NCBI GenBank assembly: GCA_946554525.1
Contig: CAMNSE010000011.1
Location: forward strand, 1-44,554
Direction: 5' to 3'
Length of the DNA stretch: 44,554 bases
From: an uncultured Mycoplasma sp.
Lineage (GTDB): Bacteria > Bacillota_I > Bacilli_A > RF39 > UBA660
Of the stretch, positions 1-44,554 are shown piece after piece. Below the pieces are notes generated by a model. It saw only the letters and a program-made list of their open reading frames with translations. It did no database searches and had not been told where the DNA came from. The position numbers and the translations under genes are program-made. The stretch's first letter is position 1. Every line of letters begins with the position of its first letter.

Positions 1-800
1 ATTTCTAAGATACTTTTGATATTTTCATAGTTACTATTCCAAATATTAGAAGTTAGAAGTTGGACAAATTTAGGGTCATCCCACTCTTTCATTTCTAAAA
101 TTCTTTTAATTTCTTCATAATTACTTTTCCAAATAACGGAAGTAAGAAGAGAGGCAAATTTAGGATTGCTCCATTCTTTCATCTGTAATACAATTTTAAT
201 ATTTTCATAGTTACTATTCCAAATAGTAGGAGTTAGAAGTGGGGTAAATTTAGGTTCTTTCCATTCTTCCATCGCTAAAATACTTTTGATATTTTCATAG
301 TTACTAGTCCAAATAGTAGATGTTAGAAGTGGAGTAAATTTAGGGTCTTTCCATTCTTCCATCGCTAAAATTCTTTTAATATCTTCATAATTACTTTGCC
401 AAATATTAGATGTTAAAAGTGGAGCAAATTTAGGATCATCCCACTCTTTCATTTCTAAAACACTTTTAATTTCTTCGTAGTTACTATTCCAAATAGTAGA
501 AGTAAGAAGTGGAGCAAATTTAGGGTCTTTCCATTCTTTCATTTCTAAAATACTTTTAATATCTTCATAGTTACTAGTCCATATATTGGAAGTAAGAAGT
601 GGAGTAAATTTAGGGTCTTTCCATTCTTCCATCTCTAAAATTCTTTTAATATCTTCATAATTACTTTGCCAAATATTAGATGTTAGAAGTGGAGCAAATT
701 TAGGACCATTCCACTCTTCCATTTCTAAGATACTTTTAATATTTTCATAATTACTTTGCCAAATAGAAGAAGTTAGAAGAGGTGCGAATTTGGGTTCTTT
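1..800 (-). repeat. Tandem 90-bp repeats, array A
   Basis: Exact 90-bp periodicity inside paralogue A, 8.9 units from 800 down to the window edge. The in-frame unit begins at the codon before the conserved Pro-Lys-Phe. Units differ by scattered substitutions but never in length. Confidence 0.95.
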
Positions 801-929
801 CCAATATTTTAGAGAAAGAATTGATAGGACCTCTTTATAAGAGCGAGTATATACATAGTCGCAAATTAGTTCTTCTTTGCCAATTTCTTTTAAATATTTA
901 TTTATTTGTATAATTTCATATGGTAGCAT
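1..929 (-). CDS. 30-residue helical-repeat protein, paralogue A (3' end outside window)
   Basis: I do not recognise a named family. The gene starts at ATG 929-927 behind an AAGGAG site and runs off the left edge after 309 codons, so the C-terminus is unseen. A 43-residue N-cap (MLPYEIIQI...) almost identical to that of the next gene is followed by eight full and one cut repeat of exactly 30 residues. Each has the form x-x-P-K-F-x-x-L-L-T-x-x-I-W-x-S-N-Y-E-x-I-K-x-x-L-x-M-x-E-W. The units look like two short helices around an SN turn, giving an all-alpha solenoid of the general kind seen in mTERF or TALE-like proteins; that fold is inference. No signal peptide or membrane segment is visible, so it is probably cytoplasmic. 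Residues 12 and 15 of each unit vary while their neighbours are fixed. Function is unknown; nucleic-acid or protein binding are both possible. Confidence 0.85.
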   Translation of the reverse strand, partial: MLPYEIIQINKYLKEIGKEELICDYVYTRSYKEVLSILSLKYWKEPKFAPLLTSSIWQSNYENIKSILEMEEWNGPKFAPLLTSNIWQSNYEDIKRILEMEEWKDPKFTPLLTSNIWTSNYEDIKSILEMKEWKDPKFAPLLTSTIWNSNYEEIKSVLEMKEWDDPKFAPLLTSNIWQSNYEDIKRILAMEEWKDPKFTPLLTSTIWTSNYENIKSILAMEEWKEPKFTPLLTPTIWNSNYENIKIVLQMKEWSNPKFASLLTSVIWKSNYEEIKRILEMKEWDDPKFVQLLTSNIWNSNYENIKSILE

Positions 930-1035
930 GTTAACAACTCCTTAGTTTTAGATATATTTGGTATAAATTTTTCTTTTTCTTGATGAGTTATTATAGTTGG
1001 AACTCACAAAAAAGTCAAATCATAAAGTTACTACT
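930..1035 (-). repeat. Duplicated leader/promoter block, copy A
   Basis: About 105 bp upstream of paralogue A closely matches 2141-2246 upstream of paralogue B, including RBS, spacer, -10 and -35. The duplication that made the pair therefore included the regulatory region. Confidence 0.85.
990..1018 (-). promoter_or_regulatory. Promoter of repeat paralogue A
   Basis: -35 TTGACT (1018-1013), 17-base spacer, perfect -10 TATAAT (995-990). The leader is about 55 bases long and ends in AAGGAG before ATG 929. It sits downstream of the stop codon of paralogue B, so A has its own start signal. Confidence 0.8.
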
Positions 1036-1060
1036 TTCTGATTTTCTTTTTATAATATGC

Positions 1061-2140
1061 TTATCTTTGCACGCTTCTTTCTTCACCAATTAAAATTTCT
1101 CTTTGAACTAATTCTTTTAAATTAACACCATATTTTTTATGTAATGTTGAAGGCGAATAGTTAAAAATAGAATTTAATTTTCCGTCAACTATTAAATCAA
1201 GTTGGTTATCATTTATAAAGCGTATTAAAGCTTTTATTTGAATAACACTTCTTCTAAGGTGTGATGTCGTAATATATTGTTTTAGTCCAATACTTGTCAT
1301 ATATTCTATTCCTTCTTTAATTCTAGAAATAGAAATGCTCCAAATACTTGATGTTAATAAATGGATTAGCTCTGGATCATCCCATTCTTTCATTTGTAAA
1401 ATACTTTTAACACCTTCATAATTACTTGTCCAAATAGTAGAAGTAAGGAGAGAAGCAAATTTGGGATCATCCCATTCTTCCATTTCTAAGATGCTTTTGA
1501 TAGCTTCATAGTTACTATTCCAAATATTAGAAGTAAGAAGTGGAATAAATTTAGGATCGTCCCATTCTTTCATTCCTAAAACTCTTTTAATCTCTTCATA
1601 ATTACTATGCCATATATTACAAGTAAGAAGTGGAATAAATTTAGGATCGTCCCATTCTTTCATTCCTAAAACTCTTTTAATCTCTTCATAATTGCTATGC
1701 CAAATAGTAGAAGTAAGAAGTGGAGCAAATTTAGGGTCATTCCATTCTTTCATTCCTAAAACTCTTTTAATCTCTTCATAGTTACGATGCCAAATAGTAG
1801 AAGTAAGAAGTGGAGCAAATTTAGGGTCATTCCATTCTTTCATTCCTAAAACTCTTTTAATCTCTTCATAATTACTATGCCATATATTACAAGTAAGAAG
1901 AATGATGAATTTAGGGTCGCCCCATTCTTTCATTTGTAAAATGTTTTTAACATCTTCATAATTGCTATTCCAAATAGTAGAGGTAAGAAGAGGAGCAAAT
2001 TTAGGATCATCCCAACGTTTTAGGGAAAGAGTTAATAGAACATCTTTATAGGAACGGGTATAAAGAGCCTCACAAATTAAGTATTTTTTTCCAATTTCTT
2101 TTAAATAATTTCTTATTTGTATAATTTCATATGGTAACAT
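1061..2140 (-). CDS. 30-residue helical-repeat protein, paralogue B
   Basis: Complete 359-residue paralogue of the preceding gene. Residues 1-43 are the N-cap. Residues 44-253 are seven exact 30-residue repeats. An eighth, diverging unit follows (about 254-281, beginning DDPELIHLLTSSIW). A C-terminal domain (about 282-359) ends in KKYGVNLKELVQ. Two stretches of that domain (ITTSHLRRS... and LNSIFNYSP...) can be laid over the repeat core, so the whole protein may be one solenoid of about 11 units; this is inference. Positions 12/15 of units 1-8 read T/N, N/H, T/H, T/H, N/H, N/N, T/T, S/S. No signal peptide, membrane segment or catalytic motif is seen, and it is probably cytoplasmic. It starts at ATG 2140 behind AAGGGTG and has its own consensus promoter. 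The fold could be mTERF-like, TALE-like or another alpha-solenoid; the function is unknown. Confidence 0.85.
   Translation of the reverse strand: MLPYEIIQIRNYLKEIGKKYLICEALYTRSYKDVLLTLSLKRWDDPKFAPLLTSTIWNSNYEDVKNILQMKEWGDPKFIILLTCNIWHSNYEEIKRVLGMKEWNDPKFAPLLTSTIWHRNYEEIKRVLGMKEWNDPKFAPLLTSTIWHSNYEEIKRVLGMKEWDDPKFIPLLTCNIWHSNYEEIKRVLGMKEWDDPKFIPLLTSNIWNSNYEAIKSILEMEEWDDPKFASLLTSTIWTSNYEGVKSILQMKEWDDPELIHLLTSSIWSISISRIKEGIEYMTSIGLKQYITTSHLRRSVIQIKALIRFINDNQLDLIVDGKLNSIFNYSPSTLHKKYGVNLKELVQREILIGEERSVQR
1382..2011 (-). repeat. Tandem 90-bp repeats, array B
   Basis: Seven 90-bp units (630 bp) within paralogue B. Several neighbouring units are nearly identical: units 3 and 4 differ at one residue, and units 2 and 5 share the C-N-I-W-H variant. 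This suggests recent unit duplication or gene conversion. Confidence 0.95.
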
Positions 2141-2246
2141 ATTAACACACCCTTAGTTTTAGAGATATTCACTATAAATTTTTCTTTTTCTTGATGAGTT
2201 ATTATAGTGGGAAATTCTAAAAATGTCAAATTATAAAGTTACTACT
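2141..2246 (-). repeat. Duplicated leader/promoter block, copy B
   Basis: Counterpart of 930-1035. Both contain the same poly-pyrimidine leader segment and end upstream with the same TAAAGTTACTAC-type sequence on the plus strand. Confidence 0.85.
2201..2229 (-). promoter_or_regulatory. Consensus promoter of repeat paralogue B
   Basis: -35 TTGACA (2229-2224), 17-base spacer, -10 TATAAT (2206-2201). Both hexamers match the housekeeping sigma consensus perfectly, which predicts strong constitutive transcription unless repressed. Confidence 0.85.
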
Positions 2247-2263
2247 ACAATAAATTTTAACTC

Positions 2264-3442
2264 TTATCCTAAATATTCTTTTCCTGTTAATATATTCATA
2301 TCAACATCTCCATATATACCATCAATTTTACCAGTATTACTAAATTGCCACATGAAATAATTTCCTTTATAATTTGTTTTATTTGTGTAATGAGCAAGCC
2401 ATACACTATCATATGAGCCATCCCACAGGTTTTCTAAATAAAATTTTGAACCATATAAAGCGCCTTTATATCCAGCTTTTTCAACTGTCTCAATAAATGC
2501 TTTAGGCATTAGATTTAATTCATGAAAACTTAAATGATAACTATTCCAATTATCCCATATTTCCCAATCAAAAATGATTGGGAAGTCTAAAGACTCACCA
2601 TCTAGTTCTGTTAATATCCACTTTGCTTCTTTAACTGCATGTTCTTTTGACAAAGCCTTACTATAAAGGTATACGCCTACCTTTAGTCCTGCTTCTTTAG
2701 CTCGTTTTATATTATTTTTATAAGTTCCGTCCATTTTAGGTGTTTCTCCTGAAGTTGGAGTATAACCAATCCGCATCATGACAAAAGTAGCGCCAGCATT
2801 TTTAATCTTTTTATAATCTACTAATCCTTGCCACTCTGATACATCGATTCCAAGTTCGTTGGAATCATTTTTATAATCTTTTAAGGCATCACTAAAAGCA
2901 TATTTAGGCAAGGTTACTATATTATTTGAATTATTATTTTTTTCTACAACTTTTAAGTTTATATTATGATTATTAGAATTCCCACTAGCATCTGTTACAA
3001 TTATTTTTATTTTATAATCTCCAGTTTTGTTAATATCATAGTCTCCTTCAATAATACAAAGCGGTTCACTATCATAATTATCTCCATACATTACTAAACT
3101 ACATAGATTGCCACTATAGCCTTTCATAACTGTTTTATTAGCACCACCAAATATCTTTGGTTTTTCATCATCTACTATTTCTATTATCTTTTCATAGTTA
3201 TATTTTTGATTTTCATATGTATAATAAAAATCTATTTTTGTCTCTCCTATTGTATCAGTATTAATTTGATAATTTTCAAAATTAACGTTGGTATCTAAAA
3301 TTAAGTCTTCGATGAAGGTTTTACTATATACTGGAATTTTATTATCCTTAAACGTAATAAAGGCGTCTTTATTGACTTTTTTGGTGCAAGAACAAAAAGA
3401 AAAAAGTCCTAATATTATAATTATACTTTTTATGGTTTTCAT
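2264..3442 (-). CDS. GH25 lysozyme-like lipoprotein with Ig-like domains
   Basis: Predicted muramidase cleaving the MurNAc-GlcNAc bond of peptidoglycan, tethered to the outer face of the membrane. Residues 1-19 are a lipoprotein-type signal peptide with likely lipid Cys19 (FCSC; a leucine at -3 is lacking, so the lipobox is atypical). Residues about 22-166 hold two short Ig-like domains of the DUF5011 type (ending in a DASGN motif), probably wall-binding. After a linker the GH25 domain begins at GIDVSEWQG (Asp200) and carries the acidic pair in FDWE (Asp292, Glu294). It ends with the usual GDVDMN strand. The start follows a perfect AAGGAGG. Glycosyltransferase genes lie upstream, separated by a hairpin. 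It resembles GH25 proteins of phages, but no phage genes are beside it and a cellular wall-remodelling role is more likely. Confidence 0.88.
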   Translation of the reverse strand: MKTIKSIIIILGLFSFCSCTKKVNKDAFITFKDNKIPVYSKTFIEDLILDTNVNFENYQINTDTIGETKIDFYYTYENQKYNYEKIIEIVDDEKPKIFGGANKTVMKGYSGNLCSLVMYGDNYDSEPLCIIEGDYDINKTGDYKIKIIVTDASGNSNNHNINLKVVEKNNNSNNIVTLPKYAFSDALKDYKNDSNELGIDVSEWQGLVDYKKIKNAGATFVMMRIGYTPTSGETPKMDGTYKNNIKRAKEAGLKVGVYLYSKALSKEHAVKEAKWILTELDGESLDFPIIFDWEIWDNWNSYHLSFHELNLMPKAFIETVEKAGYKGALYGSKFYLENLWDGSYDSVWLAHYTNKTNYKGNYFMWQFSNTGKIDGIYGDVDMNILTGKEYLG

Positions 3443-3457
3443 ATTTCCTCCTTAAAA

Positions 3458-3481
3458 AAGTAGTTAAAAATTTAACTACTT
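3458..3481 (-). terminator. Hairpin terminator after the GT2 gene
   Basis: Perfect inverted repeat AAGTAGTTAAA / TTTAACTACTT, with a run of T on the minus strand just before the lysozyme RBS. It contains the TAG stop of the GT2 gene. Confidence 0.75.
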
Positions 3482-4423
3482 ATCAATTACAGTTTCTATT
3501 ATATATCTAGGTCTTTCTTTGGTTTCATGATACATTTTACCAATATATTCTCCAATAATACCAATTGATATCATTTGAAGACCTCCAATAAACCATATTG
3601 AGATTATAAGAAACGTCCATCCAGCTACGGTATGTCCCGTAATTTTTACTATGAGTGAATATATCATTATAAATATGCTTATAAATAAAATTAATATTCC
3701 AAGACCTAAAATCATTCTAAGAGGCTTAATACTAAATGAAGTTATTCCATCAAAAGCAAATGATAACATTTTTTTAAGAGGATATTTTGATTCGCCAGCA
3801 AACCGTTTATTTCTTTCGTAATAAGCAATTGTGCTCTTAAATCCAATTAATGGTACAATTCCTCTTAAAAATAAATTTACCTCTTTAAATTCGCTTAGTC
3901 CTTCTAAGGCACGTTTACTCATTAATCTACAGTCAGCATGATTATAAACAATATCTACACCCATTAATTTCATGAATTTATAAAAACCTTCAGCTGTTGT
4001 CTTTTTAAACCAGCTATCTTTTTTGCGGGAACTTCTAACACCGTATACGATATCATATCCTTCATTACTTTTATCAACCATTTCATCAATTACGTTTATA
4101 TCATCTTGTAAGTCAGCATCCATAGATATTACAATATCAGCATTTTCTTTTGCAGTCATTAGCCCTGCTAAAAGTGCATTTTGATGCCCTCTATTCCGAG
4201 ATAATTTAACTCCTGCAAATATATGATCCTCATTTGTTAAATTTTCTATCATTTCCCAAGTTCTGTCTTTAGAACCATCATTTACAAACATAATTTTACT
4301 TTTTTTAGAAATTTTACCATCACTTATTAACTTGGTGATTTTTTCCTTTAATTGTTTTGATGTCTCTGGTAATACTTCTTCTTCATTATAACAAGGAAGT
4401 ACCATATATAGTGTTTTTGTCAT
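3476..4423 (-). CDS. GtrB/DPM1-like polyprenyl-phosphate glycosyltransferase
   Basis: Family 2 glycosyltransferase of the GtrB/CsbB/YkcC type (315 residues). It moves a sugar from a nucleotide sugar to undecaprenyl phosphate on the cytoplasmic face. The N-terminal GT-A domain shows LPCYNEEEVLP, NDGSKDRTW and the metal-binding DADLQDD near residue 103. Two hydrophobic segments at about 235-300 form the C-terminal membrane hairpin typical of GtrB. ATG 4423 has a GGAG site. The gene lies three bases after the stop of a GT-C membrane protein (4427-5947). The pair resembles the GtrB plus dedicated glycosyltransferase sets that add side sugars to wall glycans outside the cell. The sugar is not readable from sequence. 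Confidence 0.88.
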   Translation of the reverse strand: MTKTLYMVLPCYNEEEVLPETSKQLKEKITKLISDGKISKKSKIMFVNDGSKDRTWEMIENLTNEDHIFAGVKLSRNRGHQNALLAGLMTAKENADIVISMDADLQDDINVIDEMVDKSNEGYDIVYGVRSSRKKDSWFKKTTAEGFYKFMKLMGVDIVYNHADCRLMSKRALEGLSEFKEVNLFLRGIVPLIGFKSTIAYYERNKRFAGESKYPLKKMLSFAFDGITSFSIKPLRMILGLGILILFISIFIMIYSLIVKITGHTVAGWTFLIISIWFIGGLQMISIGIIGEYIGKMYHETKERPRYIIETVIDK

Positions 4424-4426
4424 ATT

Positions 4427-5947
4427 TTAATTCTCCTTTACTTTAAATAAAAATGCATTGAAATCTCTTTTTTCTAGTTTTTGGCTAGCGCTCTTTATTA
4501 ATTCATAATTTTTAAATAGCATTTCATTTTCTCTTTGTAAAACTTCTAAAGCATCTCTTGTGTAATAAACTATAAACATAGTTTCTTTATCCTCAATATA
4601 TTTATTAAAAGCATCTAAATTATCTGGAAATTTTTCATAAGAAATATTTTGTTTTTCAAAAAAGTATGTTGTTGGTACTAAATTGGTTAGCGTATAAATT
4701 CCACAATCTAAGAATCCCATATTTACCAAAGTTGGATTTTCTTCTTTTAAAATAATATCTCTAAATTCATATTGGAATAAACTATCTTTTTTCTTAAATA
4801 TCATACTTCTGTAATTAGCAAATATGATAGTAAAAAGAATACAAGTAACGCACGTTACTATTAGATATAATCTTCTTTTTTTATTAGCTAAATCATCAAT
4901 CTTTTTTTGGATTTTAGTAAATATCCAAATCAGAGATATAAGCATAAAAATTAAAACTGGAAATAAATAATATTGATAAAACCGAAGGCCAAAATAAATA
5001 CCTAAAATTGTGAATAAAAATAATAGAGTCATATATATTTTTTCATTTCTTTTCTTGTTTAATTTAAATATGGCATAAATATATCCAATTGTTAAAATAA
5101 ATACTGCTGGGCCATTTGATAATGTAGCATTTAAAAATCCTTTTACTAACTTATATAATCTTTTAATGATATTTAATTTTACATCACCATAAAGAGTCAT
5201 ATTATCGATAAAATATACTTCAATAAACTCTTTTATGCCATGATGAACTCCAAAATAAATTAAAGTTAGTAATAGTGGAGCAAACATTCCAACTAAAAAC
5301 CATATACATGAGATAAATGCTTTCTTATATTTTTTTTCAAAGAATAAATGAAAGAAAATACAAGCCATAAATCCAAACCAAAAACCTAATAATGTGAATT
5401 TAATTAATAATACACATCCAGCACAAAGTCCCGCTACAGCTATTTCTTTATAGCTCAATTCTCTTACCTTAAAATGCTTCATGAAATAATAAAGAGTAAT
5501 CATCATAAGAGGAACGCAAAATTCTTCGGCACTTCCTCCATGAACAAATGATGCACTCGTGCACATTAACATCATAAATATCGGTAGAATAAAATAAGCA
5601 CTTTTATTTGATAAAAAAATCTTGATAGTTTTATATGCATAATATAATGCGATTGTCCAAGAAATTACTTCTAATATAAATATACCATGAAATGTGGTAT
5701 TAGAAATCATATATCCCAGAGCATAAATAATATATAATAAAATACCTTTTTGTTCAAATATATCAATATAAGGTATTACTCCGTGAACTAAACCCTTACC
5801 AACTGTAAAAAATGCATTCGCGTCTACCCAATCATTGAAAGGATATAAAAAAGAGCACTTACTTGTAATCATAATTATAATAAAAGAAATAAGAAAGCAA
5901 TAAGAGATTGTTAAAAGTTTTTCTTTGTTGTTTTTTAAATACTTCAT
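4427..5947 (-). CDS. Multi-pass GT-C-type membrane glycosyltransferase
   Basis: A 506-residue protein with about 11 hydrophobic segments. After the first membrane segment is a loop with NDWVDANAFFTVGKG and, further on, DIFEQKG, an acidic first outer loop typical of GT-C enzymes that use polyprenyl-phosphate sugars. A soluble tail of about 110 residues follows the last membrane helix. It probably takes the sugar made by the adjacent GtrB-like enzyme and transfers it to a surface polymer. The two genes form an operon (three-base gap) behind an extended -10 promoter. The assignment to the GT-C fold rests on topology and the acidic loop; acceptor and sugar are unknown. Confidence 0.7.
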   Translation of the reverse strand: MKYLKNNKEKLLTISYCFLISFIIIMITSKCSFLYPFNDWVDANAFFTVGKGLVHGVIPYIDIFEQKGILLYIIYALGYMISNTTFHGIFILEVISWTIALYYAYKTIKIFLSNKSAYFILPIFMMLMCTSASFVHGGSAEEFCVPLMMITLYYFMKHFKVRELSYKEIAVAGLCAGCVLLIKFTLLGFWFGFMACIFFHLFFEKKYKKAFISCIWFLVGMFAPLLLTLIYFGVHHGIKEFIEVYFIDNMTLYGDVKLNIIKRLYKLVKGFLNATLSNGPAVFILTIGYIYAIFKLNKKRNEKIYMTLLFLFTILGIYFGLRFYQYYLFPVLIFMLISLIWIFTKIQKKIDDLANKKRRLYLIVTCVTCILFTIIFANYRSMIFKKKDSLFQYEFRDIILKEENPTLVNMGFLDCGIYTLTNLVPTTYFFEKQNISYEKFPDNLDAFNKYIEDKETMFIVYYTRDALEVLQRENEMLFKNYELIKSASQKLEKRDFNAFLFKVKEN

Positions 5948-5965
5948 ATTTTTTTCACCAACAAA

Positions 5966-5994
5966 ATTATAACATTAATTCTCCATAATGTAAA
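5966..5994 (-). promoter_or_regulatory. Promoter of the GT-C/GtrB pair
   Basis: -35 TTTACA (5994-5989), 17-base spacer, extended -10 TGT-TATAAT (5971-5966 for the hexamer). Confidence 0.7.
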
Positions 5995-6009
5995 TGAATG
6001 CAAGATAAA

Positions 6010-6035
6010 AACTGTTAATTTTGTCATTAACAGTT
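6010..6035 (-). terminator. Terminator of the LysM lysozyme gene
   Basis: AACTGTTAAT / ATTAACAGTT stem with a seven-base loop and T-rich tails on both sides, between the LysM lysozyme stop and the next promoter. It may work in both directions. Confidence 0.75.
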
Positions 6036-6043
6036 CTTTTTAA

Positions 6044-7231
6044 TTAATAACTTTCAGGAATATAAAGAATATCTCCAGCATAAATCAGATTAGGATTTTT
6101 TATATTATTTAGTTTTACTAATTCCCTTACTGTTGTATTAAAATCCTTAGCTATAAAGTAAAGTGTATCGTTTTTTACTATCCTATATTTTATTAAATGC
6201 CTTTTTTGTGGAACACTTACAATTAATGTTTCTCCTGTATATATTAAATTAGGGTTCTTTATATTATTCCAAATAACTAACTGCTTAATTGTTACATCAA
6301 ATTTTTTAGCTATATATGTCAGATTATCACCATATTTTACTTTATAAGTATGAGTCTCTTCTGTATTCTTAATTTCATAACGATAGTCAGTTTTTATATG
6401 TAGCACTTGATTTGGTTTTAGCTTATCATTTTTAAGTTGATTCTCCTTTTTTATATCTTCTTTTGTCGTATTATATTCTTTGGCTACTTTATCAATTGTA
6501 TCACCCGGCATAACACGATAATGAACAGTTTTTTTGCTATCTTCCTCGCTTACTTCTGGGTTAGGCACTTCGCTTGAATCTCTTAAATAAACTCCATCTT
6601 TGAATTCATCTCTATCAACATTTCCAATAATTCCTGATACTCTACCGACATCTGTATATTGCCATCCTGTCCAATCCTTCCAGTTTGCAACTTCTGGTCT
6701 TGGAACTTCATATTCTGCAATCCACAATGGATAATTTTCTGCTAAGTAAGAGTCAAACATGCGGGCTGCGTTATAGGCATCACTATATACAATCATTTCC
6801 TTCTTTGTTAGTTCTTCTGTAGTTTCTATAAAAGCACGAGCTATTTCATTTACTTCGTCTCTACTAAGACCTCTTAAATTTTCAAAATCTATAGCAAGTC
6901 TGCAATCAGGTTTTGTTCCTCTAATTACATGACTAAAAAATCTTGCCTGTTCTTTTGCTTCTTCTACATTTCTAGCAGTAACAAAATGATAGAATCCAAC
7001 TTTTAACCCGTTTGCTTTAGCATTTTCATAATTTTGTCTAAATTTAATATCTACAAAGCTATTTCCTACACTACTTCTAATATATACTACTTCAATTCCA
7101 TCATCGCGTACTTTTGCAAAATCAATATTTCCTTGATAATCACTGACATCTATTCCTCTTGCTATAGCATTTGCTCTAATAGGTATTAAAAATATAGGCA
7201 TAATACAAAATAAAAATATAACTTTTTTCAT
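6044..7231 (-). CDS. Secreted GH25 lysozyme with three LysM domains
   Basis: Secreted muramidase of 395 residues. Residues 1-22 are a Sec signal peptide ending near ANA. The GH25 domain spans about 25-215 with Asp28 (GIDVSDYQG) and the Asp115/Glu117 pair (AIDFENL). Three LysM peptidoglycan-binding modules follow at about 237-280, 295-339 and 348-392. The last two share the NNIKNPNLIY segment, a sign of module duplication. The start has a GGGAGG site, and the gene is followed by a clear terminator, so it is probably monocistronic. It likely remodels the cell's own wall; it differs from the lipoprotein lysozyme at 2264-3442 in carrying wall-binding modules instead of a lipid anchor. Confidence 0.93.
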   Translation of the reverse strand: MKKVIFLFCIMPIFLIPIRANAIARGIDVSDYQGNIDFAKVRDDGIEVVYIRSSVGNSFVDIKFRQNYENAKANGLKVGFYHFVTARNVEEAKEQARFFSHVIRGTKPDCRLAIDFENLRGLSRDEVNEIARAFIETTEELTKKEMIVYSDAYNAARMFDSYLAENYPLWIAEYEVPRPEVANWKDWTGWQYTDVGRVSGIIGNVDRDEFKDGVYLRDSSEVPNPEVSEEDSKKTVHYRVMPGDTIDKVAKEYNTTKEDIKKENQLKNDKLKPNQVLHIKTDYRYEIKNTEETHTYKVKYGDNLTYIAKKFDVTIKQLVIWNNIKNPNLIYTGETLIVSVPQKRHLIKYRIVKNDTLYFIAKDFNTTVRELVKLNNIKNPNLIYAGDILYIPESY

Positions 7232-7297
7232 CTTTAACCTCCCTCATTCATATTATATTAGGGAATTTTTCTTGAAGAGATTATATAAGCACATAAA

Positions 7298-7321
7298 AAG
7301 GAAAATTTATTAATCTTCCTT
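7298..7321 (-). terminator. Terminator of the murT-gatD operon
   Basis: AAGGAA / TTCCTT stem surrounding the gatD stop codon, followed on the minus strand by TTTTTATG. Confidence 0.6.
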
Positions 7322-7903
7322 CATTGTTAAAATTTGCTCCATAATATATTTACAAAAATTATCATTTCTAGCAAGTAAAGGTCCTATAACAGACGTTGCA
7401 TAAAAATTTTTCTCTTTAAATCCTTCAAAGCCAGTGTCATCAAGGCCATATCCTTCATCAAGAGTAAACAAGATATTGTCTGACTTATTAATTAAATATT
7501 CGGTATTTTGAAAACCTTTTATAATGCCTTTACAAAGAGAGGTAGTACCTACTACATTCGATATTTTTCTAGTTTTTTGGTATTCTACTTCATAAAGACC
7601 CAAGAAGTCAAATACGTTTATTGCATTTCCTGTTACTAATAGTACTTTTTCTTGACTTATATATTTTAATATTTCTTCTTTTTTACTTTTAAGCCTATCT
7701 CTTACTAAATCTAAATACCCTTTACGCCCACTTCCAATATATATGAAATCGTAATCATAAAAATTTATTTCATCATCAATATCAATGTTTATTACTTCAA
7801 ATGGAATATTATTTTCTTTTAGCATAAATGTAAGAGCTTTAATATTTCCGTTTTCTCCATATAAATCTAATTCATAAGGATAAAGATGTGCTATTCTAAT
7901 CAT
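7310..7903 (-). CDS. gatD: GatD-like lipid II amidation subunit lacking the glutaminase Cys and His
   Basis: Partner of MurT in amidating D-Glu of lipid II to D-isoglutamine; normal GatD is a class I glutamine amidotransferase that supplies ammonia. Family features seen: LYPYELDLYGENGNIKAL at the start, the YIGSG segment where GatD has a GGG-type loop, and GPLLARN near the end. From my recollection of S. aureus GatD, the nucleophile Cys94 (CGGYQ) corresponds here to Thr91 in VTGNAINVF, and His189 (LHGP) corresponds to Ile173 in VIGPLL. Both catalytic residues appear lost. At 197 residues it is also shorter than the roughly 240 usual. Its ATG overlaps the murT stop by four bases (ATGA), so it is translationally coupled and evidently maintained. 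It may be a structural or ammonia-binding partner rather than a glutaminase. Confidence 0.75.
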   Translation of the reverse strand: MIRIAHLYPYELDLYGENGNIKALTFMLKENNIPFEVINIDIDDEINFYDYDFIYIGSGRKGYLDLVRDRLKSKKEEILKYISQEKVLLVTGNAINVFDFLGLYEVEYQKTRKISNVVGTTSLCKGIIKGFQNTEYLINKSDNILFTLDEGYGLDDTGFEGFKEKNFYATSVIGPLLARNDNFCKYIMEQILTMKED

Positions 7904-9234
7904 TTTTCTTCCTCCTTATAGACACTAGCAAAAGTATCTAAATAGTCATAGTTAATAAGTCCATAACATACCTCTACTTTGTCTTTTTTTACTAAGTTTC
8001 TAACCGTTTGTAAATCATCACTTTCTATTATTTTATTCTCTTTTATTCCTGCTAAAACTAGTCTTTTTTTAAAGTCACCTGTAAATCCACCTAATAAATA
8101 TATCTTATTTAATGAATCATTGTTTATAAGTTCAAAAGTAATATCATACATCCACGAAACATCTTCATAAGTATATCTTCCACTTATTTTATGAAGCCCT
8201 ATTATTACATCTTTTTTACGATTATCTTGATATATTTTAAATACTGCTTGATTAAATGTTGGAGCATCTTCCGCTTTTACTTTTAATTCTTTATATAGAA
8301 TATTGTCACATGTAAAATTAATATTTTTACTATAAGAATGCTTTTTATTTACTTTGTTAATACTTTTAACTAAATCCTCTTCTTTTATATTAAGTAAACT
8401 AGCCATGGTATAACTAGCAAGAGTGTTATAAGAAAAGAATAACATATCTCCGCCAATATTTATCTCTTTATTGTTAATATAAATTATCTCATTCTCTAAA
8501 TCTAATTTATCACCCAAAACATAAGGCTTATTCCATTTAAAATCGCAAGTTTCACACTTATATTTTCCTAGAGTTTCAAAATTATAATATTCATAAGTAA
8601 GTCTATGATGACATTTAGGACAATAATATGTATTTAAGTTTTCGAATATTTGATTCTTATAAGAAAATTTATTTTTATTAATACCATAATATATAACTTT
8701 ATTTGGTAATTGTAGTTCAAAGTTTCTTAAGAATGGTTCATCCATCATTGTAACAATTGTGGTATTTTTAGGAAGAGCACTTACTATTTCACTAAATGTA
8801 ATATCAACATTATGCTGACGTGGAGGTTGATCTTTAGTAATGTTTGTAACTATTAAATAGTCAGGTTTAAAATATTTAAAAATTTCTTTTGTAAATTTTT
8901 CATCAATTTCAATAACCATAATATCACTTTTTATTTTACCTGATAAGCTACAATACTTAAGACAAGCGGAAGTAAACCCATTTTTTAAGTTTGATCCATT
9001 AGAATTAAAACAAACAGAATATCCATTTTCTCTTAGAGTTTCTGCCAAAAGTGCTGCTGTACTTCCCTTTCCTGAAGAACCTGTAATAGCGATCTTAATT
9101 TTTGAATACTTAAATTTTTTAAGTAAATTTTTATCTATTTTTAATGCCACTTGGCCTGGGGTTGCTCCTCCTCTTTTAAAAATTCCTAAAACAAAGGATG
9201 CTAGTTTTCCCATTATGATACTTAGTGTTTTCAT
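7900..9234 (-). CDS. murT: MurT-like lipid II isoglutaminyl synthase, Mur ligase subunit
   Basis: Mur-ligase-type ATPase that activates the D-Glu carboxylate of lipid II. The central domain has the P-loop ITGSSGKGST (about 51-60 from the ATG) and the SNGSNLKNG segment. It carries the Cys4 zinc ribbon typical of MurT (CPKC and CETC, Cys at about 205, 208, 227, 230). A C-terminal DUF1727 domain contains DVSWMYD. I chose ATG 9234 because AGGTGA lies five bases upstream; an in-frame GTG at 9243 falls within that site. The start faces glmS across a short divergent intergenic region. The DUF1727 segment before DVSW reads GLHKISGRYTYE, unlike the usual NDN-x-x-DGRD stretch, so this subunit has also drifted at the interface with GatD. 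Confidence 0.85.
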   Translation of the reverse strand: MKTLSIIMGKLASFVLGIFKRGGATPGQVALKIDKNLLKKFKYSKIKIAITGSSGKGSTAALLAETLRENGYSVCFNSNGSNLKNGFTSACLKYCSLSGKIKSDIMVIEIDEKFTKEIFKYFKPDYLIVTNITKDQPPRQHNVDITFSEIVSALPKNTTIVTMMDEPFLRNFELQLPNKVIYYGINKNKFSYKNQIFENLNTYYCPKCHHRLTYEYYNFETLGKYKCETCDFKWNKPYVLGDKLDLENEIIYINNKEINIGGDMLFFSYNTLASYTMASLLNIKEEDLVKSINKVNKKHSYSKNINFTCDNILYKELKVKAEDAPTFNQAVFKIYQDNRKKDVIIGLHKISGRYTYEDVSWMYDITFELINNDSLNKIYLLGGFTGDFKKRLVLAGIKENKIIESDDLQTVRNLVKKDKVEVCYGLINYDYLDTFASVYKEEEK

Positions 9235-9287
9235 ATGCTTCACCTATTAATACTATAGCATTATTTTGTAGAATTTAAAATGGTAAA

Positions 9288-9316
9288 TTGACATATTTAA
9301 AAGTTTGATGTAATAT
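9288..9316 (+). promoter_or_regulatory. glmS promoter
   Basis: TTGACA (9288-9293), 17-base spacer, TAATAT (9311-9316). The leader is only about 20 bases with AGGTG before ATG 9342, too short for a glmS ribozyme. Confidence 0.85.
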
Positions 9317-9341
9317 TTTAATATAAGTAGGTGAATATACA

Positions 9342-11153
9342 ATGTGTGGAATTGTAGGATATATTGGAAAAAGCAAGGCCACTCCTATATTAATAAATGG
9401 ATTAAAATCGTTAGAATATAGAGGATATGACTCAGCAGGTATTGCTCTTTTAAATAATAAAAATATTGAAGTTTTTAAAGAAAAGGGACGAGTTAGGGCA
9501 TTAGAAGAAACTATAAATGATAGTGAGGCTACTATCGGAATTGCTCATACAAGATGGGCTACACATGGATGCCCTAGTAAAGAAAATGCTCATCCTCATT
9601 TAGATAATAGTAAAAGGTTTGCCGTTGTTCATAATGGAATTATCGAAAATTTTTTAGAAATTAAAGAATTTTTAAAAGATAAAGGATATACTTTTTTATC
9701 AGAAACTGATACAGAGGTTATCCCTAATTTGATTGATTATTATTATAAAAAGGAAAAAAATTGTTTAAAGGCATTTAAAATGGCTTTAAAAGAATTAAAA
9801 GGAAGCTATGCAATTTTAGTTTTATCTCCATTATTAGATGGTATTTTAGTAGCTAAAAATCATAGTCCGTTAGTAATTGGTAAAGGTACTCAGGAAAACT
9901 TTATTGCAAGTGATATTCCCGCTATTTTAGAATATACAAAAGATTTTTTCTTTTTAGAAGATAGTCAAATGGCCTATATAAAAAATGATAGTATTAAATT
10001 TTATGACTATGAATTAAATGAAATAAGCCTAGAATCTAAAAGGACTGATTGGGATCAATCTCGTGCACTAAAAGATGGCTTTGATGATTTTATGCTAAAA
10101 GAAATCTTTGAACAGCCTCGTGCTATTAGAGAAACTATTGAAGGCATAATCACAAAAAAAGAGCCGGTACACTTTCTTAATTTTGAATTGAGTCAAGAAT
10201 ATTTAGAGACACTTAATAAAATTTATATTGTAGCTTGTGGTACTGCAATGCATGCTGGATTTGTTGGAAAAACTGCTATTGAATCTTTAACTGGTATTAC
10301 AACAGTTGTCCAAGCTGCTAGTGAATTTCGCTATCAAAATCCTTTAGTTGATGATAAAACACTATGTATTTTTATTAGTCAATCAGGAGAAACAGCGGAC
10401 ACAATAGCTGCTTTAAATTTGGCAAAAGAAATGGGAGCTATAACTATAGCAATCTCTAATGTTGTTGCATCAAGCATTACAAGAGTGGCAAATTATACAA
10501 TATATACCCATGCCGGTCCTGAAATAGCGGTAGCATCGACAAAAGCTTATGTTTCTCAAGTTGCTCTTTTAGTTTCGTTTGCATTATATATTTCAGAGGC
10601 TTTAAAAAAAGATGAAATGAAAATTAATAGTCTAAAAGAAGAACTACTAGCATTACCAAAAAAAGTTGAAGAAATTCTAGCACATCATGAAGAATATCAA
10701 AAAATTGCTAAAGAAATATATAATTTAGAAGATGTATTTTATATAGGTAGAGGTAATGATTATAATACAGCACTAGAGGGTTCTTTAAAATTGAAAGAAA
10801 TTTCCTATATCCATAGTGAGGCATATCCTGCTGGCGAATTAAAACATGGACCTATTGCTTTAATTGAGGATGGAAGCATAGTAATGGGTATAATAACTAG
10901 AAGTGATATTGCTGAAAAAACTTTAAGTAATTTAATGGAAGTGGAAGCTAGAGGCGCTAATACTATATTAGTTACAAATGTTTCTGATTTAAAATCTAGT
11001 AGCAAAACTATTTTAATTCCTATTACTAGTGAACTTATTTCTCCAATTCTTTCTATTATTCCTCTTCAACTACTTGCCTATTATATTGCTAAAGAAAAAA
11101 ATCTAGACGTTGATAAGCCTAGAAATTTAGCAAAATCTGTTACAGTTGAGTGA
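9342..11153 (+). CDS. glmS: Glutamine-fructose-6-phosphate aminotransferase (isomerizing)
   Basis: Converts fructose-6-phosphate and glutamine to glucosamine-6-phosphate, the first step to UDP-GlcNAc for peptidoglycan and the wall glycans encoded nearby; cytoplasmic. At 603 residues it has the usual length. Cys2 (MCGIVGYIG) is the glutaminase nucleophile, supported by YRGYDSAG and HTRWATHG. Two SIS domains follow: one with VACGTAMHAG and SQSGETADT, the other with IGRGNDYNTALEGSLKLKE and ELKHGPIALI. It ends in the typical PRNLAKSVTVE. The TGA stop lies inside a terminator hairpin, which shows TGA is a stop codon here. Its short leader has no room for a ribozyme, so other control is expected. 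Confidence 0.97.
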   Translation: MCGIVGYIGKSKATPILINGLKSLEYRGYDSAGIALLNNKNIEVFKEKGRVRALEETINDSEATIGIAHTRWATHGCPSKENAHPHLDNSKRFAVVHNGIIENFLEIKEFLKDKGYTFLSETDTEVIPNLIDYYYKKEKNCLKAFKMALKELKGSYAILVLSPLLDGILVAKNHSPLVIGKGTQENFIASDIPAILEYTKDFFFLEDSQMAYIKNDSIKFYDYELNEISLESKRTDWDQSRALKDGFDDFMLKEIFEQPRAIRETIEGIITKKEPVHFLNFELSQEYLETLNKIYIVACGTAMHAGFVGKTAIESLTGITTVVQAASEFRYQNPLVDDKTLCIFISQSGETADTIAALNLAKEMGAITIAISNVVASSITRVANYTIYTHAGPEIAVASTKAYVSQVALLVSFALYISEALKKDEMKINSLKEELLALPKKVEEILAHHEEYQKIAKEIYNLEDVFYIGRGNDYNTALEGSLKLKEISYIHSEAYPAGELKHGPIALIEDGSIVMGIITRSDIAEKTLSNLMEVEARGANTILVTNVSDLKSSSKTILIPITSELISPILSIIPLQLLAYYIAKEKNLDVDKPRNLAKSVTVE

Positions 11154-11175
11154 AGTCTTAGGACTTCTTTTTTAT
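11152..11175 (+). terminator. glmS terminator
   Basis: GAAGTC-TTAG-GACTTC hairpin starting within the stop codon, followed by TTTTTTTATTTT. Confidence 0.9.
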
Positions 11176-12098
11176 TTTAAATCTTTCTCTAAATTAATTA
11201 AGTGAAGTTCAAAGCTTTGTTTATCTTTACGTGCAACACTTTCAAGTATTAGTCCACCTACAAATAGTTGAATAGCAACTACTCCAAAGAAAGACGCTGC
11301 TATTAAAGATGGAAATTTAGCAACTAAGCCAGTTTTTAAATATCCAATTATTACGGGGATAAAGAACCCAATTCCTATTATTAAACAAATTATTGATACA
11401 ATAGAAAAGAAAAGTAAAGGTTTATATTGTTTAAATAATGTAGCAATTGTTTTAATAACTTTAACGCCATCACTTACAGTATTTAATTTTGATTCGCTTC
11501 CCTCAGGTCTATCACGATAATCAATTAAAACATTTTCCATTTTCATTTTTTTATCTAGCGCATGTATAGTCATTTCTGTTTCAATTTCAAATCCACTTGA
11601 TATTACTGGGAATGATTTAACAAATAACTTACTAAATGCTCTATATCCAGTCATAATATCTCTAACATTATTTTTAAATATTTTATTTATTAAAAATCTT
11701 ACAAATACATTTCCAAAGTTATGAAACATCCTTTTATTTTCTGTAAAATAAGTACTAGACAAGCGATCACCTACTACCATTTCAGCTTTGCCTTCTAATA
11801 TTATATCAGCCATTTCTCTTGCATGTTTAGCAGGATATGTATCATCACCATCTACCATAAGATAGCAATCCGCTTCTACTTCACGGAACATTCTTCTAAT
11901 AACATTTCCCTTACCTTGCATATATTCATGCTTTACAATGGCTCCAGCTTTCTTAGCTATGCTTGCTGTATTATCGCTAGAATTATTATCGTAAACATAA
12001 ATATCCGCTTCTGGTAATTCTTTTTTAAAATCTTTTATTACTTTTTCTATAGTTTGCGATTCATTATAGCATGGTATTAAAACTGCTATTTTACTCAT
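11172..12098 (-). CDS. DPM1-like GT2 glycosyltransferase with C-terminal membrane hairpin
   Basis: A 308-residue family 2 glycosyltransferase. The GT-A domain has VLIPCYNESQTI, YDNNSSDNT, VDGDDTYPA (the DXD) and a GFEIETEM segment. Two hydrophobic segments at about 225-300 follow, as in polyprenyl-phosphate mannose/glucose synthases that act at the cytoplasmic side. The reading frame is open upstream to 12176, but ATG 12098 has a GAGG site nine bases before it and begins the GT2 domain at once, so it is chosen. It is divergent from the large GT-C-like gene at 12217, a likely functional partner. The sugar is unknown. Confidence 0.85.
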   Translation of the reverse strand: MSKIAVLIPCYNESQTIEKVIKDFKKELPEADIYVYDNNSSDNTASIAKKAGAIVKHEYMQGKGNVIRRMFREVEADCYLMVDGDDTYPAKHAREMADIILEGKAEMVVGDRLSSTYFTENKRMFHNFGNVFVRFLINKIFKNNVRDIMTGYRAFSKLFVKSFPVISSGFEIETEMTIHALDKKMKMENVLIDYRDRPEGSESKLNTVSDGVKVIKTIATLFKQYKPLLFFSIVSIICLIIGIGFFIPVIIGYLKTGLVAKFPSLIAASFFGVVAIQLFVGGLILESVARKDKQSFELHLINLEKDLK

Positions 12099-12170
12099 AA
12101 AATACCTCATTTCTTGACTTAAGTTTACCATAAACTTCAAAATAAGTAAATATGAATTACTAAATAATAA

Positions 12171-12199
12171 TTTCATTAAACACTATTTCATGATATAAT
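12171..12199 (+). promoter_or_regulatory. Promoter of the 12217 membrane protein gene
   Basis: -10 TATAAT (12194-12199) with a weak -35 TTTCAT at 17-base spacing. The RBS AAAGGTG lies six bases before ATG 12217. Confidence 0.55.
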
Positions 12200-12216
12200 T
12201 ATAAAAGGTGATTTTA

Positions 12217-14286
12217 ATGACATTAATTATTTGTAGTATTATGATTATTTTAGGATTAATATTTGGAATGAAAAAAAGCAAAAATTATAGCAAAGTGTAC
12301 AAATTTGCGCTAAAAGCATTTTTAGTATTAACTCTTTTAGAAATAACTGTATTTAATATAAGATTTTATCAGTCTATTGGATATCAAAAAATAACTACTA
12401 CAAAATATACCTTAGGTAGTGATATTAAAAAACTTGCTGATGGTTCACTGCAGGTTGTTGGTGAAAAAGAAAACTATATCGAAATCACAGGTATAAATGA
12501 ACATTTAGATAATATAAACATGGATTTTGATTTAAAAGAAAGTAGAATATTATTTGTTCAAATTGGATATACAGATGAAGCTAATAAACAATATTCTTTA
12601 ACTCAAGAAAGAAGAATATCAGCAACAAATAAAAAAGATTCTGAACCAATGAGACTTCATTTGGCTGGTAAAACAGAAAAAATTCGTATTTATTTAAAAC
12701 AAAAAAATGAGTTAGATACTTTTAAAATTAGAGAAATAGCTTTTAATACCCCAGTCAAATTAAATTTATCTATTGTAAGAGTACTATTATTATTCTCTTT
12801 TATAATGTTGCTTTATGCATTTAAACCAAAGTCTTCAATTTATAATTTAAGCCTATTTGATAAAAAAGCAAATAAATATTTAGCTATTATGGCTGTAATT
12901 CAACTTGTAGTATTTGCTGGTATTTCTCAATTCAATTATTACTTTGTTGCTGAAGATTTCGATAGTCCTTCTAGAATGCAATATCAATATCTAGCTGAAA
13001 GCTTACTTCATGGAAAAACATATTTAGAAATTGAACCAAGCGAAGCTTTAAAAAAATTAGAAAATCCTTACGATAGAGAAAACAGAGACAAAATATTGGA
13101 AGAAGCTGGAGAAGAATATATTTGGGATGTAGCTTACTTTAAAGGAAAATATTATGTTTACTTTGGAGTAGGTCCAGTAATTGCCTACTATCTTCCTTAT
13201 TATGCTTTAACAGGGCATCATATAAAAACCGTAACTTGTCTTTATATTACTATGATTGCAGTAGTAATAGGCCTTGTATTATTGCTACATTCTATATGTA
13301 AAAAATGGTTTAAAAATATGAATGTAGGAATTTTTACTATATTATCAGTTATATTTATTAACTCTTGTGGCCTTCTAGCAATTATGGGCAGACCAGATCA
13401 TTATTCACTACCAATATTAATGGCAATTATGTTTAGCATATATGGTTTATATTGGTGGTTAAAAGCAGATAATAATAAATTAAAACCAAGTTATTTATTT
13501 GCTGGAAGCTTATGTATGGCTTGTGTCGCTGCTTGTAGACCACAAATACTAATGACTAGTTTCTTTGCTATTCCAATATTCTGGAATCATATAAAAAATA
13601 AAGAATTATTTAGTAAAAAAACAATTAAGAAAACAATAGCTTTTGTACTGCCATACCTATTAGTAGCAATTCCTCTAATGATGTATAACAAAGCTAGATT
13701 TGGATCAATATTTGATTTTGGAGCGAATTACAATCTTACAACTAATGATATGACAAGACGTGGATTTGTTTTTGATAGAATTCCTCTTGGAATATATTAT
13801 TACTTATTTAATCCATTGAAAATGAGTGTTAAATTTCCATTTGTTCTTCGAGAAAGAGTGGTTACAAGTTATCTTGGTACAACCATTTGTGAACCTATAG
13901 GAGCTGGATTCTTATATATGAATCTCTTAGTATTATTTGCCTTCTTTATTAGAAAGTTTAAAGATAAATTTGAAGATAAGCTTCCATATAAGTTAGGCTG
14001 CTGTGCAGTAGTTTTTGCACTAATCATTATGATTGCCGATACCCAAATGGCTGGTATACTAGATAGATATTTCTGTGATTTTGCATTCTTATTATATTTT
14101 GCAACATGTTTAGTTATATTTGCAATATTTAATAAAAAGAAGGATAATCCACAACTTAGAAATATTATTTATTTCTGTTTAATTGTAGCGCTTATATATA
14201 ACTTCTTATTAATGTTTAGCGACAATGTTTTAGAAAATAATGCACTATTCTTTTATTTAAGACATATAGTAGAATTCTGGATATAG
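12217..14286 (+). CDS. Large multi-pass membrane protein, probable GT-C glycosyltransferase
   Basis: A 689-residue membrane protein, not assigned to a named family. Two N-terminal hydrophobic segments, an extracytoplasmic region of about 110 residues (roughly 55-175, beta-rich looking), then about ten more membrane segments. The loop after the third or fourth has the acidic AEDFDSPSRMQYQY stretch, and later WDVAYFKGKYYVYFGVGP and GRPDHYSLP. Such acidic first loops are typical of GT-C enzymes using polyprenyl-phosphate sugars. The frame opens at GTG 12208, but that GTG is part of the AAAGGTG ribosome site, so ATG 12217 is chosen. It is divergent from a DPM1-like synthase, which fits a donor-maker and user pair. 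A terminator hairpin follows the stop. Confidence 0.7.
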   Translation: MTLIICSIMIILGLIFGMKKSKNYSKVYKFALKAFLVLTLLEITVFNIRFYQSIGYQKITTTKYTLGSDIKKLADGSLQVVGEKENYIEITGINEHLDNINMDFDLKESRILFVQIGYTDEANKQYSLTQERRISATNKKDSEPMRLHLAGKTEKIRIYLKQKNELDTFKIREIAFNTPVKLNLSIVRVLLLFSFIMLLYAFKPKSSIYNLSLFDKKANKYLAIMAVIQLVVFAGISQFNYYFVAEDFDSPSRMQYQYLAESLLHGKTYLEIEPSEALKKLENPYDRENRDKILEEAGEEYIWDVAYFKGKYYVYFGVGPVIAYYLPYYALTGHHIKTVTCLYITMIAVVIGLVLLLHSICKKWFKNMNVGIFTILSVIFINSCGLLAIMGRPDHYSLPILMAIMFSIYGLYWWLKADNNKLKPSYLFAGSLCMACVAACRPQILMTSFFAIPIFWNHIKNKELFSKKTIKKTIAFVLPYLLVAIPLMMYNKARFGSIFDFGANYNLTTNDMTRRGFVFDRIPLGIYYYLFNPLKMSVKFPFVLRERVVTSYLGTTICEPIGAGFLYMNLLVLFAFFIRKFKDKFEDKLPYKLGCCAVVFALIIMIADTQMAGILDRYFCDFAFLLYFATCLVIFAIFNKKKDNPQLRNIIYFCLIVALIYNFLLMFSDNVLENNALFFYLRHIVEFWI

Positions 14287-14289
14287 AAT

Positions 14290-14320
14290 GAGGACTTCGT
14301 AGAAGCCCTCTTTTCTTTTT
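14290..14320 (+). terminator. Terminator after the 12217 gene
   Basis: GAGG-A-CTTC / GAAG-C-CCTC stem with a GTA loop (14290-14310), then TTTTCTTTTT. Confidence 0.8.
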
Positions 14321-14347
14321 CTAAATTGTAATTTCAACCGCACCACT

Positions 14348-15199
14348 TTATTTGTGTTCAATTTCTTTTTTATCGATATATTCATAGTTAAGTTTATTTT
14401 CTTTTGTTATAACAGATTCACCTAGATTTTTCTCTATTTCATCTCTTGCAACTTTAGCAACATGGCCGCCCATTCTAGCAATTTTTTTATTTTGCTCTAA
14501 TCCTTGTGGCTTATGTTTACTTGCAAGTCTTTTAGTTGTTTCTTCTGATAAATCTGTTAATATTACTTCCATACTATCCATGTTATCTCGTAGTGACTCT
14601 TTTCGGATTCCTTTAAACTCTTTATATTCCTTTGCTGTCATGCCAGACCAAGTTTTATATATTTCGTTTGTTAGAATAGCATATTCTTTTTCATCATAAA
14701 TTCCACATTCTAACCAAGTGTCAGTTAATTCCTTTCTGTCTTGAATGCCTCTCATTCTTTTGGCTATCCATTTTTCATCATAACCTTTTAAACGGTATAA
14801 GTCTATGGCTCTTTGAACTGCTAGTGAAGGATCAAATGTTTCATCTATTCTTTCACTTCCAAGCTTAGCTAACCATTGTTTAATAGGCTCTGCATTCTTA
14901 CTTGGTATTGATTCGATTATTCTAAACATTCCTTCAATATCCACAACATCAGTCATACGATATTTACCGTCATTGGCTTTAAGTTTCAAAGCGTTACAAT
15001 TTGTAACGGTTTCATTTCCCTCGTCTTTAAGTCTTTTTTTAAGTACTCTCCAATAAGTTTGAGGATTATTACTCTCAGAAATAACACCTACAATATCCAC
15101 CACACTAATATAATACTTTTCCTCTTTGGTATCCCAAACCGTTCTAATTGTTTCATTATTAAATATTTTATTTACTATTTGCATTTTATCTTGATTCAT
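14348..15199 (-). CDS. Bro-N domain protein, DinD/antirepressor-like
   Basis: Complete 283-residue protein. The N-terminal ~110 residues match the Bro-N pattern (IRTVWDTKEEKYYISVVDIV ... PQTYWRVLKKRL ... DGKYRMTDVVDIEGMFRII), found in phage antirepressors and in E. coli DinD. The C-terminal part is rich in charged helices (WIAKRMRGIQDRKELTDTW, SGMTAKEYKEFKG, NKKIARMGGHVAK), as in DinD-like proteins. It probably binds DNA or an SOS-related partner. The start has GGAGGG and a strong promoter containing a palindrome that could be an operator. No phage genes surround it, so it is an orphan, perhaps a remnant of an element or a domesticated regulator. Confidence 0.8.
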   Translation of the reverse strand: MNQDKMQIVNKIFNNETIRTVWDTKEEKYYISVVDIVGVISESNNPQTYWRVLKKRLKDEGNETVTNCNALKLKANDGKYRMTDVVDIEGMFRIIESIPSKNAEPIKQWLAKLGSERIDETFDPSLAVQRAIDLYRLKGYDEKWIAKRMRGIQDRKELTDTWLECGIYDEKEYAILTNEIYKTWSGMTAKEYKEFKGIRKESLRDNMDSMEVILTDLSEETTKRLASKHKPQGLEQNKKIARMGGHVAKVARDEIEKNLGESVITKENKLNYEYIDKKEIEHK

Positions 15200-15220
15200 T
15201 TTAACCCTCCGCTTATTATA

Positions 15221-15249
15221 ATAATAACATACATATGTTCTATAGTCAA
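15221..15249 (-). promoter_or_regulatory. Promoter of the Bro-N gene
   Basis: -35 TTGACT (15249-15244), 17-base spacer, -10 TATTAT (15226-15221). GGAGGG lies upstream of ATG 15199. Confidence 0.8.
15226..15239. promoter_or_regulatory. Palindrome in Bro-N promoter, possible operator
   Basis: AACATA-CA-TATGTT, a 6+6 bp inverted repeat with a two-base centre, in the spacer and touching the -10 box. On the minus strand the word AGAACAT also occurs twice around the -35. Consistent with a repressor site, possibly autoregulatory. Confidence 0.5.
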
Positions 15250-15277
15250 TATAATGTTCTTATAATTTATAAAAAAG

Positions 15278-15305
15278 AAAATGGGCTTTACATGAAGTCC
15301 ATTTT
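15278..15305 (-). terminator. Terminator of the GT2-DUF6056 operon
   Basis: AAAATGGGCTT / AAGTCCATTTT stem with one mismatch; the minus-strand tail is CTTTTTTATAAA. Confidence 0.75.
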
Positions 15306-15313
15306 AATATATT

Positions 15314-16801
15314 TTATTTATTATATCCTTCTTTTTTAATATGTTTTTTCCACTCGCTATATCCTACAAATTTAAATGTAATATCTTCTCTTAAATTGTA
15401 TTTCTTTATATGTACATTGGTGCGATACTCTGAGTCAAAATCCGCACTCCATACATAGTTTGGATATTCTAATTTAGGTACAATAATCTCTGTATCAGTT
15501 GAATTAGATGACTTATATTGTATATATTCATCCCTTTTATTCATAAAGTCGGTAATATAAATATATATTGTAGAATAATTAATGCAAAGTACTATAATAG
15601 TAAAAATCATTAACTTAGAATATTTTTTATAGTCTATTTTAGTTTCTTTTAGAATATAGCAAACAAGTACTATTTCTAATACATAAATCATAAAGAAATT
15701 TCTAGGCCCTATTGGATTAACTAAGAATAATGGTGCAGCTAGTCCAATAATAGTTAATAGTACACTTAGTATATCAATAAATTTTTTACTTTTATAAAAT
15801 AATATAATAATACTGGTTATTAAAGCTATTATATATATTATTGTTACAATTGCATCAAAATATTTAGCATAAGACCCTAAAATACCCCAATCATAGTGCA
15901 ATCTTGATATTAATATATATACACAATAAAAGTACATATAATTAAATATTTTAGTTAATATTTTAGCTTGTTTTTCGTTTAGATTTTCTTTAGTTTGTTT
16001 ATAATAAATAGTTAGTAATACTGTAATTAATATTATAATTGCAACACTGCTAAATGAAATGTTATAGGAAATTATATTAATAAAGTTAAGAGCTGGAACC
16101 ATAATTAAATTAATTATACTATTTGCATATCCTCTATAATTATCAGTACCATCAGCTACATGCGTGTATACTGGATGGCTAAACATGGTAATTGCCCCTA
16201 CTACAGATCCAACGAAAGCTAAAATCAATGACTTATTGATCTTTTTATTTTTAATATAGTAAATAATATTTAGAGTAATTGTTAAAATTATTAAAAATAC
16301 TGTTATATTCTCAATAAATAAGCTACCTAAAAATATTAATATTGCATTTAGTAACCCCAGCTTTAAATTATCTTCTTTAAAACATTTTTTTAATAAGGAT
16401 AATATTCCCAATAAAAAAGCTGTAGATATTACATAATTTGTAAAACCGCTTGTCCATACTATACTTTGCCTTAACATACGAAGTGGCATTAATAGTAATA
16501 ATAACCACACTACTAAAGATGATATCTTAGTCTCTTTTTTAATTATAGAAACAATCGTTACTAATACCGTAGACATTATTATTCCTCTTATTATTTTGCT
16601 TTTAGTCATGAATACTACAAATAGATTACCTAGATATCTTCCATTTAGTCCTACATTATGTGCAAAATCTGATAGAAGATGGGGAGAAACTTTAGTTAGG
16701 CTCCATTCAATATCATCTCCAGTATAAGGAAATGTTAGCGTTACTAAAAATACTATTATTAAGCTTAATATTGTCCATTTATTTTTTTTAATAAATTCCA
16801 T
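15314..16801 (-). CDS. DUF6056-like multi-pass membrane protein
   Basis: A 495-residue membrane protein with about 11 hydrophobic segments and a soluble C-terminal tail of about 80 residues. The first outer loop holds FPYTGDDIEW and, further on, NGRYLGNLFVVFMT, the signature I associate with the DUF6056 family, which is likely a GT-C-type glucosyltransferase group resembling GtrII. Its ATG shares one base with the stop of the upstream GtrB-like gene (TAATG), so the two are coupled. The simplest reading is a GtrB-type donor synthase paired with its dedicated transferase that decorates a surface polymer outside the membrane. The reaction itself is inferred. Confidence 0.75.
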   Translation of the reverse strand: MEFIKKNKWTILSLIIVFLVTLTFPYTGDDIEWSLTKVSPHLLSDFAHNVGLNGRYLGNLFVVFMTKSKIIRGIIMSTVLVTIVSIIKKETKISSLVVWLLLLLMPLRMLRQSIVWTSGFTNYVISTAFLLGILSLLKKCFKEDNLKLGLLNAILIFLGSLFIENITVFLIILTITLNIIYYIKNKKINKSLILAFVGSVVGAITMFSHPVYTHVADGTDNYRGYANSIINLIMVPALNFINIISYNISFSSVAIIILITVLLTIYYKQTKENLNEKQAKILTKIFNYMYFYCVYILISRLHYDWGILGSYAKYFDAIVTIIYIIALITSIIILFYKSKKFIDILSVLLTIIGLAAPLFLVNPIGPRNFFMIYVLEIVLVCYILKETKIDYKKYSKLMIFTIIVLCINYSTIYIYITDFMNKRDEYIQYKSSNSTDTEIIVPKLEYPNYVWSADFDSEYRTNVHIKKYNLREDITFKFVGYSEWKKHIKKEGYNK

Positions 16802-17736
16802 TATTTTCTACCTTCTTTGCTGCTTAATTCTTCTTTTACAATATAAGCCGGTCTCTTTTTCGTCTCAACATAAGTTCTGCCTATATATTCACCTATAATA
16901 CCAATAAATATCATTTGTAATCCTCCAAATAATAAAATTAAACATACAATAGTAGCATACCCACTTACATGAATTCCTATAAATATTTTTTGGATTATAA
17001 CAACAATTATAGCAATAATTGAGGCTATAAATGTAAATAATCCTGTAATTGTTGCTATTTTAAGAGGAGATACTGAAAATCCTATAATTCCATCAAATGC
17101 ATATTTAAATAATGCTTTAACAGACCATGATGATGTCCCATGAATTCTTTCTTCTACTTCATATTCCATATAATGTGTATTAAATCCTATCCATGAAAAA
17201 ATGCCTTTTGAGAAACGGTAATATTCTGGTAATGCTAATATAGCATCTTTTACTTCACTTTTAAAGACTCTAAAATCTGATGCATTTTCATATAAAGGAA
17301 CATCACTAATTTTATTAATTAGCTTATAAAATACTCCTTTTACAAATGCTAGCGCTTTACTATCTTTTCTTTTTTTAGGATAGCATGCTGCACTATCAAA
17401 ATCAGGATTGTTTTTTAAGAATTCTAACATTTCTACTACATACTTTGGATGCTGTTGCAAGTCTGTATCGATAAAACAACAGTATTTTCCTGTAGATTTT
17501 CTTAGTCCAGCAAGCATTGCTGCTTCTTTCCCAAAATTTCTTGAAAATCTAATACTTACTATATTTTTATTTTCTTTTGTTAAATTTTTGATTTCACTCC
17601 AAGTATTATCTTTACTACCATCATCGATGAAAATATATTCTACTTTTAATCCTTTAAATGTTTTACTACATAAATCATAAAAAAGCTTAACATTTTCTTC
17701 TTCATTATGACATGGAGCAATTACTGATAAATCCAT
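16801..17736 (-). CDS. GtrB-like undecaprenyl-phosphate glycosyltransferase
   Basis: A 311-residue GT2 enzyme with C-terminal membrane segments. It shows VIAPCHNEEENV, DDGSKDNTW, RNFGKEAAMLAGL and the metal site DTDLQQHP. A GtrB-like FRVFKSEVKDAIL region follows, then two membrane helices (about 235-290) and a GEYIGRTYVETKKRP ending. It charges undecaprenyl phosphate with a sugar on the cytoplasmic side for the coupled DUF6056-like protein. ATG 17736 is preceded by AGAAGGTG and a reasonable promoter. It is a paralogue of the GtrB-like gene at 3476-4423, which shares the same C-terminal signature, so the cell has at least two such side-sugar systems in this window. Confidence 0.88.
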   Translation of the reverse strand: MDLSVIAPCHNEEENVKLFYDLCSKTFKGLKVEYIFIDDGSKDNTWSEIKNLTKENKNIVSIRFSRNFGKEAAMLAGLRKSTGKYCCFIDTDLQQHPKYVVEMLEFLKNNPDFDSAACYPKKRKDSKALAFVKGVFYKLINKISDVPLYENASDFRVFKSEVKDAILALPEYYRFSKGIFSWIGFNTHYMEYEVEERIHGTSSWSVKALFKYAFDGIIGFSVSPLKIATITGLFTFIASIIAIIVVIIQKIFIGIHVSGYATIVCLILLFGGLQMIFIGIIGEYIGRTYVETKKRPAYIVKEELSSKEGRK

Positions 17737-17763
17737 TTTTACACCTTCTTTTATCTATAATTA

Positions 17764-17792
17764 TTATAGCAAATGCTTGATATTTCTACAAT
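17764..17792 (-). promoter_or_regulatory. Promoter of the GtrB/DUF6056 operon
   Basis: -35 TTGTAG (17792-17787), 17-base spacer, -10 TATAAT (17769-17764). Confidence 0.6.
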
Positions 17793-17834
17793 ATAAAATA
17801 GAATTTTTTAAATTAAATTTAAGGCTTTTTCGTT

Positions 17835-17867
17835 AAAAAATTCAGGGTTTATTATCCTGAATTTTTT
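17835..17867 (-). terminator. Terminator of the UDP-GlcNAc 2-epimerase gene
   Basis: AAAAAATTCAGG / CCTGAATTTTTT inverted repeat with a nine-base loop, T-rich on both sides; probably bidirectional. Confidence 0.85.
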
Positions 17868-17872
17868 ATAAA

Positions 17873-18976
17873 TTAAATTTTATATTTTTTTATTATAGCA
17901 TCTACTATATATTTACTTGCATTACCATCCCCATAAGGATTTGCTGCCTTAGCCATTTTGTTATACTCTTCTTTGTCTGTTAATAATTTTCTTGTTTCTT
18001 CATAAATTGCTTCAGTATCAGTTCCAACTAACTTTAAAGTACCCGCTTCAATTCCTTCAGGTCTTTCTGTAGTATCCCTTAAAACTAGTACTGGCTTTCC
18101 TAAAGATGGAGCTTCTTCTTGTATGCCTCCACTATCAGTTAAAATCAAATAAGATTTATTTTGAAAATTATGGAAATCAAATACTTCTAATGGCTCTATT
18201 AATCTTACTCTATCCATATCTCCAAACACTTCATTTGCTACTTCTCTTACTTTAGGATTTAAATGTATTGGATATACTACTTTTACATCTTCAAATTCAT
18301 CTACAATTCTTTTAATTCCCTTAAAAATATTTCTCATAGGATCTCCCAAGTTTTCACGACGATGAGCTGTAAGTAATATCATACGACTATTTCCTATCCA
18401 ATCTAATACTGGATGACTATAATCTTTGGTAACAGTAGTTTTCATTGCGTCAATAACAGTATTACCAGTTATATATATTTTATCTTCTGAGATATTCTCT
18501 TTTAATAAATTTTCTTTGCTTAGTGATGTTGGAGCAAAATACATATCTGTCATACAGTCAACCATTTGCCTGTTCATTTCTTCCGGATATGGTGAATATT
18601 TATTATCAGTTCTAAGGCCTGCCTCTACATGTCCTATATCAACTTGATTATAAAATGCCGCTAATGCTCCTGCAAAAGTAGTTGTTGTATCGCCATGTAC
18701 TAAAACAATGTCTGGCTTACATTCTTTGATAACTTCTTCAAGTCCTTTCAAAGCTCTTGTAGTAATATCGGCTAATGTTTGCCCCTGCTTCATTATATTT
18801 AAATCATAATCTGGTTTAATGTCGAATGTTTCTAAAACTTGATCTAGCATCTCACGATGTTGCGCAGTAACACATACAATGCTTTCTATTTCCTTTCTTG
18901 ATTCTAATTCTTTCACAAGCGGAGCCATTTTAATTGCCTCCGGTCTTGTGCCAAATATACTCATTACTTTTATCAC
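17873..18976 (-). CDS. wecB/mnaA: UDP-N-acetylglucosamine 2-epimerase (non-hydrolysing)
   Basis: Interconverts UDP-GlcNAc and UDP-ManNAc in the cytoplasm. It supplies UDP-ManNAc to the TagA/WecG-like enzyme at 24262-24981. The 367-residue length is normal. Family motifs: GTRPEAIKMAPL, TAQHREMLDQVL, HGDTTTTFAGAL, HVEAGLRTDNKYSPYPEEMN, LTAHRRENLG, and DSGGIQEEAPSLGKPVL with RDTTERPE. The start is GTG 18976, seven bases after AAGGAAA; the next ATG (18964) would cut into the first strand. It is monocistronic by its flanking terminator. Confidence 0.95.
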   Translation of the reverse strand: MIKVMSIFGTRPEAIKMAPLVKELESRKEIESIVCVTAQHREMLDQVLETFDIKPDYDLNIMKQGQTLADITTRALKGLEEVIKECKPDIVLVHGDTTTTFAGALAAFYNQVDIGHVEAGLRTDNKYSPYPEEMNRQMVDCMTDMYFAPTSLSKENLLKENISEDKIYITGNTVIDAMKTTVTKDYSHPVLDWIGNSRMILLTAHRRENLGDPMRNIFKGIKRIVDEFEDVKVVYPIHLNPKVREVANEVFGDMDRVRLIEPLEVFDFHNFQNKSYLILTDSGGIQEEAPSLGKPVLVLRDTTERPEGIEAGTLKLVGTDTEAIYEETRKLLTDKEEYNKMAKAANPYGDGNASKYIVDAIIKKYKI

Positions 18977-19128
18977 TATAAATTTCCTTTCTTACTATAA
19001 ATAATTCATATTTCTTTATAATTTTATTTTAACATATATTTTCAATTATAGTAACTATTTATTTTATTTTTTTGCAATATAGTTTTTCTATCAAAAATCA
19101 AAATTTGTTTATCAATAAAGCGGAATAG

Positions 19129-19157
19129 ATTACAAATATTACTTTTTTTGATATAAT
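19129..19157 (+). promoter_or_regulatory. Promoter of the PPTase gene
   Basis: -10 TATAAT (19152-19157) with a -35-like ATTACA (19129-19134) at 17-base spacing. Confidence 0.55.
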
Positions 19158-19180
19158 AACTTAAATGAGGGTGATTGAAT

Positions 19181-19714
19181 TTGAAAAGCGCTTTTAACAA
19201 ACATGTTGTTTATTATACTATTATTAATAAAAATAAATTGAATTTACAATTAAATAATAAATGTAAAGATAGACTAGAAACTTCGCAATCATTATATGTC
19301 TTAGATTTAATGTTAAAACATTTCGGAATAGAAAAAGATATAATTTTTAAAACCAAATTAGGTAAACCATACTTTAAAGGTAAAAGAATATATTACAACT
19401 ACTCGCATTCTAAAAATTTTATTGCTTGTGCTATAAGCAAATATGATGTTGGAATAGATATAGAAGAATACGATAGAATAATTAGTAAAACAATGATTAA
19501 AATATGCAATTTAACAGAAGATAATAAACTTGAAGAACTGGTAAAAAGAGAAGCATTTAGTAAGCTTACTGGTAAAGGAGTTGCAATATTATTTAACAAA
19601 AATAATTTTGAAAATATAAATAAAAAAAATATAATAATAAATTCTTCCGAATATGTATGTTCTATTTTTAGCGATTGCCCTGAGCCATCTTTTCAAGATA
19701 TAAATATAAAGTAA
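19181..19714 (+). CDS. Sfp-type 4'-phosphopantetheinyl transferase
   Basis: Transfers phosphopantetheine from CoA to a serine of a carrier protein; the obvious substrate is the carrier at 22323-22553. The magnesium-binding VGIDIEE motif lies near residue 89 and the second motif REAFSKLTGKG near 126. In that motif the usual W-x-x-K-E-A has Leu for Trp and Arg for Lys, while the Glu is kept. At 177 residues it is shorter than typical Sfp (about 220), missing mainly N-terminal sequence. The start is taken as TTG 19181, seven bases after GAGGGTG; TTG 19175 is too close to that site. It faces the dlt-like operon tail to tail with a shared terminator. The weak start and degenerate motif suggest modest activity. 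Confidence 0.8.
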   Translation: MKSAFNKHVVYYTIINKNKLNLQLNNKCKDRLETSQSLYVLDLMLKHFGIEKDIIFKTKLGKPYFKGKRIYYNYSHSKNFIACAISKYDVGIDIEEYDRIISKTMIKICNLTEDNKLEELVKREAFSKLTGKGVAILFNKNNFENINKKNIIINSSEYVCSIFSDCPEPSFQDINIK

Positions 19715-19751
19715 AAAGAGCCATATTATGATTTGTTAATATAACTCTTTT
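19713..19751. terminator. Bidirectional terminator between PPTase and SGNH genes
   Basis: AAAAAGAG..ATATTA / TAATAT..CTCTTTT stem with a small internal mismatch, T-rich on either strand, between two convergent genes. Confidence 0.7.
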
Positions 19752-20746
19752 AATCTATTGTATGATTCATAAAATTCATTTGAAATATCTTTACCTTCAT
19801 TAATCTTTTTTATTGTTTGTGAAAGAGTATTTGAAAAAATCTCAGCTCCGGATTCACTCATATGCGCTCCATCATAAAATGATGTTTTTTCTGAGTACAA
19901 TTCAAATCTTCTTTTATCTAAATTAAAATCATAATATTCAATTTCATATTTATTAGCTAATTTAGTATATTGGGAGAAAACTTCATCCATATTACTATAT
20001 GTTAAAATCATTTTTTCTGTTATTGGAGAAACTATCAATACTAATCTTATATTATTTTTTTTACATAATTCAATAGATTTAATTAAATATTTTAAGTCTT
20101 CTTCTCTTATTTTGGAATTTAACAACTTTGTATTAATAATAGACTTTTTTTCTCGTTGAGTTAAAGATTGATCGTTTGCTTTAATTGGTAAATAACCATA
20201 TGTTTCATACTGAATAATTGGAGTATCATCCGTTTTTTCTATTGCATATTTTGAACGTTTAATTGTATCTGACAAAACTTTTATATAATCCTTTTTTTTA
20301 AATGCTTTTTTAAAAAAATTTAATCTTTCAAGCGTGTTATCAAGTCTTCCTAATATGTATAACTCTCCTTCAAAGCCTAAAACATTGTCTCTATCCGCGG
20401 TTAAAGCATCATATGATAATTCAAAAAAAACTGTTTTTACCGGATTTCTTTCAATTTCTTTTTTTAGCATAGTATACCTTCCAACCATACTCATTAATGG
20501 TGATGATAAATTATATGATTTTATATTTAGCTCTTTATTTAATACTGTAGGCTTTATTGAGCGTAATGCTTGGGAAGACCCAATAATCAAGGTGTCAATT
20601 TTTCCACTTAAAGATTTCCGAACTTTGTAATCTTGATAATAATAAATTTCTCCATGAAAATATGGTATCGTAGAAATTATCAGTAATGCTATCACAAAGA
20701 AAAATAATAATATTGTACGAAGAACTATTTTACTAAAATTGCGCAT
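19736..20746 (-). CDS. DltD/SGNH-like membrane-anchored protein of the dlt-like operon
   Basis: A 336-residue protein with one N-terminal membrane anchor (about 8-28) and the rest outside. The SGNH pattern is visible: LIIGSSQALRS (block I Ser near 57) and YDGAHMSESGAEIF (Asp292, His295). It belongs with the SGNH-type partners of MBOAT acyltransferases (DltD, AlgJ/X, PatB). These help move the acyl or aminoacyl group from the membrane to the final glycan acceptor. Its start overlaps the MBOAT gene by 14 bases and has AGGAGG, so it is coupled. Similarity to classical DltD by eye is weak (no long conserved DltD blocks recognised), so DltD-like is meant by position and fold only. Confidence 0.7.
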   Translation of the reverse strand: MRNFSKIVLRTILLFFFVIALLIISTIPYFHGEIYYYQDYKVRKSLSGKIDTLIIGSSQALRSIKPTVLNKELNIKSYNLSSPLMSMVGRYTMLKKEIERNPVKTVFFELSYDALTADRDNVLGFEGELYILGRLDNTLERLNFFKKAFKKKDYIKVLSDTIKRSKYAIEKTDDTPIIQYETYGYLPIKANDQSLTQREKKSIINTKLLNSKIREEDLKYLIKSIELCKKNNIRLVLIVSPITEKMILTYSNMDEVFSQYTKLANKYEIEYYDFNLDKRRFELYSEKTSFYDGAHMSESGAEIFSNTLSQTIKKINEGKDISNEFYESYNRLKELY

Positions 20747-22313
20747 ACATAAATCCTCCTCCAGTATTGTTGTTAAATAATAATGATATTATTATTATCG
20801 ATATTAATAATGATAAAATAAAAATTCTAATAATTGTAGGTATTTTATTAAATACACCTCTAACCGATTTTTTCCTTTGAATCATACTGACTGTTAGCAT
20901 TAAAGCCGTTCCAAACAAAATAATGATTAATGGAACCTTGGTTGCAAATGGCAATAACTCTTTTAATGTTTTAGGAATAGTATGTTCAGTAAATATTCTC
21001 TTCCATAATCCTAAACCAGCTCTTAAACCTCCAACTTCTGGCAAAACTTTAATAAAAGTAACCAAAATAAAAGTTCTTACTACTTGAATTAGTTTCCATA
21101 TTTTTCCTTTAATTCTTAATTTTGCTTTAAAGTAATCGTAAACTGGCTCCATCCACATTGAAAAAATTATAAATATGCCGTTTAAAGTTCCCCATGCAAT
21201 ATATCCCCAGCTTGCTCCATGCCACAATCCAGTAGTTAACCATACCACTACTAGTGCTATACTAGCTGGTATATTTTTACCAATGCTATTTCCAAATTTT
21301 TTTGAAATTTTCTTTCCTAATGTTGTATTCCACTTTGAAACTGCAATTGGGTAATATATGTAAGTTTTAAACCAATTACCTAAACTAATATGCCATCTAC
21401 GCCAATATTCGGCAATAGATTTTGAAAAATATGGGCGATCAAAGTTTTCGGTTAATTTTATTCCCATTATTTGGCATAAGCCACATACTATATCCATATA
21501 TCCTGAAAAATCAGCGTATATTTGTATACTATAAAAAAATATTCCGATTAAAACTGTTATTCCCGCGTATCCAGCATAATTTAAAAAAACTGCTCCTACA
21601 TAAGATGCCAATAAATCAGCTATAGCAACCTTTTTAAAAAAGCCCCATACCATTCTTTGAAAACCTAAAACTAAATTGTTATAATCAAAATTATGTTGTG
21701 CAAATAATTCAGAAGATAATTGATTGTAATTACTTATTGGCCCTTGTGTAACTTGAGGAAAAAACGATGTAAATAATAAAATTTTAAATGGATTTTTACA
21801 TGCTTCATTTTTTTCCCAGTACACATCAATTAAATAACCCATTGTTTGAAAAGTATAAAAAGAAATTCCTAATGGTATTATTAGTGATAAATGATTTATA
21901 GATGTTTTTAAATCAAACATTTTTGTTATTATATTGATTTGATTTATCGCAAAGTTGGCATATTTAAATACACATAATAATCCAAAATTTAATAATAATA
22001 CCCCAGTTAAAATTAACTTTTTCTTTTTCTTAAGTTTTCTTTTAATCTTATTCTTTTCTTCAATTGTTAAAGCTTCTTTATTTTCTTTTATATAACACTT
22101 CCCTTTTTTACTAACGCTTTGTATACATAAAGACCCAATCCAAGCAGATAGCGAAGTTATAATAATATATATTGAATTTCCTATCCCTGCAAAAGCATAA
22201 AATATTAAACTAAATAAAAGCAATATTATCCATTGCATTTTTTTGGGAAAAATAAAATAACATAATATTAAAGAAAGGCAAAAAAGTAAAAATTCAAATG
22301 ATATTAATGACAT
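20733..22313 (-). CDS. MBOAT O-acyltransferase (DltB/AlgI-like)
   Basis: A 526-residue membrane-bound O-acyltransferase with about 11 hydrophobic segments. Diagnostic sequences are QGPISNYNQL (about 190-199), ADFSGYMDIVCGLCQIMGI, NFDRPYFSKSIAEYWRRWHISL (His308) and TGLWHGASWGYIAWG with catalytic-type His365. It moves the thioester-bound group from the carrier protein across the membrane, as DltB does. A basic, Lys-rich cytoplasmic loop at about 70-100 (KRKLKKKKK) is unusually charged. The gene is 10 bases from the carrier-protein gene and overlaps the SGNH gene. In length and motifs it is closer to AlgI-type MBOATs of polysaccharide clusters than to compact DltB (about 400 residues). Confidence 0.88.
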   Translation of the reverse strand: MSLISFEFLLFCLSLILCYFIFPKKMQWIILLLFSLIFYAFAGIGNSIYIIITSLSAWIGSLCIQSVSKKGKCYIKENKEALTIEEKNKIKRKLKKKKKLILTGVLLLNFGLLCVFKYANFAINQINIITKMFDLKTSINHLSLIIPLGISFYTFQTMGYLIDVYWEKNEACKNPFKILLFTSFFPQVTQGPISNYNQLSSELFAQHNFDYNNLVLGFQRMVWGFFKKVAIADLLASYVGAVFLNYAGYAGITVLIGIFFYSIQIYADFSGYMDIVCGLCQIMGIKLTENFDRPYFSKSIAEYWRRWHISLGNWFKTYIYYPIAVSKWNTTLGKKISKKFGNSIGKNIPASIALVVVWLTTGLWHGASWGYIAWGTLNGIFIIFSMWMEPVYDYFKAKLRIKGKIWKLIQVVRTFILVTFIKVLPEVGGLRAGLGLWKRIFTEHTIPKTLKELLPFATKVPLIIILFGTALMLTVSMIQRKKSVRGVFNKIPTIIRIFILSLLISIIIISLLFNNNTGGGFMYAQF

Positions 22314-22322
22314 AATTTATAC

Positions 22323-22553
22323 CTACTCCTCGTTTAAAATTGTTTCTATCATTTTCCACATAGCATCAACGCTATTAAAATTTTCAGGAACTAAATATTT
22401 AGGGCTGATTTCTATCTCAAATACTGCAGATATTTGAGATACTAAATTAACAATGCTAAATGAATCTAATATTTTCCCATCAATTAAGTGTTTTTCATTT
22501 TTATAATCAATATCTGGATTAATATCCATCAATATTTCCATAAGTTGTTCCAT
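22323..22553 (-). CDS. DltC-like acyl/aminoacyl carrier protein
   Basis: A 76-residue acidic carrier protein. Ser31 in ILDSFSIVNLV is the phosphopantetheine site (the DSL/DSM motif has become DSF). Four-helix ACP pattern, with an acidic helix 2-3 region including EIEIS. It is loaded by the adenylating enzyme encoded two bases upstream and unloaded by the MBOAT protein 10 bases downstream. The phosphopantetheine is presumably added by the PPTase at 19181. GGAG precedes ATG 22553. The size and operon position match DltC, but the cargo depends on the adenylation enzyme and is not certain to be D-alanine. Confidence 0.85.
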   Translation of the reverse strand: MEQLMEILMDINPDIDYKNEKHLIDGKILDSFSIVNLVSQISAVFEIEISPKYLVPENFNSVDAMWKMIETILNEE

Positions 22554-22555
22554 AA

Positions 22556-24040
22556 TTATATACTCCTTTCAGTTAAAGTTGCTTTTAAAGCTTGACGATC
22601 TATCTTACCGTTTGCATTTAATGGTAATCTTTCATATAATTTGATTCTATCTGGAATCATGTAATCAGCAACCTTATCTTTTAATAAATTTTTTATTTCT
22701 TGTGATGTTAAATCTTTTTTATTCGGCTCACAGAACAAAGTTATCATTTTTCTTTTTTCATCATATAAACAGCAAGATTTATTTATTTCTGATAAATTAT
22801 CACACGCTGTTTCTATTTCCCCTAATTCAATTCTCCTGCCTTTATGTTTAATTTGATAATCTTTTCGTGAAACAAAACATAAATTTCCATCTTCATCATA
22901 ATATGCTAAATCACCGGACTGAAAAATTCTATTATTTCCTTCTTTAAAGAAAACAGACTTTGTTTTTTCTTCATCATTATAGTATCCTAAAGCTAATGCT
23001 GGACTGCAGATAAAAATCTCTCCAGTAACATTACTGTCTTTAATTATTTGATTTTCATTTCTTAAAGTTATGTCACAATTTGGCAAAGCTTTCCCTAAAG
23101 GCAAAACATTCATATCATTTAAATTATTATTTACTTCATAATAGCAACATACTCCGGCTATCTCGGAAGAGCCATATAAATTTGTGAATTTTACGTTTGG
23201 TAAATTTTCTATCCATTTATTTAATTGTTTTATTGGAAATACCTCTCCCACAAAAAATACTCTTCTTAAATATTTCGGCTTTACCTCCATAAAAGTATTT
23301 AACTGTGAAACAACATATAATGCAGAAGGAACCCAACAAATCCAATTAATTTTCCGCTCATTAAGATAATTAATCAATCCAACAGGCAAAACAAATTTTT
23401 CAGTTGGAATTATTTCTAATGTTGCACCATTATAAATTGATAAATATAAGTCTTTTGCTGAAGCATCAAAAAATAATGGAGCTTGATTTCCAATAATTGT
23501 ATCCTCTTCAAATGGAAATAAATCACTAAATGTTTTTAGAAAGCTAAGTACAGCACTATGACTTTTTAAAACTCCTTTTGGCTTCCCTGTTGATCCAGAC
23601 GTATATACCATATATAAAGGTTCCGCACCTTTTAAAGCAGCAAATTTTGCTTCTTCATTTCCTTTATCTGATACAGTATAAAAATCTGCTTTATAATTTA
23701 ACTCTTTAACCATTTTAAAATCTTCTTTTTTACCTAAAATTGCTACTGGCTTTGCATCATTTAATATAGCTTCTAATTTTACTTTTGGCAAAGAAGAATC
23801 TAAGGGAATATAATAATTTCCACTTCCAATAACGGCCAATATTTGAGCTATAGTGTCAATATCTCTTCCAGCAAAAATAATAATTGGTTTCTTTGTTTTA
23901 TACTTTGCTAATAAACTAGTTATTGATTTTACTTTTTCAAATAATTCTTCATACGTATATTTAGATTTCTGATCTGCTACTGCTATTTTTTGGGGGTATT
24001 TAGTAACTGTATTCAAAAACACATTCCATAAAGAATCCAT
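22556..24040 (-). CDS. DltA-like amino-acid adenylating enzyme
   Basis: AMP-forming ligase of 494 residues that activates an amino acid (or other acid) and loads it on the carrier protein. ATP-site TSGSTGKPKGV spans 147-157. Later motifs are NLYGSSEIAG (about 287-296), QSGDLAYYDEDG, RKDYQIKHKGRRIELGEIE and a C-terminal NANGKIDR. Two differences from classical D-alanine DltA as I recall it: the A5 motif is YGSSEIAG rather than YGPTEATVA, and the FCGE stretch holding the D-Ala-selective Cys reads FVGE (Val264). The substrate may therefore not be D-alanine. The gene leads the operon and starts 20 bases after a promoter with a G9 spacer tract. Near its 5' end it also has a C5-A6 run (TACCCCCAAAAAA). 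Confidence 0.82.
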   Translation of the reverse strand: MDSLWNVFLNTVTKYPQKIAVADQKSKYTYEELFEKVKSITSLLAKYKTKKPIIIFAGRDIDTIAQILAVIGSGNYYIPLDSSLPKVKLEAILNDAKPVAILGKKEDFKMVKELNYKADFYTVSDKGNEEAKFAALKGAEPLYMVYTSGSTGKPKGVLKSHSAVLSFLKTFSDLFPFEEDTIIGNQAPLFFDASAKDLYLSIYNGATLEIIPTEKFVLPVGLINYLNERKINWICWVPSALYVVSQLNTFMEVKPKYLRRVFFVGEVFPIKQLNKWIENLPNVKFTNLYGSSEIAGVCCYYEVNNNLNDMNVLPLGKALPNCDITLRNENQIIKDSNVTGEIFICSPALALGYYNDEEKTKSVFFKEGNNRIFQSGDLAYYDEDGNLCFVSRKDYQIKHKGRRIELGEIETACDNLSEINKSCCLYDEKRKMITLFCEPNKKDLTSQEIKNLLKDKVADYMIPDRIKLYERLPLNANGKIDRQALKATLTERSI

Positions 24041-24059
24041 AAAACACCTTCTCTAGAAC

Positions 24060-24089
24060 AATATAACATATCCCCCCCCCGAAAGTCAA
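24060..24089 (-). promoter_or_regulatory. dlt-like operon promoter with poly-G spacer (probable phase switch)
   Basis: -35 TTGACT (24089-24084), 18-base spacer TTC-G9-ATATGT, -10 TATATT (24065-24060), then AAGGTG and ATG 24040. Loss of one G would give the optimal 17-base spacing; gain would weaken it. This is the design of known slipped-strand phase-variable promoters. Confidence 0.75.
24072..24080 (-). repeat. Homopolymer of nine G (C9 on plus strand)
   Basis: The only run of C or G of this length that I found in the window, in extremely AT-rich surroundings and placed exactly between -35 and -10. Confidence 0.95.
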
Positions 24090-24261
24090 TCTTTTGGTAT
24101 TGTTTTATTAATGTTGCACAAGACGTTTGGTTGTAAATTATTTATTTAACGTCACGTTTTTTATTGTACGTGAATTTACTACTGGAATATTTATTCACTT
24201 TTTTAATTTGTTGAAATTACAATTAAAACATCACTATTAAGTTTTATTTTATCTTGCTATT

Positions 24262-24981
24262 TCATTTATTTTTAGCTTCTTTTTTTATTTTAATAATAAA
24301 TTTCACATTATTTTCATAGAATCTTTTTAATCTTTTAGGTTCTCTTACAATCCGGTAAAGCCATTCTATATTTAGTTTTTGAAAAATTATAGGTGCTCTT
24401 TTTTTTGTTCCACTTAATACGTCAAACGAACCGCCAACTCCAATAAAAATTCCTTTTTTAAATTTATTCAAATGCTTATAAATTAATAATTCTTGATTTG
24501 GGATGCCCAAAGCTACTAAACATATATCTATATCTTTGCTCTCAATTTTTTCAAAAAATTCATCTTTATTTTCAATATACCCATTTTCAGCTTTTACTAC
24601 TTTTATATTTGGATATTTCTCTTTTATTTCTAATTGCAGCTTTTCAATTACTTCTTCTTTTGCTCCTAAAAGTGCTAATTTATATTTTTTTTCGTTTGCA
24701 ATATCTAAAATTCTAGATGCTAAATCGATCCCAGTAATTCTTTTTTTGACATTATAGTTTAATATTTGAGCAGCTTTTACAATTCCAATACCATCTGGAA
24801 TTAATGTTGTATTCTTGTCAATTAATAATTTATTAAACTGTTTTTCTTTTTGACCATGTGTAAAGGTTTCAGGATTTGCTGTTACTATAAACATTTTTTG
24901 TTCTTTCGCTAATTTTTCCTCAACTAATTTATAGAATTCATCAGGTCCTTCTTTATACAATTTTTCAAAATATTTTTTCAT
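24262..24981 (-). CDS. tagA: TagA/WecG-family N-acetylmannosaminyltransferase (GT26)
   Basis: Adds ManNAc from UDP-ManNAc to undecaprenyl-PP-GlcNAc, the second step of the wall teichoic acid linkage unit and of related wall glycans; peripheral on the cytoplasmic membrane face. The 239-residue protein shows LIPDGIGIVKAAQ with the conserved Asp, RITGIDLASRI, VALGIPNQELLIYKH, GVGGSFDVLSGTKKRAP and the C-terminal EWLYRIVREPKRLKR membrane-binding basic helix. AGGAGG lies before ATG 24981, and the gene is 12 bases after the GT4 gene. It is the last gene of the polysaccharide cluster. Together with the epimerase at 17873 and TagO-like at 35507 it completes a GlcNAc-ManNAc primer pathway. Confidence 0.92.
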   Translation of the reverse strand: MKKYFEKLYKEGPDEFYKLVEEKLAKEQKMFIVTANPETFTHGQKEKQFNKLLIDKNTTLIPDGIGIVKAAQILNYNVKKRITGIDLASRILDIANEKKYKLALLGAKEEVIEKLQLEIKEKYPNIKVVKAENGYIENKDEFFEKIESKDIDICLVALGIPNQELLIYKHLNKFKKGIFIGVGGSFDVLSGTKKRAPIIFQKLNIEWLYRIVREPKRLKRFYENNVKFIIKIKKEAKNK

Positions 24982-24993
24982 AAAAACCTCCTA

Positions 24994-26046
24994 TTATTTT
25001 ATATCAAATAATCTTTCAATCTCCGTTGTTATTTTAAAATTATAAGCTTTTAAATCGTTAAACTTTTTATACTTCTTCTTTTTATAATCACACAAAAAAG
25101 AATGAATGTCTTTCGTACCTTTAACCTCTGAACAGTATTTCTCTAAGTGACTAGGAATTAGAACGTCTAAGCCTACTGCTAGCGCTTCCAATAATACCAT
25201 TCCTTGACCTTCATATCTACTTGATAAATAGAAAAGGTCCATTTTCTTTAAATATTTAAAGGGATTGACTTGATTTCCTAAAAAAGTGACGTAATTGTTT
25301 AATCCTAAATTTGTTGTTAAATTTGTTAATTCCTTCTTTAGGGGTCCATCTCCTATAATATACAAATGAAAGTCATCTCTTTGCTCTAAAACTTTTTTTA
25401 TATTTTTAAGCATAATATCTATTCCTTTTTGATGAGATAATCTTCCTACTGTAACAATATTTACCTTGTTCTTATCCACTTTAATATCACAATCTTCATT
25501 CATTTTATTCTTTATTTCGATTGTATCTATATAGTTTGGAATTACTAAATATTTTTTATCTTTAAAGCCATATAAAGTTTTAAAAGAATCTAATGCACCT
25601 TCAGATACTGCGCAAAAAGTATCAAAATATTGGTATTTCTTTTTAAAGAAAAAGTGTAAAATACGATATTTTTTTTCTTCTTTTAACTTAATAGGAATAT
25701 CATTGTGAATCCATATCACTTTATTTTTTGCTTTTGTTTGTAAGGCCCCTAAAGCTGTATACATTTGATAACTGTCAAAATCTATCGCTACATCATATTG
25801 TTTATTTAAAATTCTTATTTTCATGATTCTTTTATTGATATTAAAAAATAAAAACTTACATAATTTATTAGGCCGTTTTAAATAAACAACATTCACATGC
25901 TTAGGAACTTCATAAAAATTATGATTATCAAATAAATATAAATCAATATTATATTTCTTATAATCTATGTTATTTAATAAATTCACAATAGATTTTTGAA
26001 TTCCTCCTACATGAAGATTGTCTGTAAAAATTGCTATGCTTTTCAT
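24994..26046 (-). CDS. GT4-family glycosyltransferase
   Basis: A 350-residue GT-B glycosyltransferase. The N-terminal start IFTDNLHVGGIQKSIVNLL has the glycine loop that contacts the donor. The C-terminal half has VGRLSHQKGIDIML and the donor-binding SSRYEGQGMVLLEALAVG with the E-x7-E type spacing of GT4 enzymes. It is cytoplasmic and should extend the lipid-linked glycan. GAGG precedes ATG 26046, and the gene is two bases from the GT32-like gene upstream. The C-terminal end is short and lysine-rich (YKKKKYKKF), which may aid membrane binding. Sugar and linkage are unknown. Confidence 0.88.
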   Translation of the reverse strand: MKSIAIFTDNLHVGGIQKSIVNLLNNIDYKKYNIDLYLFDNHNFYEVPKHVNVVYLKRPNKLCKFLFFNINKRIMKIRILNKQYDVAIDFDSYQMYTALGALQTKAKNKVIWIHNDIPIKLKEEKKYRILHFFFKKKYQYFDTFCAVSEGALDSFKTLYGFKDKKYLVIPNYIDTIEIKNKMNEDCDIKVDKNKVNIVTVGRLSHQKGIDIMLKNIKKVLEQRDDFHLYIIGDGPLKKELTNLTTNLGLNNYVTFLGNQVNPFKYLKKMDLFYLSSRYEGQGMVLLEALAVGLDVLIPSHLEKYCSEVKGTKDIHSFLCDYKKKKYKKFNDLKAYNFKITTEIERLFDIK

Positions 26047-26047
26047 G

Positions 26048-26764
26048 TTATTTTCCTCTTGATATCAACTGGCTATATAATTTTGCTCCTTTAGGAGTTT
26101 TAATTTTTAATTTAAAATATTTTACAATTTTTCTCTTAAAAGGCTTTAAACCTTCCATCCAAGTTCCTGTAAATACATGGATTACCTTTGAATCTTTGGA
26201 AGGATTACATAATACTTCCTTTTTATATACTTTTATATCTTCTTTAAGTAATTGCTCTTTATTTCCAGCAACGCATCCAAAATCATTAATTAAAATATTT
26301 GCTACTATTTTAGTATTTACTTCTTTCATTTGATCATTTTTATCAAATCTAAATTCATTTTTATCATAATAATCTAATAGTTTTTTTAATAACGGATGAT
26401 GCTTTTCAGCGCCAAAACAAGCTGTAAATGGATATATGTCATTTTCATAGCCAACAAATGCTCTGTGATTTAAGAATTCATCTAAATTATCTACAACAAT
26501 ATTATCTGTATCTAAATAAATTCCACCTTCATGATATATTACATATGCTCTTATATAATCGCTTACATAAGCCCATTTTTTTGCTTCATAAGCAGCTTTA
26601 CAAAATGGATGAGAATTAATATCAAAATTTGTTTCATTCCATTCAATTATTTCATAATCACTTAAATATTTATCCCATGTTTTCATGCATGTTTTTATGT
26701 CTTTTGGCTTTTCTTTTCCACCAACCCAAACATAATGGATTTTTTTAGGTATTTTATTTTTCAT
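26048..26764 (-). CDS. GT32-like glycosyltransferase (DXD sugar-binding family)
   Basis: A 238-residue enzyme of the Gly_transf_sug/OCH1-like group. It opens with KIPKKIHYVWVGG and has KWAYVSDYIRAYVIYHEGGIY followed by LDTDN, where the DXD motif binds nucleotide-sugar and metal. The cluster places it in repeat-unit assembly on the cytoplasmic side. Its ATG overlaps the end of the upstream Caps_synth-like gene by 11 bases, and AAGGAG lies inside that gene. The two neighbours are distant relatives (both with A-x-x-SD-x-x-R and GGI-(Y/W)-(L/I)-D), so an old duplication is plausible. Confidence 0.88.
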   Translation of the reverse strand: MKNKIPKKIHYVWVGGKEKPKDIKTCMKTWDKYLSDYEIIEWNETNFDINSHPFCKAAYEAKKWAYVSDYIRAYVIYHEGGIYLDTDNIVVDNLDEFLNHRAFVGYENDIYPFTACFGAEKHHPLLKKLLDYYDKNEFRFDKNDQMKEVNTKIVANILINDFGCVAGNKEQLLKEDIKVYKKEVLCNPSKDSKVIHVFTGTWMEGLKPFKRKIVKYFKLKIKTPKGAKLYSQLISRGK

Positions 26765-27686
26765 TGTATTTCTCCTTTATATATTTCCAATAGGTAATTT
26801 TCTTTGTTTCTTCATCTAAAAAATCTTTGTATGACAGTTTATGAATTTTATTTGATTTTAATAATTCTTGATAATCAAACTTGCTGTACTCATTGTTTAA
26901 GATGCTTGCTAATTTGTGAATCTTTTCATTATTATAATTATTATTATCTAAATCTTGCCTTACTTCATCAAAATTTTCATAAGCAATCAAAATCATAATA
27001 TCAAGCAAAAAATAATCGATAATTACTTTTTCAGTTTTCCAATAATTTAAATAGAAAGCGCTTAAAAACTCATATAACTTATTATCTATATCACCAAGAA
27101 AAAAGCAACACCATAAACCTTTACTGATACTTGTTTTTTCATCACAATGAAATTTTATAGTTTTTATTTTGAATAACTCTTCTTCATTTATTTTATCAGA
27201 AACTAATATAGTTGCATCTATCCATATTCCACCATATTTAGCTAAAATTAATGACCTAACTATATCTGAAAAATGGGCTTGACCTATATATTCTTGATCA
27301 AATTTTGCAACAATGTAACTTGGTATATCAATATAATCTTTTATGTTATCTTTATCTAATAAAAGAATATCCACGCCTTTTAATTCTTTTTTTAAGCTTC
27401 TAAAACATGTTTGGACCAAAGGTGGCATTTGCTTTTCTCCTTGATACCAGTATACCCAACAAATCTTTTTCTTAAGATTTACATTTGTTTTAGATTTTTT
27501 GAATTCTTTAATTAAAAAATTATATTTTTTAATTATTTTTTGTTTAACCAAATTATTTTTTTCACTTATTAGATTTTTTCTATAATTACTAAATAAATTA
27601 AACTTATTAAAAATTAGTATTAGTAATTGTAATAACCATAATCTAAAGCCATATGACTTTAAATATACAAGTGGATGCTTCTTCAT
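26754..27686 (-). CDS. Caps_synth-family glycosyltransferase
   Basis: A 310-residue protein resembling the capsular polysaccharide synthesis family related to GT32. The core is CWVYWYQGEKQMPPLVQTC, then AHFSDIVRSLILAKYGGIW and IDATI, where DAT stands in place of DXD as is common in the family. The N-terminal ~70 residues are basic with one hydrophobic stretch (about 13-28), suggesting membrane contact. It lies two bases after the GT2 gene and overlaps the next gene, so it is co-transcribed. It probably adds one sugar of the polysaccharide repeat. Confidence 0.82.
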   Translation of the reverse strand: MKKHPLVYLKSYGFRLWLLQLLILIFNKFNLFSNYRKNLISEKNNLVKQKIIKKYNFLIKEFKKSKTNVNLKKKICWVYWYQGEKQMPPLVQTCFRSLKKELKGVDILLLDKDNIKDYIDIPSYIVAKFDQEYIGQAHFSDIVRSLILAKYGGIWIDATILVSDKINEEELFKIKTIKFHCDEKTSISKGLWCCFFLGDIDNKLYEFLSAFYLNYWKTEKVIIDYFLLDIMILIAYENFDEVRQDLDNNNYNNEKIHKLASILNNEYSKFDYQELLKSNKIHKLSYKDFLDEETKKITYWKYIKEKYNEK

Positions 27687-27688
27687 AT

Positions 27689-28861
27689 TTAACCTTCTTT
27701 TATTGTGATTTTAACATATGGATATATGCATAAAAATTTAGTTATATTAAGAACCTTTTCATAATTTTCCTTTGTGGTAATAATTTCATTAAAACCCAAT
27801 TTCATTTCATTCAAAATACTTTTATATAAATCACTTAAATTTTCCTTTAACATATTATTATTAAACTTACGCATATCTGATCCAAGATATATAAATTCTT
27901 TTTTATTAATTTTTTTAATCTCAATTACTCTGTCTTGATGATTTTCATAAAATTTAATTAAACTATCTAAAAATAAATATTTTTTATAATCATTCTTATA
28001 TCTTTTCTTTATAATAAATTTAATTATTTTTGCTTTATTTTTTGTTTCTTTTTTCATATAAATTGGTCTAAATAAATTCCCTATTTTTAACTTATTTAAT
28101 ATTCTATATAAAACATATTGAGCAGAATAAAATGGTAAAGAATAATCATTCATAAGCCTCGTTGCAGTTCTTAACTCTCCATTAATTACATTTAGTTTTC
28201 CTATTTCATTATTTATATAATTTCCTTCAAATACACGATACTTAATAACACTAAAACTAATTGGTTTTACATTTAATTGAGAAGGCGGACAATTATTATT
28301 TAACCAAAATGGCATATTCCAAGTCAAATAATTTTCTTTCACTTCTTTTTTGAAAACTTCTGATTTAAAAAATGCAAAATCCCAATACAATTGGCGTCCT
28401 AACCACAATAACTGTAAAGAAAAAATATATTCTTTATTTTTATAAGGCATAAAATATTGTTTCCCCATTATTTTTGAAGAGTCATTAATCAAATAACTCT
28501 CACTTGGTAAAAATGCATCAAAGGTTTCATTATCGATTATGATTTGATTCATCTTTTCTAATATACCGTTGTCAATAAATAAATCATCAGAATGAATGAT
28601 ATAAACATAATCTCCAGTAATTTTATCAATATGATTTTTGATTGCATTTAATTGATCTTGATTTTCCTGATAAAAATATTTAATTCTTTTTTCTTTATGC
28701 TTCTTTATAAAATTTTCTATTACTTGCTTTGTATCATCTGTAGATCCATCATCAACAATTATTAATTCCCAATTTTTGTAACTTTGATTAATAATGCTTT
28801 CTAAGCTTTCAATAATAGATTCTGAATCATTATAAGTTGGCATTATTAATGTATACTTCAT
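27689..28861 (-). CDS. GT2-family glycosyltransferase
   Basis: A 390-residue GT-A enzyme with LIMPTYNDSESI, IVDDGSTDDTKQ and IHSDDLFIDNG as the nucleotide and metal-binding motifs in the first ~110 residues, and no membrane helices. The C-terminal half is long and lysine-rich with no motif I recognise. ATG 28861 has GGAGG nine bases upstream. It opens the run of four glycosyltransferase genes followed by tagA, all within 0-12 bases or overlapping, indicating one transcript. Sugar unknown. Confidence 0.88.
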   Translation of the reverse strand: MKYTLIMPTYNDSESIIESLESIINQSYKNWELIIVDDGSTDDTKQVIENFIKKHKEKRIKYFYQENQDQLNAIKNHIDKITGDYVYIIHSDDLFIDNGILEKMNQIIIDNETFDAFLPSESYLINDSSKIMGKQYFMPYKNKEYIFSLQLLWLGRQLYWDFAFFKSEVFKKEVKENYLTWNMPFWLNNNCPPSQLNVKPISFSVIKYRVFEGNYINNEIGKLNVINGELRTATRLMNDYSLPFYSAQYVLYRILNKLKIGNLFRPIYMKKETKNKAKIIKFIIKKRYKNDYKKYLFLDSLIKFYENHQDRVIEIKKINKKEFIYLGSDMRKFNNNMLKENLSDLYKSILNEMKLGFNEIITTKENYEKVLNITKFLCIYPYVKITIKEG

Positions 28862-28957
28862 AACTCTTTACCTCCTATATTTATTCTACCATATTATGAA
28901 AGCAAAAAAAAGGATAATCCTTAACTTCTTATATTAATTTAAAATAGAATATATTTA

Positions 28958-28986
28958 TTTACTTAATTTTTAGAACGTGTTAAAAT
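28958..28986 (+). promoter_or_regulatory. Promoter of the acyltransferase gene
   Basis: -35 TTTACT (28958-28963), 17-base spacer, -10 TAAAAT (28981-28986). Leader of about 10 bases with TTAGGTG. Confidence 0.55.
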
Positions 28987-29002
28987 AAATTAGGTGTTTT
29001 AA

Positions 29003-30037
29003 ATGAAAAAAAGAATTATTTATTTAGATTTATTGCGTATTTTAGCCATATTTGGTGTAATAATGATTCATGTTAATGGTGAAGGAACTTGGCTAATGCA
29101 TAAAGTAAGCAAGCTTTGGCTAGAAAAAAACTTTTTAGGGGCCTTAGTACAATCATGGCCTGTTCCATTATTTATAGCAATATCTGGTGCCTTATTATTA
29201 GATAATAAAAATTTTACTTTTAAAACTATGTTAACAAAGTATATCCCTCGAATTTTAATTCCATTAATTATTTGGCACTTTATATATTATTTTTATACTT
29301 ATCCAACATTTTCATTAAACAATTTTATAACATGCTTTAAGCATTTATTAATTGGCAAAACCTATTCTCATCTTTGGTATTTATACTTATTATTAGGGCT
29401 ATATCTAATTACGCCAATATTAAAAAAGTTAGTACAAAATTTAACTAAAAAAGAATTTACATACTTGCTAATTTTAGGTTTTTCAATTACTTCCCTCATT
29501 CCATTTATTAGTAATTTTTTATCTCAAGATTTAATGAGATTCATTAATCCTTATAAAGTATTAAATTTTAATATCTTCATTTTATACTATCTTTTAGGCT
29601 TTTACCTTAATAAATATATATTTATTAATAAGCGAAGCTTATTAATAGGAATTTCAATTTTTTCTTTAACCTCTTTAGTAGGTTTAGCAGCATTAAATAA
29701 TTATTTAACCGTTAGACGAAATGCATTTACAAATTTTTCTGGAACTAGTAGCATCATTGCAGTTATTATGGTTGTTTTTCTTTTTGTGCTATTTAAAAAT
29801 ATTAATTTAAATAAGCATCAAAAAATGATTGAAAAATTAGGTTCTTTAACTTTTGGTGTTTATCTGGTTCACTTTATACTCGAAAAAGAATTACTTAAAT
29901 TATTACATGGATCATTTATTATTATAAATTCTTATATTGGAACAGTTGTTGTCTCTATTACTATTTTAATTTTCTCTTATTTTATCAGTTATGTTATTTC
30001 AAAAATCCCTTTGTTTAAAAAAATTATTGGATTATAA
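29003..30037 (+). CDS. Acyltransferase-3 family membrane O-acyltransferase (OafA/WecH-like)
   Basis: A 344-residue protein with about 10 hydrophobic segments. The N-terminal LDLLRILAIFGVIMIHV motif carries the conserved Arg and His of the AT3 family. The C-terminal LGSLTFGVYLVHFI is the matching last-helix signature. It moves acetyl or another acyl group onto an exported sugar or lipid-linked glycan. It is on the plus strand, opposite to the surrounding polysaccharide genes and with its own promoter, so its expression can be separate. No SGNH tail is present. It likely O-acylates the cluster's polysaccharide. Confidence 0.88.
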   Translation: MKKRIIYLDLLRILAIFGVIMIHVNGEGTWLMHKVSKLWLEKNFLGALVQSWPVPLFIAISGALLLDNKNFTFKTMLTKYIPRILIPLIIWHFIYYFYTYPTFSLNNFITCFKHLLIGKTYSHLWYLYLLLGLYLITPILKKLVQNLTKKEFTYLLILGFSITSLIPFISNFLSQDLMRFINPYKVLNFNIFILYYLLGFYLNKYIFINKRSLLIGISIFSLTSLVGLAALNNYLTVRRNAFTNFSGTSSIIAVIMVVFLFVLFKNINLNKHQKMIEKLGSLTFGVYLVHFILEKELLKLLHGSFIIINSYIGTVVVSITILIFSYFISYVISKIPLFKKIIGL

Positions 30038-30064
30038 TAACTTTAATAATTTTGAATTTTATAT

Positions 30065-30097
30065 AAAAAATCCCACTTATTAACAGTGAGATTTTTT
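30065..30097. terminator. Bidirectional terminator between acyltransferase and Wzy-like genes
   Basis: AAAAAATCCCACT / AGTGAGATTTTTT inverted repeat with one mismatch, between two convergent genes. Confidence 0.85.
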
Positions 30098-31679
30098 AAT
30101 TTGCATTTTCATTTAAAAACATATTTTTATAAAGGTAGCCTAATACAAAACCTAAAAGAATGGTTATTCCTAAATTGTCTAACATATTACCAGAATATAA
30201 AGCTACACATAATAGCAATCCTATTCCTAAGCATAGGCTGGTATTTTCTAAATTAAATTTTTCTTTTTTTAATAATATCCTTCCTATACAGAATCCTAAT
30301 AAAGCGACTATAGGGCCTAAAAATAGAATTACGCCTATTATTCCTAAAGAATAATATTGATATAGAAAGTCTCTTTCTAAATTAAATATTTTAGATGTTC
30401 TACTATAAGAGATTCCAAATAAATCATCTAATGAGTTATCATTAATTTGCTTAATACGATTAAATATACTTGTTTGAACATACCTTGCATTGGCTTTATG
30501 CTCAGGGTTTTCTTTTATTATAAAGTCTGCCCAAAAATTATAATCGTATAAATATGAATAAGCTTTAACAAAGAATTTGCTAGCTATTCCTAAATTTTTA
30601 GTGTTTTCTAAAATATATTTTTTTATTGCTTTTTCGCGCTCATGTTCGTCTTTTAAGTAATATATTTCTTCAAAATTTTTATAATTACTAATATTGACTT
30701 TGCCTAAGTCTTTCTCATTTGTGATTGTATTTGGTTTATCAGTTGCACTCGGCTTTTTATTCGTTTCAATATCTTTTTTATCATTTTCGGTTCCTTTATA
30801 CATATTGTTTGTAAGTGATATACGTTGTACTGCTGGCGATTTTGGAACAATGGCAAAACACAAAGCAACTATTGCAATGGAAGCTAACAAGCGTCCAATA
30901 TTTAGCTTCATTTCTTTTTTTATCAAAGTGAAGAATAGATATGATAAAAGCATCGTGACAGCAACTATAACAAATCCAAAAGTGCATGCTTTAGTTCCTG
31001 CCATAAATAGAGCTAACATATTACATACAATCGTCGTTAAATAAATATATTTACCCTCTTTATAGTATAAGTTATAAATATATGGTGTAATAAGAAGTAG
31101 TGGAGTCATAACAATAGTGGCATAAAAGAAGCCTCTGGTCGATGCGGTTGCGTAACTAATATCTTTTCTAAACCAATCTATTATATTATAAGAAATATTA
31201 TATTCATAATAACTAGATCGAGATATCAAAAATATATTTGATATAATTATACTTAAGGATACAATTAAACTATAAATCACAAGTATTCTTTTAAAATCTT
31301 TTTTTGAGACATCTGCATTACTCATATAATAAACAATCACTAGTGGAAACATATATCTCGCTATATAAAATAATTCTTCTTTTAAACTATAGTTAAAATC
31401 TCCTGGTATTAGTGATTTAAAATGAATTGCTGTATAATGGTGTAAACCTATATACAAAAGTATTATTAATGCATAACTTATTATCATTTTTCGGTTCTTT
31501 TTAAACTTTGTATTAATAAACAATAATATGAAAATTAACGCTAATAATCCATAGCGAATAATAGTAGATAGCTTAAATCCTAAAAACTCCATGCATGGTG
31601 AATTATACATGAAATAAGTATCTAAAAACGGTTCTATTAAAACTAAAAAATATAAAATATAATTGCTAATCTTTTTCAT
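30096..31679 (-). CDS. Wzy/O-antigen-ligase-like polysaccharide polymerase
   Basis: A 527-residue membrane protein with about 12 hydrophobic segments and a large outer loop of about 150 residues (roughly 287-435) before the last helices. It ends in the DFLYQYYSLGIIGVILFLGP segment seen in O-antigen polymerases and ligases. The early part has GDFNYSLKEELFYIARYMFPLVIVYY. It most likely polymerises exported repeat units on the outer face, in line with the Wzx-like flippase gene just upstream (51 bases). The loop contains a low-complexity Lys/Thr/Asn stretch (KPSATDKPNTITNEKD). A WaaL-like ligase role is an alternative, since the two families look alike. Confidence 0.78.
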   Translation of the reverse strand: MKKISNYILYFLVLIEPFLDTYFMYNSPCMEFLGFKLSTIIRYGLLALIFILLFINTKFKKNRKMIISYALIILLYIGLHHYTAIHFKSLIPGDFNYSLKEELFYIARYMFPLVIVYYMSNADVSKKDFKRILVIYSLIVSLSIIISNIFLISRSSYYEYNISYNIIDWFRKDISYATASTRGFFYATIVMTPLLLITPYIYNLYYKEGKYIYLTTIVCNMLALFMAGTKACTFGFVIVAVTMLLSYLFFTLIKKEMKLNIGRLLASIAIVALCFAIVPKSPAVQRISLTNNMYKGTENDKKDIETNKKPSATDKPNTITNEKDLGKVNISNYKNFEEIYYLKDEHEREKAIKKYILENTKNLGIASKFFVKAYSYLYDYNFWADFIIKENPEHKANARYVQTSIFNRIKQINDNSLDDLFGISYSRTSKIFNLERDFLYQYYSLGIIGVILFLGPIVALLGFCIGRILLKKEKFNLENTSLCLGIGLLLCVALYSGNMLDNLGITILLGFVLGYLYKNMFLNENAN

Positions 31680-31730
31680 CTTACAACTCCTATCTTAAAT
31701 TATAACATATATATATTTACTTTTTCCTAC

Positions 31731-33239
31731 TTATTCTTTGGATTTTCCTTTTTCTTTTATAAATTCTAAACCTCTTTTAGTAAGTAATCTAAAAGATTTT
31801 GAAAATACATAAAATAGGAAGAATAAAGTTACTAGTACAAAAATAGCAAAAGCGATAACATATAAGAACCAATTTAAAAGATTATTGAATGATAAATTTA
31901 AAGTATTAAACAATATTATAAAAGAAAAAGAAATTAGGAATATTAACCCATAATTAACAAAATAAGAGATATATTTTTGCTTAAAAATATTTTTATAAAC
32001 ATAAATTGGCTGTTGGATAAATACTGTAATAAGCTTAGATATAATTGTACCTAATAAAACTCCTAACAGTCCTATTTTATTAACTAGAATTAAAGAAATG
32101 CCAAAATTTAGAATTGCTTCTATTATAATCGCAGTTTTAGTTTCTTTAAAAGCGGCTTTACTATTAATTGTTATAATAATCGCTCTTTCTGATATTTTTT
32201 GAAATGTTATAAAGCAAAAGCAAAATAAAATAATATTATTTACTAAATACTCTTGCCCTACCCAAAAACGAATTAAGCCACTTAAAAAACCATATAGCAT
32301 AATCATGACAAAGCTTGCAATAAATAAAAACATGATATTTATTTCTGTGAAAACTTGAAAAGCTTTATCATCTTCTTTTTTTAACAATACATTTGCATAG
32401 CTTGGTGTAATTGCGCTTGCAATAATATAAATTGTATCTATTAAAAACTTCGTAACATAATTATATGAAGTGTAAATAACTACACTTAAAGGATTTATAA
32501 ATGCTGATATTAAAATAATATCTGTATTAGAATTTAATAATCCTGATAATTTTTGCCATACGACATTTTTTGTCCCAGCTAAATATTTTTTATCAAACGA
32601 CTTGTTATCTTTTAACCAAGGATACATTTTAAATATTTTTTTATTTGAATAAATGTCAATTACTAAAGTAATTATAATTCCTGGAATTAATACTAGAAAA
32701 TAATTAATTCCACATAATACTAAAATAATCTCTATTATTGTTTCTAAAATTTTGGCCCCTTTAATTAGATAATTAATTTTATAAAATTTCTGATCAGCTT
32801 CTAATACATATCTAGGAGCAATAAAATAATAATCTAAAATATATCGAATGATAAAAATAATAAATACTAGCTGAATATAAAAACTAGAAACATTTGCTTT
32901 TGTTAAAAATTGCACAAAGAAACTTAAGACAAAAGCAATTAAGAACATAAATGATCCTATATATTTATAAAATTTTTTAGAAGAACTATATATTCTATTC
33001 ACTTCATTTTTATCTTCTTTGGCAAATGCTTTATATAAATGTTGATTTAATATTAATCCAAATCCTATATCAGCAATAGCAATATATCCAAATATTTGAT
33101 AAAACAATTGATTAAGGGAATATATGTCATTACTTAGTCCGTTTATAAATACTTTTGCTTTAACAAACCCTAAAAATCCAATTATTAAATTGAAAATAAC
33201 AGTTGATATAATATTATTTATAGAACTTTTTGTTCTCAT
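31731..33239 (-). CDS. Wzx-like polysaccharide flippase (MOP superfamily)
   Basis: A 502-residue protein with about 14 hydrophobic segments and no hydrophilic domains, matching PST/Wzx flippases that turn undecaprenyl-PP-linked oligosaccharides to the outer face. The N-terminal segment RTKSSINNIISTVIFNLI and the paired six-helix halves are typical. AGGAGG stands before ATG 33239. It lies 17 bases after the FrhB-like gene and 51 bases before the Wzy-like gene, so export and polymerisation are encoded together. Confidence 0.88.
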   Translation of the reverse strand: MRTKSSINNIISTVIFNLIIGFLGFVKAKVFINGLSNDIYSLNQLFYQIFGYIAIADIGFGLILNQHLYKAFAKEDKNEVNRIYSSSKKFYKYIGSFMFLIAFVLSFFVQFLTKANVSSFYIQLVFIIFIIRYILDYYFIAPRYVLEADQKFYKINYLIKGAKILETIIEIILVLCGINYFLVLIPGIIITLVIDIYSNKKIFKMYPWLKDNKSFDKKYLAGTKNVVWQKLSGLLNSNTDIILISAFINPLSVVIYTSYNYVTKFLIDTIYIIASAITPSYANVLLKKEDDKAFQVFTEINIMFLFIASFVMIMLYGFLSGLIRFWVGQEYLVNNIILFCFCFITFQKISERAIIITINSKAAFKETKTAIIIEAILNFGISLILVNKIGLLGVLLGTIISKLITVFIQQPIYVYKNIFKQKYISYFVNYGLIFLISFSFIILFNTLNLSFNNLLNWFLYVIAFAIFVLVTLFFLFYVFSKSFRLLTKRGLEFIKEKGKSKE

Positions 33240-33256
33240 TTTACTCCTCCTGACTT

Positions 33257-34426
33257 TTATTTTCTTTTTAAGAAAGTATACTTGATTTTTACTAAATAAA
33301 GCTTTATTTTTTCAAAATTATTATGTTTTACGTATTTGTCCATTTCTTGAAAAATCTCACTACTATTTTTATTTTGAATCTGAGATGAAAATTCATTTCT
33401 TTTTTCCATATCAAATTCTTGTGAATTAAATGTTCCATTTAATTTCTTGATTTCCATTATATCTGATTTATCTAATATAAATTTTTCTTTAATACTTTCG
33501 AAAAAATCTTCTGCTTTTTTATTGTTTACTAAAAAATGAGATACACCATAAAAATCATAGTTACAATGTTTAGAATTACGAACTTCCCAAAAGTCAGCTA
33601 GTTTAAAATCTGAGCTACTTTTTAATTCCCGAAAATTACAAGCATAGCAAGAAGGTCTATTGTAAAGCAATCCATAAAATATTTTTAAATAATTTACTGA
33701 ATTTCTAGGAATATATAATTTTTTATTATTTTCGAATGTAATTAAAAATCCAAAATATTGCCAACCAAACTTTTTATTTCTAAATTTTATATCTTTAATC
33801 TTAGTTTTATATTTATTCTCATAATATTCTTTAAAAGAATTTAGAAGTTTATCATTTGTAACGCCTTCACAAACAAAATCACAGGTATATAATTTTTCAT
33901 AATCCTTTTTTAAATATGATTTTAATCCTGCAATTTGACAAGGTGTTCCACTAAATAAAACGTATCTGCCTTCATTTAAAAATTGTCTTGCTAATCTATA
34001 GGATTCATTTATTTTTGCTTGAACATATTTAGACCCTAAAAATTGTTCTAATTTTGTTAAATCTTCTGCATAGTCAAATAAGGCATTTTCTTTTTCATCA
34101 TATCGTACTCCAAAAACTACGCCATTTTTATCTTCAATCATTTTCTTAGCAAGTTCATAAAATACTCCACCGCTTGTGCTTTTTTTTAGAATCTTCTTAT
34201 TTTTATTTATCGCACCATATATAATATATCCTTTATTATCGCTTTGCATTTTATTAATGATTGGGCAAACTTTTTCACATTGATGACAATTAATGCACTT
34301 TGTTTTATCTACTTTTGGATAACGAAATCCTTCATCATCCACTTGCATGGTAATACAATTAACAGGACAAATATTTAAGCACGCTTCACACCCACTACAA
34401 TTTTTTTTATCTTGAATTTCAATCAT
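33257..34426 (-). CDS. FrhB-like Fe-S oxidoreductase of polysaccharide cluster
   Basis: A 389-residue protein with two N-terminal ferredoxin [4Fe-4S] motifs: CSGCEACLNICP (Cys10, 13, 16, 20) and CINCHQCEKVCP (Cys44, 47, 50, 54). A domain like the C-terminal part of the coenzyme F420 hydrogenase/dehydrogenase beta subunit follows (KKSTSGGVFYELAKKM, LFSGTPCQIAGLKSYL, CDFVCEG). There is no reason to expect F420 here; the domain may bind a flavin. Such proteins recur in exopolysaccharide clusters next to pyruvyl-transferase-like genes, which is the arrangement seen here (one-base TAATG overlap with the upstream gene). The reaction is unknown; a redox step in sugar or ketal chemistry is a guess. 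Confidence 0.85.
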   Translation of the reverse strand: MIEIQDKKNCSGCEACLNICPVNCITMQVDDEGFRYPKVDKTKCINCHQCEKVCPIINKMQSDNKGYIIYGAINKNKKILKKSTSGGVFYELAKKMIEDKNGVVFGVRYDEKENALFDYAEDLTKLEQFLGSKYVQAKINESYRLARQFLNEGRYVLFSGTPCQIAGLKSYLKKDYEKLYTCDFVCEGVTNDKLLNSFKEYYENKYKTKIKDIKFRNKKFGWQYFGFLITFENNKKLYIPRNSVNYLKIFYGLLYNRPSCYACNFRELKSSSDFKLADFWEVRNSKHCNYDFYGVSHFLVNNKKAEDFFESIKEKFILDKSDIMEIKKLNGTFNSQEFDMEKRNEFSSQIQNKNSSEIFQEMDKYVKHNNFEKIKLYLVKIKYTFLKRK

Positions 34427-35517
34427 TATTTCTCACCCTTTATTCTTGCGATATAATTTTTAGACTTTAAAACATATCCATGTAATTTTTTATTTATTTG
34501 TTTATAATCAAGAGATTCTTTATCCAATTTTTTTTCTTGGTAAGAAATATATCTGTTTTCACAATTAATTTTTCTTAAAATATTATAAATTCTTTCATTT
34601 TGATTATCGTTTTCATTCTCCTCAAATCTTTTTATAGCATAAAACTCTTTGTTAAAATTTATTGCAAATAAAATAGCATGATAAGAATCTGATACTACCA
34701 CTTCGGCATATTTTATTAAATTTAAAAAATCATTTGGAGAAGCATCTTTTAAAATATTATCACCAAAATTATGAACTTCTTTTATATTTATGTTTATTAT
34801 TTTTTCACAATGATATTTTTCTTTTAATTGTTTCGTAATTCTTTCATATTTATCTTTTTCACCAATAAAATAACATACAAGATATTTCTCTTTTATGCTC
34901 CTTTTATCAATTAATTTATCCCATTCTTTCTTATCTAATAGTAAAGTGGGGTCTAAAACTTCAGTAACTGATTTATTAGTAAGTTTTTTTATAATTTTTA
35001 CTCCAATTCTTTCTCTAACACTTATGCCATGATCAGAAAAATCATTTAAACAGTTTTTTATGATTTCTCTTTGCTCTTTATTATAATCATCCTGAATAGT
35101 AGACGCTGCATAAGAATACTTGGGTATGCTATTAGCAAAATTCAAAAAATAGACTTCATTGAATTGTTTTGATGACCATATTTGATCGCTGCCACACACT
35201 ATCATATCATAGTCTAATTTAGCTTTTTTTAGTTGTTCTATAGAGCCATATATTTTACTCTGAGAAAAATTTTCTTTATGAAATTTATAAAACTTTTTTC
35301 TTCTTCTCAAAACAGTACTTTTAGTTGGCATATGATATTTTACTTTGCGCAAAAAATCATATATGCACCCTGATTTAGCGTTTTCGCGATAATTTATAAA
35401 TTCTGCTTCAAATATATCGTCAGAAAATAATTTTTGCATAGCATACGCTTGAAGTGCACTTCCATAATTATCTATGTAATGCCATGTTAAAATACCTACT
35501 TTCTTCTTATTTGACAT
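34426..35517 (-). CDS. Polysaccharide pyruvyl transferase-family protein
   Basis: A 363-residue protein of the CsaB/WcaK-type family, members of which transfer pyruvate from PEP to sugars as a ketal. Visible features are VGILTWHYIDNYGSALQAYAM at the start, IVCGSDQIWS, SYAAS and SVRERIG, LDPTLLLDKKEW, and AEVVVSDSYHAILFAI near the end. The frame is open to 35550, but ATG 35517 is preceded by GGAGAG at good spacing, so it is chosen; it overlaps the TagO-like gene by 11 bases. A pyruvylated wall glycan would be negatively charged, and in S-layer bacteria such groups anchor SLH proteins. No SLH gene is visible here. Confidence 0.85.
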   Translation of the reverse strand: MSNKKKVGILTWHYIDNYGSALQAYAMQKLFSDDIFEAEFINYRENAKSGCIYDFLRKVKYHMPTKSTVLRRRKKFYKFHKENFSQSKIYGSIEQLKKAKLDYDMIVCGSDQIWSSKQFNEVYFLNFANSIPKYSYAASTIQDDYNKEQREIIKNCLNDFSDHGISVRERIGVKIIKKLTNKSVTEVLDPTLLLDKKEWDKLIDKRSIKEKYLVCYFIGEKDKYERITKQLKEKYHCEKIININIKEVHNFGDNILKDASPNDFLNLIKYAEVVVSDSYHAILFAINFNKEFYAIKRFEENENDNQNERIYNILRKINCENRYISYQEKKLDKESLDYKQINKKLHGYVLKSKNYIARIKGEK

Positions 35518-36574
35518 TTTTATCTCTCCGCTTTTTCTTTTTATGCTCAAATAATATATTTGTTTTTAAAAGTAAAAACACAAAAAATATCATTACTACT
35601 ACATACATTGCAATGGCTTGCTTATTATCTCCTAGAACATATAAAATTGATATTGCCGAAAACATTGCATTAATAAAATAAATAATTAATACCGTTTTAG
35701 TTGGTGATGAAGTCATCCTAAGAAGTTGATGATGCAAGTGTTCCTTATCTGGTGTTCCAATTGATTCTTTTTTTAATAGTCTTCTTACTATGGCAAGTAG
35801 TGTATCAAATATTGGAACAAATAGAATTATAATTGGAATTATAATTGATGTTATAGTTGCTACTTTGTATCCCAAAAGCGCTATTACAGAAATCATAAAT
35901 CCCAAAAACATACTTCCAGTATCTCCCATAAATATCTTAGCTGGTGGAAAATTATGGAATAAAAATCCTAATGTACTTCCAAGCATAATAAGTGACAATA
36001 TAATATCTAATCCTCCTAATTTATTTAAAGTAAACCCAAGTATTGCAATAGTAAGAAAATAAATTGAACTAATTCCAGATGATAATCCATCTAAACCATC
36101 TATCAAATTAATCGCATTGATTATTGCTACTATAAAGAAGATTGACAAAATAATATTAATCCAAGTTGGAAATGTTAAATTTAGTCCTAAAATTGTTAAA
36201 TTACTGAAATACAATTTACCATATAGCACAGTAATACACGCTGCTGCAATTTGACATAAAAATTTATATCTTGCCGGAATAGGGTTAATATCATCAACAA
36301 TTCCTGTAATAATTAAAATAAATCCCCCAATTAATACACTTATCATTTGAGTTGATATCGTTCCAAACAACATATAACCAAGCAAATAAGCTAAAAATAT
36401 GGCAAGGCCACCTAATCTAGGCATCGGCTTTTTATGTACTTTTCTTTCATTAGGAATATCCATTGCATTTATATGTATCGCAACTTTTTTTATAATATAT
36501 ACTAATAGTAAACTAGCAACAAATGTTACTAAAACTATATTCCAAACATTAAATCCGTTAACTTCTAAATTCAT
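35507..36574 (-). CDS. tagO: TagO/WecA-like undecaprenyl-phosphate GlcNAc-1-phosphate transferase
   Basis: Starts wall-glycan synthesis by moving GlcNAc-1-P to undecaprenyl phosphate. The 355-residue protein has about 11 membrane segments. Family signatures: VHKKPMPRLGGLAIFLAYL, NAINLIDGLDGLSSGISSIY (the Asp-rich active site), FMGDTGSMFLGF, and the HLHHQLLRM loop that typifies the WecA/TagO branch. The frame extends to 36658, but ATG 36574 with AAGGTG six bases before is the likely start, giving the usual N-terminus. It is first in the cluster, behind its own promoter, and feeds TagA and the later glycosyltransferases. Confidence 0.93.
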   Translation of the reverse strand: MNLEVNGFNVWNIVLVTFVASLLLVYIIKKVAIHINAMDIPNERKVHKKPMPRLGGLAIFLAYLLGYMLFGTISTQMISVLIGGFILIITGIVDDINPIPARYKFLCQIAAACITVLYGKLYFSNLTILGLNLTFPTWINIILSIFFIVAIINAINLIDGLDGLSSGISSIYFLTIAILGFTLNKLGGLDIILSLIMLGSTLGFLFHNFPPAKIFMGDTGSMFLGFMISVIALLGYKVATITSIIIPIIILFVPIFDTLLAIVRRLLKKESIGTPDKEHLHHQLLRMTSSPTKTVLIIYFINAMFSAISILYVLGDNKQAIAMYVVVMIFFVFLLLKTNILFEHKKKKRRDKNVK

Positions 36575-36593
36575 GTTATCACCTTGTATCTCC

Positions 36594-36622
36594 ATTATAG
36601 CAATTTTTTGAGATAATATAAA
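36594..36622 (-). promoter_or_regulatory. Promoter of the polysaccharide cluster (tagO)
   Basis: -35 TTTATA (36622-36617), 17-base spacer, -10 TATAAT (36599-36594). It may drive at least the tagO-to-wzy run. Confidence 0.65.
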
Positions 36623-36650
36623 GCTTTTTTTGTAGTATCTATTAAAAAAC

Positions 36651-36671
36651 AAAATCAATTAGTTTGATTTT
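36651..36671 (-). terminator. Terminator of the Cys-rich protein gene
   Basis: AAAATCAA / TTGATTTT stem with a five-base loop containing the stop codon; minus-strand tail GTTTTTTAA. Confidence 0.75.
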
Positions 36672-37216
36672 GCTTTTTTCTTTTTTACTACCATTCTTAT
36701 TATTGGAATTGCTAGTATAAGTCCTATAACTCCAACCGCACCGGTACTATCATTATCATCTGTTTTTCCTTTTAACTCTGCACTTGCTTTAACAGCAGCT
36801 ACAGTTGTTTCCTTATATTTACAACTACCATCATTAACTGTAGCTTTAGAATTGTAATTTTGAGCTTTTTTATCTGTACAGCCTTCTACATCATATTCAC
36901 AGGAATTATCTGATTTTTCAGCTTTTGGATTATAGTTTTTTGCTTTTTTATCCATACACCCATAAACATAGTAGACACATGAATTATTGCTTCTATTGGC
37001 ATTAGCATTATAATTTTTAGCTTTAGGATCTGTACAACCATAAACGACGGGTGGAGTGCATGTACAAGATGGGCTAAGCGTACCATCATTACAAACAGTC
37101 CTTCCAGAAGTTGAACATCCCGATACCCCACCATGATGAGAACAGCACCCTCTTTTAGCAAACACATTTGGTATACAAGCAATAAATATCGCCAATATTA
37201 AAATAATTTTTTTCAT
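36659..37216 (-). CDS. Cys-rich repeat surface protein (YHYH-like plus GCTDxxAxNY repeats)
   Basis: A 185-residue membrane-anchored extracellular protein. Residues 1-20 are a signal peptide. Residues about 22-56 (KRGCCSHHGGVSGC ... NDGTLSPSCTC) look like the short YHYH-type Cys/His motif seen in Firmicutes surface proteins. Three 26-residue repeats follow from about residue 60, each of the form GC-(T/M)-D-x-K-A-x-NYN-x(9)-SC-x-Y with paired cysteines. Such GCTDP-A-NY-DGSC repeats are best known from secreted proteins of marine and Bacteroidetes bacteria. A C-terminal membrane helix (about 153-175) ends in KKKKAK. ATG 37216 follows GGAG; the frame also opens at TTG 37225. Function unknown; the cysteines suggest disulphides outside the cell. 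Confidence 0.75.
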   Translation of the reverse strand: MKKIILILAIFIACIPNVFAKRGCCSHHGGVSGCSTSGRTVCNDGTLSPSCTCTPPVVYGCTDPKAKNYNANANRSNNSCVYYVYGCMDKKAKNYNPKAEKSDNSCEYDVEGCTDKKAQNYNSKATVNDGSCKYKETTVAAVKASAELKGKTDDNDSTGAVGVIGLILAIPIIRMVVKKKKAKSN

Positions 37217-37297
37217 AAATTTCAAACTCCATTTAATGCTATTTTAACAAAATCAATATAAATTGTCCATTATTATCGACATTTTTTCACAAATAAA

Positions 37298-37315
37298 AAA
37301 GGATGTTTATCCTTT
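37298..37315 (-). terminator. Terminator of the RloAB operon
   Basis: AAAGGAT-GTTT-ATCCTTT hairpin; the minus-strand tail is TTTTATTTG. Confidence 0.8.
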
Positions 37316-37317
37316 CT

Positions 37318-38010
37318 TTATAACACTTCTTCGATATATAAATCAACTTCGTCAAAAAACTGATGCACTGTTGTACAGCTAAGTGATTTAGCTGGGGTTT
37401 TACCTTTGCATTCGTCCACGCGCCTTTTAGCATTTTTTCTAGCAAGTTCTAGTGACCCATAACTACATAGTTTATCAAAAATTTCTTTATCATTTTTATG
37501 ATACTCGTATTTTTGCCCTTTATCTTTAAAAAATTGATTTATTTTATCTTCATACTCATTTCTTGATAATGCTGAATCTATATAATTAAAGTGTAATAAA
37601 AACCAAAATTCAATTGCTTCATTTGACCATAGCGGAATAAATCCGTTATTTTTGCACATTGTAACTGCATCATTAAATGCTGAATCACTAAAGTCATCTT
37701 TATCAAACACCACAAATATTTTTCCAAAATATACGGTTCTTTTATTATATTTATCTACAATTGCTTGCAAATCTTCAGCTGTTTTTACTAATGATTTTGT
37801 GTTTCTTCCTTCGCCTTTTATTGTTGCTTTAATTTTCTTTTCATCAGGTAATGTTTCGTTTATCTTTCTAATGGCCATTTCAAAATAATTTACTTCGGTT
37901 TCCTCGCCTTCACACACTATTAACCACTTACTTGGCTTTTGAGAAATTAATTTGCTTCTTCTTTCTTCCCTCTCTTTATTCCTTTTTAACCTAAATTCAT
38001 CGTGTCCCAT
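37318..38010 (-). CDS. rloB: RloB-like TOPRIM protein
   Basis: A 230-residue protein matching the RloB/AbiLii group. It has IVCEGEETEVNYF (TOPRIM-type conserved Glu near residue 34), FVVFDKDDFSDSAFND (the DxD pair near 103) and SNEAIEFWFLLHF. TOPRIM domains bind magnesium and cut or handle nucleic acid. The gene lies three bases after the ATPase gene and ends at a terminator, making a two-gene operon. Such ATPase-TOPRIM pairs act in phage abortive infection (AbiL) or accompany restriction loci (RloA/B). The PARIS system has a similar plan but another TOPRIM family. Here no restriction genes are adjacent. Confidence 0.85.
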   Translation of the reverse strand: MGHDEFRLKRNKEREERRSKLISQKPSKWLIVCEGEETEVNYFEMAIRKINETLPDEKKIKATIKGEGRNTKSLVKTAEDLQAIVDKYNKRTVYFGKIFVVFDKDDFSDSAFNDAVTMCKNNGFIPLWSNEAIEFWFLLHFNYIDSALSRNEYEDKINQFFKDKGQKYEYHKNDKEIFDKLCSYGSLELARKNAKRRVDECKGKTPAKSLSCTTVHQFFDEVDLYIEEVL

Positions 38011-38013
38011 AAT

Positions 38014-39216
38014 CTATTCCTCTTCATTCAAAAATGGAATAGCTCCAAACTGGCCTGAAAGATATTTCTTTTCATAATTTGCATCTGCTCTCAAGTTTTT
38101 AAAATCTGCTAATGAATACAAATTTGAAACTCCATCTAAATCTTTTTCCACTAGATAAATTTGATCTCTTCTAGCCTCAGCACTATTAAAAATTAATGTA
38201 CTGTGTGTTGTGAAAATTAATTGAGCTCCCTTTTTATTTGTTTTTGAATCCATATACATTTTAAATATCTTTCTAAAAAGCAGTGGATGAAGTTTAGTAT
38301 CAAGTTCATCTACACACAAAATATTTCCCGTTTCTAAACTTAAAATTACGTGGGGTACAATATTAAAAATTTTTTTCGTTCCATTAGATTCTAACTCTAA
38401 AGGCAGTTTTACTATTTTTTTTGTATCAATATTTTTATGAACACCACTAATTCTATATTTTACATTATCATTTTCATCTTTGTATGGATCAACCACTATA
38501 CCTTTTAGACATGGGTCAAACTCATTAATTATTTTGGAAAACATATTATGCATTTTCTCATCTTCTAATATTGTTATTGATGTATCAGGTTTAAATTCTT
38601 CTGTTCTAATGGAAATATTCATTAAGTCTGAATATAAATCTCTTATTTCTCCTTCGTTTTCCTTTGTCGCCAAAACACTTAAGACTAACAACTTGTCAGC
38701 ATTAATTTCTTTTTGATATAAGTTCCATACATTTTCGTATTTTTTGTATTTTGCTTCAAAATAAATATCCTTAAAATTTTGTCTTTCAAAAATTAAATGA
38801 TTTTTTGCTCTACTATTTTTACTAAAAGCTTTTTTATATAACCATTCTTCCTCGAACCCATTTTTAGCAACAGTAAAACCATATCGATATTCAAAATCAT
38901 GTAAGCATACGGTTATCTCAAATTCAGATGGTTTATCCTTACTATCTTTATCAAAATAAAATGGAAAGGTGCCAATTTCCTTATTCACATCAAAAAATAA
39001 ATTTTTTTTAATTAAATTTTTCATATATGATAGTGCTTCAAAAATCGTTGATTTTCCAGCTGCGTTTGCTCCATGAATAGCTATTACTGGAAGAATATTA
39101 TTTTTGTTCACTTCTATTAAATCTTCATTATGTCTTTTTTCCGCTGTTGCTGTTAAATCAAGAACTCCTTCATTTTTAAAACTTTTAAAGTTTTTAAATC
39201 TAAATTGAATAAGCAT
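38014..39216 (-). CDS. rloA: RloA/AbiLi-like AAA ATPase
   Basis: A 400-residue ABC/SMC-like ATPase of the AAA_15/AAA_21 type. The N-terminal FRFKNFKSFKNEGVLDLTA strand precedes the Walker A IHGANAAGKST (about 48-58). A long middle insertion follows. The C-terminal part has LELESNGTKKIFNIVP (signature-like), ILCVDELDTKLHPLL (Walker B with catalytic Glu) and QLIFTTHST (switch His). It likely senses infection and controls the TOPRIM partner encoded directly downstream. ATG 39216 follows GGGGTG and a good promoter. Confidence 0.88.
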   Translation of the reverse strand: MLIQFRFKNFKSFKNEGVLDLTATAEKRHNEDLIEVNKNNILPVIAIHGANAAGKSTIFEALSYMKNLIKKNLFFDVNKEIGTFPFYFDKDSKDKPSEFEITVCLHDFEYRYGFTVAKNGFEEEWLYKKAFSKNSRAKNHLIFERQNFKDIYFEAKYKKYENVWNLYQKEINADKLLVLSVLATKENEGEIRDLYSDLMNISIRTEEFKPDTSITILEDEKMHNMFSKIINEFDPCLKGIVVDPYKDENDNVKYRISGVHKNIDTKKIVKLPLELESNGTKKIFNIVPHVILSLETGNILCVDELDTKLHPLLFRKIFKMYMDSKTNKKGAQLIFTTHSTLIFNSAEARRDQIYLVEKDLDGVSNLYSLADFKNLRADANYEKKYLSGQFGAIPFLNEEE

Positions 39217-39235
39217 GATCTTTCACCCCAAATTA

Positions 39236-39264
39236 ATTATAGCAAAAATAGTATAAAAATGCAA
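39236..39264 (-). promoter_or_regulatory. Promoter of the RloAB operon
   Basis: -35 TTGCAT (39264-39259), 17-base spacer, -10 TATAAT (39241-39236). Confidence 0.75.
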
Positions 39265-39350
39265 GTTTGAGAGAAATTTGCTCTTAATTTTGCAATTTTA
39301 TACTATTATTTTATGAAATTATGTATAATTTATTACTAAAAGTTAAGAAA

Positions 39351-39376
39351 AAGCAAATTATTTTTTTAATTTGCTT
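39351..39376 (-). terminator. Terminator of the cysS-YugP-like operon
   Basis: AAGCAAATTA / TAATTTGCTT stem with a six-base loop; minus-strand tail TTTTTCTTAAC. Confidence 0.85.
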
Positions 39377-39994
39377 TTATCTAAAAAATGTAATAAAGCG
39401 ATAGGGAAGATTAGCAACATTAATTAGTTCAAATAATATTATATTACTTTGAAATTCTTCATATGGTTTAATTATATCTTCTTTTTTTAAATATTCATCT
39501 AGTTCGTTATCTGAATATTTAAATTTATTAAATATTAATAATTCTAAAATAAACGCTAAAACAAATATAATTAATCCTAAATGGATAATATTCCCACTAT
39601 TTAAGAAAGCACCTAATATAATTATAATATAGGAAACAAATGTTGTGAATGCATTAAATTTACGATATACTGAAGCATTTTCTTTGTTAGTATCTATTGC
39701 AACATTAAAAGCAATAATGCTTGCATATATATCTGTGCCATCAAATACTTCTGGAGTTAATTTTATTACATTTCTATCTTTATCATAAAAATCTAAATTT
39801 TTTCCATTTTTCTTTATAACATACAGCTCTTTTTTACTAAATTTATCTGATAAATTTCTTGCTATTTCGCATCCAGATAATCCAGTTTTATTGGGTATAC
39901 TTTTTAATGTACGTCCAATATTAAATAAAACTATATTTAAAAGAAGAATAAGCACTACTACAATTAGGAAAACTATTTCTATCACTAAACCCAT
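39377..39994 (-). CDS. YugP-like membrane protein lacking the zinc protease motif
   Basis: A 205-residue membrane protein that I align by eye to the YugP family (Zn_peptidase_2). Shared features: an N-terminal membrane helix; KTGLSGCEIARNLSD where YugP has KTGAEVAREIL; LDFYDKDRNVIKLTPEVFDG where YugP has LTDHYDP-x-x-x-VVRLS; then two further membrane helices. The catalytic VAAHEVGHAIQ stretch is replaced by IIAFNVAIDTN (FNVAI for HEVGH), and the later VEFNAS segment by LLIFNKF. All zinc ligands and the catalytic Glu are therefore missing. Its ATG overlaps the cysS stop by one base. It looks like an intact reading frame for a pseudo-enzyme rather than a decaying gene. Confidence 0.65.
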   Translation of the reverse strand: MGLVIEIVFLIVVVLILLLNIVLFNIGRTLKSIPNKTGLSGCEIARNLSDKFSKKELYVIKKNGKNLDFYDKDRNVIKLTPEVFDGTDIYASIIAFNVAIDTNKENASVYRKFNAFTTFVSYIIIILGAFLNSGNIIHLGLIIFVLAFILELLIFNKFKYSDNELDEYLKKEDIIKPYEEFQSNIILFELINVANLPYRFITFFR

Positions 39995-41379
39995 TAGTTA
40001 ACCTCGTATGTAGTTCCTTCGCGAGTATCTTTTAAAATAATTCCTTGCTCTAAAAGTTCATTTCTAATAGTATCTGCTAAGTCATAATTTTTTCTTTGTT
40101 TGGCTTCGTTTCTTTTATTAATCATTTCTATAATATAAGCTTCATCAATTTCTTTTTTATCTTCTTTTGTTAAATCAAGTGATAATACTTTATCAAATTC
40201 TTTTATAATCTCTTTTTTAGTTCTATCATTCACATCACTTTTTAGTACTTCATAGATTAAAGTAATCGCATTAGCAGTATTTAAATCATCACCAATACAT
40301 TCTTTAAATTTATTAATAAATACTTCTTTTACATCTTCATTTATTTCGCCATCTTCTTTTAAACCTAATACTTTATTTTTAAGCTTTTTATAAGCATTTT
40401 CGGCGCCACTTAAGGCATCAAAACTAAACGTTAATTGCTTACGATAATGACTTTGTAATACTAAAAAACGGTAACTTAAAGGATTATATCCTTCGCTTTC
40501 TAGGGTTGATACTGTTAGGACTTTCCCTTTTGATTTACTCATTTTTCCCGATGCATCATTTAAGTGTTCAGCATGCACCCAATATTTACACCATTTATGA
40601 CCAATAAAGCTCTCAGATTGAGCAATTTCGTTAGTATGGTGCGGAAAAATATTGTCTACTCCTCCACAATGAATATCTAAATATTCTCCTAAATTCTTTA
40701 AAGAAATTCCGGTACATTCTATATGCCATCCAGGATATCCCACTCCAAAAGGACTATTCCATTTTAATTCTTGAGAATCAAATTTTGATTTTGTAAACCA
40801 AAGAACAAAATCTGTTTTATTTCTTTTATTTGTATCTTCTTCTACGGTATCACGGACTCCAGAAATTAACTCTTCTCCAACATGATTTGTTAACTTATAA
40901 TAATTATCTAATTTTGATGTATCAAAATAAATATTTCCTCCAGCTTCATAAGCATATTCCTCACTTATTAACTTTGAAATAATTTTAATATACTCATCAA
41001 TATTTTCCGTTGCTGGACTTACAATATCTGGTCTTTTAATATTTAGTTTGTCAGTATCTTTGAAAAATGCTTCTGTATAAAATTTAGCAATATCTAAAAC
41101 AGTTTTTTGCTCTTTTTTAGCACTGCTTACCATTTTATCATCACCAGTATCCGAATCACTTGTTAAGTGTCCTACATCCGTTATGTTCATTACTCTTGTT
41201 ACATCATATCCTAAAAACCTAAGCGTTTTTTCTAAAATATCTTCCATGATATATGTCCTTAAGTTTCCTATATGGGCATAATTATACACTGTTGGACCAC
41301 AAGTGTACATTTTTACATTTTTACTATCCCAAGGAACAAACTCTTCAATTTTTCTTGTTTCAGTATTAAAAATTTTCAT
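39994..41379 (-). CDS. cysS: Cysteinyl-tRNA synthetase
   Basis: Charges tRNA-Cys with cysteine in the cytoplasm. The 461-residue class I synthetase has YTCGPTVYNYAHIGNLRTY (zinc Cys plus HIGH motif), WNSPFGVGYPGWHIECT and HHTNEIAQSE (further zinc ligands), and the KMSKS loop in ASGKMSKSKG. A C-terminal helical domain ends with KRKNYDLADTIR. The frame also opens at GTG 41388; ATG 41379 is preferred because the protein then begins MKIFNTET as usual. No T-box leader is present in the 80 bases upstream. It is followed with one-base overlap by the YugP-like gene. Confidence 0.97.
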   Translation of the reverse strand: MKIFNTETRKIEEFVPWDSKNVKMYTCGPTVYNYAHIGNLRTYIMEDILEKTLRFLGYDVTRVMNITDVGHLTSDSDTGDDKMVSSAKKEQKTVLDIAKFYTEAFFKDTDKLNIKRPDIVSPATENIDEYIKIISKLISEEYAYEAGGNIYFDTSKLDNYYKLTNHVGEELISGVRDTVEEDTNKRNKTDFVLWFTKSKFDSQELKWNSPFGVGYPGWHIECTGISLKNLGEYLDIHCGGVDNIFPHHTNEIAQSESFIGHKWCKYWVHAEHLNDASGKMSKSKGKVLTVSTLESEGYNPLSYRFLVLQSHYRKQLTFSFDALSGAENAYKKLKNKVLGLKEDGEINEDVKEVFINKFKECIGDDLNTANAITLIYEVLKSDVNDRTKKEIIKEFDKVLSLDLTKEDKKEIDEAYIIEMINKRNEAKQRKNYDLADTIRNELLEQGIILKDTREGTTYEVN

Positions 41380-41451
41380 TTTAATCACTCTTTCTCTTAT
41401 ATTTATTATATTACATTATGTTCATTTTAAAAAGCAAAAAATTTCTTAAAA

Positions 41452-41477
41452 TAAAAACGACCTAGTCGCTTTTATTT
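41452..41477 (-). terminator. secG terminator
   Basis: Short AGCGAC-TAG-GTCGTT hairpin flanked by AAAATAAAA and TTTTATTTT, overlapping the secG stop region. Confidence 0.7.
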
Positions 41478-41690
41478 TAAGAATAGTATTAAGGAAATAG
41501 CAAAGAAAATAATTCCAAGAATTAAGGTAAGACGACTAATAAATAATTCAAATCCTCTTTCTTTCATATTTTGGAATAAAGCTTCATTTCCTCCAGTAAT
41601 TATTTGACTTCCATCACTTGCTTTATTGCCTTGTAATAAAACTACCGCGATAATTAAAATTGATACTATTAATAAAATTGTTTCTAACAT
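41472..41690 (-). CDS. secG: Preprotein translocase subunit SecG
   Basis: Small subunit of the SecYEG channel. 72 residues with two membrane helices (about 2-18 and 50-70) and the conserved loop VVLLQGNKASDGSQIITGG-type sequence followed by NMKERG, as in Firmicutes SecG. ATG 41690 is selected over upstream in-frame starts because AAGGA lies nine bases before it. Transcribed from its own promoter with a palindromic operator-like site and closed by a terminator, so it is separate from cysS. Confidence 0.9.
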   Translation of the reverse strand: MLETILLIVSILIIAVVLLQGNKASDGSQIITGGNEALFQNMKERGFELFISRLTLILGIIFFAISLILFLK

Positions 41691-41718
41691 ATTGATCATT
41701 CCTTCGTTTCGCAAAAGT

Positions 41719-41748
41719 ATTATAACACAAATAAGCGCTTATTTGCAA
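41719..41748 (-). promoter_or_regulatory. secG promoter
   Basis: -35 TTGCAA (41748-41743), 18-base spacer, extended -10 TGT-TATAAT (41724-41719). Confidence 0.7.
41728..41745. promoter_or_regulatory. Perfect 18-bp palindrome in the secG promoter
   Basis: CAAATAAGC-GCTTATTTG, a gap-free palindrome filling the spacer and touching the -35. It has no loop and no T tail, so an operator is likelier than a terminator. Confidence 0.75.
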
Positions 41749-41851
41749 TATTTTATTTACTAATTAAGTTTCTCTAAAACCACTGCAAATTATAATAAAA
41801 TATACAAAACACTTAATCTAATTTTTTCAAATAATTCTTATGATAAAGCAA

Positions 41852-42676
41852 TTATACTTCCATTGGATCAAATTCTTTAAAATTAACACATTTATCTATA
41901 TGGTTTAAAACTGTTAAATATAACTTATTATATTCTTTTTTATTAGTTATTTTCTTATCATATACAGTTAAAAACTTGTCAGTATAAATTAATATATGAT
42001 AGATAAATCCAGCTAGACGCTCCATCAGTATTGGTGTAAACTTAGTTATTAAGTCATTATTATGACTAAATCCGCTTAATTCTTCGAAATCAGAATAAGC
42101 ACCTCTATCTACTAAATTACAGACTGTTGCAAAGCTATTTTTTTCTTTTTTAGCAATTCTTTTTAGCCAAGCATAACCAGAAGTATCTGTGACAAAGTCA
42201 TTTTGAACGCCATATAATTCACATAATTCGTGATACAATTTTAGAGCATCACTAAAATTCTTCTTATGCTTATATCTACTAATAGATTTTAGAGTACTCC
42301 ATAAATACCAATCTTTCCATATTTCTATATCGTGGTATTTCTTAATAATAGCATAATTAATATAATTTTCAATTAAAACTCTCGTCATACTTCCAAGAGC
42401 ATTATAATTTCCTAATAATAAATTGGAAAAGGCTTCATGCAAATAATCTATTTGTTTTCGTTCAAAAAGGTTTAAAACCCATTCCTCAGTTCCATCTGTT
42501 TTTTTAAATAGTTTTAATTCTTTTTCCACATAATCAATATACTTTTTTAGAGCTCTAACTTCTTCTTTTTCAACATGATAAATATCACCCCAAAATTCAA
42601 AATGGCGCTCCATTAAATATTTCTCAAAATCCATATACTCACTACTTTCTAATGATGATTTATATTCTAGAATCAT
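41852..42676 (-). CDS. HEPN-like/DUF5677-like helical protein
   Basis: A 274-residue cytoplasmic protein without a firm family. The central LLLGNYNALGSMTRVLIENYINYAIIKK (about 85-113) resembles the helix with A-x-x-x-x-R-x-x-(I/L)-E found in DUF5677/HEPN-type proteins, several of which are RNases in toxin or defence loci. No R-x4-6-H HEPN catalytic pair is obvious. The start overlaps the end of the next gene upstream by 17 bases, and its ribosome site is weak, so it depends on translational coupling. The two proteins probably act together. Abundant aromatic residues and a net-neutral helical character are seen throughout. Confidence 0.6.
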   Translation of the reverse strand: MILEYKSSLESSEYMDFEKYLMERHFEFWGDIYHVEKEEVRALKKYIDYVEKELKLFKKTDGTEEWVLNLFERKQIDYLHEAFSNLLLGNYNALGSMTRVLIENYINYAIIKKYHDIEIWKDWYLWSTLKSISRYKHKKNFSDALKLYHELCELYGVQNDFVTDTSGYAWLKRIAKKEKNSFATVCNLVDRGAYSDFEELSGFSHNNDLITKFTPILMERLAGFIYHILIYTDKFLTVYDKKITNKKEYNKLYLTVLNHIDKCVNFKEFDPMEV

Positions 42677-43265
42677 ATTTTACTAATCTGTAGTCTGTTA
42701 CAATATTTTTAATATTAATTACAATTAGTTCAATAATCGTTTGAAGCTCAGCATTTTCAATTTTTTCAAATAATTCTAATATATATATTTGAGGAAGTTG
42801 TCTTGTACTAGCATGATGCCAATAAAAAAGCTTATATTCATTCATAACCTCTCTAGCTACACTAGCAACGCTATTTAAATTCTTAAGTAACTGTCCTCTT
42901 ACGTAATGACCATCACGTCCGGTTGTAGCCTCATAAAATGCACAAATATAAATAGCAGCTATAGCATCTTTATTATCTTTCATTTTGTCAATTAATTCTG
43001 CTGTATGAAGTGTACCTGCATTAGCACAATCGGCAAAATAAAGAAAATTACGAGGATTATTGCAAGCCCAATCAACTCTTTTTTCATAATCTTTCTTATA
43101 AACCCAGTCCATACCATAAAAATAACCAGAGTCATTATAATTATTTACTTTTAAAGTTTCGATTTTTGTTAAATCTTCATATGTAACATGATATATACTT
43201 AAGAATAAATCAAAGCACATTCTTATATCTTCCCACGTATAAGTTTTTATATTTTTTGTAATCAT
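42660..43265 (-). CDS. Uncharacterised protein, partner of the HEPN-like gene
   Basis: A 201-residue cytoplasmic protein I do not recognise. It is rich in Tyr, Trp and Asn, with motifs YFYGMDWVYKKDY, DWACNNPRNFLYFADCANAG, YEATTGRDGHYVRGQLLKN and FYWHHASTRQLPQIYILELF. The conserved-looking RDGHYVRG and WHHAS stretches could hold active or metal-binding residues, but that is a guess. It starts at ATG 43265 behind AGGTGATG and an extended -10 promoter. It overlaps the HEPN-like gene by 17 bases, so the order and coupling fit a toxin-antitoxin or small defence unit. Confidence 0.6.
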   Translation of the reverse strand: MITKNIKTYTWEDIRMCFDLFLSIYHVTYEDLTKIETLKVNNYNDSGYFYGMDWVYKKDYEKRVDWACNNPRNFLYFADCANAGTLHTAELIDKMKDNKDAIAAIYICAFYEATTGRDGHYVRGQLLKNLNSVASVAREVMNEYKLFYWHHASTRQLPQIYILELFEKIENAELQTIIELIVINIKNIVTDYRLVKYDSRI

Positions 43266-43284
43266 GCGAACATCACCTGTTTAC

Positions 43285-43293
43285 ATTATAACA
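43285..43293 (-). promoter_or_regulatory. Extended -10 promoter of the two-gene unit
   Basis: TGT-TATAAT on the minus strand (TATAAT at 43290-43285) with no good -35, as is common for extended -10 promoters. AGGTG follows before ATG 43265. Confidence 0.6.
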
Positions 43294-43368
43294 TAAATCA
43301 AATATTAACACTAGATGAAGCATATTTCATTACTTTTTCTAAATCAATTGGTACTTTATATAGGATTT

Positions 43369-44475
43369 TTATTCTATTTTCTGATTTATCTCATAGCTTG
43401 TAATTTTTTTATCCATAGTTAAATATTTATTATGGCTGATAATTCTTAGCTTTGGGTTTTCAAAATCAAAAATATAATAAATAAAAGTATTTTTATTATT
43501 TTTTAAAGTTTCATCTTCTTTAGCAGATATATTAAACCTCATTTTTGTTAAAGACTTACTTTTAGTAGATTTTACTTCAATTAATATTTCATTACCTTGT
43601 TCATTATAGCTTTTTATATCATAGCCAGCATTTTCATTTATTAAATAAGTTTTTTCTATTTTCTTTTGTAATTCCGGAAAATTATTTAATTTGTTTTTTT
43701 CATAATTGTAGACTAGCTCTTGGCCTTTATCACCATTTTCTATTTTTATTTTTTCTATTTTTATATAGTCTTTGGGCTTGCTAGGCTTGTTTTGCGCCCT
43801 TTTAGGAATAATAGCTTTACTATTTTGTTCTTCAAGCAATTTTGGAATTTTTCCTTGTTCTCTCAAACTAATATTACAGTCATTATAAAGCTCTTGATAG
43901 GTTCTAAATTTTGGATGCTGATAAACCTCTCCCGTTTCATATAAATAAAGGATATTTGACTCTTCAATTCTTTTTATTAAACTTTCAAAAAACATTGTGC
44001 CATAGTATCCTAAAAAATAGTTGTTTTTTAATATTTTTCTATCAACTTGCTTATTTTTAATTGCTTCATAAAATCTTTTTAACATAACTCCTGATAATGG
44101 CATAACATATTTTTGTCCTTTTAAATTATTTTCTTCAATTATTTTTTGGTGTTCAATTTCTTCTTCTACATTAAATAGTTCTTTATAAATTAAAGAAGAA
44201 TAGTCATGAACAAATCTTTTGCCATTTTCTTTAGCTTTTTCAAGGTTAATAATGCAAAAATTACTATATAAAATCTTATCGCTTAAATTTAAAAAAATTT
44301 GTTCATAAAATAAATAATCATCTATGTACTCATTAATATTAGGAATATATTTTTTTCTAATTTTTTTAATTTCATTTAAAGATAAATCATATAAATCTGA
44401 TAAATCATTGTTTGTTATTTTTTCTTTTATAATTAGCTGGCGCCAAGCATTTAATGTTAAGTCTTCAATATTCAT
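43369..44475 (-). CDS. DUF3883-domain protein, PD-(D/E)xK nuclease-like
   Basis: A 368-residue protein. The C-terminal third (about 245-350) matches the DUF3883 pattern: GDKGQELVYNYEKNKL, then NAGYDIKSYNEQGNEILIEVKST, where D...E-V-K gives the PD-(D/E)xK nuclease core, and FNISAKEDETL. The N-terminal ~200 residues are helical, without a recognised domain (LTLNAWRQLIIKEKITNNDL, possibly DNA-binding). DUF3883 is often found in restriction and phage-defence genes. AAGGA lies before ATG 44475. It is separated from the neighbouring two-gene unit by 100 bases, so whether they form one island is uncertain. Confidence 0.7.
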   Translation of the reverse strand: MNIEDLTLNAWRQLIIKEKITNNDLSDLYDLSLNEIKKIRKKYIPNINEYIDDYLFYEQIFLNLSDKILYSNFCIINLEKAKENGKRFVHDYSSLIYKELFNVEEEIEHQKIIEENNLKGQKYVMPLSGVMLKRFYEAIKNKQVDRKILKNNYFLGYYGTMFFESLIKRIEESNILYLYETGEVYQHPKFRTYQELYNDCNISLREQGKIPKLLEEQNSKAIIPKRAQNKPSKPKDYIKIEKIKIENGDKGQELVYNYEKNKLNNFPELQKKIEKTYLINENAGYDIKSYNEQGNEILIEVKSTKSKSLTKMRFNISAKEDETLKNNKNTFIYYIFDFENPKLRIISHNKYLTMDKKITSYEINQKIE

Positions 44476-44554
44476 GCTTATTCCTTTTTCTTTTTGATAG
44501 ATAATTTGTCAAATCAAGTGCAACAATTTATAAAATTATTAATTAACTCATTTG

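What the first reader, a model, noticed from the sequence alone, without database searches (positions are those of the whole stretch)
1..2140. Tandem genes for an undescribed 30-residue helical-repeat family
Two adjacent genes encode arrays of exact 30-residue modules (90 bp) with no length variation, capped by a shared 43-residue N-terminus. The C-terminal domain of the complete copy seems to be made of diverged units of the same kind. Regular one-module-per-unit solenoids that differ only at chosen residues are the architecture of programmable binders such as TALE, mTERF and PUF/PPR proteins. I know no named family with this consensus.
Basis: partly seen in the sequence, partly recalled or inferred. 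Interest (0 to 1): 0.78.

Follow-up and report, generated by a model that had tools for sequence, protein, structure and literature searches.

The report
Bacterial TALE/mTERF-like variable repeat arrays
A small-genome gut bacterium carries several genes made of 30-residue building blocks that are predicted to coil like known DNA-reading proteins and vary mostly at one residue per block, each ending in a domain shared with certain helicases and usually linked to the same small partner gene; they probably bind chosen DNA sequences, which has not been tested here.

Summary
Window 1061-2140(-) encodes a complete 359-residue protein with seven exact 30-residue units. Window 3-929(-) is the first part of a second copy, cut by the contig start; a 55-bp overlap with contig C8 restores a 479-residue gene with 11 units. 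The genome has five such genes. No library names the repeat. AlphaFold gives a confident all-helical superhelix (pLDDT 94) whose nearest solved structures are TAL-effector-like DNA-binding proteins and mTERFs. Across the family, residue 15 of the unit, in the loop between two helices, is hypervariable with pN/pS 2.6; residue 12 is N, T or S in 95% of units. Two findings are additional. The C-terminal domain also ends helicases that carry arrays of another repeat (HA). A ~95-residue partner gene follows it: 23 of 27 partner hits lie directly downstream of this domain. Best reading: a sequence-specific double-stranded-DNA-binding array that recruits a partner through its C-terminal domain. DNA binding is inferred. 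A 2024 paper (PMC11417379) described 'pTERF' DNA-binding tandem-repeat proteins from the same kind of genomes; this family may be pTERF or a sister, undecided without their sequences.

The parts
3..929 (-). Array gene 1, N-terminal 309 residues of a 479-residue protein; the rest lies at the end of contig C8 (55-bp overlap)
801..929 (-). N-cap of gene 1 (residues 1-43)
990..1018 (-). Sigma-70-type promoter-like site of gene 1 (TTGACT-17-TATAAT, 11 of 12), inside a block conserved upstream of four of five paralogues
1061..2140 (-). Array gene 2, complete, 359 residues
2012..2140 (-). N-cap of gene 2 (residues 1-43)
1382..2011 (-). Seven 30-residue units of gene 2 (residues 44-253); hypervariable residue 15 and N/T/S residue 12 in each
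1292..1381 (-). Diverged eighth unit (residues 254-283)
1064..1339 (-). C-terminal domain (about residues 268-359), shared with HA-array helicases and related repeat proteins
2201..2229 (-). Sigma-70-type promoter-like site of gene 2 (TTGACA-17-TATAAT, 12 of 12), conserved upstream of paralogues

Best explanation
The two genes encode superhelical repeat proteins that most likely wrap double-stranded DNA in the manner of TAL-effector-like proteins and mTERF1. Each 30-residue unit is a short helix (TS[TNS]IW), a loop starting at residue 15, a second helix (YEDVKNIL) and one or two short helical turns; residue 15, helped by residue 12, would read about one base pair per unit. The C-terminal domain ends the superhelix and is a docking module, most likely for the ~95-residue protein encoded immediately downstream of such genes. 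The bound complex would act as a site-specific block or recruiter, for example a transcription roadblock or regulator. Shown: units, paralogues, predicted fold, diversifying selection at residue 15, sharing of the C-terminal domain with HA helicases, linkage to the partner gene. Inferred: DNA as ligand, residue-to-base reading, docking of the partner, the physiological role.
For: Models with pLDDT 94.4 / pTM 0.80 (window protein) and 91.7 / 0.64 (622-residue relative with 18 scored units). Best structural neighbours of the window model: BurrH Z 13.3, rmsd 4.2 over 334 residues; TALE 4hpz Z 13.3 over 336; MTERF1 Z 10.0; all rows with Z above 7 are TALE-like or mTERF. For the long array the 13 chains that Foldseek ranks first are all TALE or MTERF1, the best with probability 0.99 and E 0.025, and its C-terminal half fits MTERF1 with Z 11.4 over 266 residues. 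Residue 15 has pN/pS 2.62 among near-identical units (bootstrap over proteins 2.02-3.03) and is the only one of nine tested variable positions clearly above 1; residue 12 is N/T/S in 95.5% of 336 units. The C-terminal domain ends SF2 helicases with HA arrays. 23 of 27 best partner hits lie 8-93 bp downstream of a C-terminal-domain hit, same strand, for both array types. pTERF proteins of the same kind of genome bind DNA specifically, Kd 1.87 nM (PMC11417379).
Against: No significant sequence match to any TALE or mTERF. Foldseek E-values are not significant (0.17 for the best natural match of the window model, 0.025 for the long array), and the tool warns that Z up to about 13-14 can be common for helical repeats. 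The proteins are neutral to acidic (net charge -1 to -13 for the complete own-genome copies), not typical of nucleic-acid binders. The contig C8/C11 cluster has no adjacent partner gene; of the copies in this genome only one on C5 has one.
Confidence: 0.6

Rival explanations
1. The arrays read single-stranded RNA rather than DNA, as PPR and PUF proteins do and as MTERF4 binds ribosomal RNA, and regulate transcript stability, translation or rRNA maturation.
For: N/T/S at residue 12 recalls the restricted alphabet of code residues in PPR repeats (own knowledge). MTERF4 is among the structural matches. Two copies on C5 flank a release-factor gene (prfA), and one overlaps a partner gene followed by a prmC-like gene (gene names read by me).
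Against: The top structural matches are double-stranded-DNA binders; period 30, not 35-36; pTERF proteins were shown to bind double-stranded DNA (PMC11417379).
Confidence: 0.15
2. The arrays are protein-binding scaffolds whose variable residue 15 adapts to changing protein partners, for example phage proteins.
For: Neutral to acidic charge. Diversifying selection at one surface position is also expected for protein recognition. The conserved partner gene shows that protein-protein contacts may matter.
Against: Variation sits mainly in one loop position with mostly polar residues (N, Q, S, H, K, R, T), and the fold neighbours are nucleic-acid binders rather than HEAT, TPR or ankyrin proteins.
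Confidence: 0.2
3. This is the already published pTERF family, so the finding adds members rather than a family.
For: pTERF: tandem repeats of three helices, all homologues found in NCBI come from metagenome-assembled genomes, mostly Bacillota; pTERF1 from a ruminant-gut 'Clostridia bacterium' genome. The present family includes L063 from 'Clostridia bacterium isolate RGIG8360', water buffalo rumen, has about three to four short helices per unit, and 7-11 units in this genome.
Against: The pTERF paper says mTERF motifs are annotated in pTERF1; Pfam mTERF does not hit this family in the window genome. The same group of bacteria holds two other tandem-repeat groups that could be pTERF: 35-residue PF02536-positive proteins and 26-30-residue arrays with another N-terminal domain. 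Relatives here reach 25 units against 3-11 reported.
Confidence: 0.45
4. The arrays are a defence device that recognises invading DNA, with fast array turnover as an arms race.
For: Patchy distribution (22 of 291 genomes), residue 15 under diversifying selection, tandem paralogues with different unit numbers, C-terminal domain shared with a ResIII/DEAD helicase, a defence-like locus elsewhere in the window.
Against: No nuclease or known defence gene recurs next to the module; flanks are housekeeping genes. PADLOC has no model for it.
Confidence: 0.15

Closest known systems
pTERF, prokaryotic mTERF-like tandem-repeat DNA-binding proteins (Hu et al. 2024, PMC11417379)
   Same: Tandem repeats of about three helices; gut Bacillota metagenome genomes; ordered predicted structure; similar unit numbers in this genome.
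   Different: pTERF1 carries annotated mTERF motifs, this family has no Pfam mTERF match in this genome; up to 25 units in relatives. Shared C-terminal domain, helicase connection and partner gene are not mentioned in the pTERF section I read. Sequences could not be compared.
TAL-effector-like DNA-binding proteins (TALE, BurrH/Bat, STAR)
   Same: Predicted helical superhelix with one module per repeat; hypervariable residue in the loop between two helices; unit number varies between paralogues.
   Different: 30-residue units instead of 33-35; one hypervariable residue (15) plus a restricted one (12), not an adjacent di-residue; no detectable sequence similarity to TALE chains in the PDB; bacterium-internal genes.
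mTERF family (MTERF1, 3, 4; PF02536)
   Same: Helical repeat of similar length; in a long relative the C-terminal half fits MTERF1 (Z 11.4 over 266 residues).
   Different: Units exactly tandem and near-identical; no PF02536 match in this genome. The link to bacterial PF02536-positive proteins is only through the last units and C-terminal domain (hhalign probability 54-63%).
SF2 helicases with arrays of helicase-associated domains (HA, PF03457)
   Same: The same C-terminal domain closes the array, and the same ~95-residue partner gene follows.
   Different: About 70-residue HA units and an N-terminal ResIII/DEAD helicase; the window proteins have neither.

Membership tests
TAL-effector-like proteins | 33-35-residue two-helix repeat with the TALE sequence pattern | tested here: not met
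   Period exactly 30; profile and single-sequence searches of all PDB chains find no TALE at E<=10
TAL-effector-like proteins | Right-handed superhelix able to wrap DNA | tested here: inconclusive
   Top structural matches are TALEs (Z 13-14; Foldseek probability 0.99, E 0.025 for the long array), inside the tool's background for helical repeats; handedness not measured
TAL-effector-like proteins | Hypervariable residue(s) in the inter-helix loop | tested here: met
   Residue 15 lies between predicted helices 10-14 or 11-15 and 17-25 of the unit and is the most variable (3.41 bits; pN/pS 2.62)
TAL-effector-like proteins | Base-specific code and DNA binding | not testable with these tools
   No binding data
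mTERF (PF02536) | Match to the Pfam mTERF model | tested here: not met
   No match at E<=10 in the window genome; the window proteins do not list it
mTERF (PF02536) | mTERF fold of three-helix motifs | tested here: inconclusive
   MTERF1 Z 10.0 over 259 residues and 11.4 over 266
mTERF (PF02536) | Homology to PF02536-positive proteins of the same bacterial group | tested here: inconclusive
   hhalign covers only last units and C-terminal domain, E about 1e-4, probability 54-63%
pTERF (Hu et al. 2024) | Tandem repeats of three helices from gut Bacillota metagenome genomes | tested here: met
pTERF (Hu et al. 2024) | mTERF motifs annotated in the repeat region | tested here: inconclusive
   Pfam mTERF absent in the window genome and not listed for seven relatives; SMART, which the authors may have used, was not available
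pTERF (Hu et al. 2024) | Sequence similarity to pTERF1 or pTERF2 | not testable with these tools
   Accessions are only in figures and supplement, which could not be read
PPR / PUF RNA-binding repeats | 35-36-residue repeat with the family profile | tested here: not met
   Period 30; only sub-threshold PPR_3 scores in two relatives

The most novel reading that the evidence does not exclude
A plug-in targeting system of one family of gut Bacillota: interchangeable sequence-reading arrays (30-residue TALE/mTERF-like units here, HA-domain arrays on a helicase elsewhere) joined through one common C-terminal domain to one common ~95-residue partner, with unit gain and loss and selection at residue 15 re-aiming the arrays.
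Probability: 0.35. Interest if true: 0.87.

Novelty: new variant of a known kind. Interest (0 to 1): 0.72.

Why it matters
If it binds DNA as predicted, this is a compact (90 bp per unit) natural repeat with one strongly selected recognition residue, a candidate for a new programmable DNA-binding scaffold. The shared C-terminal domain and conserved partner give a handle on what such bacterial arrays do in the cell, which the pTERF work left open. The family also resembles both TAL-effector-like proteins and mTERFs in predicted structure, so it bears on whether these folds are related.

Tried and rejected
Weak Pfam, NCBIfam and PHROG hits to the repeat proteins (for example DUF3734, RPN13_C, SANT_DAMP1_like) mostly add up sub-threshold stretches over near-identical units and were discarded. 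Phage origin: no match in 50,697 phage records or in IMG/VR. PADLOC: no model fits the window protein. A strong residue 12 / residue 15 pairing as in PPR proteins: only weak mutual information (z 2.8). A first wide alignment was too divergent for the genome scan. Inverted repeats upstream of the genes are imperfect (76-79%) apart from a 7-nt pair, and were not taken as operators. HEAT, TPR, PPR or PUF proteins were not among Foldseek's listed matches, which does not exclude them.

Full report
What is there. The window is the start of contig C11 of a 1.13 Mb, 23-contig draft genome. On the minus strand lie gene 2 (1061-2140, 359 residues, complete) and gene 1 (3-929, cut by the contig start). 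Both begin with the same 43-residue N-cap and continue in 30-residue units without length change; the arrays score 974 and 790 in Tandem Repeats Finder. The end of contig C8 and the start of the window share exactly 55 bases; joined, gene 1 reads through as 479 residues with 11 units. The genome has five such genes: three in tandem at C8/C11 (7, 11 and 7 units) and two on C5 (11 and 9 units). Four of the five share an upstream block with a consensus promoter; the fifth follows a prfA gene directly (gene name read by me).

The family. A search of 291 genomes of the same bacterial family found matches in 22. A scan of GTDB representative genomes gave 47 loci, all metagenome-assembled genomes, many from gut or rumen by their names, labelled Bacilli, Erysipelotrichaceae, Tenericutes, Mycoplasma, Clostridia or similar. 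No match was found in phages or viral contigs. Arrays reach 25 scored units, and tandem clusters of up to four genes occur. Of 358 unit spacings 346 are exactly 30. In a phylum-wide sample of 392 genomes the C-terminal domain was found in only two genomes, both of this bacterial family, and in an order-wide sample all 37 positive genomes were of this family.

Which residues vary. Over 404 units residue 15 has the highest entropy (3.41 bits) and residue 12 is mostly N, T or S (95.5% of 336 well-scoring units). Residue 15 is the most variable position in 18 of 38 proteins, median rank 2. Among near-identical units of one protein (at most 12 of 90 bases different) residue 15 has pN/pS 2.62 with a bootstrap interval over proteins of 2.02-3.03, against 1.36 (0.98-1.70) for residue 12 and 1.60 (0.90-2.07) for residue 7. 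Core positions 5, 8, 9, 10, 14, 25 and 30 hardly change. This indicates diversifying selection at one loop residue per unit. Pairs within one array are not independent, hence the bootstrap over proteins.

Structure. The window protein is predicted with pLDDT 94.4 and pTM 0.80 as a helical solenoid; residue 15 sits at the turn between the helix that ends in IW and the helix that follows. Foldseek against the PDB lists MTERF4, TAL effector dHax3 and MTERF1 as the best natural proteins, none significant. VIA-align of those candidates gives BurrH Z 13.3 (334 residues, rmsd 4.2), TALE 4hpz Z 13.3 and MTERF1 Z 10.0. A longer relative (622 residues, pLDDT 91.7) gives TAL effector PthXo1 first with probability 0.99 and E 0.025, and its C-terminal half fits MTERF1 with Z 11.4 over 266 residues. 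The tool's background note (best Z around 14 for some helical models) means fold identity is likely but not proven. Sequence searches of PDB chains find no relative.

C-terminal domain and partner. A profile of the last ~80 residues (A4) finds the same domain at the end of three kinds of protein: the 30-residue arrays; arrays with a different N-terminal domain (for example L040 and L024; profile comparison of L136/L024/L040 with ours 99.9%, E 1.7e-31); and SF2 helicases or helicase-less proteins with arrays of HA domains. Clustering of neighbouring genes revealed a ~95-residue protein beside the array in 19 of 47 loci, often overlapping the array stop codon by 4 bases. In the window's genome it lies on C5, overlapping the 479-residue copy by 4 bases. 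A genome search with its profile compared with the domain hits shows 23 of the 27 best partner hits 8-93 bp downstream, same strand, of a C-terminal-domain hit, for all three kinds of array. The economical inference is that the C-terminal domain docks the partner. More distant partner relatives end another conserved operon; in two genomes seen this operon lies next to a sepF/divIVA-like pair (gene names read by me).

What is known. Hu et al. 2024 (PMC11417379) found by SELEX that pTERF1, a tandem-repeat protein from a ruminant-gut 'Clostridia bacterium' genome, binds ACTNNNAGTC with Kd 1.87 nM, that pTERF2 binds another motif, and that each unit has three helices. This matches the present family in origin and architecture, and relative L063 comes from a genome of that description. 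Yet mTERF motifs are annotated in pTERF1, Pfam mTERF does not hit the window genome, and the same bacterial family contains separate PF02536-positive tandem-repeat proteins with a 35-residue period (18 of 236 genomes over cut-off). Whether pTERF is this family or a sister could not be decided, because the sequences are in figures and supplements.

Conclusion. Most likely these are sequence-specific double-stranded-DNA-binding arrays (0.6), with RNA binding (0.15) and protein binding (0.2) as rivals; the pTERF and defence readings in the list of rivals concern naming and role and can be true together with any of these. The biological output is inferred only: a site-specific block or recruiter working through the C-terminal domain and its partner. 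The near-neutral to acidic charge and the lack of any binding data are the main weaknesses.

Noticed in passing
window 37318-39216 (-): AAA_21 ATPase plus RloB-like protein, matching the AbiL abortive-infection pair in PADLOC (E 1e-84 and 2e-26).
   Followed up: partly
window 43369-44475 (-): Protein with a NOV_C (NO VEIN C-terminal) domain, similar to candidate defence proteins PDC-S36 and PD-T4-1.
   Followed up: partly
window 14348-15199 (-): BRO-family N-terminal domain protein, strong match (E 1e-112) to PADLOC candidate PDC-S13, isolated among envelope-type genes.
   Followed up: partly
window 36659-37225 (-): Small secreted-looking protein with 2.6 copies of a 26-residue Cys/Asp-rich unit (78 bp) and a C-terminal transmembrane-like segment; no Pfam match.
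   Followed up: no
L134:2776-3834, L135:3605-7111: Bacterial tandem-repeat proteins with 35-residue units that score above the Pfam mTERF cut-off; three in tandem in L135; 18 of 236 genomes of the family have such matches. Candidates for pTERF proper.
   Followed up: partly
L123, L124, L128: Tandem HA-array helicases (two each in L123 and L124) and three tandem helicase-less HA arrays (L128), all ending in the shared C-terminal domain.
   Followed up: partly
L153 (G000:C4:8948-11210): Distant partner paralogue (95 aa) ends a conserved three-gene operon (coiled-coil-like protein, 272-aa protein, partner with 4-base overlap) next to sepF/divIVA-like genes; a similar operon is in L156 and, without sepF/divIVA, in L154.
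   Followed up: no
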